From Moraxellaceae bacterium (GTDB lineage: Bacteria > Pseudomonadota > Gammaproteobacteria > Burkholderiales > Rhodocyclaceae), in assembly GCA_031119205.1 (NCBI GenBank), contig JAVHYF010000007.1, positions 83,264 through 143,283 of the forward strand: a stretch of 60,020 bases of DNA. Reading direction: 5' to 3'. The number at the start of each line of letters is the position of its first letter. The first letter of the stretch is position 1. Under the pieces are notes generated by a model. The model did no database searches. It was not told where the DNA came from and saw only the letters and a program-made list of their open reading frames with translations. The translations under genes were made by a program, and so were the position numbers. Shown in pieces: positions 1-60,020 of this stretch.

Positions 1-434
1 GATACACGCAGGCAGCAGATCGTCGCGCAGCCGCGCCCGGCCGTCGTCTGCGCCGTTTTCCCTCCTCCGAATCGGACTATTCCTACACCCTGATGCTGGG
101 GTGCAGCGAAAGAATCATTCCGACGACGCACATTGACTCTCCCCGGTCCTGGTGCTCGTCGGTGTCCTGGCTTGCAGGGCATCGGCCCCGGTTCCTGGCT
201 TCCCCCGGCCTCGAACCCTGTATTGGGAGCGCTGCGATCCTCCATGTGGCAAACATGCTGTCCAGATGCGCGTCAGCCGGCCTCTCCCCCGACCGGACGA
301 GACAGTGCCGTCGGCATGTACCTGTCCGGATCGCGGTGCTCCCGATACGCCTTGCGGGCCCATCGACCCGCGTCCTTTAGCCCTTCCCTGATCGTCGGCG
401 TGCACCTGCATGGTTTCGGCATCGACTTGTCTGG
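1..434. other. Non-coding left edge of the window
   Basis: No reading frame here has a recognisable protein family or a good ribosome binding site; the frames that exist are low-complexity Arg/Pro/Ser shadows typical of GC-rich DNA. The stretch is the upstream region of the gene starting at 435 and holds one palindrome-like site (70-87). A leftward gene may begin outside the window, but none is visible inside it. Confidence 0.5.
70..87. promoter_or_regulatory. Weak copy of the shared palindromic operator
   Basis: AATCGGA-CTAT-TCCTACA has the same 7-4-7 layout as the two strong sites at 26610-26627 and 32716-32733. The TCCTACA half is identical; the other half is degenerate. It sits about 350 bp before the receiver-GGDEF-EAL gene. 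No clear -10 element stands at the matching distance, so a regulatory role is a guess. Confidence 0.3.
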
Positions 435-2852
435 ATGCCGATGCTTGCCCGTGTCCTGATCGTCGAAGACGACCCCGCGATCGCCGGGCCACTGCGTATG
501 TGGCTGGAGTCGAACGACTACGTCGTGCCCGCATGGGTGGACAAGGGCGAAGACGTGGAGGAGGCCGTCAATCAGCACCGGCCGGATGTCATCCTCATGG
601 ATGTCATGCTCGGTGGGCGCATCGACGGCATCACCGTCGCCTACCGCCTGAGCGAAGCCTTCGGTCCGCCGGTCATCTTCATGACCGGGCAGTTCGACGA
701 AGCCTCGCTGGAGCGTGCCGAGGCGGCCCAGCCCTACGGCTTCGTCGCCAAGCCTTTCCGCTTCCTGGACGTGCGCATCGCCATCCGCCTGGCGCTGGCG
801 CGTCGCCGGGCCGAGATCGAGGCAGAGACCCACCGGCGCCGCCTGGAGCTGGCGCTGGACGCGGTGGACCTCGGCGTGTGGGAGTGGAACTCCGCAGAGC
901 AGTCGCTGGTAGCAGATGAGCGTTCCCGCGAACTGCTGGCGCTGGACCGGCCCGTTGCCGACGCCAGCAGCGCCGACGATGAAGACGTGCCGACGCTGGA
1001 CCCGTCCGGCCTTGCCGATGCGATGCGCGAGGGCCGCGACCTGAGTGGCGTGTACCGCGTGGCCAGTGATGCGCAGCCGCGTTGGGTGGAAGTGTTCGCG
1101 CGCCTGCCGGCAGTGCGGCGCGGGACCTCCATCGTGACCGGTGCGGTGCGCGACATCACCGCGCAGATCGAGAAGGAGCAGGCGCTGCGTACTTCGCGCG
1201 TGGTGTTCGATACGGCCGCCGAGGCCATCGTCATGCTGTCGCACGATCGCAAGGTGGTGACAGCCAATCCCGCCTTCCTGGCGATGACCGGCTACTCGCT
1301 GGACGCCATCATCGGCACGCCGCTGGAAACCCTGGTGCATGCGCGCCGCGGATCGGACGCCTTCTGCCCGCCGCTGGAGTCTTTCGAGAACGATCAATGG
1401 CACGGCGAGAACGCCTGCCTGCGCGCGGACGGCTCCGTGTTCATCGCCTGGGTGCACGTTGCACTGGTGCGGGGCATGCGTGGTGAGGTGCAGCACTACG
1501 TGATCGCATTCTCCGACACCACCGCGCTGCACGAGGCACGCCAGCAGCTCGACTACATGGCCTACCACGATGCGTTGACCGGGCTGGGCAACCGGCTGTC
1601 GATGGAGCGCGAGCTGGACGCTTTCCTGTCGGGCGAGCGGGGCGATACACGACTCGGTCTGCTGTTCATGGACCTGGACGATTTCAAGGGTATCAACGAC
1701 ACCATGGGCCATAGCGCCGGCGACCAGCTGCTGGTGGCGATCGCCCGCCGCATCCAGGGCGTGCTGCGCGCGCGTGACCGCGCCATCCGCCTGGGCGGCG
1801 ACGAGTTCGTCGTCATGGTGTCGGCACCGGCCGGCATGGCGGATTGCCAGGCACTGGCCGAGAAGCTCCTCAACGTGATCTCCCAGCCCGTGCGCATCGG
1901 CGACACCGAGGTATGCCCGCGCGCCAGTGCCGGCATCGCCATCGCGCCGGAGCATGGGGTCACGCGCGACGCGTTGATCCGCGCCGCCGATATGGCGATG
2001 TACGAGGCCAAGCAGCGCGACGCCGGTGGCTACGCCTTCTTCTCTGCCGACATGCGCGAGGAGCTGCACCAGCGCAAGCTGGTGGAAGAGGGCATCCGCC
2101 ACTGCATGGAGGACGGCATGATCGGCGTGCTGTTCCAGCCCATCGTGTCCCTCTATGACGGTCGCGTCAGTGGCTGGGAAGCCCTGGCCCGCCTGACCCT
2201 CGACAATCTCGGCGAAGTGCCACCCGAACGTTTCATCCCGATCGCCGAGCAGAGCGGCCTGATGGACCAGATGGGCCGCTGCGTGATGCACAAGGCCATC
2301 CGGGAGTTCGCCAGCTGGCAGAAGGTGCGCAAGAAGTCGCACCGTCTTGCACTCAATCTGTCCGCCAGCCAGGTCGCAAGCACCAGCTTTGCGCAGGAAC
2401 TGCTGAGCGTACTGGACGACCACGACCTGGACGCTGCCCGCGTCGACCTCGAAGTCAGTGAGGGCCTGCTGTACAGCACCGACCTTGCCGGCACCGCGCT
2501 GGCACGCCTGCGCAACGAGGGTTTCTCCATCGTGCTGGATGATTTCGGCTCCGGCATGTCCTCGCTGGCCATGCTCAAGCACCTGCCGATCGACCGCATC
2601 AAGATCGGCCGGGCCTTCGTCTCGGGACTGGGCAAGGAAAATGCTAGTGATGTGGAGATCGTGCGCGCGCTGACCTCGCTGGCCGGTGCGCTCGGTCTCC
2701 GCATGGCGGCCACCGGCATCGAAACGGAAGTGCAGCGGCGCCAGTTGTTGCGGCTGGGTTGCAACGAGGCGCAGGGGCACTATTTCAGTCCGGCCGTGAG
2801 CCTGGCGGATCTGGATGCCGTCGGAACGCTGGCGGAAGGTATACGAAACTGA
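435..2852 (+). CDS. Response regulator with PAS, GGDEF and EAL domains (c-di-GMP turnover)
   Basis: This 805-residue cytoplasmic protein starts with a receiver domain (about 5-115; phosphoacceptor D56 in ILMDVML, K106 in VAKPF). Two PAS-like sensor segments follow (about 135-370), then GGDEF (about 375-540) and EAL (about 560-800). GGDEF is intact at 454-458 and EAL at 582-584, and the EAL-domain DDFGSG motif is present, so both c-di-GMP synthesis and hydrolysis are possible. Which one dominates cannot be read from sequence. No transmembrane segment is seen. The start has no strong Shine-Dalgarno, and a second ATG lies two codons downstream. The gene stands alone, 166 bp before glgP on the same strand. 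The input is presumably a histidine kinase encoded elsewhere or further along the window. Confidence 0.93.
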   Translation: MPMLARVLIVEDDPAIAGPLRMWLESNDYVVPAWVDKGEDVEEAVNQHRPDVILMDVMLGGRIDGITVAYRLSEAFGPPVIFMTGQFDEASLERAEAAQPYGFVAKPFRFLDVRIAIRLALARRRAEIEAETHRRRLELALDAVDLGVWEWNSAEQSLVADERSRELLALDRPVADASSADDEDVPTLDPSGLADAMREGRDLSGVYRVASDAQPRWVEVFARLPAVRRGTSIVTGAVRDITAQIEKEQALRTSRVVFDTAAEAIVMLSHDRKVVTANPAFLAMTGYSLDAIIGTPLETLVHARRGSDAFCPPLESFENDQWHGENACLRADGSVFIAWVHVALVRGMRGEVQHYVIAFSDTTALHEARQQLDYMAYHDALTGLGNRLSMERELDAFLSGERGDTRLGLLFMDLDDFKGINDTMGHSAGDQLLVAIARRIQGVLRARDRAIRLGGDEFVVMVSAPAGMADCQALAEKLLNVISQPVRIGDTEVCPRASAGIAIAPEHGVTRDALIRAADMAMYEAKQRDAGGYAFFSADMREELHQRKLVEEGIRHCMEDGMIGVLFQPIVSLYDGRVSGWEALARLTLDNLGEVPPERFIPIAEQSGLMDQMGRCVMHKAIREFASWQKVRKKSHRLALNLSASQVASTSFAQELLSVLDDHDLDAARVDLEVSEGLLYSTDLAGTALARLRNEGFSIVLDDFGSGMSSLAMLKHLPIDRIKIGRAFVSGLGKENASDVEIVRALTSLAGALGLRMAATGIETEVQRRQLLRLGCNEAQGHYFSPAVSLADLDAVGTLAEGIRN

Positions 2853-2940
2853 GCGAAACTGATGAGGAGACTTATGAGACAGTCTGTTCGGGGTGACTGA
2901 CCGCAGGTCGGGGGCTAAGGAATAAAGACAGTATTTGCAG

Positions 2941-2964
2941 GCGCCGGGGGAAGTCTTCCGGCGC
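2941..2964 (+). promoter_or_regulatory. Hairpin in the glgP leader
   Basis: GCGCCGG and CCGGCGC form a perfect 7-bp inverted repeat around a 10-nt loop, 54 nt before the chosen glgP start. It would fold in the mRNA leader and could affect mRNA stability or translation. No terminator-type U tract follows. Confidence 0.35.
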
Positions 2965-3018
2965 AACTGGGACGATATGCGTCATGGCGCGGGTGCGCGC
3001 CACGGGGAGCTGCAGAAA

Positions 3019-5571
3019 ATGGTCAACGCTAGCGTGCTGCATGTGGAAGTGAATCCCGAGTTGCCTGCCACTCTTGGCAGGTTGAGGGAACTGGCAGGAA
3101 ACCTCTGGTACAGCTGGGACAGACCGACGAGAAGCCTCTTCTCGCGTTTGCATCCGGCGCTGTGGAATGCGGTGGGTCATAGCCCGCGCGCCATGCTGAA
3201 GCGGGTCGACGAGAGCCGGCTGACTGCTGCGGCCGAAGACTCGATGTACCTGAACAGCCTCTACCGGGTGCTCAGCGCCTACGATCTCTACCATCAGGAC
3301 GAGCGCCGCCACGGCGCAGCCTCGCAGCTCGGCAGCGAGGACGTCATCGCGTACTTCTGCGCGGAGTTCGGCTTCCACGCCAGCCTGCCGATCTATTCCG
3401 GCGGCCTCGGCATCCTTGCCGGGGACCACTGCAAGGCCGCCAGCGATGCCAACCTGCCTTTCGTGGCCATCGGCCTGTTGTACCGCCAGGGCTATTTCAG
3501 CCAGCAGCTGGACAAGGACGGCATCCAGCACGCCAACTACAACAACTCCGATTTCGAGGACTTGCCGGTCGACCCGGTGCTGGATGCCACCGGCGCGCCG
3601 CTGGTGGTCAGCATCCTGATCGCCGACCGTCCGGTGCGGGTCAAGATCTGGCTGGCGCGGGCCGGCCGTATCCGGCTGTTCCTGCTCGACACCGACCTGC
3701 CGGAAAACAGCGACCACGACCGCGCGATTGCGCACCGGCTGTACGGCGGTGATCGCAGTACCCGCATCGAACAGGAAATGGTGCTGGGCATTGCCGGTGC
3801 GCGTGCGCTGGCTGCCATGGGAATCAAGCCGGCCGTGTGGCACATCAACGAAGGCCATGCGGCCTTCCTGGTGCTGGAGCGCATGCGTGCGCTCATCAAG
3901 GCCGGTCTCGACTTCGAGACCTCGCTGGAAGCGGTGGCAGGCAATACCGTGTTCACCACCCACACGCCCGTGCCGGCGGGTCACGACCATTTCGACCTGA
4001 CCATGATGGCCCACTACTTCACGCCCTACATGGCGGAGATGGGCGTGGACATGCACCGGCTGGTGGACCTCGGTGCCACTGTAGGCCAGCACGACTTCAA
4101 CATGACCGCGCTGGCGGTACGTGGCTCGCGTTTCCAGAACGGCGTGTCGCGCATCCACGGCGATGTGTCGGCCGAGATCCTGCAGCAGTTCTGGCCGGAG
4201 GTGCCGGAGAAGGAAAACCCGGTCAGCTATGTCACCAACGGTGTGCATGTGCCGACCTTCCTCGCACCGCAATGGTACGAAGTCTTCGACCGCTACCTCG
4301 GCTTCGGCTGGCAGCAGCGCATCTACGACAAGGACACCTGGGCGAAGATCGACGAGATTCCGGATCACTTCTTCTGGAGCATCCGTCAGGACCTGAAGGT
4401 GCAGCTGATGCACCTGGTGCGCCACCGCGTCACCGCGCAGTGCCGGCGCAACCAGGTGAGCGATTCGCACATCGAGCGCATGCTGCGCTTGGCTGACCCG
4501 ACCAATCCGCGTGCGCTGGTCATCGGCTTCGCGCGCCGCTTCGCCACCTACAAGCGCGGCACGCTTCTGTTCTCGGACCTCAAGCGCTTGCACGAACTGG
4601 TGTCGAACCCGGAACGGCCAGTGCTCTTCATCTTCTCTGGCAAGGCCCACCCGGCCGACCTGCCGGGGCAGGAGTTCATCCGCGAGATCTACCGCATCTC
4701 GCAGCTGCCGGAGTTCCTTGGCCACGTGCTGCTGGTGGAAGGCTACGACCTGCGTCTGGCGCGTCGTCTGGTCAGCGGATCCGATGTCTGGCTGAACAAT
4801 CCGATCTACCCGCTGGAAGCTTCCGGCACCTCCGGCATGAAGGCCGCCATGAACGGCGTGCTCAACCTGTCGGTACTCGACGGCTGGTGGGGAGAGGGCT
4901 ACGAGCCTGGCAACGGCTGGGCCGTGGTGCCATCGCCGGAAAGCATGGACCCCGACAAACGGGACCGCGAGGAATCGGAAACGCTCTACGAGCTGATCCA
5001 GGACCAGGTGGTGCCGACTTTCTTCAGGGCGAACTCGCAAGGCTACTCTCCCGACTGGGTGAAGATGGCCAAGCACTCCATCCGCACCCTGCTGCCGACG
5101 TATTCATCGGCGCGCATGGTCGACGAGTACGTCAGCAAGTTCTACTTGGCCGGCATCAAGCAGGGCCGCAAGCTGGGTGACGACCAGTTCCGTGGCGCCA
5201 AGCTGCTGGCAGGCTGGAAGACCAAGGTGCGCCAGGCATGGGGCAGCGTCGGGCTACGGCTGGTTTCTGCGCCGCAACGCCGCATCGGCTTCGGTGATTC
5301 GGTGACGGTCAGCATCGCGGCCGGCCTGAACGGCCTGCAGCCGGAAGATGTGAAGGTGGAGCTGATCCTGTCGCGTGGCCTGGGAGAGACGGTGGGGGTG
5401 TCCAACCCTTACGTGCTGTCGCCGAAGGGCACGACCGAAGGCGGCGAGCTGATCTACGAGCTGAACCTCGCGCCGGAGCTGTGCGGCAAGCTGGAGATGC
5501 GCGTGCGCATCTACCCGCATCACGAACTGCTGAGCCACCCGATGGAAACCGGCCTCATGAAGTGGCTATGA
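3019..5571 (+). CDS. glgP: Glycogen/alpha-glucan phosphorylase
   Basis: This enzyme releases glucose-1-phosphate from glycogen or other alpha-1,4-glucans using phosphate and pyridoxal phosphate (glycosyltransferase family 35). The ATG at 3019 is chosen because GGGGAG lies 8 nt upstream and the protein then begins like the alpha-glucan phosphorylase subfamily, with the NLWYSWD motif about 30 residues in. The frame is open upstream to a TTG at 2935. The PLP lysine is K608 in SGTSGMKAAMNG. At 850 residues it is slightly longer than E. coli GlgP and closer to the DUF3417-containing alpha-glucan phosphorylases. It is transcribed toward the synthesis operon but as a separate unit, so breakdown and synthesis are controlled independently. 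Confidence 0.95.
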   Translation: MVNASVLHVEVNPELPATLGRLRELAGNLWYSWDRPTRSLFSRLHPALWNAVGHSPRAMLKRVDESRLTAAAEDSMYLNSLYRVLSAYDLYHQDERRHGAASQLGSEDVIAYFCAEFGFHASLPIYSGGLGILAGDHCKAASDANLPFVAIGLLYRQGYFSQQLDKDGIQHANYNNSDFEDLPVDPVLDATGAPLVVSILIADRPVRVKIWLARAGRIRLFLLDTDLPENSDHDRAIAHRLYGGDRSTRIEQEMVLGIAGARALAAMGIKPAVWHINEGHAAFLVLERMRALIKAGLDFETSLEAVAGNTVFTTHTPVPAGHDHFDLTMMAHYFTPYMAEMGVDMHRLVDLGATVGQHDFNMTALAVRGSRFQNGVSRIHGDVSAEILQQFWPEVPEKENPVSYVTNGVHVPTFLAPQWYEVFDRYLGFGWQQRIYDKDTWAKIDEIPDHFFWSIRQDLKVQLMHLVRHRVTAQCRRNQVSDSHIERMLRLADPTNPRALVIGFARRFATYKRGTLLFSDLKRLHELVSNPERPVLFIFSGKAHPADLPGQEFIREIYRISQLPEFLGHVLLVEGYDLRLARRLVSGSDVWLNNPIYPLEASGTSGMKAAMNGVLNLSVLDGWWGEGYEPGNGWAVVPSPESMDPDKRDREESETLYELIQDQVVPTFFRANSQGYSPDWVKMAKHSIRTLLPTYSSARMVDEYVSKFYLAGIKQGRKLGDDQFRGAKLLAGWKTKVRQAWGSVGLRLVSAPQRRIGFGDSVTVSIAAGLNGLQPEDVKVELILSRGLGETVGVSNPYVLSPKGTTEGGELIYELNLAPELCGKLEMRVRIYPHHELLSHPMETGLMKWL

Positions 5572-5611
5572 CTTGCGGGGCGCTGCGCCCCTGAATGACC
5601 GGGAAGAATGG

Positions 5612-5641
5612 AACGGGACGCTGCGGGCGTCCCGTTTTTTT
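5612..5641 (+). terminator. Intrinsic terminator after glgP
   Basis: AACGGGACGC and GCGTCCCGTT form a perfect 10-bp stem with a 5-nt loop, followed directly by a run of seven T on the + strand. It separates glgP from the convergent DUF3224 gene. Confidence 0.9.
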
Positions 5642-5653
5642 ATGCTGGTGCAG

Positions 5654-6088
5654 TCAGATCGCGAGCGAGAGCGAAACCATCGGGTCCATGCCCAGCTCAT
5701 AGCGCATGGTGGCGGTGGCAGGCTTGCCGTCACCGGCCAGCGAGCTGCCGTCGCCGCTGAGCAGGGCGAGCTGGCCGCTGCCTGCGCCGGCAAGGATCAC
5801 CCACTTGCTGCTGGCTTGCTCCCCGACGAAGCTGCCGACGTGTTCGATGACGAAGCTGCCGGAGCGGCTCCCCATCTCGCCGGTGATGTGTTCGATACCG
5901 ACGAAGCTGGCGGTGCCATCCGGCTTGTAGGCGATCAGGTATTCCGCGTGGCCTTCGCCGCTGAGGTCACCCTGGTAGATGTGGGTGGCCTGCACCCGGG
6001 CCAGACGCGCCGGGCTGTCGATGTCACCGAAGGGGCTTTCTTCCCAGCTGGCGACCTGGAAGGTACTGGTGGCTTCCTGTTGCTGCAT
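5654..6088 (-). CDS. DUF3224 domain protein
   Basis: A 144-residue protein that fits the DUF3224 family, a small beta-barrel of unknown function. Visible family traits are alternating strands and the Gly-rich segment around VILAGAGSGQLALLSGDG. The start at 6088 is chosen because AGGAG lies 7 nt before ATG; the frame stays open a further 31 codons upstream, but that part looks non-coding. There is no signal peptide. It lies 85 bp after glgA on the same strand, so it may be read through from the glycogen operon. Its role there is unknown. Confidence 0.8.
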   Translation of the reverse strand: MQQQEATSTFQVASWEESPFGDIDSPARLARVQATHIYQGDLSGEGHAEYLIAYKPDGTASFVGIEHITGEMGSRSGSFVIEHVGSFVGEQASSKWVILAGAGSGQLALLSGDGSSLAGDGKPATATMRYELGMDPMVSLSLAI

Positions 6089-6173
6089 GCTCGACTCCTT
6101 TGCTGCCGGGTCTGCGGATTTCCTTGACGGGCCCCGGCGGCAGCGACCGGAACTCCGGGTACTGCAAACCTGC

Positions 6174-7769
6174 TCAGGCAACCTTGGCGTCCGCGCTCTT
6201 GCCGCGTCGTTTCACCGGCGCCGGCTTCGCCTCCGCCGGCCGGGCCTGGGCCGGGTCCGGCATGGCGGGAACGGGTGGAACCGGGTCGTTGACGGTGGCA
6301 GCCTCTGCGGCCTCCAGGCCGATTGCCTTGCGATACACCTCGACATACCGCTCGGCGCTACGCTGCCAGCCAAAATCGGTCTGCATACCGTTGCGCTGCA
6401 ACTGCGCCCACACGGCAGGTTGACCGAAGGCATCCAGTGCGCGCACCACGGCGTCATACAGGCCTGCCGCCGTCGGGCTGGCCAGCCTGAACCCGGTGGC
6501 GTCGCCCTTGCTCGCGGTCGGCGCGAAGTCGACCACTGAATCGGCCAGCCCGCCGGTGGCGTTCACGATCGGCGGGGTGCCATAGCGCTGGCTGTACATC
6601 TGGTTGAGGCCGCAGGGCTCGAAGCGCGACGGCATCAGGAAGGCATCCGAGCCGGACTCGATGACGTGGGCGAGCGATTCGCTGAAACCCAAGTGCGCAC
6701 TGATGCGTCCCGGGTGGCGTGCCACCAGCGCCTGCAATTCGCGCTCGTAGCCGATGTCGCCGGAGCCGAGGATGGCGAGCTGCACAGGCAGCGACATGAG
6801 GCGGTCGGCGGCTTCGATCACCAGGTCGACACCTTTCTGCGCGGTGAGGCGGCAGGCCATGCCAAGCACCATTTCGTTGCTCTCGCGCAGGCCCATGCGC
6901 AGGCGTAGTGCCTTGCGGTTGGCCGCCTTGCCGGCGAGGTCGCTCACGCTGTAGCGTTGGGTCAGGTAAGTATCCTTCTCCGGATCCCACTCGTCGGTGT
7001 CGATGCCGTTGAGGATGCCGGTGAGGCGGTCGGCGCGGGCGCGCATCAGGCCCTGCATGCCGAAGCCCAGTTGCTCTCCCTGCACCTCGAGCGCGTAGGT
7101 GGGGCTCACCGCGGTAATGGCGTCCGCATAGTAGAGGCCAGCCTTCAGGAAGGACATCTGGCCCCAGTACTCCACGCCCTCCATCTGGCGGCTCTCCGGC
7201 GGCAGCATCAATGCCTCGGCGAGATGCATGGGGTAGATCCCCTGGAAGGCAATGTTGTGGATCGTCATCACCGAGGCCGCCGGGTCGGGCAGGCCGAGCT
7301 TCAGGTAGGCGGGGCCGAGGCCTGTGGGCCAGTCGTTGCAATGCAGGACATGCGGCCGCCACTTGACCGGGCTGGCGCCGCTGGCCAGCACGGCAGCGAC
7401 GCGTGACAGCAGGCCGAAACGCAGGTGGTTGTCGCTGTGGTCCTGGTACCGCGGGTTCTGGTAGGGCGTGCCGTCGCGTTCGTAGAGGTCCTGGCAGTCG
7501 ATCAGCCAGGCTGTCACCCCGTTCGGCATCTTCGCGGCGAACAGGCTGCAGCCCGGCAATGCACCGTCGCGTGGCAGTTCCGCCAGCAATCGCAGGCCGC
7601 GCACCTTCGGCTTCAGCGACGAGTAGAAGGGCATCAACAAGCGGACGTCATGTCCCAGCTCGACCAGGGCGCGGGGCAGGGCGGCACTGACATCACCCAG
7701 CCCGCCGGTCTTGATCCAGGGTGCGCACTCTGGCGTTGCGAACAGGATTCTGAGCTTGGGTGTCTTCAT
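6174..7769 (-). CDS. glgA: Glycogen synthase (ADP-glucose)
   Basis: It transfers glucose from ADP-glucose to the growing alpha-1,4-glucan chain (family GT5). The ADP-glucose-binding KTGGLGDV motif is at residues 20-26 and the C-terminal lobe carries the EPCGLNQMYS nucleotide-sugar motif. At 531 residues it is longer than the usual 475-490: the last 40 or so residues form a Pro/Ala/Lys-rich tail that looks disordered. The ATG overlaps the malQ::treY stop codon as ATGA (7766-7769), so translation is probably coupled. It is the last core gene of the glgB-C-X-treZ-malQ::treY-glgA operon and should be the synthase that elongates chains branched by GlgB. Confidence 0.96.
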   Translation of the reverse strand: MKTPKLRILFATPECAPWIKTGGLGDVSAALPRALVELGHDVRLLMPFYSSLKPKVRGLRLLAELPRDGALPGCSLFAAKMPNGVTAWLIDCQDLYERDGTPYQNPRYQDHSDNHLRFGLLSRVAAVLASGASPVKWRPHVLHCNDWPTGLGPAYLKLGLPDPAASVMTIHNIAFQGIYPMHLAEALMLPPESRQMEGVEYWGQMSFLKAGLYYADAITAVSPTYALEVQGEQLGFGMQGLMRARADRLTGILNGIDTDEWDPEKDTYLTQRYSVSDLAGKAANRKALRLRMGLRESNEMVLGMACRLTAQKGVDLVIEAADRLMSLPVQLAILGSGDIGYERELQALVARHPGRISAHLGFSESLAHVIESGSDAFLMPSRFEPCGLNQMYSQRYGTPPIVNATGGLADSVVDFAPTASKGDATGFRLASPTAAGLYDAVVRALDAFGQPAVWAQLQRNGMQTDFGWQRSAERYVEVYRKAIGLEAAEAATVNDPVPPVPAMPDPAQARPAEAKPAPVKRRGKSADAKVA

Positions 7770-10700
7770 GACCGGGGGAGACGCTCTGGTTGGGGTTGGG
7801 GTTGGGGTTGGGTCGCCATCTGTTCGGCTATGCGCTTGGCTGTATGGTCGGCGATCAGCACGGCAAAGGGAAAGACGTTGTGCGGGGATGCGAACAGGGT
7901 TTCAAGGGGCAGGCGCAAACGTGCATCGAAAGACAGATCCCGCTGGCTGAACAACTCGCGGAAACGCAAGGAATCCAGTATTTCCGGCAGCACCACGAAG
8001 CTGCCGGCCCACAGGCTGGCATCACGCAGCGCCACCAGTTCGCCACCGGTCAGGGTGTGCAGCAGGCGCGGCACCAGCACCAGCACGAGTTGCTCTCCAT
8101 CACGCTCAGGCAAGTATCGTGCAAAGGCCACGAGGTGCTCGGCCGCCGGGCCCTGCACGGCCACCGACAGATAGCGTCCGCGCTCGAAAAGCACCGGCAG
8201 GCGGCGGCGCAGGTCCAGCACTGCGGACACCATGTGCAGCTTGATGCGACCGTCCTCCACGCTGTCCATCAGGCTGACCGGCAGCGTCCCGGGGGCGGCG
8301 CTCCCGTTCTGCAATGCCCCCTGCAACGCACCGAGTTGGGTCTGCAGCGCACCATGGTCCACCGGGCGCCGGTTGTCCGGGTCCACCAGGCTGAAGTTCC
8401 AGCCTTCGCAGCCCTGGTAGATGTCGGGCACGCCGGGTACCGTCAGCTTCAGCAGCGTCATTGCCAGGCTGTTGTAGTAGCCGAACGCGGCGATGCGTTG
8501 CTGCAGGGGCAGGAAGTCGGCGAGGAAGGCATTGTGTTCCGCACTGTCGAGCACGCCGTCGATGAAATGCGCCAGTGCGCGCTCGTACTCCTCGTCCGGT
8601 CGGGCCCAGCTGCTGCGGGCCTTGGCCTCGCGCACGGCCTTCTGCATGTAGGCCTGGATGCGCGCGCGATAGGCGTCCAGCGCAGCCTGGGTCAGCTCAC
8701 CGGAAGGCCAGGACCCGAGCAGGGTCTGGTACAGCAGGTATTCGTCGTTGCGCGAGGGCGCTAGTTCGCCGTCGCTGCGCGCGCGCAGGCGATCGTTCAG
8801 GCGGCTCCAGCGTCGTAACCCAAGCCGCCAGTGACCGGGGAGTTCGGACAGCACGTCGATGCGCGCACGCACATCCTCGCCTCGCTTGGTGTCGTGCGTG
8901 GAACTCGCCAGCATGGTGTGCGGCGAGAAGCGCGCGCGTTGCTGGTTGGCGGCATGGAAGGCATTGACCGACACGCCGAAGTTGCGCGGATCGCCGCCCA
9001 CCTCGTTGAGCGACACCAGCCGGTTGTAGCGATAGAAGGCCGTGTCCTCCATGCCCTTGGCGGTCACCGGCGAGGTGAACTGCTGGAAGCTGCCGATGAA
9101 ACGCAGGATCGCCTCGCGACCCGCCGGGTGCGGATCACCACCGGCGCCGAGCAGGATGTCGTGCACGAAGTCCAGTACGCTGCTGTCTTCCGACTGGCTG
9201 CGGCGGCGCGCGGCTGCGATCGCCCAGGCCAGGTAACGGCGGTCCTCGCTGCGCAGGCCCGCTTCGGTGATGTAGGTGCGATACACCGGGAAGCAGGCGG
9301 TGATCTGCATCAGCGTGCGACGCAGGCGGTTGTGGGTGAAGTCACAGGTACGGCGGTCGGCCTGCGCAATGCGGTGCAGGCGGTGGCTCAGCATATTCAG
9401 CTCGCTGGCCAGCGCGTTCATCATGATCAGCAGTTTGCTGCGATAGAGCACCTCGTCGTAGTCCAGCTTCTCGCCGCTGAAACCGCCGTAGATGCGGTCG
9501 AAGCGCGACTCGTTGTCACCATCGACGAAGAGGCCGTTCACCAGGTTGATGAAGTCATAGCCGGTGCTGCCATGTACGTCCCACTGCGCAGGCAGGCGCT
9601 CGTAGTCGGCAAGGATCTTTTCCACCAGCAGGTACAGCGCACGACGGGGTTCGTCAGGCTGCGCGGCGTGGCGACGTTCGGCGTGGCGCTCCTGCAGGCG
9701 GCGGTAGTAAGCCTGCGGGTCGAACAGGCCGTCCGGGTGATCCAGCCGCAGGCCGGCGATGCGGCCTTCCTCCAGCCAGCGCAGCACCGTCGCATGCGTC
9801 GCCTCGAACACCGACTCGCTCTCCATGCGCAGTGCGGCCAGGTTGTTGATGTCGAAGAAGCGCCGGTAGTTGATGTCGTCGGAGGCTGCGCGCCAGTGCG
9901 CCAGCCGCCAGGCCTGGTTGCGGATCAGGTTGTCCAGTGCGTCGAAACTGTGGGGGTCACCAACGCGCCCCGCGAGGCTCAGCGCACACTGGCGTACCAG
10001 TTGATGCAGCCAGTCGGAGGCCTTGCACAACCCCGACAGGCGCCGCTTGCAGCCTTCTGCCGCCTCGCGTCGCCGGACCCGGTCCGCAGGGTCGCGCGGC
10101 GGCAGGGCGGCGAAGTCCGCCAGCAGTGTGCGGAAGGCGTCCAGGTTGCTGGCGTGTTCGCCCTCCACGACATGCCGCGCCTGCAGCGCTTCCAGCACGC
10201 GCGGGTAGTCGCGCGGGTCGATGGGAAACAGGTTGCCGTGGTAGTCGATGCGGAACTCGCCGCGCTCCAGATCGAACTCCGGCCGCAGTTCGCCGCTTTC
10301 CAGCACCACGCCGTAGTGGTCGCCCAGCACCGGCACCAGCAAGCGGCCCTGCATGTCGGGGTCGGGTGGGTTCCAGTCGATGTCGAATGTCTGCGCGAAT
10401 TCGGAGGCCTGCCCATGCTCCAGCACGTCCTGCCACCAGGCGTTGTCGGCGCCCATCACGCCCATGTGGTTGGGCACGAAATCCAGCACCTGCTGCATGC
10501 CATGCGCGCGCAGGGCGTCGCAGAAGTTGTCGAAGTCTTCCTGGCTGCCGATCTCCGGGTTGATGCTGTGGTGGTCGACGATGTCGTAGCCGTGCGTGCT
10601 GCCGGGGCGTGCCTGCAGGTACGGCGAGGCGTACACGTGGCTGATGCCCAGCTTCGCGAGGTAAGGGACGATCGCCGTCGCGTCCGTGAAGCGGAAACCC

Positions 10701-12960
10701 TTGTGGAACTGCAGGCGGTAGGTGGCGCGCGGGACGAGGGCGGTGTCCAGCGGCGGCACCGGGGTCACGGTGCTGGTGTCACGCGGCAGTGGCGGGCGTT
10801 CCGATTCGATGGCGCGAGACAGTGCGGCCAGGCGGCCGTCGGCGCGCGCATCGTCGAGCGACAGCGGTAGCTTGCGGCGCCAGTTCGGGTAGCGCTCCTC
10901 GCTGGTGCTCGGCACGTTCACCTGTTCGAGCTGGCCGAACACGTCTTCCAGCTGCACGCCCATCAGGCGCGACGGCGTGCGTGCGAGGTACTGGTGGATG
11001 GCGCGCACGAGGCCAGGGGTGGCTTCCGGCGTCTCGCGCGGATCCTGGCTCAGGCCTTCCGGCATGAGTCCCTCGCGCCCCAATGCTTCCAGCAGCCGCC
11101 AGCGGTCGTCGGCGCGGCCCTGGATCTGGCGCTCGCGCAGCGACTCGGTGGGAAAGAGGTTCAGCTTCGTGCGCAGCTCCAGATCGAAACCGTTCCAGAA
11201 GCTGCGCAGCGTCGGCAGGTCGTGGGTGCTGACGGCCACCAGGGCGTGCGGTGTCCATTCTGCCGGTGGCTTGAAGCGGCCTTCCCACACGCGTTCGAAG
11301 TAGAAGGGCTTGTACGACAGCATGGCTTGCGAGGCCATGGCATGACGCATCTCGTCGGCCACCGTGCCTAGGTCTTCGCCGATGATCAGGCATTGCTGAC
11401 GCACGCTCTCCAGCGCGACGATACCCAGCAGGTCGTGCAGCGGGTAGGCAACGTAGGTCCCTTCGGTGGCGCTGCTGCCGGCAGGCACCCAGTACAGGCG
11501 CATCAGGCCCATCACGTGGTCCAGCCGCAATGCGCCGGCATTACGCATGTTGGCGCGCAGCACTTCCACGAAGGGCTCGTAGGCCGCGTCGCGCAAGCGT
11601 CGCGGCACCTGCGGTGGCAGGCCCCAGTCCTGGCCGGTGAGGTTGAATTCTTCCGGCGGCGCGCCGACGCTGGCCTTCAGCGCAAACAGCTCCGGCTGCA
11701 TCCAGGTCTCGGAACCACCCTGGTTCACGCCGACCGCGAGGTCGCGGTACAGCCCCAGCTGCATGCCCAGCGATTCGGCACGCTGGCACAGGCTGCGCAG
11801 TTGCAGCTCGGCCTGCCATTGCAGGTACTCGAAGAACTCGACGCGGTCTTCGTGCTCCCGCGTGAAGCTGCGCACGGCCGCGGCGTTGCAGTCGCGATAC
11901 GCCTCCGGCCAGGTGGTCCAGCCCCAGACGTTGCGGTCCTGCGCGAAGAAGTGTTCCTGCAACGCTTCGAACAGCGCGTGCTGGCGCAGACTGAGACCAC
12001 CCTCGCGCTGGAACTCGCGGAACTGGCGGCCACGTCGCGTATTGCGCAGCAAGTGCTGCTGGCGGAAGTGCGCGTACAGCGCTTCCAGCGCTTCGAACTT
12101 CAGGGCGCCGACGGCGGCGTAGTCCACCAGTTCGGTAGCACGCAGGGCGGCCAGGCGCTCCTGGAATGCCGGCGTCGCGACGCGCGCACGCAGTGCGGTG
12201 TGTTCGCCGAAATCGGCAATCGCCTCGATGCCGAGGTACAGCACATTGAGCCACGCGCGCGAAGACGGGCTGTAAGGACTGGCGCGTTCGGCCTCGTGCG
12301 GGAAGAGGGCGTGCGTCGGGCTCAGGCCCATGAACTGCGCACCCTGTGCGGCAGTCACTTCCATCAACCTGCGCAGGTCGCTGTAGTCACCGACGCCCCA
12401 GTTCTCCGCGGAGCGCAGCGCATAGACCTGCACCACCGGCCCCCATACGCGGCCGCCGGCGGCGAGCTGCGGTGGCGTGTGGCAGGCGTGCGGGCAGATC
12501 ACCAGACGCATGCGGCCCAGCACGCGCATGTCGCCGGTGGCCTGCGACACGGTCAGGTCGTGATAGCCCAGCGGCAACTGGGCGGAGAGCTGCAAGGGAA
12601 TCGTCGCCTGTGCGGCACCGGCGGGCACCGCTGACAGAATGCCGCGGAATTCCTGGCCGTCCTCGCAGACCAGTCGCCAGGCAAGCAACAGGTTGCCCAG
12701 TTCCGGGCCGGGGCGCAGTTGCACCTCCACGCCCTGGCCCTCACGCACCACCATCACGGGTGGCAGCATGCGCGCGGCATCCTCCTGCTGCAGGCGGGCC
12801 AGCGTGTCGCGGGCCGAGGCTTCGTCCTGCGCGGCAAAACCCATCGCGATGGCCAGGCTGCGCTTGGTGGTGGCGCTGGCGTGCTTGTATTCGCCGAAGG
12901 CGTCGGTGTAGCCGGTGGCGATCCCGATGTATTCGCAGAGACGATCGAGGGCTTCGTCGC

Positions 12961-12964
<4 letters not shown>
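7766..12964 (-). CDS. malQ-treY: Fused 4-alpha-glucanotransferase (MalQ) and maltooligosyl-trehalose synthase (TreY)
   Basis: A single uninterrupted 1732-residue frame. Residues 1 to about 735 are a GH77 amylomaltase: nucleophile in LRLDHVMGLMRLYW, acid in IGEDLGTV, and STHDLPT. From about 745 to the end it is a GH13 TreY: ATYRLQFHKGF at the start, LDFVPNHMGV, GLRLDHPDGLFD, LVEKILADYE and SSTHDTKRGEDVR. MalQ reshuffles maltodextrins, and TreY turns the reducing end into a trehalosyl unit that TreZ then releases. The linker near 720-745 is short and Pro-rich. The gene overlaps treZ upstream and glgA downstream by ATGA. The C-terminus ends in a (QP)4 tail. Similar fusions are, as far as I recall, annotated in some betaproteobacteria, so the fusion may not be unique. 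Confidence 0.93.
7788..7812. repeat. TTGGGG hexamer tract, telomere-like, G-quadruplex-prone
   Basis: On the + strand five G-runs are separated by TT, that is (TTGGGG)3 plus partial units. This is the sequence class of ciliate telomeres and folds readily into G-quadruplexes in vitro. Here it encodes the Gln-Pro repeat near the C-terminus of MalQ::TreY, so the G-rich strand is the template strand. The tract ends about 19 bp before the glgA start codon. Because the unit is 6 bp, slippage would change the number of Gln-Pro pairs without a frameshift. Confidence 0.85.
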
Positions 12965-14803
<1,839 letters not shown>

Positions 14804-14817
<14 letters not shown>

Positions 14818-14859
14818 AGGAGAGACCTCATAGGAGAAACCTCATGGGCGCGACCTCAT
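14804..14859 (-). repeat. 14-bp tandem repeat ending in the treZ start codon
   Basis: On the minus strand the units start at 14859, 14845, 14831 and 14817, exactly 14 bp apart. Each begins ATGAGGT; unit 2 is ATGAGGTTTCTCCT, unit 3 differs from it by one base, and the fourth is the first 14 bases of treZ. The same period joins the upstream AGGAGG (14868-14873) to the first ATG. Each unit is 6 bases of start plus Shine-Dalgarno (ATGAGG) and 8 bases of spacer. Confidence 0.95.
14814..14859 (-). other. Three overlapping five-codon minicistrons before treZ
   Basis: Frames MRSRP (14842-14859), MRFLL (14828-14845) and MRSLL (14814-14831) each end in a TGA that overlaps the next ATG as ATGA; the last overlaps treZ. 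The first has a perfect AGGAGG 8 nt upstream. For each later start, GAGG of the previous start region sits 8 nt upstream, the ideal distance. This is visible in the sequence. That ribosomes run through the chain by termination-reinitiation is inference. The peptides themselves are too short to suggest a function. Confidence 0.6.
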
Positions 14860-14894
14860 CGGATCAACCTCCTGAGCCCTGTGCGCATGCTCAT
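14856..14894 (-). CDS. 12-codon leader frame between glgX and the minicistron chain
   Basis: MSMRTGLRRLIR starts at an ATG overlapping the glgX stop as ATGA (14891-14894) and stops at a TGA overlapping the first minicistron as ATGA (14856-14859). It contains the AGGAGG that serves the next start. It completes an unbroken stop-start path from glgX to treZ. It could simply be the spacer sequence; expression is unproven. Confidence 0.4.
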   Translation of the reverse strand: MSMRTGLRRLIR

Positions 14895-17074
14895 TCATCC
14901 CTCCGCATGCGCAGCAGGGCCAGCGAGCGGCCGGCCAGCGTGTAGCGGGTGCCGGCATCGAATTCCTGGCCGGGAGTTGTGACCGCGTCACGGGTGTCGA
15001 GCAGCAGGCTCCATTTCGAACCGCCATTGCCGGGCAGGGTGAACAGGATTTCCTCGTGGTGGGCGTTGAGAAGCAGCACGAGGTCGTCGTCGTCCACCGG
15101 CTGGCCCCAGGCGTCGTGTTCCGCCAGCCCCTTGCCGGACAGGAATACGCCGACGCAGCGCGCGAAAGACTGGCTCCATTCGGCATCGGTCATCTCGTGG
15201 CCGTCGGGTGACAACCAGGCGATGTCCTTGTTGCCCTCGTGCACCTCGATGCCGCGGAAGAACGTGCGGCGACGGAACAGCGGATGGGCGTTGCGCAGGC
15301 GGATGACCCCGGCGGTGAAGTCGATCATCTGCTGCTGTTCTTCGGTGAGGTTCCAGTCCTGCCAGCTGATCTCGCTGTCCTGGCAGTAGGCGTTGTTGTT
15401 GCCACCCTGGGTGCGGCGCATCTCGTCACCGGACAGGATCATCGGCACGCCTTGCGACAGCAGCAGCGTCGCCATGAGGTTGCGCGCCTGCCGCGCGCGC
15501 AGGGCATTGATCTGCGGATCGTCGGTGGGGCCTTCGGCACCGCAGTTCCAGCTGCGGTTGTGCGATTCGCCGTCGCGGTTGTCCTCGTGGTTGGCTTCGT
15601 TGTGCTTGTCGTTGTAGCTGACCAGGTCGTTCAGCGTGAAGCCGTCATGGGCGGTAATGAAATTGACGCTGGCAGTCGGCCCGCGGCCGGAGTAGGTGTA
15701 GATGTCGCTGGAGCCGGAGAGTCGATAGGCCACCTCGCCGATCACGCCGCCATCACCTTTCCAGTACGAACGCAGGCAGTCGCGGTACTTGCCGTTCCAC
15801 TCCGACCAACCCGGCGGGAAGCCGCCCACCTGGTAGCCACCTTCGCCAATGTCCCACGGTTCTGCGATCAGCTTCACGCAGTTGAGCACCGGGTCCTGCC
15901 GCAGGATGTCGAGGAAGCCGCTGTAGAAATCGTAGGCATGCTCCTCGCGCGCCAGCGTGCTGGCGAGGTCGAAACGGAAGCCGTCGACGTGCATTTCGGT
16001 GACCCAGTAACGCAGGCTGTCAGCGATCAGCTGCAGCACCACCGGGTTCTTCGTGTGCAAGGTGTTGCCGGTGCCGGTGTAATCGATGTAATGCCGCTTG
16101 CCTTCGCCACCCAGGCGGTAATAGGTGGCGTTGTCGATGCCGCGGAAGCTCAGCGTCGGCCCCAGCTGGTTGCCCTCCGCGGTGTGGTTGTAGACCACGT
16201 CCAGGATGACCTCCAGCCCGGCCGCGTGCAGCGTGCGCACCATGGACTTGAACTCGTTGATGTCGCCGGTGGCGCTGTAGCGCATGTCCGGCGCGAAGAA
16301 GCCGATGCTGTTGTAGCCCCAGTAGTTGCGCAGGTTCTCCTGCACCAGCCGCTTGTCATCGATGAAGTGATGCACAGGCAGCAGCTCGATGGCGGTGACG
16401 CCCAGGCGTTTGAAGTGGTCGATGGCTGCGGGGGTCGCCAGACCGGCATAGGTGCCGCGCAGGTGTTCCGGCACGCCGGGATGCAGCTGGGTAAAGCCCT
16501 TGACGTGGGTCTCGTAGATCACCGTGTCCTGCCAGGGCGTGCGCGGTGGCCTGTCGTCACCCCAAGAGAACGCGTTGTCGACGACCTGGCACTTGGGCAT
16601 GCCGGAGGCCGAATCCCGCGGGTCGAAGGACAGGTCTTCGCGTTTGCCGCCGACGCGGTAGCCGAAGTGCGCATCGCTCCAGCGCAGCTTGCCCACGATG
16701 GAGCGGGCGTAGGGGTCCAGCAACAGCTTGTTGGGGTTGAAGCGGTGGCCGTTCTCCGGCTCGTAGGGGCCGTGCACGCGGTAGCCATACAACTGTCCCG
16801 GGCGCACGCCGGGCAGGTAGCAGTGCCACACGAAGTTGGTGCGCTCGATCATCTCGATGCGGCACAGCTCGCGGCGACCATCATGGTTGAACAGGCATAG
16901 CTCCACCTTCTCGGCATGCTGCGAGAACAGTGCGAAGTTGACGCCCAGGCCATCCCACGTAGCGCCGAGCGGATAGGGGGTGCCGCGCCACACGCGCTGC
17001 GAGGCGGCCGATGCATGTTTGTCGGTCACGGCGTCTGGATCATTCACCGCGCCGCTGATTTTCGTTGCGTCCAT
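14891..17074 (-). CDS. glgX: Glycogen debranching enzyme
   Basis: A GH13 isoamylase-type enzyme that cuts alpha-1,6 branches, mainly short limit-dextrin branches left by GlgP; its maltodextrin products feed MalQ and TreY. It has an N-terminal CBM48 module (YPLGATWDGLGVNFALFS), then nucleophile region FRFDLASTLARE, acid in LIAEPWDIG and HD in TAHDGFTLNDLVSYN. I place the start at 17074, where AGGA lies 6 nt upstream, giving 727 residues; the frame remains open to 17140. It lies 125 bp after glgC and its stop codon opens the chain of ATGA junctions leading to treZ. Confidence 0.95.
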   Translation of the reverse strand: MDATKISGAVNDPDAVTDKHASAASQRVWRGTPYPLGATWDGLGVNFALFSQHAEKVELCLFNHDGRRELCRIEMIERTNFVWHCYLPGVRPGQLYGYRVHGPYEPENGHRFNPNKLLLDPYARSIVGKLRWSDAHFGYRVGGKREDLSFDPRDSASGMPKCQVVDNAFSWGDDRPPRTPWQDTVIYETHVKGFTQLHPGVPEHLRGTYAGLATPAAIDHFKRLGVTAIELLPVHHFIDDKRLVQENLRNYWGYNSIGFFAPDMRYSATGDINEFKSMVRTLHAAGLEVILDVVYNHTAEGNQLGPTLSFRGIDNATYYRLGGEGKRHYIDYTGTGNTLHTKNPVVLQLIADSLRYWVTEMHVDGFRFDLASTLAREEHAYDFYSGFLDILRQDPVLNCVKLIAEPWDIGEGGYQVGGFPPGWSEWNGKYRDCLRSYWKGDGGVIGEVAYRLSGSSDIYTYSGRGPTASVNFITAHDGFTLNDLVSYNDKHNEANHEDNRDGESHNRSWNCGAEGPTDDPQINALRARQARNLMATLLLSQGVPMILSGDEMRRTQGGNNNAYCQDSEISWQDWNLTEEQQQMIDFTAGVIRLRNAHPLFRRRTFFRGIEVHEGNKDIAWLSPDGHEMTDAEWSQSFARCVGVFLSGKGLAEHDAWGQPVDDDDLVLLLNAHHEEILFTLPGNGGSKWSLLLDTRDAVTTPGQEFDAGTRYTLAGRSLALLRMRRDE

Positions 17075-17199
17075 TCCGGTTCCTGTCTGTTGGCCGTGCC
17101 GCGGGCACGACGCATCACGACACGCTGTGGCCACAGCCAATCGCTGCAGGCCGCAGGCGTGCCGTCTCCTCCTCGTGGATGTGCAGTGCTGGTCCGCGT

Positions 17200-18414
17200 T
17201 CAGCGCAGCTGACCGCGTCCCACCACCACGATGCCTTGCTCGCTCACGTGGAAACCGCGTTCGCGGTCCCGCGCCGGATCGAATCCGATGCGGTCACCTG
17301 GCCGCACGATGTTGTTCTGGTCGATGATCGCGCGCCGCACCTTTGCGCCGCGTCCGATCACGGTGCGATCCATGATGATGCTCTCGCTGATCTCGGCGTC
17401 TTCTTCGACGACCACCTCACGGCGCAGCAGTGCGCTGTTGATGCGCGCGCCACGCAGCACACAGCCGGCACCGATGGATGAATTGCGCAAATGGGCGTCG
17501 ATGATCTGCGCCGACTCCACCTGGTCCGGCGCGGAGTACACCGGCCATTGCGGGTTGGTCATGCGGAAACGCGGACGCTCGCCGAGGGTGTCGAAGTTGG
17601 CAGCGAAGTAGGCGTCGATGGTGCCGACGTCGCGCCAGTAATTGGCTTCTTCGTACTCCTGCACGCCGGGCACCTTGTTGGTGGCGAAGTCGTAGGCCAC
17701 GACTTTGTGGGTCTTGGTCAGGCGCGGCAGGATGTGCTTGCCGAAGTCGTTCTCGCCCTTGGCGTGCGCTTCGTTCAGCGCATCGAGCAGGACGTCGGTG
17801 GAGAAAATGTAGTTACCCATGGATGCCAGCGAGAAGCCGGGTCGCCCGGGCATGGAGTCCGCCACGCGCGGCTTCTCCTCGAAGGCGGTGATGCGGGTGT
17901 CGGCACTGGTGCGGATGATGCCGAACTGGTCGCACTGCGATACCGGCACCGGCAGGGCGGCGACCGATACGTGGGCCTGGGTGTCGACGTGGTGCTGCAC
18001 CATCTGGCGCACGTCCATGCGGTACACGTGGTCGGCACCGAACACTGCCACCAGGTCGGGCTTCACCAGGTTGATGAGGTGGATGTTCTGGCACACCGCG
18101 TCGGCCGTGCCCTGGAACCACGCGGCACCGTGATGCATCTGCGGCGGCACGACGGTGATGAACTGGTGCGGCAGGAAAGGCGTCATGACCCAGGACTTGC
18201 GCACGTGCTCGATGAGCGACTGCGACTTGTACTGCACCAGCAGGTAGACGCTGTAGATCTCGGAGTTCACCAGGTTGGACAGCACGAAATCCACGATACG
18301 GTGCTTGCCGTTGAACGGGACCGAGGGCTTGGAGCGTTCAGCGGTGAGAGGGTGGAGTCGGCTGCCTTCTCCACCTGCCATGACGAACGCGAGTACGTTC
18401 TTGCCGGCGATCAT
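17200..18414 (-). CDS. glgC: Glucose-1-phosphate adenylyltransferase
   Basis: It makes ADP-glucose from ATP and glucose-1-phosphate, the committed step of bacterial glycogen synthesis. The N-terminal nucleotidyltransferase signature [15 protein letters not shown] is followed by [16 protein letters not shown], and a left-handed beta-helix forms the last third. The ATG at 18414 ([10 protein letters not shown]) gives 404 residues, a normal length. The longer frame up to 18720 runs antisense-like through the glgB end and is rejected because it is Arg/Pro-rich and unlike the family. AAGGAA lies about 10 nt upstream. It is 83 bp downstream of glgB in the same operon. Confidence 0.96.
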
Positions 18415-18497
18415 GATTTTGGTTTCCTTAGCGAGGGGTGCTGCTGTTTGGGGCAATTGGGGGTACGGGGGCCTGGTTGCTCGAGCTCGCGGGGAAA

Positions 18498-20432
18498 CTA
18501 GGGCGGGGCGACAAGGATCAGGGTGGACAGGGGCGGCAGGTGCAAGCTCAGGCTGTGCTGGAACGAGCCCCAGGTCTGCGCCTGGCTGTGTATGCCGCCG
18601 TGGTTGCCGATGCCGCTGCCGCCGTATTCGACGGCATCGCTGTTCAGCAGCTCGCGCCAGTAGCCGCCGTAGGGCACGCCCAGGCGGTGGAAGGGCCGCG
18701 GCACCGGTGTGAGGTTGCACACCACCAGCACCGGAGCGGCGTTGTCGGCATAGCGCAGGAAAGCCAGCACGCTCTGGTCGGCGTCATTGCTTTCCACCCA
18801 CTGGAAGCCACTGCTGTCGAAGTCGCGGCGGTGCAGGGCGGGTTGTTCGCGGTAGCAGCGGTTGAGGTCGCGCACCCACTGGCTGAGGCCGCGGTGCTCG
18901 ATGTACTCCAGCAGATGCCAGCCGAGTTGCGCTTCGTGGCTCCATTCCTCCGGCTGACCGAATTCGCCGCCCATGAACAGCAGCTTCTTGCCGGGATGGC
19001 CCCACATGTAGCCGAGCATGGCGCGCAGGTTGGCGAACTGTTGCCAGCGGTCGCCACGCTGGCGCGCCAGCAGGGAACCCTTGCCGTACACCACCTCGTC
19101 GTGCGACAGCGGCAGTACGAAGTTCTCGCTGAAGGCGTAGACGAGACTGAAGGTGATGTCGTTGTGGTGGAAGCGACGGTGGATGGACTCGCGGCCGAAG
19201 TAGTTCAGCGTGTCGTGCATCCAGCCCATGTTCCACTTCATGCCGAAGCCCAGGCCACCGAGGTGCACCGGGCGGCTGACGCCGGGCCAGGAGGTGGACT
19301 CCTCGGCGATCATCTGCACGTCCGGGTGGTCGCGGTAGGCGGCGGCATTGAGCTGCTGCAGGAAGGCCACGGCGTCCAGGTTCTCGCGGCCGCCATACTC
19401 GTTGGGCAGCCATTCGCCTTCGCGGCGGGCGTAGTCCAGGTACAGCATGGAGGCCACGGCGTCGACGCGCAGCGCATCCACATGGTATTTCTCCAGCCAG
19501 AACAGCGCGCTGCTGATCAGGAAGGCGCGGACCTCGTTACGGCCGTAGTTGAAGATGTGGCTGTTCCACTCCGGATGGAAGCCGCGGCGCGGGTCCTGGT
19601 GCTCGTACAGTGCGGTGCCGTCGAAATGCGCCAGGCCGTGCTGGTCGTTCGGGAAGTGGGAGGGCGCCCAGTCCATGATGACCCCGATGCCATGCTGGTG
19701 CAGGGTGTCGATCAGGAACATCAGGTCCTGCGGGCTGCCGTAGCGGGAGCTGGCTGCAAAGTAGCCGGTGGTCTGGTAGCCCCAGGAGCCGTAGAACGGA
19801 TGCTCGGTCAGCGGCATCAATTCGACGTGGGTGAAACCCATCTCCACCAGGTACTGCGCCAGCGGCCAGGCCATTTCGCGGTAGCCGAAGAAGCGGCGTC
19901 CCTCCGGCGTGCGCCAGGAACCGAGGTGCAGTTCGTAGATCGACCACGGTGCATCCAGCGCATTGCGTGCGCCACGGCCGTGCATCCAGGCACCGTCCTG
20001 CCAGTCGTAGTCCAGCCGGGTAACGACGGAGGCGGTGCGTGGCGCCTGCTCGCCGGCGAAGGCAAGCGGGTCTGCCTTCCACACGGTGTTGCCGTCCGCG
20101 CCGACGATCCGGTACTTGTAGCACTGGCCCACCTGGGCGTGGGCGTCGAACACCTCCCAGATGCCGGAGCTGTCCCAGCGTGGGTACATCGGCACCGGCT
20201 GCCAGCCGTTGAAATCGCCCACCAGGGAGACCTCGCGGGCGGCGGGTGCCCACACCGCGAAGCTGACGCCGCCCTCGGGACGGGCATGTGCACCAAGATG
20301 GTGGTGCAGGCCGTGGTGGTTGCCTTCGCGAAACAGGTAAATATCCAGCGACGACAGGCGCGAAACGCCAGTCGGCCCCGCCCCGGCGTCGATGGGGGCG
20401 GTATGGGGCTGTATGTCGCTGCTGTAGTCCAC
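18498..20432 (-). CDS. glgB: 1,4-alpha-glucan branching enzyme
   Basis: It introduces alpha-1,6 branches into the glucan chain (GH13 with N-terminal CBM48). [20 protein letters not shown] marks the CBM48 module. The catalytic residues lie in [14 protein letters not shown] (nucleophile), [11 protein letters not shown] (acid) and [15 protein letters not shown]. At 644 residues it is the shorter form, lacking the extra N-terminal domain of E. coli GlgB (728). It is the first gene of the leftward operon glgB-glgC-glgX-treZ-malQ::treY-glgA, so the 324-bp region to its right should carry the operon promoter. Confidence 0.96.
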
Positions 20433-20756
20433 TGCAACCTCTTTGGCTGGTTGATCCCGCTTACTGGCAGGCCCAGTGGATGCACCGTCGACGTGCTGGT
20501 GACACCCGCGCCCTGTCAGTTCGTATCTGGCAAAGGTATGCGATGCGCTACCCGGCCCGTGTCGGACGAATCCAAAGCCCGTGTAGGAGGCGGATGACGC
20601 AGTGCAGCGTTACGCTTGAAGACTAGCAATATGCGTGCAAGCCTGCGTTGCACGTCGCACGTATGGACAAGCGGGTGGGGGATTCGCCTGGCCCCGCGGA
20701 CGGGAACCGCCGGAAGCTAGAGGCGGGCAGGGCGCGGGCCCGGGACGGGCCCGCAA
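20433..20756. promoter_or_regulatory. Upstream region of the glg operon, with direct repeats
   Basis: No gene is visible. In the glgB direction it contains TCCTACACGGG (20579-20589) and TCCGACACGGG (20557-20567), 10 of 11 bases alike and 22 bp apart, i.e. two helical turns on one DNA face. TCCTACA is also the half-site of the operators near 26.6 and 32.7 kb. Further upstream, CGTGCAA and TTGCACG form a perfect inverted repeat around a 7-nt centre (20635-20655). No confident -35/-10 pair was found. Confidence 0.45.
20733..20753 (-). terminator. GC-rich hairpin at the end of the receiver-kinase operon
   Basis: GCGGGCCC and GGGCCCGC form a perfect 8-bp stem with a 5-nt loop just 4 nt after the stop codon at 20757. 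No T tract follows on the minus strand, so it may stabilise the 3' end or assist Rho rather than terminate by itself. Confidence 0.5.
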
Positions 20757-21920
20757 TCAGCGCTGGAAGTCGGCAGCGACCCTGCCGGCGGCGCGGCGGC
20801 GGGGGATGGTGACGCTGAAAGTCGTGCCGTCCTGATGGCTGGACTGCACGTCCACTTTGCCGCCGTGCACGTTCACGAAGCGTTCCACGATGTGCAGGCC
20901 CAGCCCCAGGCCCTGCATCTCGTGCACGGTATCCATGCGGTTGCTGCTGGCGAAGGGCCGGAAGAGGTCCGCCGGATCCTCGGTGGGCAGGGTGCCACGG
21001 TTGTTCACGCTGATGCTGAGCACGTCCGGGTGGCGGCCGTCGACGGCCACCTTCACCGGCTGGCCGATCGGCCCGTGTTCCAGCGCATTGCCCAGCAGAT
21101 TGGAGATCACCTGCGCCATGCGGTCGTCGTCAAACACGCCGCGGGTGTCGCCCACCTGTTCCATCACCGTCCGCCCGTCTTCGTCGAGCGGAGCGAACTC
21201 GGCGCAGATGCGCCGGCAGGTCTCGGCCAGATCCACGTTCTGCAGGTTCAGCACCATGGTGCCGCTGCGCAGGCGGGCAAGCTCCAGCAACTGGTGGATC
21301 ATCCGCGACATGCGCTTGCTGCTGTCGAGGATCAGGCCCGAATTGCGGGCCACGGCGGGGTTCTGGTCGGCAGACATCGCCTCCGCCAGATGGCGGATGG
21401 CGATCAGCGGATTGCGCAGGTCGTGCGCCAGCACGGCACTGAAGAGCTCATTGAGCTGCAGGGCATTGCGCAGCTCTTCCACTTGCTGGGCGATACGCCG
21501 GCGCTGGCGCTGCAGCTCGGCGAAGACGCCGACCTTGGAGCGCAGGCTGAAGGGGTCGAAGGGCTTGTACAGGAAGTCCACGGCGCCGGCTTCGTAGCCA
21601 CGGAAAGTGCGCAGCGGATCGTGGGAGGCAGCGGTCAGGAAGATCAGCGGGATGCTGCGTGTGCGCTCGGTGCCGCGGATCAGCTCGGCCAGCTCGAAGC
21701 CGTCCATGTCGGGCATCTGCACGTCCAGGAGGGCCAGTGCGATGTCGTCCTCGCGCAGCAGGATCTCCAGCGCAGCGTTGCCGGACGAAGCCGTCAGCAG
21801 CTCCAGGTCCGGACTGTCGAGCAGCCCGCGCATGGCAATCAGGTTCTGCTCGGTGTCATCGACGACGAGTATCTTGGCGGGGGCACACATGCCTTCCTGC
21901 ATCACTTTCTCCGGCTTCAT
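20757..21920 (-). CDS. Receiver domain fused to a histidine kinase
   Basis: A 387-residue soluble protein. The receiver (about 14-130) has phosphoacceptor D66 in LALLDVQMPDMDG. A short coiled coil leads to HisKA with H166 in VLAHDLRNPL, and a HATPase domain follows (DDDRMAQVISNLLGNALEHG, GLGLGLHIVERFV). This receiver-first architecture lets another kinase control this kinase. The ATG overlaps the cheB stop as ATGA (21917-21920), making it the last gene of the hybrid kinase-cheR-cheB unit. Its likely phosphodonor is the large hybrid kinase of the same operon; its own target is unknown. Confidence 0.9.
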   Translation of the reverse strand: MKPEKVMQEGMCAPAKILVVDDTEQNLIAMRGLLDSPDLELLTASSGNAALEILLREDDIALALLDVQMPDMDGFELAELIRGTERTRSIPLIFLTAASHDPLRTFRGYEAGAVDFLYKPFDPFSLRSKVGVFAELQRQRRRIAQQVEELRNALQLNELFSAVLAHDLRNPLIAIRHLAEAMSADQNPAVARNSGLILDSSKRMSRMIHQLLELARLRSGTMVLNLQNVDLAETCRRICAEFAPLDEDGRTVMEQVGDTRGVFDDDRMAQVISNLLGNALEHGPIGQPVKVAVDGRHPDVLSISVNNRGTLPTEDPADLFRPFASSNRMDTVHEMQGLGLGLHIVERFVNVHGGKVDVQSSHQDGTTFSVTIPRRRAAGRVAADFQR

Positions 21921-22516
21921 GCCGTCATCTCCAGGGGCATCGCCTGCCGGACAGCCAGCAGTTGCGCCACCATGCCACGCAAAGGCATCTCCTTGCAGCG
22001 CGGGTTGTGCGCCAGTGCAGCCTGCGGCATGGTCGCCACAGCCGCTTCATCCGCCGCCTGGGCCCAACCCTGGCCACCCAGCGCGAACACCGTCCGCATA
22101 CCGGCCGCGCCATCGTCGCTGGCACCGCTGAGCATCACGGCCAGTACACCTTGCCCATAGGCATGGGCAGCAGATTCGAACAACAGATCGATGGAAGGGC
22201 GCGACAGGTTCACGGGCGGGTCCACGTTCAGGGATACATAGGCATCCTGGCCATCGGGCTCCACCATCATGTGACAGCCCGGCGGAGCGCAATATACCCA
22301 GCCAGCCTGCAGCGGCTGCTTGTCCTGGGCTTCGACGAACTGCAGCTCGCAGTGGAAGGCCAGCACCTGCGACAGCAGGCTGGGCTGGTCCGGCGGCACA
22401 TGCAGCACCAGCATGATCGGCAAATGAAAGCTGGCCGGCAGCTCGCGCAGCAGGGTGATAAGTGCATCCACACCACCTGCGGATGCGCCGATGACCACGA
22501 TTTTCAGTCGTTCCAT
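21917..22516 (-). CDS. CheB-type protein-glutamate methylesterase domain, no receiver
   Basis: Only the catalytic CheB_methylest domain is present. The triad is visible: Ser in VIGASAGGVDAL, His in LVLHVPPDQP and Asp in MLSGASDDGAAG. It would hydrolyse glutamate methyl esters or deamidate glutamine, but there is no receiver domain to control it and no chemoreceptor nearby. The start at 22516 is chosen for GGAG nine nt upstream, giving 199 residues; another ATG at 22549 is possible. Stand-alone CheB next to CheR and hybrid kinases is a recurrent signalling cassette outside chemotaxis. Confidence 0.88.
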   Translation of the reverse strand: MERLKIVVIGASAGGVDALITLLRELPASFHLPIMLVLHVPPDQPSLLSQVLAFHCELQFVEAQDKQPLQAGWVYCAPPGCHMMVEPDGQDAYVSLNVDPPVNLSRPSIDLLFESAAHAYGQGVLAVMLSGASDDGAAGMRTVFALGGQGWAQAADEAAVATMPQAALAHNPRCKEMPLRGMVAQLLAVRQAMPLEMTA

Positions 22517-22552
22517 GCCCGGTGACTCCATGCTCGATGACCCTGCCATGCC

Positions 22553-23410
22553 TCAGGCCCGCAACTGGTAGATGCGCTGCTCGGTGTGCAGCGGCGCAAA
22601 TGCATCGACATGCGCCGAGAACGCCAGGCTCTCCTTCGAGCCCAGGCTCAGGTAGCCGCGTGGCACCAGCGATTCGCGGAACAGGCGCAGGGCGCGGTCC
22701 TGCAGGCGGCGATCGAAATAGATGAGCACGTTGCGGCAGGAAACCAGATGCACCTCGGAGAAGACGTTGTCGGTCGCCAGGCTGTGGTCGGCAAACACCA
22801 TGTGCCGGCGCATGCTGCGGTCGAACACCGCCTTGTCATAGGCCGCGTGGTAGTAGTCCGACAGCGAGCGGCGGCCACCGGCCTCCAGGTAACTGGTACT
22901 GAACTGGGCAATCCGGTTGCTGGCGTAGATGCCCGACTCGGCAGTACGCAGCGCCTGGGCGTTGATGTCGGTGGCGTAGATGACGCTGCGTTCCAGCAGA
23001 TTCTGCTCGTGCAGCAGGATGGCCAGCGACCAGACCTCTTCGCCGTTGCTGCAGCCCGCCACCCAGATCTTGATAGACGGGTAGGTGGCCAGCATGGGCA
23101 GCACCTCTTCCGCCAGCAGGCGGAAGTGCTGCGGGTCGCGGAACATCTCGGAGTGCTGCACGGTGAAGAACTGCAGCATGCGGCTGAACAGCTCGGCATC
23201 GTTCAGCACCTTGTCCTGCAGGCCGGACACGGTGGTGCAGCCGAAATGATCCATTGCCTGCTGGACGCGCCGACGCAGCGACGACCGCGAATAGTTGCGG
23301 AAGTCATGCTGGTACTTGAGGAATACGCCTTCCAGGAGCAGGTGCAGCTGGATGTCGAAATCCGACACCGGCACCGCCGTGGCCAGCGACTGATCGGGGC
23401 GTCCGCACAT
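22553..23410 (-). CDS. CheR-type protein-glutamate methyltransferase
   Basis: An S-adenosylmethionine-dependent methyltransferase with the CheR N-terminal helical domain (about 20-80) and the catalytic domain (about 90-285): IWVAGCSNGEEVWSLAI is the AdoMet-binding motif and CRNVLIYFD the CheR signature. The ATG at 23410 overlaps the hybrid-kinase stop as TGATG; the frame is open to an ATG at 23434, which lacks a Shine-Dalgarno. Together with CheB it probably methylates a sensor other than a chemoreceptor, plausibly the co-encoded hybrid kinase with its long coiled coil. That target is inference. Confidence 0.9.
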   Translation of the reverse strand: MCGRPDQSLATAVPVSDFDIQLHLLLEGVFLKYQHDFRNYSRSSLRRRVQQAMDHFGCTTVSGLQDKVLNDAELFSRMLQFFTVQHSEMFRDPQHFRLLAEEVLPMLATYPSIKIWVAGCSNGEEVWSLAILLHEQNLLERSVIYATDINAQALRTAESGIYASNRIAQFSTSYLEAGGRRSLSDYYHAAYDKAVFDRSMRRHMVFADHSLATDNVFSEVHLVSCRNVLIYFDRRLQDRALRLFRESLVPRGYLSLGSKESLAFSAHVDAFAPLHTEQRIYQLRA

Positions 23411-26400
23411 CACTGTGGCAGCCATATCCTGCATAGCGACACCAGCTTGTCGATGTCCACCGGCTTGGGAATGTAATCGTTGGCACCGGCCTGCAGGCAG
23501 TGCTGCCGGTCATCCTGCATGGCCTTGGCGGTCAGCGCGATGATCGGCAGGCGGGTGTGCACCGGGTTGGCACGGATGGTGCGCATGGCGGTGATGCCGT
23601 CCATCTCCGGCATCATGATGTCCATCAGCACAAGGTCGATGTCGCTGCGGCCGTCCAGCATGTCGACACCCTCGCGGCCGTTGCGTGCCACTTCGATCTT
23701 GGCGCCCAGGTTTTCGATGACCGCCGTCAGCGCGAAGACGTTGCGCATGTCATCTTCCACCAGCAGGATGCGGCGGCCCTCGAAGCCGCTGTCGCGCTGG
23801 CGGGCCTGTTGCAGGAGGCGCTGCTTGTCCGGCGGCAGGTCAGCCTCCACGCGATGCAGGAACAGGCTTACCTCGTCGAGCAGGCGTTCCGGCGAACGGG
23901 CGCCCTTGATGATGATGGACGCCGAGTAGCGACGCAGGTGCTCTTCCTCTGCGCGGGTCAGGGCGCGGCCGGTGTAGACGATGACAGGCGGGAAGGAGCC
24001 GGCGTTCTCGGTCATGCGCTCCAGCAATTCGTAACCCGAGGCGTCCGGTAGCATCAGGTCCATGATCATGCAGTCGAAGCTCTGGTGCGACAGTTGCGCC
24101 AGGGCTTCGCTCATGGTGCCGGCCAGCACGGTTTCCACGTCCTCGGCACCGATCAGGCGGCCGATGGTTTCGCGCAGGGTCTCGTCGTCCTCCACCACCA
24201 GCACCCGACGCATGCGCGTCTTGAGACGTTCCTCCAGCTTGCTCAGGGCGTCGGCGAGCTCCTCGCGCGCCACCGGTTTGATGGCATAGCCCACCGCGCC
24301 CAGCTTGAGTGCCGTCTGGCGGTGATCGTGCACCGACACCATGTGCACCTGGATGTGACGGGTCGCGCTGTTGTGCTTGAGACGTTCCAGCACCGTCAGG
24401 CCGGACTCGTCGGGCAGGTTGATGTCGAGCAGGATGCCGACCGGCTGCAGCTCTTCCGCGAGGCGCAGCGCGGCCCCGGCGGTGGAGGTGTGCACGCAGT
24501 CGAAGTCCATTTCGTGCGCCAGGTCGTAGAGCACCTGGGCGAAGCGCAGGTCGTCCTCCACGACAAGGATCGTGCGGCCTGCGCGCGGCGGCTTGTGGCG
24601 GTCGTCATCGATCTGCGCCACGAAGCGCGGCATCTCCGGACTCGACAGCGTGATGACCTGGGACGACGAGGCTGAGGACGTTGAAGAGGAAGACGCAGGA
24701 GCAGGCGCCAGCGTCGCCGTGGCCGTGGCCGTCGTTCGCGGCAGCACCTCAGCCTCCGTGGCCTGCACGGGGGCGGCAGGCAGCACGGGCAGGCGCAACG
24801 TGAAGGTGCTACCGGCGTCCGGTTCGCTTACCACCTCCACCGTGCCGCCGAGCAGTTGCGCAAGCTCGCGCGAGATCGACAGCCCCAGGCCAGTGCCGCC
24901 GTACTTGCGGCTGGTGGTTCCATCCGCCTGGCGGAAGGGCTCGAAGATCACATCGAGCTGATGCGGGGCGATGCCGCAGCCGGTGTCCTTCACCGCGAAG
25001 ACGATCCAGCCATCCTCCGGCGCCGACACCTGCAGACAGACTTCGCCGCGGTCGGTGAACTTGAAGGCATTCGACAGCAGGTTGCGCAGCACCTGCTGCA
25101 GTCGCTGAAGGTCGGTGGTGATGACGTCCGGCGCGTTCGGTGCGACTTCGATGCGGAAGCCCAGATGCTTCTGGCGGGCGATGCCTTCGAAGACGGCGGC
25201 CAGCGAGGAGGTGATGCGCGCGACCGGCTCTTCCTTCAGCGAGATGTCCAGGCGGCCGGCCTCGATCTTGGCGAGATCGAGGATCTCGTTGATGAGGTCG
25301 AGCAGATCGCTGTTCGCTGCATGGATGGTGTTGGCGTAGCGGATCTCCTCGTTGCTGAGGTGCCCGCTCTTGTTCTCGGCCAGCAGGCGCGACAGGATCA
25401 GCGAGCTGTTGAGCGGTGTACGCAGCTCGTGCGACATGTTGGCGAGGAACTCGGACTTGTAGCGGTTGGCCCGCTCGAGTTCGGAAGCGTTGTCCTCCAG
25501 CGCCTTCTGCACCGACAGCAGGTGCGTCTTCTGGCGTTCCAGCTGGTAGGTGCGCTCGGCCAGCACTTCGTTGCTCTGCTCGAGCTCGGCCTGCTGGTTC
25601 TCCATGCGTGCCTGGGAACTGCGCAGCACGTTGCCCTGTTCGGACAACTCTTCGTTGGAGACGCGCAGCTCTTCCTGCTGCACCTGTAGTTCCTCGCTCT
25701 GGCGCTGGGTGCGTTCCAGCAGCTCGGCAAGCTGGCTGCGATAGTTGCAGGAACGGATGCCGATGGCGATGGATTCGCCGACGAGTTCCATCAGCGACTG
25801 TGCATCGACCAGCGATTTTGCCGGGCGCGTGAAGGCCAGTTCGACCAGGGCGATGACGCTGCCGTCGGCCGCCAACGGTGCAATCATCACGGCGCGGGGT
25901 GCCATGTCGACGAGGGCGGAGGAGACGCGCAGGTCTTCGTTCGCTTCGTTCTCGAAGATGCGCAGGCGCCCGTCACGCGCGGCCTGGCCGATCTGGCCGG
26001 TACCCAAGGTGAAGGATTCCGGCACGCCCTGCGGGTCGTGGGCATGCGAAGCGATGCGTCGCAGCTTCTCGCCCTCGCGCAGGTACAGCACGCCCACCGA
26101 AGCGTTCAGGTAGCTGGCCAGGGTGTCGAGCAGCCTGGCGCTCATGACGTCCAGCGTCTGTTCCCCCATGAGCGAACGCGAAACCTGCGTTGCGCCCTGG
26201 CGGATCCACGCGGCTTCAGCCAGCGAATTGCGGGAGCGGATGACCTGATGGATCAGCAACGCGACCGCCCACACCGCAACCAGGTACACCGCGCGGTTGG
26301 TGAGGGCGACGTAGTAATTCGTGGCAGGCGGACTGAGCCAGAAGGTTGCCGTGAGGAATACCGAGACGCACAGCGCGACGAGCAGCGGCACCGCCGCGCG

Positions 26401-26544
26401 GGACTGCCAGACACAGAAGGTGACTGGCACGATGTACAGGATCCACTCGGAGATCTGTGTGTGGCGGTCCAGAAGGAAGATGCCGATTGCCATGACGGCA
26501 ACGACGATCTGGACAAGTCGGTCCCTGCTGGAGTGGGCGAACAT
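23410..26544 (-). CDS. Membrane hybrid histidine kinase with GAF and three receivers
   Basis: 1044 residues. Hydrophobic segments at about 9-26, 36-68 and 78-100 anchor it in the membrane. A GAF-like domain (about 125-265) precedes a long Glu/Gln-rich coiled coil (about 270-365). HisKA has its histidine near 371 in NMSHELRTPLNS, and HATPase follows (about 480-600; DTGCGIAP, GTGLGLSIS). After a Ser/Ala/Thr-rich linker come three receivers (from about 656, 777 and 920), with LLDINLPDESG, IMDLMLPDASG and LMDIMMPEMDG. It is the first gene of the operon with cheR, cheB and the receiver-kinase. The Glu-rich coiled coil is a plausible CheR/CheB substrate. Its promoter shares an operator with the stressosome operon. 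Confidence 0.93.
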   Translation of the reverse strand: MFAHSSRDRLVQIVVAVMAIGIFLLDRHTQISEWILYIVPVTFCVWQSRAAVPLLVALCVSVFLTATFWLSPPATNYYVALTNRAVYLVAVWAVALLIHQVIRSRNSLAEAAWIRQGATQVSRSLMGEQTLDVMSARLLDTLASYLNASVGVLYLREGEKLRRIASHAHDPQGVPESFTLGTGQIGQAARDGRLRIFENEANEDLRVSSALVDMAPRAVMIAPLAADGSVIALVELAFTRPAKSLVDAQSLMELVGESIAIGIRSCNYRSQLAELLERTQRQSEELQVQQEELRVSNEELSEQGNVLRSSQARMENQQAELEQSNEVLAERTYQLERQKTHLLSVQKALEDNASELERANRYKSEFLANMSHELRTPLNSSLILSRLLAENKSGHLSNEEIRYANTIHAANSDLLDLINEILDLAKIEAGRLDISLKEEPVARITSSLAAVFEGIARQKHLGFRIEVAPNAPDVITTDLQRLQQVLRNLLSNAFKFTDRGEVCLQVSAPEDGWIVFAVKDTGCGIAPHQLDVIFEPFRQADGTTSRKYGGTGLGLSISRELAQLLGGTVEVVSEPDAGSTFTLRLPVLPAAPVQATEAEVLPRTTATATATLAPAPASSSSTSSASSSQVITLSSPEMPRFVAQIDDDRHKPPRAGRTILVVEDDLRFAQVLYDLAHEMDFDCVHTSTAGAALRLAEELQPVGILLDINLPDESGLTVLERLKHNSATRHIQVHMVSVHDHRQTALKLGAVGYAIKPVAREELADALSKLEERLKTRMRRVLVVEDDETLRETIGRLIGAEDVETVLAGTMSEALAQLSHQSFDCMIMDLMLPDASGYELLERMTENAGSFPPVIVYTGRALTRAEEEHLRRYSASIIIKGARSPERLLDEVSLFLHRVEADLPPDKQRLLQQARQRDSGFEGRRILLVEDDMRNVFALTAVIENLGAKIEVARNGREGVDMLDGRSDIDLVLMDIMMPEMDGITAMRTIRANPVHTRLPIIALTAKAMQDDRQHCLQAGANDYIPKPVDIDKLVSLCRIWLPQ

Positions 26545-26581
26545 GATGCCTGCACACAGTCTTTTGCAATTTAGTGCAGGG

Positions 26582-26627
26582 AGTGTAAGGGGGCCGACCT
26601 GCGGACTTTTGTCAGACCACTCCTACA
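26582..26627 (-). promoter_or_regulatory. Activator-type promoter of the hybrid kinase operon (site A)
   Basis: Read leftward: palindrome TGTAGGA-GTGG-TCTGACA (26627-26610), 22 bp, then TACACT (26587-26582) as -10. The palindrome centre falls near -43, where class II activators bind, and no -35 hexamer is visible. The rsbR promoter (32689-32733) has the same palindrome, spacing within 1 bp, the same -10 with CTTACACTCC, and a shared GCAGG-Y-CG between them. The gene starts about 40 nt after the -10. Confidence 0.65.
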
Positions 26628-26640
26628 CCCAGCGGCAGCG

Positions 26641-26680
26641 CCGCACGCCTGCCGTGACGTGTGTCTCGGCAGGCGTGCGG
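26641..26680. terminator. Strong hairpin between the PRC-barrel gene and the hybrid kinase gene
   Basis: CCGCACGCCTGCCG and CGGCAGGCGTGCGG form a perfect 14-bp stem with a 12-nt loop. It lies 70 bp after the stop of the leftward PRC-barrel gene and before promoter site A. There is no T tract; insulation of the two transcripts is the likely role. Confidence 0.5.
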
Positions 26681-26749
26681 AGGAAGCGCAGCGAGGGCAG
26701 CGGTACGGTTGCGTGAACCGTTGCCGGCAGGTGCGCTCAGGTCAGCAGG

Positions 26750-27097
26750 TCACGACCAGTACGGCGGCACGCTGTAGAAGGCGTGCAGCGAGCGGCACAC
26801 TGCCGGATCGGCAAAGTCCGGCCATTCATCGCGATCGAAACCAGGCGCTTCCTTCAGGTGGTCGCGGGTCTGATCGAAAATGAAGCAGATGCGCGCCGGA
26901 TCGAACTGCATCGCCTGCAGCGGCACCGCGAACAGTTTGGTATCCGCATCCGGCGTTTCGATGAACTCCAGCACGACGTAGGCGACGCGCCCGGAGCTGA
27001 AATCGATCATGAAGTCGTTGATCGTGCCCAGTTGCTCGTCCAGGTGATTGACTACCCGGGTACCGGCAAGGGCGCTGGCGGGAAGATGATTGTTCAT
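26750..27097 (-). CDS. PRC-barrel domain protein
   Basis: A 115-residue protein whose N-terminal half is a PRC barrel (RVVNHLDEQLGTINDFMID, then GRVAYVVLEF). Such proteins are common among stress-induced genes and bind partners or RNA; no enzyme activity is implied. The ATG at 27097 has AGGAG 6 nt upstream, so the longer frame to 27196 is rejected. The C-terminal part (WPDFADPAVCRSLHAFY) resembles the extension of small stress-related PRC proteins. It is monocistronic and lies between the two signalling clusters. Confidence 0.85.
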   Translation of the reverse strand: MNNHLPASALAGTRVVNHLDEQLGTINDFMIDFSSGRVAYVVLEFIETPDADTKLFAVPLQAMQFDPARICFIFDQTRDHLKEAPGFDRDEWPDFADPAVCRSLHAFYSVPPYWS

Positions 27098-27270
27098 GCT
27101 TGTCTCCTTCGGGGATCCGTTGCGGACCGGTGCGGCCGCAGACCGGAACCCATCACGGGCTCTTGCTGGAAGTGTATTTGTGGTCAAAATGCACAACTGT
27201 CAGTGCGGGACGATGCCAATGTCAGCATCCGCTGACAGGAACGTCCCCGCTTTGGTCGTAGTATTTTGCT

Positions 27271-27307
27271 GGGAACACGGTTGTTCCCACGCGCAGTGAC
27301 ACTGCGC
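27271..27307. promoter_or_regulatory. Two adjacent perfect palindromes
   Basis: GGGAACA-CGGT-TGTTCCC (27271-27288) has the 7-4-7 layout of a dimeric regulator site. GCGCAGTG-A-CACTGCGC (27291-27307) follows after 2 bp. They sit between the leftward PRC-barrel gene (start 27097) and the rightward gene at 27337, only 29 bp before its ATG, so they may act as operator and mRNA hairpin. A GTCAGC-ATCC-GCTGAC repeat lies a little further left (about 27221-27236). Confidence 0.5.
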
Positions 27308-27336
27308 AGCGTCCAGGACCCGTCTCGGGAAAACCC

Positions 27337-28095
27337 ATGCCAGACGAACTTTGCACAGACGTCGACGTCGCGGCACCCACACCAGGTGACAACGCAATGG
27401 CGACCGACAGGACCAGAACCCGCAAGCCGGGCAGCGACGCCAGCAATGCCAATGGCACCCGTCTGGCGGTGCTCGCGCGCTTGTCACCCGTGTTCCATCA
27501 CGAACTGGTGGGCGCCATTGCACCGATCTCCATCAACCTTCAGCTCGGCAAGAGCTTGTTGCAGCGACCCGAGCCGGACATGGCACGCCTGGGGCAGGTG
27601 GTAGAGCAGGCGGACGGCGCCATCGTGGCGGCGCGCAAGCGCTTCGAGAACCTGATCGGCTGGCTGACTGGCGAGGCGACGTCACGACGGGGCCCGCCGC
27701 GCAGCCTGCAGGCGATCGTTGCCGATGCCGTCAACCAGCTGCGGCTGGAGCTCGCGCTGCGCCAGGTGACCATCGAGCAGACCGCGGACGACACGCCACT
27801 GACCGGTATCGCCGACCGCGATCTGTTGTACCTGCTGGTCGCGGCCATGCTCGCAGCAATCGATCAGTACCCCGACCTCAATCTGCTTCGCGTGGCGACA
27901 CGCCAGGCGGACGGCAGGATCGCGCTCGACATCAGCTGGGGCGTATCCGGCATGGGTGGCGCAGACATGGGGCCGGAGACAGCCCGGCTCGACTGGGAAG
28001 GCGTCATCGCACTGGCCGAGCAACTCGGCCTGACCGTCACGCTGGACGAAGCCACCCGGCAGTTCGGCGCCTCGAAGACCCAGCCCGGGCACTGA
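27337..28095 (+). CDS. ChpT-like histidine phosphotransferase or degenerate kinase
   Basis: A soluble protein of 252 residues. A helical part with FHHELVGAIAPISINLQLG resembles the phosphoacceptor helix of kinases and of ChpT-type phosphotransferases (their motif is roughly RLCHDLVGPVGAI). The C-terminal half has the rough length of a HATPase domain but lacks its hallmarks: no Asn in DRDLLYLLVAAMLAAI, no DxGxG, no ATP-lid glycines. It is therefore likely a phosphotransfer protein or a dead kinase rather than an active kinase. The Ala/Thr-rich first 40 residues look disordered; an ATG at 27397 could be the real start. It is convergent with the stress hybrid kinase gene. Confidence 0.6.
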   Translation: MPDELCTDVDVAAPTPGDNAMATDRTRTRKPGSDASNANGTRLAVLARLSPVFHHELVGAIAPISINLQLGKSLLQRPEPDMARLGQVVEQADGAIVAARKRFENLIGWLTGEATSRRGPPRSLQAIVADAVNQLRLELALRQVTIEQTADDTPLTGIADRDLLYLLVAAMLAAIDQYPDLNLLRVATRQADGRIALDISWGVSGMGGADMGPETARLDWEGVIALAEQLGLTVTLDEATRQFGASKTQPGH

Positions 28096-28137
28096 AGCCC
28101 ACTGCGCGTTGCCCGACGCGTCTTCCCACGCGTTCTC

Positions 28138-29832
28138 TCAGGAAAGCGCGGGCGACTGGCTGCGTGCGGCGATGAGGGTCAGCAGCTCGTCCGGCATTGC
28201 CGGCTTCACCAGATAGTGGTCGAAACCGGCCTCCACAATGGCCTTGCGGGCCGCTTCGTGACTGAAACCGGTCAATGCGATCAGCATCGGCTGGGGAGCG
28301 CCGGCTTCGCTGCGGATGGCCTTCGCGACATCCAGCCCGCTGATGTCCGGCAGACCGATGTCCAGCACCACGACTTCCGGCAACCACTGCCTGAAGCGGG
28401 TGATCGCGGATTCGCCATCGAAGACGGTAGCCGTTTCGTGGCCCATCAGATTGAACAGCTCGGCCATGGTGCGCGCGGCATCCATGTTGTCGTCGACCAG
28501 CAGGATGCGGGAGCCGCCGGGCGATGCAGCATCGGACGGGACATCATTCACTGACGGGATTGGCATCTCCGGTTCCTTCTGCGATTCGACGGGCGCGGCA
28601 ATCAGATCGAGCGTGATGCGGAACTCGCTGCCCAGGTTTGCTCCCTCGCTCAGCACGTCAATTCTTCCTTCATGCAGGCGCACGAGGTTCTCCGCCACGC
28701 TCAGGCCGATGCCGAGACCGGCAGAGGGCAGGGCGGCGACCTGACTCCCCTGGTTGAAGAGCCGGAACAGGCCGCTGACGTTGGCCGGATCGATACCGAT
28801 GCCGTTGTCACGCACACTCAGGATGACCTGTTCGCCCTCGCGCCAGATGTCCAGGTGAATGCGGCCCCCCATGGGGGTGAACTTCGCGGCGTTATGCAGC
28901 AGATTGCCGAGCGCCTGCGACAGTCGGGCCTGGTCGGCATCCACCCACAAGGGCTCCCTGGGCAGGCTCATGTGGAAGTGCTGTGAGCGCTCGTTGAAGA
29001 TGCTCTCGCAGGCTTCCACAGCCTGCGAGGCAATTTCGCTCACGCAGACCGGCGTACGCCGGATCTGCAGCTTGCCCAGCGTGAAGCGCGAGGCTTCGAG
29101 CAGATCGTCGACGAGGCGCCGCAGCTGCAGGGTCTGGCGCTTGATGATCGCCTGCTCGGGGGGCAGCGCCTTGCCGGACACATGGTGTTGCAGGTTCAGC
29201 GCATTGCTGATGGCGGCCAGCGGATTGCGCAGCTCGTGGGCCAGGATGGCCATGAACTCGTCCTTGCGACGGTCCTGCTCACGCAACTGCTGCTGGTGCT
29301 CCAGCAACTGGTCGAGCGTGACCATCATCTCGCGGTTCTGCTGCTCCAGTTCTTCGATGAGGGACGTAGGCTGCCGGCGGATCAGGTCGTCGATGAAGGC
29401 CTTCAGTTCATTCGGCGTCATCCGCGAGTAGCGGGGTGCCAGCGCCATCTTCAGGGTGACGATGGTGCCGCCATCCGGGCGTGGTTCGATGACGAACTCA
29501 TCCACCAGCCGGCGGCTGCCTGGAATGCCCACATGCGCGGAGTTCGCGGGACCGCTCAGCAACTGCTGGGCGTCCTTGATGCCCGGCCCCTCGTCGACCA
29601 CCCTGGCCATCAGGAACGCGGCATTGTTCTGCGGGAGGCGGGCCAGCACGAATTCGATCTTGCCCTTGCCGGCGTGCTGCAAGGCATTGCGCGCGATTTC
29701 CGACACCGCCGTCGCGAAGCGCGTGGCATGGTTGTCGTCCAGCTCCAGCATGGTGGCGATCTGTCGGGCGCGGCGGCGGCCCGAGAAGATGTCTGAGTCA
29801 CTGGCGATGCGTGCAGTCAGCATGGGAATCAC
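28138..29832 (-). CDS. RsbW-type ATPase domain fused to a hybrid histidine kinase
   Basis: 564 residues, soluble. The first 130 residues form an RsbW/SpoIIAB-like ATPase domain (AVSEIARNALQHA, DEGPGIKDA). A coiled coil leads to HisKA (LAHELRNPLAAI), a second HATPase (LGNLLHNAAKFTP, DNGIGIDP, GLGIGLSVAENLV) and a C-terminal receiver (VVLDIGLPDISG). It is the last gene of the rsbR-rsbS-rsbT-rsbX operon; the GTG at 29832 overlaps the rsbX stop as GTGA (29829-29832), and an ATG at 29823 is an alternative. Containing two different ATPase modules, it could link stressosome switching to phosphorelay output. That link is inference. Confidence 0.9.
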   Translation of the reverse strand: MIPMLTARIASDSDIFSGRRRARQIATMLELDDNHATRFATAVSEIARNALQHAGKGKIEFVLARLPQNNAAFLMARVVDEGPGIKDAQQLLSGPANSAHVGIPGSRRLVDEFVIEPRPDGGTIVTLKMALAPRYSRMTPNELKAFIDDLIRRQPTSLIEELEQQNREMMVTLDQLLEHQQQLREQDRRKDEFMAILAHELRNPLAAISNALNLQHHVSGKALPPEQAIIKRQTLQLRRLVDDLLEASRFTLGKLQIRRTPVCVSEIASQAVEACESIFNERSQHFHMSLPREPLWVDADQARLSQALGNLLHNAAKFTPMGGRIHLDIWREGEQVILSVRDNGIGIDPANVSGLFRLFNQGSQVAALPSAGLGIGLSVAENLVRLHEGRIDVLSEGANLGSEFRITLDLIAAPVESQKEPEMPIPSVNDVPSDAASPGGSRILLVDDNMDAARTMAELFNLMGHETATVFDGESAITRFRQWLPEVVVLDIGLPDISGLDVAKAIRSEAGAPQPMLIALTGFSHEAARKAIVEAGFDHYLVKPAMPDELLTLIAARSQSPALS

Positions 29833-30899
29833 GACGGCCTGCCGTTTCTCGCCACCACGATGGTGGCGTCATCGTTGTCGCGGCGCAGATCACGGAACAG
29901 GGCGGCGGCGACCAGCGAGCCCGTGCGCATCAGCAGGCCGGGATAGTCGCGCAGGTTCCAGCGGGACGACAGCCCGTCCGAGTTCATGATCAGCGTGCTT
30001 GTTGGGGTCCAGGCGTAACGTTGCTCGCGGGCAGGACGGGCCTGGTAGCCCAGGGTTCCATCCTGCACGACCAGGTGCTGCGTACCGGCCTCGTCGATCC
30101 GCAGGCCGTTGATGTTACCGATTGACGCGTAGCGCAGCTCGCCTGCGACAGGGTCGACGGCTGCTACTGCGGCCACCGCCCCCCGCGTCTGGCGCAGGCC
30201 CTGGTGCAGGCGCGCGAGGATCTCCGCCGGGGAATCCAGCGGCGAGCTCTCGAAGATCTCGGTCGCACGCTGGGCGGCCGGTGCCGCCAGGGGGCCATGC
30301 CCGAGCCCGTCTGCAACGAGTATCCACGACACTTGCCCGGCACGTCGCACGGCCCAGCAGTCGCCACTTATGTCCTGTCCGATCTTCGGCATGGTGATGC
30401 CGCTGATTTCGAGCTGCGCGGGAGGACGCACTGTACGTATTGCACGTGTTGCAGGTACGACGGAAGACGACGCGGGACGGTCGTCGAACCAGAACCGCGC
30501 GTGCGACACGGTGCCACGCCCCGGCTGCGAGAAGATGTCCCAGGCGTCGGACTGGCGAACGATGGCCCCCAGGCCGCCACCCATGGTGCCTGCCGTGGAA
30601 TAGCCGTCAGTGAGGCACTGGCTGACATTCTGCATGCCGGGCCCCTTGTCGCTGGCCACGATCTCCATGCCCGTACGCTCGCCGTCACGCAGACTCAGCA
30701 GGAAGACGAGTCCGCCGCCGGCATGCTTGAACACGTTGGAAGCGATCTCGCTCGCGACGATGGCTATCTGCGCCTCGCGCGTCTCCCCCGCGCCGTGGCG
30801 GCGGGCCAGCGCACTCGCACGCCTGCGCGTTTCCGCGACATGGGTGTGCTCGCGGATGGCAATCACTTCTACAGTCGTCGCGTCCATTGCGTGATGCAT
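29829..30899 (-). CDS. rsbX: RsbX-like phosphatase with N-terminal anti-sigma-type ATPase domain
   Basis: The first 140 residues form a HATPase of the anti-sigma type (IVASEIASNVFKHAGG, DKGPGMQNV). Residues about 165-356 are a PP2C/SpoIIE-type phosphatase (QDISGDCWAV, VADGLGHGPLAA, NSDGLSSRW, NDDATIVVA). In stressosome operons RsbX removes phosphate from RsbS and RsbR and resets the complex. Here the phosphatase carries its own ATPase domain, an arrangement known in proteobacterial stressosome operons. It overlaps rsbT by 31 nt at the chosen ATG, which has AAGGG nine nt upstream; ATG 30887 is an alternative. Confidence 0.88.
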   Translation of the reverse strand: MHHAMDATTVEVIAIREHTHVAETRRRASALARRHGAGETREAQIAIVASEIASNVFKHAGGGLVFLLSLRDGERTGMEIVASDKGPGMQNVSQCLTDGYSTAGTMGGGLGAIVRQSDAWDIFSQPGRGTVSHARFWFDDRPASSSVVPATRAIRTVRPPAQLEISGITMPKIGQDISGDCWAVRRAGQVSWILVADGLGHGPLAAPAAQRATEIFESSPLDSPAEILARLHQGLRQTRGAVAAVAAVDPVAGELRYASIGNINGLRIDEAGTQHLVVQDGTLGYQARPAREQRYAWTPTSTLIMNSDGLSSRWNLRDYPGLLMRTGSLVAAALFRDLRRDNDDATIVVARNGRPS

Positions 30900-31300
30900 A
30901 CCAGCGTGCCCTTGCCGGGCGCGGAGTCGATACTGAATTCACTCACCAGGCGTTTCGCGCCGCTCAACCCGAGGCCCATGCCACCACCGGTGGTGTAGCC
31001 ATCCTGCATCGCCTTTGCAATATCGGGAATGCCCGGTCCTTCATCGCGAAAGGACAGGCGCAGGCCGCGTCGCGCCAGCGCATCCGTCACGTCCTCGATC
31101 AGGAAGGTGCCGCCCAGCCCGTATATCAGCGTGTTGCGCGCCAGCTCGCTGGCTGCCGTGACCAGCTTGGTCTGCTCGACGGTGGAAAAACTCAGGGGTG
31201 GCTGCGCCCACTGGCGGACCAGCGCGCGTACGCGTTGCAGGTCTTCCTGGTTACGGATGAGGACCGACTCACTCCGCGTCGTCTTCGTCGTCGTGTTCAT
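30869..31300 (-). CDS. rsbT: Stressosome switch kinase RsbT
   Basis: A 143-residue serine/threonine kinase of the anti-sigma fold: ASELARNTLIYG is the N-box, FRDEGPGIPDI the G1 box and GGGMGLGLSGAKRLV the lid region. In Bacillus, RsbT is held by the RsbR-RsbS stressosome, phosphorylates both on stress, is released, and activates a downstream partner. GGGAGG nine nt before ATG 31300 supports the start. It overlaps rsbS by 32 nt, which suggests coupled translation and a fixed RsbS:RsbT ratio. No RsbU partner is next door; the target may be one of the two downstream ATPase-fused proteins. Confidence 0.92.
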   Translation of the reverse strand: MNTTTKTTRSESVLIRNQEDLQRVRALVRQWAQPPLSFSTVEQTKLVTAASELARNTLIYGLGGTFLIEDVTDALARRGLRLSFRDEGPGIPDIAKAMQDGYTTGGGMGLGLSGAKRLVSEFSIDSAPGKGTLVCITQWTRRL

Positions 31301-31655
31301 TGCCGACAGCCTCCCGCAGGAGAGTCATGCCACGTTCGACGTTGAGCGCAGTACTTACGCCCGGCAATGTGAGTCCGAGTTCCACCATGGTGATCGCGAC
31401 CGCTGGCCGCATGCCGACCAGTACCGTCGCCGCATCGAGGATGCGCGACAGCGCAGCGATGTGGGCAAGCGTACGGCCGATGAAGGAGTCGACGATATCC
31501 AGTGCCGAGATATCGATCAGGACACCACGTGAGCTGTGCCGCGAAACCATGGTTGTCAGGTCGTCCTGCAGGGTCAGCGCAAGCTGGTCGTGAAGCTCCA
31601 CCTGGATGGTGACGAGCAGGAACTGGTCAAGTTTGAGAACGGGAATGCGTTCCAT
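31269..31655 (-). CDS. rsbS: Stressosome scaffold protein RsbS (STAS domain)
   Basis: A single STAS domain of 128 residues with the conserved ISALDIVDSFIGR segment; S57 matches the serine phosphorylated by RsbT in Bacillus RsbS. With RsbR it forms the icosahedral stressosome core. GGAG lies seven nt before the ATG. It starts 12 bp after rsbR. The acidic tail (HDDEDDAE) is encoded in the part overlapping rsbT. Confidence 0.93.
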   Translation of the reverse strand: MERIPVLKLDQFLLVTIQVELHDQLALTLQDDLTTMVSRHSSRGVLIDISALDIVDSFIGRTLAHIAALSRILDAATVLVGMRPAVAITMVELGLTLPGVSTALNVERGMTLLREAVGNEHDDEDDAE

Positions 31656-31667
31656 CCTGGCGCTCCG

Positions 31668-32537
31668 TCAGGATAATCCGGTACCGGTTTTGAGAGGCGC
31701 GATGCCGCGTCCCACCTTGGCCAGCGCCAGCTTCAGGGCTTCGGCCAGGCTCGCCTTGGTCGTCACGTCACCAAGATCCACACCCAGATGCACGATGGTC
31801 TGGGCGATCTGGGGGCGGATGCCGCTGATGATGCATTCGGCCCCCATCAGGCGCGCCGCCGCAATGGTCTTGATGAGGTGCTGCGCGACCAGCGTATCCA
31901 CCGTCGGCACGCCGGTGATGTCGATGATCGCGATTGCCGCTTCGTGGTGAACGATGCCCTCGAGCAGGTTTTCCATGACGGAATGGGTGCGCTCGCTGTC
32001 CAGCGTGCCGATCAGCGGCAGCGCAAGCACGCCGCGATACAGCTCCACCACGGGTGTCGACAGGTCCAGCAGCTCCTGCTGCTGCTGCAGGATCACCTGC
32101 TCGCGGCTGCGGAGAAAGACCTCGGCAGTGTAGAGACCGAGGGAGTCGAGCAGGGTGGTCATGGCCCACACGGCATCCGCAAGAGTGTCTGCACTCTTCG
32201 ATTCCTGGCGCAGGCGCTGGAACAGGGGCTGCTTCAGCGAGAAGACGAACGTGGCGGTCTCGCTGGGCGAGAAGCCCTGCAAGGCACGGGAGCGCGACAC
32301 GGACTCCAGCATCGTGCGCACTTCGCCCCACACGGTGTCGTTCTCGGCACTGGGGTCTTCGTTGAGCGCCGCAGAGAACAGATCGAGGAACTGGGACGAC
32401 TGCTCCAGTGCGTCCTCGCTGCTCATGATGCCGGACAGCGACGAAGCGCTTTCCTTCTGGCGCTGTATCCATTCCTTGAGGATGTCCGCCTTGTGGCGGG
32501 CAATCACATTCGCTACGTCCGTTGCGTTCTTGTTCAC
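31668..32537 (-). CDS. rsbR: Stressosome sensor protein RsbR
   Basis: 289 residues from a GTG at 32537, chosen because GGGAG lies five nt upstream; the longer frame to 32669 starts with an Arg-rich stretch unlike the family. The N-terminal part (about 1-160) is the helical RsbR sensor domain, with a coiled linker (QVILQQQQELLDL). The STAS domain (about 165-280) keeps GVPTVDTLVAQHLI, with T215 at the position phosphorylated by RsbT, and IRPQIAQTIVHLG, with T247 near the second regulatory threonine. It is the first gene of rsbR-S-T-X-hybrid kinase and follows promoter site B. The signal sensed by the N-terminal domain cannot be told from sequence. Confidence 0.93.
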   Translation of the reverse strand: MNKNATDVANVIARHKADILKEWIQRQKESASSLSGIMSSEDALEQSSQFLDLFSAALNEDPSAENDTVWGEVRTMLESVSRSRALQGFSPSETATFVFSLKQPLFQRLRQESKSADTLADAVWAMTTLLDSLGLYTAEVFLRSREQVILQQQQELLDLSTPVVELYRGVLALPLIGTLDSERTHSVMENLLEGIVHHEAAIAIIDITGVPTVDTLVAQHLIKTIAAARLMGAECIISGIRPQIAQTIVHLGVDLGDVTTKASLAEALKLALAKVGRGIAPLKTGTGLS

Positions 32538-32867
32538 GTTCTCTCCCTTGGCACCCGGATTGCCCGGTCCTGCGATCCCCTGTCGGCGGCTCGGAGCCGT
32601 GGTCACCGTCCTCTTGTAACGGAAGCGCCCACAGCGACGAAGTCGGGCGATGACACGGCGCGCAGCCATCCGTGCTACGCATGGCCGGAGTGTAAGACTT
32701 CGGCCTGCAACGCAGTGTCAGACCAATCCTACAGTTTGATCCGCAGACGACTACGCAGTGGTCTCAGGCCTGCTCCCTATAGTCGCCCCAAGCCACGAAG
32801 GGCTACGTCCGCCCCAGTCTGCAGCGGGTACGGGACGCCCCTCATCCTCAGCCAGGAGACGCAGCAA
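32538..32867. other. Divergent intergenic region rsbR / DUF2383
   Basis: 330 bp without a credible gene. It holds promoter site B (32689-32733, read leftward). A site serving the rightward DUF2383 gene is not obvious, although the palindrome centre is about 143 bp before its start and could serve both sides. Confidence 0.6.
32689..32733 (-). promoter_or_regulatory. Activator-type promoter of the stressosome operon (site B)
   Basis: Read leftward: TGTAGGA-TTGG-TCTGACA (32733-32716), 21 bp, then TACACT (32694-32689). It matches site A of the hybrid kinase operon in 17 of 18 palindrome bases, in the GCAGG-Y-CG block and in the -10 context. The predicted start leaves a leader of roughly 145 nt before the rsbR GTG. 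Confidence 0.65.
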
Positions 32868-33323
32868 ATGAGTCGGGATGCCATCGATCCGCAGATCGTC
32901 ATGAACACCCTCAAGCATCTTGCGGACGACTGCCGCGAACGTGCACTCGGCTTCGGTGAGTATGCGGCCTACGTCAGCATGCCGGCCTTGCAGCGCCTGT
33001 TGTGGGCGAATGCGGAGGAGTGCCGGGCCGCAGCGGCTGAACTGGAAATGCTGATCAACGGACCCGGTGCAGCAGGCCAGCGCCGCGGAACAGTAGCACC
33101 GCATGGTGGCGCCGAACTCGAGCACGTGCTGCGCCGTAATAGCGACCGTGCAGTGCTGGAGGAGTGCCTGCGAGGACAGGAGGGCATGCGCTACCGGTAC
33201 GAGCGCGCCCTCTCCATGCCGATGCCCACCGGCATCCGCCGTGCGCTCCAGCGTCACTTCAGCGGCATGTTGCGCTACGCGGACAAGATCCGCGCCCTGC
33301 GCCTTGCCCCCGGCCTTCACTGA
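32868..33323 (+). CDS. DUF2383 / PA2169-type four-helix-bundle protein
   Basis: A 151-residue, all-helical protein fitting the DUF2383 family, which is ferritin-like in fold but of unknown function. Typical traits are the N-terminal helix with MNTLKHLADDCRER, a central A/E-rich helix (ANAEECRAAAAELEML), ECLRGQEGMRYRYERAL, and the closing DKIRALR. AGGAG lies nine nt before the ATG. Relatives are found beside stress and catalase genes. It is divergent from rsbR and precedes the PLD-like gene by 42 bp, probably in one operon. Confidence 0.8.
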   Translation: MSRDAIDPQIVMNTLKHLADDCRERALGFGEYAAYVSMPALQRLLWANAEECRAAAAELEMLINGPGAAGQRRGTVAPHGGAELEHVLRRNSDRAVLEECLRGQEGMRYRYERALSMPMPTGIRRALQRHFSGMLRYADKIRALRLAPGLH

Positions 33324-33365
33324 TCCAACGCAGCGCACCTCATCAATGCAGGCCCGGGAGATCCC

Positions 33366-34535
33366 ATGAAACGCTCGGAGTGGAAATCGAATCACCGCGT
33401 GAGCCTGCTGCCCAGCTCCGAGGTCTATCTGGAGCGCCTTGGCGCCGCCGTGGCCACGGCGAGCCGCGAGGTCCTGATCGAGGCCGATCACCTGCGCGAC
33501 GACGTCGCCGGGCGCGCACTGGCTGTCGTGCTGATCGGCGCTGCGCAGCGTGGCCTTCGCGTCAATGTGACCTTGCAGTCCACGGGCTCCTCCTCCCAGC
33601 CCAGTCCTTTCATCAAGGGGCTGATCGCCGCGGGCGTGAAGATCCAGAGCGCAGAGGCCTATGTGGATGGACGGCCTTGCCCGCCCCGCAAGCTGGCCGT
33701 CGTAGACGGTGAGCGCGCCTTCCTCGGTGGTTTCAGTTTCGATGGCGACGCGCCGGTGGGCTCTCCGCCTGTGCAGGAGTACGGCGCCGAACTCGTCGGC
33801 CCACTGGCGAGCAGCGTGCGGCTGATGCTTTTTGCCCGCCTTGCCGGCAATCGTCACCCGGTGGAGAGCGAGCGTCGCTACAGCCGTCGGGGCAGGGCTG
33901 ATCAGCCCGGCGGCGAGGGCTGGGCATGCATGGTCAGTGGTGACGAGAAGAGCAAGCGCGGCGATGTGCTGCGCCATTATCTGGAAGCCATCCGTCATGC
34001 CGAGCAGGACATCGTGCTCGCGAGCGCCTACTTCGCGCCAGGCTGGCGCCTGATGAAGGCCCTGGCCGAGGCTGCGCGCCGTGGCGTGCGGGTGCGCCTG
34101 GTCGTGCAGCACTGGCCGCGGCATGCGGCCGCGCGCTGGGCCATGAAGCAGATTCACGCCTACCTGCTGCGTCAGGGGGTGGAAATGCTGTCCTACCGCC
34201 GCTCGCTGCTGCATGGCAGCGTCGGTATGGTGGATGACCAGTGGGCCACCATCTGCTCTGGTAGCCAGAACATGGAAACCCATCTGGTCGTGCGTGACCG
34301 CCAGTTCAATGCCGCGTTGCGCGCGCACCTGCATGGCCTGATGTGCTTCGACTGCAAGCTGGAAGACGAGGCTCGCCTGCCGCAGGGCGTAGGCCTGCTG
34401 CGCGCCCTGGCCGGCGTCGTCGTGTTGCGCATGCTGGACGATGTGCCACGCCTGCCGGCGCAGTCACGCGCCGTGCGCGGCACCTCCGGCGTCGCACCCC
34501 CCGCTCTCGGTCGTACGGCGTCGGGTCACTCCTGA
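33366..34535 (+). CDS. Phospholipase-D-like protein with degenerate catalytic motifs
   Basis: 389 residues with two PLD-type halves, as in cardiolipin synthases. The expected HxKxxxxD motifs are damaged. The first reads PPRKLAVVDG, with Lys and Asp but no His at the usual place. The second reads LLHGSVGMVDD, with His and Asp but Ser for Lys. The following GSxN-type segment is SGSQNME. No N-terminal membrane helices are present, unlike bacterial cardiolipin synthase. It may be a catalytically dead scaffold or have changed chemistry. It follows the DUF2383 gene by 42 bp and ends at a strong terminator. Confidence 0.8.
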   Translation: MKRSEWKSNHRVSLLPSSEVYLERLGAAVATASREVLIEADHLRDDVAGRALAVVLIGAAQRGLRVNVTLQSTGSSSQPSPFIKGLIAAGVKIQSAEAYVDGRPCPPRKLAVVDGERAFLGGFSFDGDAPVGSPPVQEYGAELVGPLASSVRLMLFARLAGNRHPVESERRYSRRGRADQPGGEGWACMVSGDEKSKRGDVLRHYLEAIRHAEQDIVLASAYFAPGWRLMKALAEAARRGVRVRLVVQHWPRHAAARWAMKQIHAYLLRQGVEMLSYRRSLLHGSVGMVDDQWATICSGSQNMETHLVVRDRQFNAALRAHLHGLMCFDCKLEDEARLPQGVGLLRALAGVVVLRMLDDVPRLPAQSRAVRGTSGVAPPALGRTASGHS

Positions 34536-34563
34536 AGCGTATCCAGATTCGGGAAGTAAAAGC

Positions 34564-34591
34564 AGAACGGCCTTCCGCGGAAGGCCGTTCT
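34564..34591 (+). terminator. Perfect 28-bp palindrome terminator
   Basis: AGAACGGCCTTCC-GC-GGAAGGCCGTTCT is fully self-complementary and is followed by TTTG on the + strand; it lies after the PLD-like gene. On the opposite strand TGC rather than T follows, so it works best rightward. Confidence 0.85.
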
Positions 34592-34597
34592 TTGTTG

Positions 34598-34627
34598 ACG
34601 CTTGCACGCTTGATGTTGTGCAAGCGT
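34598..34627. repeat. Second inverted repeat between the PLD-like gene and katE
   Basis: ACGCTTGCAC and GTGCAAGCGT are perfect 10-bp arms around a 10-nt loop, 9 bp beyond the katE stop codon. It would fold at the 3' end of the katE mRNA; no T tract follows in that direction. Confidence 0.6.
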
Positions 34628-34636
34628 GATGCAGCC

Positions 34637-36721
34637 TCAGAAGCCCACGCGATCCCACACGCGGCCGGACCTGGCTGCCAGCAGGAAGTCATCCAGCTCG
34701 CTGGGGCTCTTCAGATCGATGACGCCGAACTCGCCTTTCACCGCCGCATTGCCGGCCAGCGCATCGCAACCCGCAATGCCGATGGCCTTGTAGTGACCAA
34801 AGGCGTCACGCAGCCATTGCTGCGCGACAGGCAGATCGGCCAGCGCGTCGCTGACGGACTCGTTGGCCAGTACGACCACCGCATGAAACAGGACGGACGG
34901 TGCCCCCGCCAGCGCCATGTCCGCTGTGTGCACCTTGCCGGTGCTGTCCTGCACTGCCGCCGGCTTCAATGCCACGCGGGCAAGCTGCGCCTTGTCCTTC
35001 TTCAAGCGACTCTCCAGCGCGACCAGCATGTCGGGGTCGAAGCCGTCGCCCAGCAGCACGGCGAGCTTGCGGCCTTCCAGTGTGTTGCGCGCCTTGGCCA
35101 GCAGGCTCAGTGCCGGACTCGGCTGGAGGTCCTTCGGCGGCTGCGCGGGCTCGATGACATCGGCCTTGCCCGTCATGCCCAGTTGATCGGCGACGTCAGC
35201 CTCCAGGGCAGCATCGATGATCTTCAGGTGGCCGAGCATGCGCGTGCGGATGGCGATCGTCTCCACCTTGCCGAGCTCGAAGGCCAGCGCGTTGGCGATG
35301 TGCTCGCGTTCCGGCGGGGTCATCGACAGCAGGAACTGGCGCGCCTGCGAGTAGTGGTCGGAGAAGGATTCGGCGCGCAGGCGCGTCTTGTTGCCTTCCA
35401 GCGGGGCAGGGAAGCTGGTAAAGCCGTGCACCGGACATTCGCGTGGCGCGTCTGCCGCCAGCGAGTTCGGCTCGTAGGACACGCGGCCCTTCGGCACTTC
35501 CATCTGCGCCATGCCGTCGCGCGTGAAGTTGTGCATCGGACAGCGCGGCTTGTTGACCGGCAACTGATGGAAGTTCGGACCGCCCAGTCGGCTGAGCTGA
35601 GTGTCGAGATAGGAGAACAGGCGGCCCTGCAGCAGCGGGTCGTCGCTGAAGTCGATGCCGGGCACGATGTTGGCGGGGCAGAAGGCGACCTGCTCGGTCT
35701 CGGCGAAGAAGTTGTCCGGGTTGCGGTCGAGCACCAGCTTGCCCACGATCTCCAGTGGAACCTCTTCCTCCGGGATCAGCTTGGTCGGGTCCAGCACGTC
35801 GAAGGCCAGTCTGTCGGCCGTCTCCTGGTCGAACACCTGCAGGCCGAGCTCGTACTCGGGGTACTGGCCGTTCTCGATGGCTTCCCACAGGTCACGCCGG
35901 TGGTAGTCAGGGTCGGCGCCATTGATCTTCACCGCCTCGTCCCACAGCACCGACTCGGCGCCGATCACCGGCCGCCAGTGGAACTTGACGAAGCGACTCT
36001 CGCCGAATTCGTTGACCAGCCGGAAGGTGTGGACGCCGAATCCTTCCATCATGCGGTAGGAGCGCGGGATCGTGCGATCCGACATCGCCCACATGATCAT
36101 GTGCATAGCCTCCGGCATCAGCGAGATGAAGTCCCAGAACGTATCGTGCGCCGAGGCTGCCTGCGGAAAGCCGCGATCGGGTTCCTGCTTCACCGAGTGC
36201 ACCAGGTCGGGAAACTTCATCGCGTCCTGGATGAAGAAGACCGGGATGTTGTTGCCGACCAGATCGAAGTTGCCTTCTTCCGTATAGAACTTCACCGCGA
36301 AGCCCCGCACGTCGCGTGCGAGATCGATCGAGGAGGAGCCACCCGCGACGGTGGAGAAGCGCACGAACACCGGCGTCTTCACGGACGGGTCCTGCAGGAA
36401 CTTCGCGCGGGTGATGCCCGACAGCGAGCGGTAGACCTGGAAATACCCATGCGCGCCCGAGCCGCGCGCGTGCACGATGCGCTCCGGAATACGCTCATGG
36501 TCGAAGTGGGTGATCTTCTCGCGCAGGATGAAGTCTTCAAGCAGCGTCGGGCCACGCGAGCCCACACGCAACGAGTTCTGGTTGTCCGCAACCGGGATAC
36601 CCTGGTTGGTCGTCAGCAGCGTTTCCTTGCCACCGCCGTGCTGTCGGTGAAGCTCGCCGCCGTTGCCGGTGCGATCGGCGCCGGGTGTGCCGGGGTGGGG
36701 GTGTGCAGTGCGCGTGTTCAT
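34637..36721 (-). CDS. katE: Large-subunit monofunctional catalase (HPII type)
   Basis: It destroys hydrogen peroxide with heme. The 694-residue length and the C-terminal flavodoxin-like domain (about 540-694; [15 protein letters not shown]) mark the large HPII class. Active-site residues are visible: H84 in [13 protein letters not shown]157 in [11 protein letters not shown] and the heme-ligand Y371 in [13 protein letters not shown]. The ATG at 36721 has AGGAG eight nt upstream; the frame extends ten codons further. It lies 85 bp after the hemerythrin gene, with an intrinsic terminator between them, so katE may have its own promoter or depend on partial read-through. Confidence 0.95.
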
Positions 36722-36752
36722 GGCGAAGACTCCTTTTTCTGAAGACAACAAA

Positions 36753-36774
36753 AACGCGTACCGGGGTACGCGTT
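36753..36774 (-). terminator. Intrinsic terminator between the hemerythrin gene and katE
   Basis: AACGCGTACC and GGTACGCGTT form a 10-bp stem with a 2-base centre, followed on the minus strand by T residues (CGTTTTTG). It ends 31 bp before the katE start codon, so it can act as a terminator for the hemerythrin gene or as an attenuator for katE. Confidence 0.75.
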
Positions 36775-36806
36775 GAGTGGGGTGTAGTTCTGGATGTCGT
36801 GGGAGG

Positions 36807-37346
36807 TCAGTCGACCCGCACGCTGTAGCCCGCCATCAGCTGGTCCTTGCGGGCCTGCATGCGCTTGCCGAGGGCGACGGTGTCGATGCGGCTCGAATCC
36901 ACGCGCGGAAACAGCTCGCGGTGCTCCTCCTTCACGTGGCGCTGCATGTACTCACCCAGTACTATCACCCGCGCATCGAAGAACGGGTCTTCGGGATCGT
37001 CCTCGCGGATCTGCGCAATGAGCTCGCGCGCACTGACGTGGTCGGCGACCGCTTCTTCCAGCAGATCGTCCAGTTGCAGCATGCGACGGACCATCGGATA
37101 GAAGATCTCCTCCTCGATCTGCATATGCACCTCCAGCAGCATGCAGATGCGGTCGGTGATCATGCGTTTGCGCGAAGCGGAGCGCAGGCGCTCGTACACC
37201 TCGAACAGCGCTTCGACCTCCTTGTGGTCGGCGCGCAGCAGGCGGATCGCGTCGATGCTGCCGTGGCTGCTTTCGTTGATGCGGCCCTGGAAGCCTTGCT
37301 GGGCAGGACCGTAGGCGCGTTGCGGTTGGCTGTGGGTGTTCGGCAT
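36807..37346 (-). CDS. Hemerythrin HHE-domain protein
   Basis: A 179-residue helical protein with the di-iron pattern: His in RADHKEVEALFE, HxxxE in LEVHMQIEEEIFYP, His in VADHVSARELI and HxxxxE in YMQRHVKEEHRELFP. Such proteins bind oxygen or handle iron and nitrosative or oxidative stress. The ATG at 37346 has AGGGG seven nt upstream; a longer frame to 37373 lacks support. The Gln/Gly-rich N-terminus (about 1-35) looks disordered. It precedes katE on the same strand, which fits an oxidative-stress role. Confidence 0.88.
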   Translation of the reverse strand: MPNTHSQPQRAYGPAQQGFQGRINESSHGSIDAIRLLRADHKEVEALFEVYERLRSASRKRMITDRICMLLEVHMQIEEEIFYPMVRRMLQLDDLLEEAVADHVSARELIAQIREDDPEDPFFDARVIVLGEYMQRHVKEEHRELFPRVDSSRIDTVALGKRMQARKDQLMAGYSVRVD

Positions 37347-37442
37347 GTCGATTCCCCTTTGTCGAGATTTCATCTCCGATGACCTGAGGCGGATGATCGA
37401 CGCAACGCCGGAGCATGCGGGTCGGAGTGCTGCGCTTTCGGG

Positions 37443-37460
37443 TGTCGGTACGTTCCTACG
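37443..37460 (-). promoter_or_regulatory. Weak copy of the shared operator before the hemerythrin gene
   Basis: TGTCGGT-ACGT-TCCTACG keeps the 7-4-7 layout and the TCCTAC half. It lies 97 bp before the hemerythrin start codon. No TACACT-like -10 follows at 21-22 bp, so this is only a candidate. Confidence 0.3.
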
Positions 37461-37532
37461 GCGTTAAACCGGACGGTGTCGTCATGCCGTTCTTGACTTG
37501 GCTGACGCGATCGGTTCGAATCCCCGCCCTGT

Positions 37533-37617
37533 GCCCGGATGGTGAAACTGGTAGACACAAGGGACTTAAAATCCCTCGGCGAAAGCTGTACGGGTTCGAT
37601 CCCCGTTCCGGGTACCA
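37533..37617 (+). tRNA. tRNA-Leu (anticodon UAA)
   Basis: An 85-nt cloverleaf with a long variable arm. The acceptor GCCCGGA pairs with TCCGGGT, the D-arm TGGTGAAACTGGTAGACA is normal, the anticodon loop CTTAAAA gives UAA, the T-loop is GGTTCGATCCC, and CCA is encoded at 37615-37617. It closely resembles E. coli tRNA-Leu(UAA). No integrase or attachment-site duplication is visible nearby. Confidence 0.97.
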
Positions 37618-37674
37618 GTGTCGTGCAATGCCTGCTGGCACCCAGCATCGTGTCCGACACACGGTGAACGAAAA

Positions 37675-37695
37675 AACGCCCCGATCCGGGGCGTT
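37675..37695 (-). terminator. Intrinsic terminator of pflB-pflA
   Basis: AACGCCCCG and CGGGGCGTT form a 9-bp stem with a 3-nt loop; on the minus strand the stem runs into six T residues. It lies 57 bp after the pflA stop codon and also separates pflA from tRNA-Leu. Confidence 0.9.
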
Positions 37696-37752
37696 GTCGT
37701 TTGTCGCTGTTGTCGCTGCTGTTCTGCTGGCGCTGCGCCGTAAGACGGCGGT

Positions 37753-38577
37753 TCAATCCGCCGCGTTGAGACCGTGCTTGCGGAAGAGGGCGCGCGCGGC
37801 TGCCGCCTGTTCCGCCGAGGCCGGCGGCGTGTCGGCGAGCTCGTACTTCATGCCGAGTTGCTCCCACTTGAACTTGCCGAGCTGGTGGAAGGGCAGGACA
37901 TCCACCCGTTCGACATTACCCAGCGTTGCGCAGAACTTCGCCACGCCTTCGACGTTGTCCGGCGCATCGGTAAGGTCTGGCACCAGCACGTAGCGTAACC
38001 ACACCGGGCGCTTGCGCTCGGCCAGGCGACGTGCGAATTCCAGCACCGGCTCTACGGGCTTGGCGGTGACGCGCAGATGCGTCTCCGGGTCCCAACTCTT
38101 GATATCGAGCAGGAAGAGGTCGATCTCGTCCAGCTCTTCGTCCGACAGCTTGTTGCCGAGGAAGCCATTGGTATCGAGCACGGTGTGCACACCTAGGGCC
38201 TTGGCACCATGCATCAGCTGCATGACGAAACGGTCCTGCACCAGCGGCTCGCCGCCGGAAACGGTGAGTCCGCCGTTGGCGGCTTTCAGGAATGGGGCGT
38301 ACTTCGCCAGCTCCTGCAGCAGATCATCCACGCAGACCAGCCGGCCGTTCTTCAGCTTCCAGGTATCCGGGTTGTGGCAGTACTGGCAACGGAATTCGCA
38401 TCCCGTCGTCCAGTAGACCAGGCGCATGCCCGGGCCATCGACGGCGGAACCGGTTTCCTCCGAGTGGAGGAAACCCCAGCGCCCACCGCGCAGCAGTTCG
38501 TTGGTCTCCGCGTCGGGCATGGTGTTGCTGTGCTCGACGCGCAGATCGAAACGGCTACCGCGCAGGGGCGTGTCCAT
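37753..38577 (-). CDS. pflA: Pyruvate formate-lyase activating enzyme (radical SAM)
   Basis: It generates the glycyl radical on PflB using S-adenosylmethionine and a [4Fe-4S] cluster. The cluster ligands C60, C64 and C67 sit in TTGCEFRCQYCHN, and the SGGEP motif is in GGLTVSGGEPLVQ. At 274 residues it is about 25 longer than E. coli PflA; the extra is at the N-terminus, and an ATG at 38520 (MPDAETNE) gives a standard-length protein. It starts 19 bp after pflB, in the same operon. Confidence 0.93.
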   Translation of the reverse strand: MDTPLRGSRFDLRVEHSNTMPDAETNELLRGGRWGFLHSEETGSAVDGPGMRLVYWTTGCEFRCQYCHNPDTWKLKNGRLVCVDDLLQELAKYAPFLKAANGGLTVSGGEPLVQDRFVMQLMHGAKALGVHTVLDTNGFLGNKLSDEELDEIDLFLLDIKSWDPETHLRVTAKPVEPVLEFARRLAERKRPVWLRYVLVPDLTDAPDNVEGVAKFCATLGNVERVDVLPFHQLGKFKWEQLGMKYELADTPPASAEQAAAARALFRKHGLNAAD

Positions 38578-38596
38578 GGTGCTGGCCCGGTCTCGT

Positions 38597-40870
38597 TCAG
38601 ACTTCGCCGTGGAAGGTGCGGTTGATCACATCCAGCTGCTGCTCGCGCGTCAGCTTGATGAAGTTCACCGCGTAGCCCGACACCCGGATGGTGAGTTGCG
38701 GGTAGTTCTCCGGGTGCTCCATGGCATCCACCAGCATGTCGCGGTTCAGCACGTTGATATTCACGTGGAAACCGGTAGTGCCGAAGAAGCCGTCCAGCGA
38801 GCCAGCAAGGTTGGCCACCTGGTCCTGACGGGTGTTGCCCAGACCGCTCGGCACGATGCTGGAGGTCATGCTGATGCCGTCCTGGCAGTGCTCGTACGGA
38901 ATCTTGGCAACCGACATGGCCGAGGCGATGAAGCCCAGCTTGTCGCGGCCGTGCATCGGGTTGGCACCCGGTGCGAACGGTTCGCCGGCACGGCGGCCGT
39001 CAGGCGTGTTGCCGGTGTTCTTGCCGTACACCACGTTGGAAGTGATGGTCAGGACCGACTGGGTGTGCAGCGCGTCGCGGTAGGTCTTGTGCGTGCGCAG
39101 CTTGTTCATGAAGGTCTCGGCCAGCCAGGTGGCGAACTGGTCGACCTGGTCGTCGTTGTTGCCGAACTTCGGGAAGTCGCCTTCCGTCACGTAGTCGACC
39201 ACCAGACCTTTCTCGTCCCGCACCGGCTTCACCTTGGCGTACTTGATGGCCGACAGCGAGTCCGCCACCACCGACAGGCCGGCGATGCCGAAAGCCATCG
39301 TGCGCAGCGGGTTGTAGTCGTGCAGCGCCATCTCGATGCGCTCGTAGGCGTACTTGTCGTGCATGTAGTGAATGACGTTCATCGCATTCACGTAGGTGCG
39401 CGCCAGCCAGTCCATCGCGGTGTCGAAGTTCTTCATCACCGAGTCGAAGTCCAGCACGTCGCCCTTCACCGGTTCGAAAGCCGGCATCACCTGTGCACCG
39501 GACATTTCGTCACGGCCACCGTTGATGGCGTACAGCATGCACTTGGCGAGGTTCACACGGGCGCCGAACAACTGCATCTGCTTGCCGACACGCATGGCCG
39601 ACACACAGCAGGCGATGGCGGTGTCGTCACCCCAGGCCGGACGCATCAGCTCGTCGGACTCGTACTGCACGGCGCTGGTGTCGATCGACACCTTGGCGCA
39701 GAACTGCTTGAAGCCGGCAGGCAGCTTGGGCGACCAGAACACGGTCATGTTGGGTTCCGGTGCCGGGCCCAGGTTGTACAGGGTCTGCAGGTAGCGGAAC
39801 GAAGTCTTGGTCACCAGCGAGCGGCCGTCTTCGGCGATGCCACCGATGGATTCCGTCACCCAGGTGGGGTCGCCGGAGAACAGTGCGTCGTATTCCGGGG
39901 TACGCAGGAAGCGCACGATGCGAAGCTTGATGACGAAGTCGTCGATGATTTCCTGCGCTTCGGCTTCGGTCAGCGTGCCTTCCTTCAGGTCGCGTTCGAA
40001 GTAGGCGTCCAGGAAGGTGGAGGTACGGCCCAGCGACATGGCGGCGCCGTTCTGCTCCTTCACGGCTGCGAGGTAGGCGAAGTACAGCCACTGCACGGCC
40101 TCCTTGGCGGTCGCAGCGGGCTTGGAAATATCGAAGCCGTACTTGGCGGCCATCTCCTTCAGCTCGGTGAGGGCCTTGAGCTGCTCGGACAGTTCTTCGC
40201 GGTCGCGGATGATTTCGTCAGTGGAATGCTCACCATCGATCGACTGCTTCTCGGCCTTCTTGGCCTCGATCAGACGGTCGATACCGTACAGGGCCACGCG
40301 ACGGTAGTCGCCGATGATGCGGCCGCGGCCGTAGGCGTCCGGCAGGCCGGTCACGATGTGCGAGCGGCGGGCCTTCAGCACGTCTTCGGTGTAGGCGTCG
40401 AACACGCCTTCGTTGTGCGTCTTGCGGTACTTGGTGAAGATGTCCTTCACCGATTGCTCGACCGGGAAGTTGAAGGCCTTGAGGCCGCCTTCGACCATGC
40501 GCCAGCCACCGTTCGGGAAGATGGCGCGCTTCAGCGGTGCCTCGGTCTGCAGGCCGACGATGACTTCGTTGTCGCGGTCGATGTAACCGGCATCGTGTGC
40601 GGTGATGGACGAGGGGATCTGCGAGACGTCGAGCACGCCGCGCTCACGTTCGGCGACGAACAGTTCGGACAGCTTGGCCCACAGCGCGGTGGTGCGGGGG
40701 GTGGCACCGGCGAGGAACTTGTCGTCGCCGTCGTACGGTGTCACGTTGCTGACGATGAAGTCGCGTACGTCGATGCCAAGTTTCCAGCTACCGGGCTTGA
40801 AGCCGCGCCAGGCCTTCGTCAATTGATCGTCCATGACAGTCTCCACAACCAGAGGGTCTCGTTCGGACAT
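38597..40870 (-). CDS. pflB: Formate C-acetyltransferase (pyruvate formate-lyase)
   Basis: It cleaves pyruvate with CoA to acetyl-CoA and formate under anoxic conditions. Catalytic cysteines C421-C422 lie in AIACCVSAM and the radical glycine G732 in RVSGYAVNF. At 757 residues it is full length. The gene is preceded by an ANR/FNR-type site at 40992-41005, which fits oxygen-controlled expression. No focA-type formate channel gene is adjacent. The presence of pfl suggests mixed-acid fermentation of stored glucans when oxygen is absent. Confidence 0.96.
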
Positions 40871-40991
40871 GATCTACTCCTTGCATTAAGAGAATCGGTC
40901 GGAGTCCGGGTCTGGACTCCTGCGCTTCCGGTGGTCTTTTGAACCACGTCCGCGCCACGACTTCAGTATGTGACCGACCCCTCTCGATAAC

Positions 40992-41005
40992 CTGACGTAG
41001 ATCAA
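40992..41005 (-). promoter_or_regulatory. ANR/FNR-type box upstream of pflB
   Basis: Read leftward: TTGAT-CTAC-GTCAG. The consensus of FNR/ANR proteins is TTGAT-N4-ATCAA, often with GTCAA in ANR targets; nine or so of the ten defined bases are acceptable. It lies about 122 bp before the pflB start. Oxygen-sensitive activation is the expected role. Confidence 0.7.
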
Positions 41006-41148
41006 GTTCGCGGGTAAATGCTTGTTCTGATTAGTTGATTCCGGAATCAGAGCGGCTTATGTGCGTTCGCAGCAATCTGCTATGCGCAGCACATGAATGC
41101 CTTCAGCATCAACATGATGGCACCGATCCGTGCCATTCGCGTGGCTTT

Positions 41149-44100
41149 TCAGCCGGACAACTGCTTCAGTATTTCCCGCACTTTCTGGGCGCGGAGTTTG
41201 CTGTCTATCGCCGCGATGCTGACCGTCAGTTTGTCCTGTCCAGCCAGCTTCCAGTTCCGGTTCTTCTGGATGAGCTGGATGATCTTTATCGGCTCGATCG
41301 GCGGATTGGCGACGAAATGCAGCTGCACGCGGTTTTCGCTGGCGTCGATCTTGATGATGCCCAGCGGCTTGGCGGCCACGCGCAGGCGGTGCGTCTCCAG
41401 CAGGGTCTGGGTCTGCTCGGGCATTTCGCCGAAGCGGTCGATCAGCTCCTCCTGCAATGCCTGGATTTCCTCGACGTCGTCGCAGTTGGCCATGCGCTTG
41501 TACAGCGTCAGGCGCTCCTGCACGTCGCTGCAGTAGGCGTTGGGGAGCAGGGCCGGGGCGTGCAGGTTGATTTCCGACACAACGTCCAGAGGCTGCGACA
41601 GGTCCGGCTCCTTGCCGGCCTGCAGATCCTTCACCGCGCGCTTGAGCATCTCGCTGTACAGCGAGAAGCCCACCTGCTGGATCTCGCCGGATTGCGAATC
41701 GCCCAGCACCTCGCCTGCACCGCGGATCTCCAGGTCGTGCATCGACAGGAAGAAGCCGGAGCCGAGGTCTTCCATCATGGTGATGGCCTCCAGCCGCTTC
41801 TGCGCCTGCGCGGTCGGCTTGGCGTTGGCGTCGGTCAGCAGGTAGGCGTAGGCCTGGTGGTGCGAGCGGCCGACGCGGCCACGCAACTGGTGCAACTGCG
41901 CCAGGCCGAAGCGGTCGGCGCGGTTGATGATGATGGTGTTGGCGGTCGGGATGTTGATGCCGGTCTCGATGATGGTCGAGCACAGCAGCAGGTTGGCGCG
42001 CTGGGTGGTGAAGTCCTTCATCACCCGCTCCAGCTCGCGTTCCGGCAGCTGACCGTGGCCGACGACGATGCGGGCTTCCGGCAGCATCTCCTCCAGCGCG
42101 ACGCGCATGTTCTCGATGGTATCGACCTCGTTGTGCAGGAAGTACACCTGGCCACCGCGCTTGAATTCGCGCAGCACGGCCTCACGCACGATGCCCTTCG
42201 AATGGGCCTGCACGAAGGTCTTGATGGCCAGACGCTTCTGCGGCGCGGTGGTAATCGCCGAGAACTCGCGCAGGCCTTCCAGCGCCATGCCCAGCGTGCG
42301 GGGGATAGGCGTGGCGGTCAGGGTCAGGATGTCCACCTCGCTGCGCAAGGTTTTCAGCGTTTCCTTCTGGCGCACGCCGAAGCGGTGTTCCTCGTCGATG
42401 ATCACCAGCCCGAGGCGCTTGAACTCCACGTCCTTCTGCAGCAGGCGGTGGGTGCCGATGAGGATGTCCACCTTGCCCTCGGCCGCCAGCTCCAGCGCCT
42501 CGGTCTGCTCCTTGGCGCTGCGGAAGCGCGACAGCTCGGCAATCTTCACCGGCCAGTCGGCGAAGCGATCGCTGAAGGTCTGGAAATGCTGCTCGGCGAG
42601 CAGGGTGGTGGGGCACAGCACCGCCACCTGCTTGCCGTCGGCCACCGCGATGAAGGCCGCACGCAGCGCCACCTCCGTCTTGCCGAAGCCGACGTCGCCG
42701 CAGACCAGCCTGTCCATCGGCTTGCCACCGCGCATGTCCGCTACCACGGCGTTGATGGCCGCGAGCTGGTCCGGTGTTTCCTCGAAGCCGAAGCCTTCGG
42801 CGAAGGCGTCCAGGTCGTGCTGTTTGAAATCGAACTTGTGGCCCGGGCGCGCGGCGCGCTGGGCGTACAGCGCCAGCAGTTCGGCCGCCGTGTCGCGCAC
42901 CTGCTGCGCGGCCTTGCGCTTGGCTTTCTCCCACTGGCCGCTGCCCAGCTTATGGAGGTCGACGTTCTCCGGGTCGGCACCGGCGTAGCGGGTGATGACG
43001 TGCAGCTGAGACACCGGCACGTAGAGCTTGTCGTCGTTGGAGTACTCCAGCAGCAGGAACTCCATGTCGCCTTCGCCGAGGTCCATGTGGACCAGGCCCT
43101 GATAGCGGCCGATGCCGTGGCTCTGGTGCACCACCGGATCGCCGACCTTCAGCTCCGACAGGTCTTTCAACCAGCCTTCGACGGTGGCCTTGCGCCCCTC
43201 TCGTCCACGCCCGCGCGGACGTGCCTGGGTGGCGTACAGCTCGTTCTCGGTGACGATGGCGATGCGTGACTCCGGCAGCAGGAAGCCGGACGACAGCGGA
43301 CCGGTACCGAGCGCAAACTTCGCGTTGCCCGCCATGAAGCCGGACAGGTCCGCGCTGGTCTCCGGCTTCAGGCCGTACTCGCCGAAGTACTCGGCAATCG
43401 TCTGCTGGCGGCCGGCCGATTCCGCCAGGACCAGCACGCGGCCGTCGAAGCCGGACAGGAAGGCCTTGAACTTGTAAAGCGGATCGTTCGCCTTGCGCTC
43501 GACCGCCAGCTCCGGCAAGGCCACCGCAGGCGGCGGCAGCTCACTGCCGCTGGCCCCGATGGCGACGCGGGTGCGGGTCTTCGCGGCGACGAAGAACTGT
43601 TCGGCCGACAGGAAGAGTTGCGCGGGTGGCAGCAACGGGCGGACGCGATCCCCGCCCATCAGCCTGAAGCGGTTGTTGGCCTCGACCCAGAACGCCTCGA
43701 TGGCGGCGTTGACGTCCTGGTGCAGCACCAGCAAGGCATCGGCGGGCAGGTAGTCGAAGACCGCCGCGGTGTCGTCGAAAAACAGCGGCAGGTAGTACTC
43801 GATGCCGGGCGAAGCGATGCCGTTCGACACGTCCTTGTAGATGACGCTCTTGGTCGGATCGCCTTCGAAGGCCTCGCGGAAGCGCTGGCGGAAGGCGCTG
43901 CGGGCCTTCTCGTCGAGCGGAAATTCGCGCGCCGGTAGCATGCGGATTTCCGGCACCGGGAAGACCGTGCGCTGGGTGTCCGGGTCGAAGGTGCGGATGG
44001 TCTCGATCTCGTCGTCGAAGAGGTCGAGCCGGTAAGGCAGTTGTGCCCCCATGGGGAAGAGGTCGATCAGACCGCCACGCACCGAGAACTCACCCGGCCG

Positions 44101-44595
44101 TACCACCTGCGTGACGTGGTCGTAACCGGCCAGCGTCATCTGGTTGCGCAGGCCCTCCACGTCCAGTTGCTGGCCGGCCTTCATGAAGAAGGTGTAGCCG
44201 GCGAGGTAGGCCGGCGGCGCCATGCGGTACAGCGCAGTGGAAGCCGGCACCAGGGTGACGTCCGACTCGCCTTTCTGGATCGCGTACAGCGTGGCCAGCC
44301 GCTCGGACACCAGGTCCTGGTGCGGCGAGAAAGCGTCGTAGGGCAGGGTCTCCCAGTCCGGCAGCAGGTTCACCCGCAGGGCCGGTGCGAACCACGCGAT
44401 TTCCTCTGCGAGCCGCTGTGCATCCAGCGGATTCGCCGTCACCACCGCCAGCTTCTGCCCCTGGCTGGCGAGTTGCGCCAGCGCGGCGGCATCCGCTGCG
44501 CCATGGAGGCGTGGCAGATCGAGACGCTGCCCGGCTTTCGGCAGGACGATGCGGGACAGGGCGGGAACGGGGAGGGCGACGGGTTGGCTGGACAT
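41149..44595 (-). CDS. mfd: Transcription-repair coupling factor
   Basis: It removes RNA polymerase stalled at lesions and recruits UvrA. 1148 residues is the expected length. In order: the UvrB-like N-terminal part (about 1-350), the RNA-polymerase-interacting domain (VGDPVVHQSHGIGRYQGL, about 480-560), the RecG-like motor (GDVGFGKTEVALRAAF for ATP, DEEHRFG as motif II, RVGRSHHQAYAYLL as motif VI), and the C-terminal TRCF domain. It is alone or loosely downstream of the diguanylate cyclase gene, with a hairpin in the 171-bp gap. Confidence 0.97.
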   Translation of the reverse strand: MSSQPVALPVPALSRIVLPKAGQRLDLPRLHGAADAAALAQLASQGQKLAVVTANPLDAQRLAEEIAWFAPALRVNLLPDWETLPYDAFSPHQDLVSERLATLYAIQKGESDVTLVPASTALYRMAPPAYLAGYTFFMKAGQQLDVEGLRNQMTLAGYDHVTQVVRPGEFSVRGGLIDLFPMGAQLPYRLDLFDDEIETIRTFDPDTQRTVFPVPEIRMLPAREFPLDEKARSAFRQRFREAFEGDPTKSVIYKDVSNGIASPGIEYYLPLFFDDTAAVFDYLPADALLVLHQDVNAAIEAFWVEANNRFRLMGGDRVRPLLPPAQLFLSAEQFFVAAKTRTRVAIGASGSELPPPAVALPELAVERKANDPLYKFKAFLSGFDGRVLVLAESAGRQQTIAEYFGEYGLKPETSADLSGFMAGNAKFALGTGPLSSGFLLPESRIAIVTENELYATQARPRGRGREGRKATVEGWLKDLSELKVGDPVVHQSHGIGRYQGLVHMDLGEGDMEFLLLEYSNDDKLYVPVSQLHVITRYAGADPENVDLHKLGSGQWEKAKRKAAQQVRDTAAELLALYAQRAARPGHKFDFKQHDLDAFAEGFGFEETPDQLAAINAVVADMRGGKPMDRLVCGDVGFGKTEVALRAAFIAVADGKQVAVLCPTTLLAEQHFQTFSDRFADWPVKIAELSRFRSAKEQTEALELAAEGKVDILIGTHRLLQKDVEFKRLGLVIIDEEHRFGVRQKETLKTLRSEVDILTLTATPIPRTLGMALEGLREFSAITTAPQKRLAIKTFVQAHSKGIVREAVLREFKRGGQVYFLHNEVDTIENMRVALEEMLPEARIVVGHGQLPERELERVMKDFTTQRANLLLCSTIIETGINIPTANTIIINRADRFGLAQLHQLRGRVGRSHHQAYAYLLTDANAKPTAQAQKRLEAITMMEDLGSGFFLSMHDLEIRGAGEVLGDSQSGEIQQVGFSLYSEMLKRAVKDLQAGKEPDLSQPLDVVSEINLHAPALLPNAYCSDVQERLTLYKRMANCDDVEEIQALQEELIDRFGEMPEQTQTLLETHRLRVAAKPLGIIKIDASENRVQLHFVANPPIEPIKIIQLIQKNRNWKLAGQDKLTVSIAAIDSKLRAQKVREILKQLSG

Positions 44596-44714
44596 ACAGA
44601 CTGGAATCGACGAGCAACGCTGCGACAGGACAGCACAAATGAAAACACCGCACGGCGGTGGTGACCGGCGCGCGGAAGCAGAACGACAGGGGGCGGATTA
44701 TAAGTTGAAAGTGT

Positions 44715-44740
44715 GAAGGGCCCGCTTTCGCGAGCCCTTC
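44715..44740 (-). terminator. Hairpin between the diguanylate cyclase gene and mfd
   Basis: GAAGGGCCCGC and GCGAGCCCTTC form an 11-bp stem with one mismatch and a TTTC loop. On the minus strand only scattered T follow (CACACTTTCAACTT), so termination is probably partial. Confidence 0.55.
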
Positions 44741-44766
44741 GTGAGGCCGGTTGCCGACAGGAAAAC

Positions 44767-46614
44767 TCAGCCAGTCTCCACGCGGTTCTTGCCAGCGCGC
44801 TTGGCGCGGTACATCGCCTGGTCGGCACGATCCAGCGCGCCAGCCGGCTCCTCTTCCATGCCCATCTGCGTGACGCCTGCGCTGAAAGTGATCAGCAGCT
44901 TGCGATTGTCCGCGAGGAAAAAACGTTTGGTCAGCTCGCGCTGCAGGCGCGTCAGCACGCCCACTGCGCCATCCACCACGGTATCGGGCAGCAGGATGAC
45001 GAACTCCTCGCCACCGTAGCGGCCACAGGAGTCCTGCGGACGCAGGTTCTCGCGCACGACGCCGGCAATATGGCGCAGCGCCTCGTCGCCGGTGGCATGA
45101 CCGAATGTGTCGTTGAGCTGCTTGAAGTTGTCGATATCCAGCAAGGCCATGCACAGCGGCGACTTTCGGCGGCGCATGCGGGCGATCTCGCGAGCGATTG
45201 TTTCTTCCAGACCTTTGCGGTTGAGGGCGCCGGTGAGCGGATCGTGGCGAACCAGTTCGCTGGCCTGTTCAAGTTCGGTTTCCAGGCGGGCGATCTCACG
45301 ATAGGCCTGGTCCACCGTGCCGCGCAGGGCAGTCAGTTCCGCCTGCGACTGATGGGCACGGGTCTGCACATGGCGGGTTTCGGAGATGATCTCCTCGATC
45401 AGGCCCGACAGCTCGTCCATGCCATGGGCCTTGGAGACCCGGCCGGCAAACGCTTCCATCTTGCCGTGGAAGACGCCCGTGGAGTCCGCCAGTTCGGACA
45501 GGCGCTCGACGAAGCTCGCCAGCATCTCGCGCATCTTGGTCTGCGCGTCGCTCAGGCTGCGCTTGAGCGTGCCTTGCTTGAAGATGACGTCACGCAGACG
45601 CTCGCGCACTTCCTCGATGACATCCTTGTCCAGCGGTTTGCCGAACAGTTCCAGCAGCACGTTCATCTGGCCGGACAGCCACTTGTCGTCGACCACCAGC
45701 TCGCCGATGTTCTCGATGAGCAGTTGCAGCAGGTTCAGCAATGCCTGGCGGATGTAGCTCTGGTCCTGCGCAATCCATTGCACGCGGTAGGCAAACTTCT
45801 GCAGACGTTGCAGGAATTCGTCTTCGCCACCGGGCAGGCCGGTACGGAGCTCGCGGGCCAACCCGCGCGACTCGTCCGCCAGCTCGGGCGTGTCGATCAG
45901 CAACATGCCGATGGCGTTGTCCAGCGTGGCTGCCACCACTTCACGCAGCGAGTCGCTGCTGCCGATTGCCGAAACGGCGACAGCGGTTGCCGCAGACGCC
46001 GTGGCGCCACCAGCGGTGGCAGTACTGGTCGCGCCCGATGCGCCCGACGAGGTGGCCGCGGCAGCGGCCGCTGCAGGCCTCGGCGCAGCAACGGCCGGCA
46101 GCTCGCTGCTCAGCGTTTCGACGGACGTCGCATTCGAACTGGGAGCCTGCGTCCAGCCACGCACCAGCCCCTGCAATCGGGTGAACAACAGGTCGGGGTC
46201 CGCTGCATTGGCCTGCAGGACATGTTCCAGCGCCTCGCGCTTGCTGGTTTCACTGAGGCCGGCCTGGCGGCGCTCCAGCTGCGTCAGCAAGTCGCCCAGC
46301 AGGCCGGACCAGGCCGGCGCAGGCGCGGTCTGCTCGCCGAGCAGGGTAATCATCTGGTTGCGGAAGCCGTTCCAGTTGCGCTCCTGGATGGCGGCTTCGA
46401 TACGCCGGGCCAGGCGTAGCTGTTCAGGCGTAGTGCGCGGCAACGATGCCGCCAGCATCTTGAGCTGGCGTTCCGGGAATGCTTCCTCGGTCGTCGCGCC
46501 GGAGATCTTGTTGTAGAACTCGCGGAAATTCTCCGGCGTCGGTGGAATACGCTGCGTCGCGAGGCGTCGCAGGACTTCGCGGGCGATCTCCAACGGGTTG
46601 GCTTGTTCCGGCAT
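44767..46614 (-). CDS. Diguanylate cyclase with long helical N-terminal region
   Basis: 615 residues. The C-terminal 170 form a GGDEF domain with an intact GGEEF signature (GRYGGEEFVILLP) preceded by RHDPLTGALNRKGL, so it should make c-di-GMP. The N-terminal region is helical and not clearly assigned (about 1-160). An Ala/Thr/Ser-rich linker follows (about 176-215), then a long helical coiled region (about 220-440). No transmembrane segment is seen. It starts 64 bp after the NarL-type regulator on the same strand and likely belongs to that operon, so the two-component pair may control or be read out through c-di-GMP. Confidence 0.9.
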   Translation of the reverse strand: MPEQANPLEIAREVLRRLATQRIPPTPENFREFYNKISGATTEEAFPERQLKMLAASLPRTTPEQLRLARRIEAAIQERNWNGFRNQMITLLGEQTAPAPAWSGLLGDLLTQLERRQAGLSETSKREALEHVLQANAADPDLLFTRLQGLVRGWTQAPSSNATSVETLSSELPAVAAPRPAAAAAAATSSGASGATSTATAGGATASAATAVAVSAIGSSDSLREVVAATLDNAIGMLLIDTPELADESRGLARELRTGLPGGEDEFLQRLQKFAYRVQWIAQDQSYIRQALLNLLQLLIENIGELVVDDKWLSGQMNVLLELFGKPLDKDVIEEVRERLRDVIFKQGTLKRSLSDAQTKMREMLASFVERLSELADSTGVFHGKMEAFAGRVSKAHGMDELSGLIEEIISETRHVQTRAHQSQAELTALRGTVDQAYREIARLETELEQASELVRHDPLTGALNRKGLEETIAREIARMRRRKSPLCMALLDIDNFKQLNDTFGHATGDEALRHIAGVVRENLRPQDSCGRYGGEEFVILLPDTVVDGAVGVLTRLQRELTKRFFLADNRKLLITFSAGVTQMGMEEEPAGALDRADQAMYRAKRAGKNRVETG

Positions 46615-46678
46615 GTTGCTTGTCGCCCCCAGCGACAGGTGCTGCTATTTCGTTCTTATGCGTCTTGCCGCGGACCGG

Positions 46679-47338
46679 TCACTCGACCAGTCCGTGCTTG
46701 AGCCCGTAATGCGTCAGTTCCGCGTTGTTGCGGAGCTTCATTTTTTCCAGCAGACGGGCGCGGTATACGCTCACCGTCTTGACGCTGAGGTTGAGCTGCT
46801 CCGCGATCTGCGTCAGCGTCTTGCCGGAGGAGATCATGCACAGCGTCTGGTATTCACGGTCGGACAGTTTTTCGTGCGGCGGCCGCTCCAGATCCTCGGT
46901 GATGGCATTGGCAAGCTCCTCGGCCACTGCCGCGCTCACATACTTCTTGCCAGCCGCGACCTGGCGCAGCGCGGTGACCAGCTGCTCCGGTGCGCCCTGT
47001 TTGGAGAGGTAGCCCGCCGCGCCGGCACGCAGCGCACGCACGGCGTATTGCTCTTCCGGATGCATGCTCAGGATCAGCACCGGCAGTTTGGCGAATTCCT
47101 TCTTGATCAGCTTCAGGGTGTCGATGCCGTTGCGGTCGGGCATGGATACGTCCATCAGCACGACGTCGTACTGGCTGTTGCGCAGCATCTGCAGGGCTCG
47201 CACGCCACCGTCGGCCTCCCCGATGACCTCCATGTCCTCGGTATCCGACAGGATTTGTTTCAAACCGTGGCGGATGATGGCGTGGTCGTCGACGATCAGG
47301 ACGCGGATTTTTTCGCTCATGGCGGCAAAGGTACTCAT
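46679..47338 (-). CDS. NarL/LuxR-family response regulator
   Basis: 219 residues: receiver (about 10-125; phosphoacceptor in DVVLMDVSMPDRNG) and C-terminal LuxR-type helix-turn-helix (about 155-215; LSDREYQTLCMISSGKT, then LSVKTVSVYRARLLEKM). The ATG at 47338 overlaps the kinase stop as TGATG; an internal ATG at 47320 has no better signal. It pairs with the kinase upstream. Regulators of this family bind palindromes with a short spacer, such as the one found at 26.6 and 32.7 kb; that it binds those sites is only a hypothesis. Confidence 0.93.
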   Translation of the reverse strand: MSTFAAMSEKIRVLIVDDHAIIRHGLKQILSDTEDMEVIGEADGGVRALQMLRNSQYDVVLMDVSMPDRNGIDTLKLIKKEFAKLPVLILSMHPEEQYAVRALRAGAAGYLSKQGAPEQLVTALRQVAAGKKYVSAAVAEELANAITEDLERPPHEKLSDREYQTLCMISSGKTLTQIAEQLNLSVKTVSVYRARLLEKMKLRNNAELTHYGLKHGLVE

Positions 47339-48873
47339 CAGGCCAAGGCCTGTCCATTGGGTATAGCGGCGCCGTCGCGGGATACTTCAGTGTTGTCGTC
47401 ACGCAACGGTGCGCGCAGTACGACAAGCGTGCCGCAATCGGCGCGCGGGCGGATCTGCATGTTGCCGCCCAGGGCGTGCAGGCGCTCCCGGATGCCGCGC
47501 AGGCCGAAGGATTTCGGTTTGTTCAGATCCGCTACTTTCACGCCGCGCCCGTCGTCGGCTACCTCCAGCACGATCTCGTCACCTTCCTGCATCAGACGGA
47601 CTTCCACCAGGCCGGCCTGGGCATGCTTGGACACATTGGTCAGGGCTTCCTGGAAGGTGCGGAACATGGCAAGCGAGGTGTCCTCGCCAGTCTCGATGTC
47701 ATGGTCGGCACACAGCACGGCACAGCGCAGGCCGGTGCGGTGCTCGAAGTCTTCCGCGTAGCTTTCCACCGCGGCAGCGAGCCCGAACTCCTTGAGGATG
47801 CCCGGGCGCAACTCCCGCGCCACACGGCCGGTGGTGGCAATCGCGTCGTCCAGCATCTGCTCGATGCCGCGCACGCGCTCCTTCAGTTGCGGCTCGTGAT
47901 CCATCTTGCCGGCCAGCAGGGATACGGCGATCTTGATACCGACCAGGGTCCCGCCCAGCACATCGTGAATGTCACGCGCGATACGCTCGCGCTCCTCCTC
48001 CTTGGCGTGCTGCAGGTGGTTCGACAACTCGGCGAGCTGCCTGCGGGACTGGCGCAGTTCGATCTCGTTGTGCTTGCTCTGCGTGATGTTCCACATCACG
48101 CCTTCCCACAGCGTTGCGCCGTTTTCTATCTGGCGAGGCGAGCAGCGCAGGTTGATCCACTTTTCCTCGGCGCCATGCGGCAGGATGCGCCCCTCCCAGT
48201 TCAACGTGGTGTTGCGCTCCGAGGCATTGTTGAGGGAGGTAAGGAAATCCTCGCGGTCGTCGGCGACGATCAGCTCCAGGAGTGGATCGGGGCGGGCCCG
48301 CAGTTCGTCGGCGCTCAGGCCCATCAACATCTGGCTGGCCTCGCTGACATACAGGAATTGCAGCAGACCGCGATGGTCGGCCTGCATCTGGAACAGCACG
48401 CCGGGTACGTTGGCCGCCAGCGCGTGAAAGCGGGCATCGGATACCCGCATGCCATCCAGCGCCTCGCGGCGTTCGCGCCGGATGCAGGCTTCGTGACGTT
48501 CCCGCTCGATGACCGGCGCCAGACGATCTAGCTTGCTCTTGCTCAGGAAGTCCTGCGCACCCGCCAGCATGATCTGGCAGGCGCTTTCCTCTTCGATGAT
48601 GCCGGACACGACGATGAAGGGCAGGTCGCATTCGAGTTCCTGCAACAGATCCAGCGCCAGCATCGCGGTGAAGCCGGGCAGGTGGTAGTCGGAAATCACG
48701 ACGTCCCACTCCTCCCGCATCAATGCGGCACGCAACTCGATCAGATCGTTCACCCGGCCGACCTGCGGCTGGTAGCCGATACCGCGCAGGTGACGTTCCA
48801 GTAACAACGCATCGTCTTCGTTGTCCTCGATGAGCAGGACACGCAACAGGCGATCGGACGTGGAATTGAGCAT
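47338..48873 (-). CDS. Receiver-PAS-HisKA_3 sensor kinase
   Basis: 511 residues, no membrane segments. A receiver domain opens the protein (about 10-125; D62 in VVISDYHLPG). A PAS domain follows (about 145-265), then a NarX-type dimerisation domain with the phosphoacceptor His in RIARDIHDVLGG and a HATPase (FQEALTNVSKHAQA, DDGRGV, GLRGIRERLHALGG). It is the cognate kinase of the NarL-type regulator that overlaps its stop codon. The N-terminal receiver allows input from another kinase. Confidence 0.92.
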   Translation of the reverse strand: MLNSTSDRLLRVLLIEDNEDDALLLERHLRGIGYQPQVGRVNDLIELRAALMREEWDVVISDYHLPGFTAMLALDLLQELECDLPFIVVSGIIEEESACQIMLAGAQDFLSKSKLDRLAPVIERERHEACIRRERREALDGMRVSDARFHALAANVPGVLFQMQADHRGLLQFLYVSEASQMLMGLSADELRARPDPLLELIVADDREDFLTSLNNASERNTTLNWEGRILPHGAEEKWINLRCSPRQIENGATLWEGVMWNITQSKHNEIELRQSRRQLAELSNHLQHAKEEERERIARDIHDVLGGTLVGIKIAVSLLAGKMDHEPQLKERVRGIEQMLDDAIATTGRVARELRPGILKEFGLAAAVESYAEDFEHRTGLRCAVLCADHDIETGEDTSLAMFRTFQEALTNVSKHAQAGLVEVRLMQEGDEIVLEVADDGRGVKVADLNKPKSFGLRGIRERLHALGGNMQIRPRADCGTLVVLRAPLRDDNTEVSRDGAAIPNGQALA

Positions 48874-48917
48874 GGGCGGGGCTTTCCGGCAGGCAGGTGA
48901 AAAAAAGATAGCACGGG

Positions 48918-48923
48918 TATAAT
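48918..48923 (+). promoter_or_regulatory. Candidate -10 element for tRNA-Thr
   Basis: A consensus TATAAT 75 bp before the tRNA. No good -35 hexamer is seen 16-18 bp upstream. Confidence 0.45.
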
Positions 48924-48997
48924 CCGCCGCGTCATCGGGTCACGACAGTCTTTGTCAGCGACACAGATGTTCAGGCTGCGCTCCCGCGCACGCTTTC

Positions 48998-49073
48998 GCC
49001 GCTTTAGCTCAGTTGGTAGAGCAACCGCCTTGTAAGCGGTAGGTCGTCAGTTCGATTCCGACAAGCGGCACCA
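48998..49073 (+). tRNA. tRNA-Thr (anticodon UGU)
   Basis: A 76-nt cloverleaf: acceptor GCCGCTT with AAGCGGC, D-arm TAGCTCAGTTGGTAGAGCA, anticodon loop CTTGTAA giving UGU, T-loop AGTTCGATTCC, and encoded CCA at 49071-49073. Confidence 0.97.
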
Positions 49074-49083
49074 GACACCCTGC

Positions 49084-49116
49084 AAGGCAGGACAACCCAT
49101 CCGGTTGTCCTGCCTT
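49084..49116 (+). terminator. Strong intrinsic terminator after tRNA-Thr
   Basis: AAGGCAGGACAACC and GGTTGTCCTGCCTT form a perfect 14-bp stem with a 5-nt loop, followed by TCGTTTTT. Confidence 0.93.
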
Positions 49117-49300
49117 TCGTTTTTCTGCCCGCCGGTTCTTGCTGGCCAGCCGCGGCCGGAAGATTTGTGCGCCGCCGCGCGAAACGCTAAAATCGCCACG
49201 AATGCGGGTTTTCCTGTATTCCGCTACGGAAAGTGGCTGTCCCGAGCGTTCTTTGCCGGTCGTCAAAGTGCGCTAGGGACAACTACTTCAGTGTGTCCCC

Positions 49301-49516
49301 ATGATTTTCGGACTGACCGTGGCCGAGTTTGAGAGCCTGTCCCTCAGGTTCCTGCTCAGTGGCCTCATCGCCTACATGCTGTTCATCATCTGGAACCTGG
49401 CGCGGGATTCGCGCGCCGGTCGTTTCGGAACAGTCATGCTGTTCTTCGTGCTCGGCCTGGGCATGTTCGGTTTCTCCGCCAAAACGGTGATTGCCAAGGT
49501 GCTCGGCCTGGAGTGA
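49301..49516 (+). CDS. DUF2788 small membrane protein
   Basis: 71 residues with two hydrophobic segments (about 16-32 and 44-62) separated by a charged turn (LARDSRAGRFG). The pattern and length fit DUF2788, a small proteobacterial inner-membrane family of unknown function. The ribosome binding site is weak. It lies 56 bp before ppnP, on the same strand. Confidence 0.78.
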   Translation: MIFGLTVAEFESLSLRFLLSGLIAYMLFIIWNLARDSRAGRFGTVMLFFVLGLGMFGFSAKTVIAKVLGLE

Positions 49517-49572
49517 GGCAGGGGCGGGGCTCGGTATAATCGCCGCCTTTCCCATCCCAACGAGAGCCTGCA

Positions 49573-49887
49573 ATGAGCCAGTTCGACAGCGTTTCCGTCG
49601 TCAAGAAAGCCAACGTCTACTTCGACGGCAAGTGCGTCAGCCACACCGTCATTCTGTCGGACGGTACGCGCAAGTCGGTCGGCGTGATCCTGCCCGCGAC
49701 CCTGACCTTCAACACCGGCGCTCCGGAAATCATGGAAGGCGTGGGTGGCAGCTGCCGCGTACGCCTGAAGGGCGAGACCGAGTGGAAGACCTACGGCGCG
49801 GGCCAGAGCTTCAATGTGCCGGGTGACTCCAGTTTCGACATCGAAGTCGTCGGCGAGGCCTACCACTACGTCTGCCACTTCGGCTAA
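49573..49887 (+). CDS. ppnP: Pyrimidine/purine nucleoside phosphorylase
   Basis: A 104-residue cupin-like protein of the former DUF1255/YaiE family, which cleaves nucleosides with phosphate. Conserved features include [25 protein letters not shown] and the C-terminal [18 protein letters not shown] at 49535-49540 precedes the start. The stop codon borders a long palindromic element. Confidence 0.9.
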
Positions 49888-50009
49888 AAATACGCCGGGA
49901 CGCTACTGCGCGGCCGGCTGGCTGCGTTGGCGTGCTCGACGTACATGACGTACGTCTGTGCGCGCCGCCTTGCCAGACATCCGCTCGCTACGCGCCCCGG
50001 CGCATTTTC
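49886..50009. repeat. MITE-like imperfect palindrome between ppnP and yajQ
   Basis: The two ends (AAAAATACGCCGGG and CCCCGGCGCATTTT) are near-perfect inverted copies, and the arms continue to pair imperfectly inward to the centre GACGTAC-ATGAC-GTACGTC. The whole 124-bp element fills the gap between the ppnP stop and the yajQ ribosome binding site. As far as I remember, elements of this look (CTGCGTTG...GACGTAC...) are scattered in beta- and gammaproteobacterial genomes. No second full copy is seen in this window. Confidence 0.75.
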
Positions 50010-50025
50010 CTTAGGAGAGAACCCC

Positions 50026-50517
50026 ATGCCTTCGTTTGACGTCACGAACGAGCTGAACTGGCCCGAGGTGCACAACGCAGTCGACCAGGGCAACAAGGAG
50101 ATCACCAACCGTTTCGACTTCAAGGGGTCGGATGCACGGGTGGAGATGAGCGAGAAGGACAAGACGATCACCCTGTTCGCTGACGACGACTTCAAGCTGG
50201 ACCAGGTGTGGGATATCACCACCACCAAGTTCGCCAAACGCAACGTCGATATCCGCTGCATGGAGCGCAAGGACAGCGAGAAGATCAGCGGCAATAAAGT
50301 AAAGCAGCCGATTGTCGTTAAGGTGGGTATCGACACCGAGTTGGCGAAGAAGATCGTCCGCCTGGTGAAGGACAGCAAACTGAAGGTCCAGGCCAGCATC
50401 CAGGGCGATACGGTGCGCATCACCGGCGCCAAGCGGGATGTGCTGCAGGAAACCATCGCGATGCTGAAGAAGGCGATCACGGATTTCCCGCTGCAGTTCG
50501 GGAATTTCCGCGAGTAG
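50026..50517 (+). CDS. yajQ: YajQ family nucleotide-binding protein
   Basis: 163 residues, two ferredoxin-like domains. The N-terminus [20 protein letters not shown] and the FDFKGSDA motif are family hallmarks. Members bind nucleotides, and a Xanthomonas relative binds c-di-GMP. TAGGAG lies seven nt before the ATG. Confidence 0.93.
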
Positions 50518-50557
50518 GAACAGTCAGTAGAGAAACAACCTGCAGGACAGCCACACC

Positions 50558-50746
50558 ATGGAAATCAGCGCAGCCTCCATTTCAGCGAACGCCCAGCAGC
50601 AAGTGCAGGGGCAGGTCCAGGTGACCATGCTGCGCAAGCAGATGGACATGCAGGAAGCGCAGATGGCGCAGTTGCTGCAGGCCATCCCGGAGCCGCCGAA
50701 GGCTGCACCGGGTCAGCCGGGCGCCATCGTCAATACCTTTGCCTGA
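50558..50746 (+). CDS. YjfB-like putative motility protein
   Basis: 62 residues fitting the small YjfB family: an N-terminal AAS/A-rich segment, a helix with VTMLRKQMDMQEAQMAQLLQAI and a short Pro-rich tail. Function unknown; relatives occur in motile bacteria. AGGA lies 10 nt before the ATG. It is 40 bp after yajQ and may be co-transcribed. Confidence 0.7.
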   Translation: MEISAASISANAQQQVQGQVQVTMLRKQMDMQEAQMAQLLQAIPEPPKAAPGQPGAIVNTFA

Positions 50747-50809
50747 GACATCCACCGGCTGATCTCTCGCCGGGCTCTCGCTCTCTGGGTTGGCACTCGA
50801 CGACCCGGT

Positions 50810-51760
50810 TCAACTCTCGAAGAAGTTCAGCAGCCTTTGCGGCAGCCAGTCGAGCCTGCCCGGAAAGCTGCCGGTCACGAAGCCGACATGACCGCCATGC
50901 TCCGGCTGCTCCAGCAACACCGATCCTGAAACCTCGCGTTCCCCCGGCAGGCACTCCACCGGGAGGAACGGATCGTTGCGCGCGTTCAGCACTAGCGTCG
51001 GCAGCGCGATGTAAGGCAGCCAGGGCTTGCTGGAGGCCCGCTTCCAGTAGTCCGCGACATCCGAAAATCCATGCAGCGGTGCGGTGTAGGCGTCGTCGAA
51101 TTCCTGCAGCGTGCGTGACCTGAGCGCACGCTCTACGTCGAATATCCCCGGAAATTCCTTCGCCTTGTAGCGTGCCGTGCGCAGCATGCTGCGCAGGAAG
51201 TGCCGGGTATAGACCTTGTTGAACCCCAATGCCAGATGATGGCCGGCGGCGGTCAGATCGATTGGCGCTGACACGGCAGCGGCCTTGCCGATGAGTTCTG
51301 CCGCCTTGTGGCGTCGCGTGCCCAGCCAGCACAGCAGCGCGTTGCCGCCCAGTGACACGCCGACGGCGTAGCGCGGCACTTCCGGATAGCGCCGGATCAG
51401 GCGGCGCAGCACCCAGTCGATCTCGTCGGCATCACCGGAGTGGTAGGCGCGCGGCAGCTTGTTCGGCTCACCGGAGCAGCCCCGGAAGTGCACCACCGCG
51501 CCGTTCCAGCCCTTGACGGCCAGCAGGCGCATCAGTGCACGGGCGTAGTGGCTGCTGCTCGAACCTTCCAGTCCGTGGAACAGCACCACGAGCGGCGTGC
51601 TCTCGCGTCGCGGCAGGAAGTCTACGTCGATAAAGTCGCCATCCGGCGTGTCCCAGCGGCGCCGTTTCATGAGCGGCATGTCGCCCTTGATGGCCAGCGG
51701 CCAGATGGTCTGGAAGTGCGGGCCGTTCAGCCAGGCAGGCGCCTGATAACTCGGGAACAT
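50810..51760 (-). CDS. YheT-type alpha/beta hydrolase
   Basis: 316 residues. It has the HFRGCSGE oxyanion region, the nucleophile elbow GVSLGGN, the acid in NARNDPFLP and the histidine in PEHGGHVGFV. The GPHFQTIWP opening is typical of the YheT/ABHD1-3 family, whose substrate is not settled. It is 11 bp after the NTF2-like gene in a leftward run with waaF. Confidence 0.88.
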   Translation of the reverse strand: MFPSYQAPAWLNGPHFQTIWPLAIKGDMPLMKRRRWDTPDGDFIDVDFLPRRESTPLVVLFHGLEGSSSSHYARALMRLLAVKGWNGAVVHFRGCSGEPNKLPRAYHSGDADEIDWVLRRLIRRYPEVPRYAVGVSLGGNALLCWLGTRRHKAAELIGKAAAVSAPIDLTAAGHHLALGFNKVYTRHFLRSMLRTARYKAKEFPGIFDVERALRSRTLQEFDDAYTAPLHGFSDVADYWKRASSKPWLPYIALPTLVLNARNDPFLPVECLPGEREVSGSVLLEQPEHGGHVGFVTGSFPGRLDWLPQRLLNFFES

Positions 51761-51771
51761 GGCACCAGCAC

Positions 51772-52203
51772 TCAGTGAACGACGCGCGGCGCGTCCTGCA
51801 TCATCAGCCCATCGGTGTCAGGCGCCGGCGAAGTGTGGTGCAGGATCATCTGCCAGCCCTGTGAGCCGCGCAGATAAACGTTGGTAGCGATCATCGGCGG
51901 TGACATCTGCTCGTCGCCCTCCACCGTGACGTGCTCCAGCACGCTATGCACCGACATCAGCATGGCCTGGTTGCGGATCGGCTGGCTGGTGCGGATGCGC
52001 AGCTTCACGCCACTGGCGAACAACTGGCGCCAGGCTTCGCGGATCGCCGACAGGCCATTGAACCGCGCACCGCCCGGGTGGATGCAGACCACTTCCTCGT
52101 CCTCGGCCCACACCGCCATCAGGGCATCGATATCCATGCGGGCGAATGCCTCGTAGAAGGCGCGCTCGGCATCGTCGGGCGTGGCGAAGATCGGTCGTGT
52201 CAT
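51772..52203 (-). CDS. NTF2/SnoaL-like protein
   Basis: 143 residues with the cone-shaped NTF2-like fold: DAERAFYEAFARMDIDAL, WAEDEEVVCIHPGG, a conserved region around NGLSAIREAWRQLF, and a C-terminal strand WQMILHHTSP. Function unknown. The start overlaps the waaF stop as ATGA (52200-52203), which excludes the longer upstream frame. Confidence 0.85.
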   Translation of the reverse strand: MTRPIFATPDDAERAFYEAFARMDIDALMAVWAEDEEVVCIHPGGARFNGLSAIREAWRQLFASGVKLRIRTSQPIRNQAMLMSVHSVLEHVTVEGDEQMSPPMIATNVYLRGSQGWQMILHHTSPAPDTDGLMMQDAPRVVH

Positions 52204-53225
52204 GCGGCGTGCGCCTGCTTGTCGACGAGGCGCTGGAACACCTGGTCCGGCGTGATGTGGTGCAGACAGTCCAGATGCCCCAGCGGGCATTCCCGCTTGA
52301 AGCAGGGGCTGCAGGCGAGTTTCAGCCAGATCACCTCCGCCTTGTAGGACAGCGGAGGCGTGTAGTTCGGGCTGGAAGATCCGAACAGCGCGACAGTGGG
52401 ACGGTCCAGCGCGGCGGACACATGCATGAGCCCGGAGTCGTTGGTCACCACGTGTCGCGCCATCGAGATGATGCTGATGGCCTGGCCGAGATTGGTCGAA
52501 CCACAGAGATTGCGCAGGCTCTTGCTGTCACCGCCAGCGAGCCGGACGATCTCTGCGGCGACCGGCGCGTCCTTGCGCGAGCCGAGTATCCACACCGGGA
52601 TGTCACGCTCCAGCAGCTTGCGCGCGAGCGAAGCGAAGTGCTGCTCCGGCCAGCGCTTGGCCGGGCCGTACTCGGCGCCCGGGCAGAACACCACCGGCGC
52701 CGGCTCCACGTCCAGGCCCAGAACGGCCAGCGCGCTGAGCGCATCCTTCTGCTCCAGCTTCAGCTTCGGATAGGGCAGGGGGCGCTCCAAATCCTGGCCC
52801 GGCTGCTCGGCGAGCTGGGCGTAACGCTCGACCTGCAGCGGCAACTGCTCTTCGTTCAGGACGTGCCGTTCGTTGATCAGGCCATAGCGTGCTTCGCCCA
52901 CGAATCCGACGCGGCGCGGAATGCCGGCGAACCAGGGCACGAGGGCTGACTTCAGGGAGTTCGGCAGCACGTAGGCGGCGGCATAGCCGTTCTTCGCCAG
53001 CTTGCGGCCCAGCTTCCAGCGCTCCCGCAGTTTCAACTGGCCGTGGTTGAACGGGTTCTCGATGACGCGGGAGATTTCCGGCATCGCCTGCAGGGCCGGG
53101 GCGACCCAGCCGGGCGCCAGCACTTCGATGATGCTGTCGGGATGACGTTGCTTGAGCCGCAGGAAGAGCGGCTGCGCGGCGACGGTGTCGCCAATCCAGG
53201 AGGGCGCGATGACGAGGATCTTCAT
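52200..53225 (-). CDS. waaF: ADP-heptose:LPS heptosyltransferase II
   Basis: It adds the second heptose to the inner core of lipopolysaccharide (GT9). 341 residues from MKILVIAPSWIGD, the standard family opening; the 40 extra upstream codons are rejected. Conserved regions are FCPGAEYGPAKRWP and the C-terminal VVTNDSGLMHVSAAL with CSPCFKRECPLGH. It follows the zinc-finger gene. Confidence 0.93.
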   Translation of the reverse strand: MKILVIAPSWIGDTVAAQPLFLRLKQRHPDSIIEVLAPGWVAPALQAMPEISRVIENPFNHGQLKLRERWKLGRKLAKNGYAAAYVLPNSLKSALVPWFAGIPRRVGFVGEARYGLINERHVLNEEQLPLQVERYAQLAEQPGQDLERPLPYPKLKLEQKDALSALAVLGLDVEPAPVVFCPGAEYGPAKRWPEQHFASLARKLLERDIPVWILGSRKDAPVAAEIVRLAGGDSKSLRNLCGSTNLGQAISIISMARHVVTNDSGLMHVSAALDRPTVALFGSSSPNYTPPLSYKAEVIWLKLACSPCFKRECPLGHLDCLHHITPDQVFQRLVDKQAHAA

Positions 53226-53268
53226 GGCTTGTTCTGTCTCGTTGAGCGCGCGGATTGAAGCATGTGAG

Positions 53269-53290
53269 AAGGGGGCCCTGAAGCCCCCTT
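53269..53290 (-). terminator. Hairpin after the zinc-finger gene
   Basis: AAGGGGGC and GCCCCCTT form an 8-bp stem with a 6-nt loop; TTCTC follows on the minus strand. It separates ilvE/zinc-finger transcription from waaF, probably only partly. Confidence 0.6.
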
Positions 53291-53295
53291 GCTGA

Positions 53296-53496
53296 TCAGT
53301 GGTGACCCTTGGGTGCCTCACCGGTGAGCTTATATTTGGCGCCACAGTAAGGGCAAGCCGCCTCGCCGGTCTTCACCACGTCCAGGAACACGCGCGGATG
53401 GCGCGCCCACAGCGGGGCGTCCGGCATCGGGCAGTGCAGCGGCAGGTCCTTGGCGGCGACTTCGATCACCGTTGCCTTGTCATGATTCTCGGGCAT
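53296..53496 (-). CDS. CHCC-type zinc-finger protein
   Basis: 66 residues. The ligands fit the zf-CHCC family: LHCPMPDAPLWARHP provides Cys and His, and ACPYCGAKY the other two Cys. Related to the complex I accessory subunit NDUFS6, but bacterial members are uncharacterised. It lies 13 bp after ilvE. Confidence 0.88.
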   Translation of the reverse strand: MPENHDKATVIEVAAKDLPLHCPMPDAPLWARHPRVFLDVVKTGEAACPYCGAKYKLTGEAPKGHH

Positions 53497-53509
53497 CGCT
53501 GCGCCTCCC

Positions 53510-54430
53510 TCAGACGTAGTGCAGCCAGTTGTCGTACTCGGGCAGCTTGCCGTTGACCAGGTCGAAGTAGCGGGCCTGCACCTTGGTGGTGATCGGGCCG
53601 CGCTTGCCTTCGCCGATCTGGCGGTTGTCCAGCTCGCGGATCGGCGTGACTTCGGCGGCGGTACCGGTGAAGAAGGCTTCGTCGGCGATGTAGATGTCGT
53701 CGCGGGTCAGGCGGCGGGTGCGCACTTCGATACCGAGGTCGCGCGCCAGCTTGTGCACGGTGTCGCGGGTGATGCCGGTCAGCGCCGAGGCGATTTCCGG
53801 TTCGTAGATCACGCCGTCACGGATGATGAACAGGTTCTCACCAGCACCTTCGGCCACGAAGCCGTCGGTGTCCAGCAGCAGCGCTTCGTCGTAGCCGTCC
53901 TGGGTGGCTTCCAGGTTGGCCAGGATGGAGTTGGCGTAGGTGGTGGCCACCTTGGCGCGCGGCATCGTCACGTTGACGTGGTGGCGGGCGAAGGACGCGG
54001 TCTTCACGCGGATACCGTTCTCCAGGCCGTCGGCACCCAGGTAGGCGCCCCAGGGCCAGGCAGCGATGGCGACGTGCACAGCAGCACCGCGCGGCGACAC
54101 GCCCATCTTCTCGGAACCGTAGAAGGCGATCGGGCGCAGGTAGCAGGACTCCAGCTTGTTGGCGCGCACCACTTCCTTCTGGGCCTCGTTCAGCACTTCC
54201 TTCGTGAACGGCATCTTCATCATGTAGATGTGTGCCGAGTTGAAGAGGCGGTCGGTGTGTTCCTTCAGACGGAAGATCGCGCTGCCGCGGGCAGTCTTGT
54301 AGGCACGCACGCCTTCGAAGACGGACAGACCGTAGTGCAGGGAATGGGTCAATACGTGGATGTTGGCCTCGCGCCAGGGCACAAGCTTGCCGTCCATCCA
54401 GATGAATCCATCGCGGTCCGCCATCGACAT
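53510..54430 (-). CDS. ilvE: Branched-chain amino acid aminotransferase
   Basis: A PLP enzyme that makes valine, leucine and isoleucine from their keto acids. 306 residues; the PLP lysine is K160 in MPRAKVATTYANS, with the class IV signature in DGFVAEGAGENLF and GITRDTV. GGAG lies eight nt before ATG 54430. Confidence 0.95.
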   Translation of the reverse strand: MSMADRDGFIWMDGKLVPWREANIHVLTHSLHYGLSVFEGVRAYKTARGSAIFRLKEHTDRLFNSAHIYMMKMPFTKEVLNEAQKEVVRANKLESCYLRPIAFYGSEKMGVSPRGAAVHVAIAAWPWGAYLGADGLENGIRVKTASFARHHVNVTMPRAKVATTYANSILANLEATQDGYDEALLLDTDGFVAEGAGENLFIIRDGVIYEPEIASALTGITRDTVHKLARDLGIEVRTRRLTRDDIYIADEAFFTGTAAEVTPIRELDNRQIGEGKRGPITTKVQARYFDLVNGKLPEYDNWLHYV

Positions 54431-54582
54431 GAGAAAAACTCCGTTACCAGTGGGTGAGTATGGAAATGCCGGCGAGTGCCGGCCAAAGAAGCGGAATTTT
54501 AGCGCATCAAGGCCGCTTCTGACCGGTTTTGCAGGCCCGGCAAGGCGGGCAGGCTACAATTGCTGCTTTGCGAGGAAGCCTG

Positions 54583-55029
54583 ATGATCTGGAAACCCGAT
54601 GTGACGGTGGCCGCGGTCGTGGAGCGCGAAGGGCGCTTCCTGATGGTGGAGGAGCATACCGAGGACGGTCTGCGCCTGAACCAGCCGGCAGGTCACCTGG
54701 AGCAGGGGGAATCGCTGATCGAGGCTTGCGCGCGCGAGACGCTGGAGGAAACCGCCCATGGTTTCGCCCCGCAACAACTGGTCGGCATCTACCAGTGGCC
54801 ACGGCCGAAGGGCGATGTGACTTACCTGCGCTTTGCCTTTGCGGGTGAGCTGGGCGCTTTCGACAGTGTCCGCGTACTGGACCGCGGCATCGTCCGCACC
54901 GTATGGCTCAGCCTGCAAGAACTTGAAGACTCGGCCGACCGTCACCGCAGCCCGCTGGTGCTGCAATGCGTGCGCGACTTCGTCGCCGGCCACCGTTATC
55001 CGATGGAACTGATTCGTCACTATGGTTGA
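54583..55029 (+). CDS. nudJ: Nudix hydrolase (NudJ type)
   Basis: 148 residues with a Nudix box at 37-59 ([19 protein letters not shown]). Its position directly before mnmA is the same as nudJ in E. coli, where the product hydrolyses thiamin pyrimidine and nucleotide pyrophosphates. AGGAA precedes the ATG. The last codons overlap the first mnmA start by 8 nt. Confidence 0.88.
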
Positions 55030-56173
55030 TGTAAAGCTGCCCCTAGGCCTGAGCACCGGTTTGCCGGATGGGCAGGGCATGAAGGTCGTCGTCGGCATGT
55101 CCGGCGGTGTGGACTCGTCGGTTGCGGCCTTGCTGCTGAAGCAGGCCGGCTACGACGTAACGGCCCTGTTCATGAAGAACTGGGAGGACGACGATGACGA
55201 CGAGTACTGCTCCACGCGGCAGGATCTAGTGGACGTCGCCTCGGTATGCGATGTGCTGGGCCTAGACCTGGAGGTCGTGAATTTCAGCAAGGAGTACAAG
55301 GACCGCGTCTTTGCCGACTTCCTGCACGAGTACGAAGCGGGCCGCACGCCCAACCCGGACATCCTGTGTAACAGCGAGATCAAGTTCAAGGCCTTCCTGG
55401 ACCACGCTTTGCAGCTCGGCGCCGACAAGATCGCCACCGGCCACTATGCCGGCGTGCGTGAATGGAGCAGCGACGGCCGCACGGAATTCCAGCTCCTGAA
55501 AGCCGAGGACGGCACCAAGGACCAGAGCTACTTCCTGTACCGCCTGAACCAGGCCCAGCTGTCGAAGACGCTGTTCCCGCTGGCCAACGTGTACAAGCGC
55601 GACGTGCGCGGCATCGCCGAAGCAGCCGGCCTGCATGTGCACGACAAGAAGGACTCCACCGGCATCTGCTTCATCGGCGAGCGCCCGTTCCGCGAATTCC
55701 TGATGCGCTACCTGCCGACCAGGCCGGGCGAGATCCGCAGCCTGGATGACGACCGCCTGCTCGGCGAGCACCAGGGGCTGATGTATCACACCATCGGCCA
55801 GCGCAAGGGCCTGCACATCGGCGGCATCAAGGGCAATGACCACGCAGGCGAACATGACGCCTGGTACGTCGCCGCCAAGGACATGAAGCGCAATGTGCTG
55901 TTCGCCGTGCAGGGACATGAGCACCCGGCGCTGCAGCGCGAGCGTCTACAGGCCATCGAGCTGAACTGGATAGGCGGGCGTGCGCCGCGTACCAACTGGG
56001 TGTACACCGCGAAACCGCGCTACCGCACGCCCGACTCTCCCTGCGAAATCGATGCGCTGGGCGAGCAGGACTGCGAGATCGCTTTCGCCGCGCCGCAGTG
56101 GGCACTGACGCCGGGACAGTCGGTGGTGGTGTATGAAAGCCGCGTCTGCCTGGGCGGCGGGATCATCGCCTGA
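55022..56173 (+). CDS. mnmA: tRNA 2-thiouridylase
   Basis: It installs sulphur at U34 of tRNA for Lys, Glu and Gln. The ATP-binding P-loop is [11 protein letters not shown]; the catalytic cysteines lie in [12 protein letters not shown] and [12 protein letters not shown]. If the ATG at 55022 is used, the protein has 383 residues and overlaps nudJ; the ATG at 55079 ([10 protein letters not shown]) gives a more typical N-terminus. Confidence 0.95.
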
Positions 56174-56191
56174 GAGCCGCAGCCGGAAAGA

Positions 56192-56220
56192 AAAAAGGCC
56201 CGATCTGATCGGGCCTTTTT
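56192..56220. terminator. Bidirectional terminator between mnmA and prmB
   Basis: AAAAAGGCCCGAT and ATCGGGCCTTTTT form a 13-bp stem with a 3-nt loop, with A and T tracts on both sides, serving the convergent mnmA (+) and prmB (-). Confidence 0.95.
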
Positions 56221-56236
56221 GTTTGACGCGCCGGGG

Positions 56237-58383
<2,147 letters not shown>

Positions 58384-58414
58384 TCAGGTAGAAACCCGAA
58401 GCCCCAGCTCTCGC

Positions 58415-59590
58415 TCAGCTTTGGGTCTCTTCCATGTGCAGGGTGAAAGAGGAGAAGGAGGTGCCGTCTTCCTCGGCCGGTTCGAAGTCGACCAGCGGGC
58501 TGGCTTCCACCTTGGCGGCACCGCCCGCATCGCTCGGGGCGTTGTTGACCAGCCAGGAGAAGTTGGTCGGCGAATCGGAATGCGCCAGCGCTTCGTCCAG
58601 GGTGATTTCCTGGTCCTTGTACAGACGGAACAGGTCCTGCTCGAAGGTCTGCGAGCCGGGCGCCAGGGATTGCTCCATGGCTTCCTTGATCGCGCCGAAC
58701 TCGCCTTTCTCGACCAGCTCGGCAATGTGTCGGGTGTTCATCAGCACTTCGGCAGCCGGAATACGACTGCCATCCGGCTTCTTCACCAGGCGTTGCGAGA
58801 TGACGGCCTTCAGTGCGACCGACAGGTCGAGGTAGAGCAGGGTGCGGTTTTCCAGCGGGAAGAAGCTGGCAACGCGGTTGAGCGCGTGGTACGCGTTGTT
58901 GGCGTGCATCGTCGCCACCACGAGGTGGCCGGACTGCGCATACGAAATGGCCGCCTTCATGGTTTCCAGATCGCGGATTTCGCCGATCAGGATGCAGTCC
59001 GGCGCTTGGCGCATGGCGTTGCGTAGCGCTTCGTGCCAGCTCGCGGTGTCGAAGCCGACTTCACGCTGGTTCACCACCGAGCGCTTGTGGCGGAACAGGT
59101 ATTCGATGGGGTCTTCAACCGTCAGGATGTGGCCGCTGCGGTTGATGTTGCGGTAGTCCAGCATCGACGCGATGGTGGTGGACTTGCCGGAGCCGGTGGC
59201 GCCGACGATCAGCACCAGGCCGCGCTTTTCCATGATGACTTCGGACAGCACGTCCGGCAGCTTCAGCGACTCCAGCGCCGGGATCTCGCTCTGGATGTAG
59301 CGCACCACGATGCCGACGCTGCTGCGTTGCCAGAAGAAATTGACGCGGAAGTTGCCGAGGTCACGGCGGCCGAAGGACAGGTTCATCTCTCGGTCGCGCT
59401 CGAAGCGGGCCACCTGTTCCGGCGTCATCATCTCGTAGGCCATCCGCTGGATGACCGCCGGCTCCATGATCTGCTGGTTGATCGGCACGACGTTGCCGTT
59501 GATCTTGATGTGGATGGGCGCACCGGCCGACACGAAGATGTCGGATGCCTGGCGCTCGGCCATCAGCGAGAACAGCTTGTCGAAGATCAT
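58415..59590 (-). CDS. pilU: Type IV pilus retraction ATPase PilU
   Basis: A hexameric AAA-like motor for twitching motility. 391 residues from MIFDKLFSLM, with GGGAG five nt before the ATG; the frame opens 12 codons earlier. Walker A is GATGSGKST, the Asp box EDPIEYL, Walker B GEIRDLETM and the His box MHANN. The acidic C-terminal extension (about 350-391) is typical of PilU rather than PilT. No pilT is next to it; it stands between dapD and dapE. Confidence 0.9.
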   Translation of the reverse strand: MIFDKLFSLMAERQASDIFVSAGAPIHIKINGNVVPINQQIMEPAVIQRMAYEMMTPEQVARFERDREMNLSFGRRDLGNFRVNFFWQRSSVGIVVRYIQSEIPALESLKLPDVLSEVIMEKRGLVLIVGATGSGKSTTIASMLDYRNINRSGHILTVEDPIEYLFRHKRSVVNQREVGFDTASWHEALRNAMRQAPDCILIGEIRDLETMKAAISYAQSGHLVVATMHANNAYHALNRVASFFPLENRTLLYLDLSVALKAVISQRLVKKPDGSRIPAAEVLMNTRHIAELVEKGEFGAIKEAMEQSLAPGSQTFEQDLFRLYKDQEITLDEALAHSDSPTNFSWLVNNAPSDAGGAAKVEASPLVDFEPAEEDGTSFSSFTLHMEETQS

Positions 59591-59678
59591 GGTGACTCCC
59601 GGAGAACGCACGCGGTGCCCCCGCACCGCGTGTTACCGCAACCGATCACATCGGATCGACCGCGGATGAATCGTCGAA

Positions 59679-60020
59679 TCAGTCGCGCAGCAGCTCGTTG
59701 ATCGAGGTCTTGGCGCGGGTCTGCGCGTCGACCTTCTTCACGATGACTGCACAGTACAGCGAGTACTTGCCGTCGGCAGAGGGCAGATTACCGGAAACCA
59801 CCACCGAGCCGGCCGGGATGCGACCGTAGGTGACCTCGCCGGTGGCGCGGTCGTAGATCTTGGTGCTCTTGCCGATGTAGACGCCCATCGAGATGACGAC
59901 GTTGTCTTCCACGATGACGCCTTCCACCACCTCGGAACGCGCGCCGATGAAGCAGTTGTCGCCGATGATGGTCGGGTTGGCCTGCAGCGGTTCCAGCACG
60001 CCGCCGATGCCGACGCCGCC
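59679..60020 (-). CDS. dapD: Tetrahydrodipicolinate N-succinyltransferase, C-terminal part
   Basis: Only the last 113 or so residues are in the window; the 5' end lies beyond the right edge. The left-handed beta-helix repeats ([33 protein letters not shown]) and the C-terminal [14 protein letters not shown] identify DapD, which acts in the succinylase branch of lysine synthesis before DapE. Confidence 0.93.

Follow-up and report, generated by a model that had tools for sequence, protein, structure and literature searches.

Between glgX and treZ lies a gap that holds a chain of start codons, each fused to the stop before it, and the locus raises the question of how such a chain arises and what it would do for the translation of treZ. 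The window analysed here, a stretch of 60,020 nucleotides, comes from contig C26 of a genome of 4.6 Mb. Its sequence carries minus-strand ATGs at 14888, 14859, 14845, 14831 and 14817, the last being that of treZ, and every stop overlaps the next start as ATGA. From the glgX stop to the treZ start there are 73 nt, 56 of which belong to an array; on the minus strand, 14804-14873 consists of five consecutive 14-bp units with the treZ start included, and ATGAGG is found in four of them (Table 1).

Table 1. Features of the glgX-treZ ladder and the adjoining genes (positions in the window).
Feature	Positions	Strand	Sequence, product or frame	Basis
glgX	14891..17140	-	glycogen debranching; stop TGA 14893-14891	NCBIfam TIGR02100, 1077.4 bits vs cutoff 640.9
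First minicistron	14856..14888	-	10 codons, MRTGLRRLIR	translation; SD duplex predicted at -10.0 kcal/mol
Unit 0	14860..14873	-	AGGAGGTTGATCCG; degenerate upstream array copy without ATG	sequence
Unit 1	14846..14859	-	ATGAGGTCGCGCCC; frame MRSRP, stop 14844-14842	sequence
Unit 2	14832..14845	-	ATGAGGTTTCTCCT; frame MRFLL, stop 14830-14828	sequence
Unit 3	14818..14831	-	ATGAGGTCTCTCCT; frame MRSLL, stop 14816-14814	sequence
Unit 4	14804..14817	-	ATGAGGTTCCGCCA; last array copy, treZ start region	sequence, Tandem Repeats Finder
treZ	12961..14817	-	malto-oligosyltrehalose trehalohydrolase	NCBIfam TIGR02402, 658.6 bits vs cutoff 538.8
malQ-treY	7766..12964	-	malQ-treY fusion	NCBIfam PRK14507, 2307.2 bits vs cutoff 2148

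An earlier note on this DNA had described four tiny frames chained by ATGA, three of them on a 14-bp tandem repeat. The chain is present, as are the three five-codon frames, which start at 14859, 14845 and 14831 and are closed by ATGA; the first frame has 10 codons rather than the 12 given there. It starts 2 nt past the glgX stop, and its own stop overlaps the start of unit 1. The repeat was also correctly recognised, and the array extends beyond the three frames to the ATG-less unit 0 and to the treZ start itself. The sequence likewise agrees with the description of a unit made of ATGAGG plus 8 bases, in which GAGG sits 8 nt ahead of each following ATG, and of an opening AGGAGG 8 nt ahead of the ATG at 14859. 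The unit-1 frame stays open upstream for 110 codons, running into glgX out of frame, so that calling it a separate minicistron presupposes a start at 14859. The treZ start at 14817 aligns with the start codons of relatives.

The ladder is a real and very regular feature with a simple origin. Of the 31 Tandem Repeats Finder rows for the window, the highest scores are those of the array (span 14810-14871), at 82, 71 and 68 for three overlapping entries against 50 for the runner-up, and the pattern of two consecutive units has two matches in the window against none in 100 shuffles. In the whole genome, ATGAGG-N8-ATGAGG occurs four times, three of them at this ladder, while the reversed control gives none. 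No sigma-70-like promoter and no terminator-like site was found in 14600-15300. On the far side of treZ, the sequence has an ordinary junction, where a single ATGA holds both the malQ-treY start and the treZ stop, a 4-nt overlap. MalQ and TreY are joined here in one protein of 1732 aa. On the other side of glgX, the listed glgC frame (17200-18720, minus strand) begins about 105 codons before the part that matches GlgC and shares 223 nt with the glgB frame, and its true start therefore probably lies further downstream.

The simple origin resides in the unit. As it starts with ATGA and has a length of 2 mod 3, each ATG reads into the TGA of the next unit, barring an earlier stop, and as GAGG directly follows the ATG, it serves as the Shine-Dalgarno (SD) sequence of the next copy. 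Self-closing frames and SD spacing thus need no design, since both follow from tandem copying of an ATGA-led, GAGG-holding 14-bp unit: a single tandem duplication of the start region gives the whole architecture, and later gain or loss of a unit preserves it, in line with the claim already made that changes of copy number leave the arrangement intact. GAGGTT occurs both in the SD region, AGGAGGTT, and in the start region, ATGAGGTT, at a distance of exactly 14 nt, so that copying could slip by 14 bp. On sequence grounds, this pair of regions is a likely seed of the treZ ladder, at which such a slippage step would have begun. The same simplicity suits a neutral reading, as the apparent design needs nothing beyond the 14-bp unit. 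In that reading, the array is a slippage-made, start-proximal minisatellite that persists only since a duplicated ATGA junction spares both proteins, with ribosomes loading directly at the treZ SD and the upstream frames of little consequence; we regard it as possible but on balance unlikely.

The treZ gene is absent from all seven congeners, and its start was compared at 37 loci of the family and order (42-54% identity in the best segment) and at 80 wider loci from a contig scan (45-51% identity). Among the family and order relatives, the treZ start of 23 of 37 lies in frame inside a 4-nt NTGA overlap with an upstream frame 200 codons or more in length, these upstream frames being counted by length alone, and 13 of the 23 overlaps fall exactly at the aligned Met1. 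A 4-nt overlap is present in 38 of the 80 wider relatives, for a combined total of 61 of 117, and is missing from the remaining 14/37 and 42/80. An equal-spaced ladder, defined as two evenly spaced ATGAs followed by a third ATG, was seen near the treZ start in none of the 117. Given the plain overlap in 23 of 37 relatives and the plain ATGA between treZ and malQ-treY, the ladder probably replaced an ordinary coupled junction.

The genome holds two further ladders, the units of which differ from the treZ unit. One (L115, G000:C49:51812-51843) consists of ATGAGGCAGCTC, ATGAGGCAGGAATC and ATGAGG, with units of 12 and 14 bp; it precedes the gene for a protein with a soluble lytic transglycosylase domain and holds the genome's one other ATGAGG-N8-ATGAGG. 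The other (L406, G000:C77, about 210880-210920) consists of ATGAGTGCA, ATGAGACTGCA, ATGAGAATGCA and ATGAAC, with units of 9 and 11 bp, and stands before the gene for a Peripla_BP_2 (BtuF-like) protein. It came from a class-wide ATGAR scan of 335 genomes that was used solely for this third ladder, as in lower-GC genomes many of its matches are due to chance or lie in coding sequence. In that scan, one genome (G667) had 65 ATGAR-triplet matches against none in the reversed control. Neither sister ladder was seen in any of the seven congeners within 110 nt upstream of the orthologues, the frames being judged by eye. At the L115 site, five of the seven have a GATGTTACGT leader and then a single start, and the other two have no repeat; at the L406 site, the upstream frame simply overlaps the gene by ATGA in five, and two show a different context. 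As judged by this comparison of sequences, both ladders were gained in this lineage.

Further searches also showed that such ladders recur in the family. Across 395 family genomes, ATGAGG-N8-ATGAGG was found at 74 places in 64 genomes against 24 places in 18 genomes for the reversed control (sums made by hand), an excess that is partly due to the usual spacing of SD and start; ATGAG triplets with gaps of 3-15 matched 355 times (178 genomes), and the reversed control 113 times (61 genomes). Among the loci read, the genuine tandem ladders lead into genes: units of 8 bp precede a HATPase_c protein (Pfam), units of 11 bp precede glutaredoxin, nickel hydrogenase and a TauD-family protein, and units of 14 bp precede PepSY_TM, HD-domain and HlyD-type proteins. 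The HATPase_c protein is presumably of the GyrB type. Of the frame-shifting arrays read, about half are followed by no long frame and hence are not start ladders. One array (L421, G336:C27, about 710-810) repeats the 16-bp unit ATGAGCCTGTCGAAGC seven times and has no long frame behind it. A dispersed repeat similar to ATGAGGATTCCGAGCAGCGCATGAG was also noticed in two genera of the family, at no fewer than seven places in one genome (G002) and three in another (G211) among 20 matches; it could represent an interspersed element bounded by ATGA.

In viral contigs, too, arrays of five or more ATGA units stand ahead of frames of 80 codons or longer. Two near-perfect viral ladders were recorded, one with 17-bp units and eight ATGAs, the last ATG of which opens 269 codons (L753, about position 13268), and one with 11-bp units and six ATGAs, the last ATG of which opens 179 codons (L339, about position 3210). 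The treZ ladder belongs to a recurrent class that we did not find described at unit sizes of 8-17 bp, and ATGA ladders seem to arise repeatedly through slippage in DNA copying, being tolerated and maybe exploited by translation. That the ladders are found in some species and missing in near relatives is also what a neutral minisatellite would do.

A change in unit number was found at the PepSY_TM ladder of two close species, which has five ATGs in one (G188) and three in the other (G158), before proteins that are 98% identical. The flanking sequences match, and the two ladders differ by exactly two 14-bp units; the gene had no match at E 1e-40 in the other two genomes of that genus. Together with the ladder gains in single lineages, this lends good support to the view of the earlier note that the array was made by slippage, a process that at treZ itself would be the same in kind. 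It also bears on a further idea, also raised there, by which slippage alters the unit number and so sets TreZ output through reinitiation and not through a gene's reading frame, as an adaptive tuner akin to phase variation. The available text of PMC2734929, in which repeat length at an M. tuberculosis array correlates with the fpg1 mRNA level, points in the same direction, while the ATG units of the window differ at 4 of 14 columns, so that the treZ array is not freshly homogenised, and the annotated genes behind ladders have no function in common. The period test below shows no significant bias either, and we consider the tuner quite unlikely.

Two observations speak against complete neutrality, both from small samples. 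The variable columns among the four ATG units of the window are 8, 9, 11 and 14, and ATGAGGT is invariant. At a ladder before HscB (spacings 14-11-11), present in three of nine genomes of another genus, 6 of 40 positions vary among the three copies, and all starts and stops are left intact; the sole variable position inside an ATGA is a change of ATG to GTG, by which start and stop are kept. The invariant ATGAGGT and the spared HscB starts and stops hint at constraint, within the limits of samples of this size.

The predicted SD strengths also disfavour direct loading at treZ as the whole story. Unit 0 carries the strong SD of unit 1, with a predicted duplex of -11.0 kcal/mol, against -6.3 kcal/mol for units 2 and 3 and for treZ, and ribosomes should therefore enter the ladder. 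Whether folding could hide this entry site is a related matter, since it had been proposed that the CTCCT of units 2 and 3 pairs with the opening AGGAGG and masks it, as an RNA switch. An isolated 81-nt fold does pair AGGAGG with unit 2, but partition functions in contexts of 141 and 301 nt give a pairing probability of at most 0.05, by which the hairpin was rejected; moreover, the ladder region is predicted to fold less stably than its own shuffles (z +1.6 and +1.5), and no Rfam family matched above threshold. On these models a switch is highly improbable. A single match to a microRNA model, far below threshold (E 0.37), was taken as chance and not as a known RNA element.

With moderate confidence, we suggest that the ladder is a slippage-born tandem duplication of the treZ start module, which would relay ribosomes to treZ from glgX or from entry at AGGAGG. 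Every extra copy would contribute one SD and one ATGA, and would end its five-codon frame at the start that follows, as 14 is 2 mod 3, so that GlgX and TreZ would be unaltered at any copy number. Ribosomes could enter after terminating at the glgX stop, 2 nt short of the first minicistron, or by loading directly at the strong AGGAGG, and would then be passed to treZ by successive 4-nt stop-start overlaps, with a presumed effect on the level of TreZ. Such a relay would bridge the 73-nt gap, which would otherwise weaken or break the coupling of glgX and treZ. In E. coli, five-codon minigenes lose peptidyl-tRNA through drop-off; for the same reason, a relay over free five-codon frames would be leaky.

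Published coupling data, as far as the available parts of these papers go, give this relay a plausible footing. Of three E. coli gene pairs, two lose 80-90% of their coupling at a gap of +38 nt and one loses all of it, and the final 15 nt of an upstream gene are enough for coupling, when fused to a long reporter and not as a free five-codon frame (PMC10666635). According to a review, early studies saw coupling fall 3- to 10-fold by about +40 nt, and others found hardly any loss, or none, up to +25 nt and coupling at longer spacings too (PMC12548453, in the portion accessible). From the anatomy of the ladder and by analogy with these data, repeated reinitiation is plausible.

If the relay matters, start arrays should favour unit lengths of 2 mod 3. 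For bacterial arrays of equal period (periods not divisible by 3, with only equal-gap counts used), 28 among the matches listed are 2 mod 3 and 12 are 1 mod 3. Merging two ortholog pairs gives 26 against 12 among the matches listed (p 0.017 for equal odds and 0.075 for five versus four available periods), and those with similar units number 19 against 11, again among the matches listed (p 0.10 and 0.25); the arrays at G166:C110, G309:C21 and G189:C59, all 2 mod 3, have dissimilar units. Viral scans for five units gave 88, 116, 36, 79, 65 and 35 stretches at periods 10, 11, 13, 14, 16 and 17. Periods 14 and 16 are inflated by 7- and 8-bp repeats, for which 55 and 42 arrays were set aside, plus 4 at period 10, and the counts leave out the four-unit scan at period 11 and the five-unit scan at period 8. 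The last start opens at least 80 codons in 13 viral arrays of periods 11, 14 and 17 (one of which, L645, is partly a 7-bp repeat) against 5 of periods 10, 13 and 16. The other viral classes, again given as 2 mod 3 against 1 mod 3, are frames of 50-79 codons (8 vs 9), antisense-open arrays (43 vs 31), starts with a longer antisense frame (4 vs 1) and the rest (136 vs 116).

Bacterial arrays with periods of 10-17 stand before a frame of at least 80 codons in 7 against 4 cases among the matches listed, the frame being unconfirmed in two of these eleven (G138 and G263b), and the others divide 8 against 7. Excluded from this count are the window's own array, six period-8 arrays, the genome's own C49 and C77 ladders, L158, G108:C113, G225:C128, G166, G309 and G189:C59. 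Bacteria and viruses combined give an odds ratio of 1.99 at the 80-codon cut (p 0.061), or 1.94 when the viral classes that had been set aside are added to the others (p 0.067), and 1.32 at a viral cut of 50 codons (p 0.20), the last value being lower because the viral class of 50-79 codons is divided 8 to 9. Gene starts thus show a weak preference for coupling-compatible periods, with a direction that fits in both bacteria and viral contigs, and at p values of 0.061 and 0.20 the test does not establish selection for coupling. A bias that is not significant is in keeping with the neutral minisatellite, as is the finding that arrays of 1 mod 3 too precede long frames. Examples of the latter have 10-bp units, before proteins that we take to be FliM-like and threonine-aldolase-like.

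If ribosomes do walk down such ladders by the relay that we favour, repeat number would be a slippage-variable translational dial that frameshifts no gene, in contrast to classical phase variation in coding repeats. One might go further and propose that ATGA start ladders form a general, unrecognised class in bacteria and phages, made of local copies of the start module, favoured at 2 mod 3 and giving slippage-adjustable control of translation that never breaks a protein; in this broad form we think the proposal rather unlikely. Even if neutral, the ladder illustrates how a 4-nt operon junction can expand while its coupling geometry survives. Start-site annotation is ambiguous at ladder loci, and the zero to four extra units found across bacterial genes offer a natural series for probing how frequently ribosomes reinitiate in succession.

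Comparison with known systems shows that the earlier statement that no element like this had been described was too strong, at least in respect of coupling and of expression. A literature search over titles and the starts of abstracts, in short result lists with subscription papers mostly outside, returned no tandem ATGA ladders with units of 8-17 bp. By analogy, the closest precedent is the mycobacterial MIRU. In the available text of PMC12548453, MIRUs sit at start codons, where a short frame is coupled to the gene at -4 nt through a 4-nt overlap, which likely limits the impact of insertion, and PMC2734929, as far as it could be consulted, reports that MIRU-VNTR copy number differs between isolates at some loci and describes the start-proximal array tied to fpg1 expression mentioned above. 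The treZ ladder has the same -4 nt spacing of short frame to gene, a likeness of geometry only. MIRU units, by these partial sources, are 40-100 bp long, scattered over many loci and apparently mobile, whereas ATGA-ladder units are 8-17 bp long, are built from the local start site and share little except ATGA. In a 301-base search of the genome, the treZ ladder was found at one place only, with no dispersed copies of its array, and with its local 14-bp unit, found nowhere else in this genome, it was rejected as a MIRU.

The TAACTGA heptamer arrays of Beggiatoaceae are likewise short tandem units just upstream of start codons, with unit-sized indels between two strains, according to the accessible portion of PMC4679880. 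They differ, on the same source, in being a fixed heptamer with stops in all three frames, little SD character and no start codon in the unit, and the treZ ladder, made of 14-bp ATGAGG units rather than of TAACTGA, was rejected as an array of this type. Gene pairs that overlap by ATGA have the same stop-start geometry as the ladder; in the consulted excerpts, coupling was found in 13 of 14 such pairs tested (PMC6728339) and is strongly dependent on distance (PMC10666635). The treZ ladder has four such 4-nt overlaps and the 2-nt gap after glgX, but unlike those pairs it sets four junctions in series, over frames of 5-10 codons with no evident product. Among short frames that deliver ribosomes, bicistronic-design leaders and the one ahead of iraD, as described in the available parts of PMC5995908 and PMC5574718, are likewise coupled to the next gene; these are single leaders, unlike the tandem, nearly identical units of the treZ ladder.
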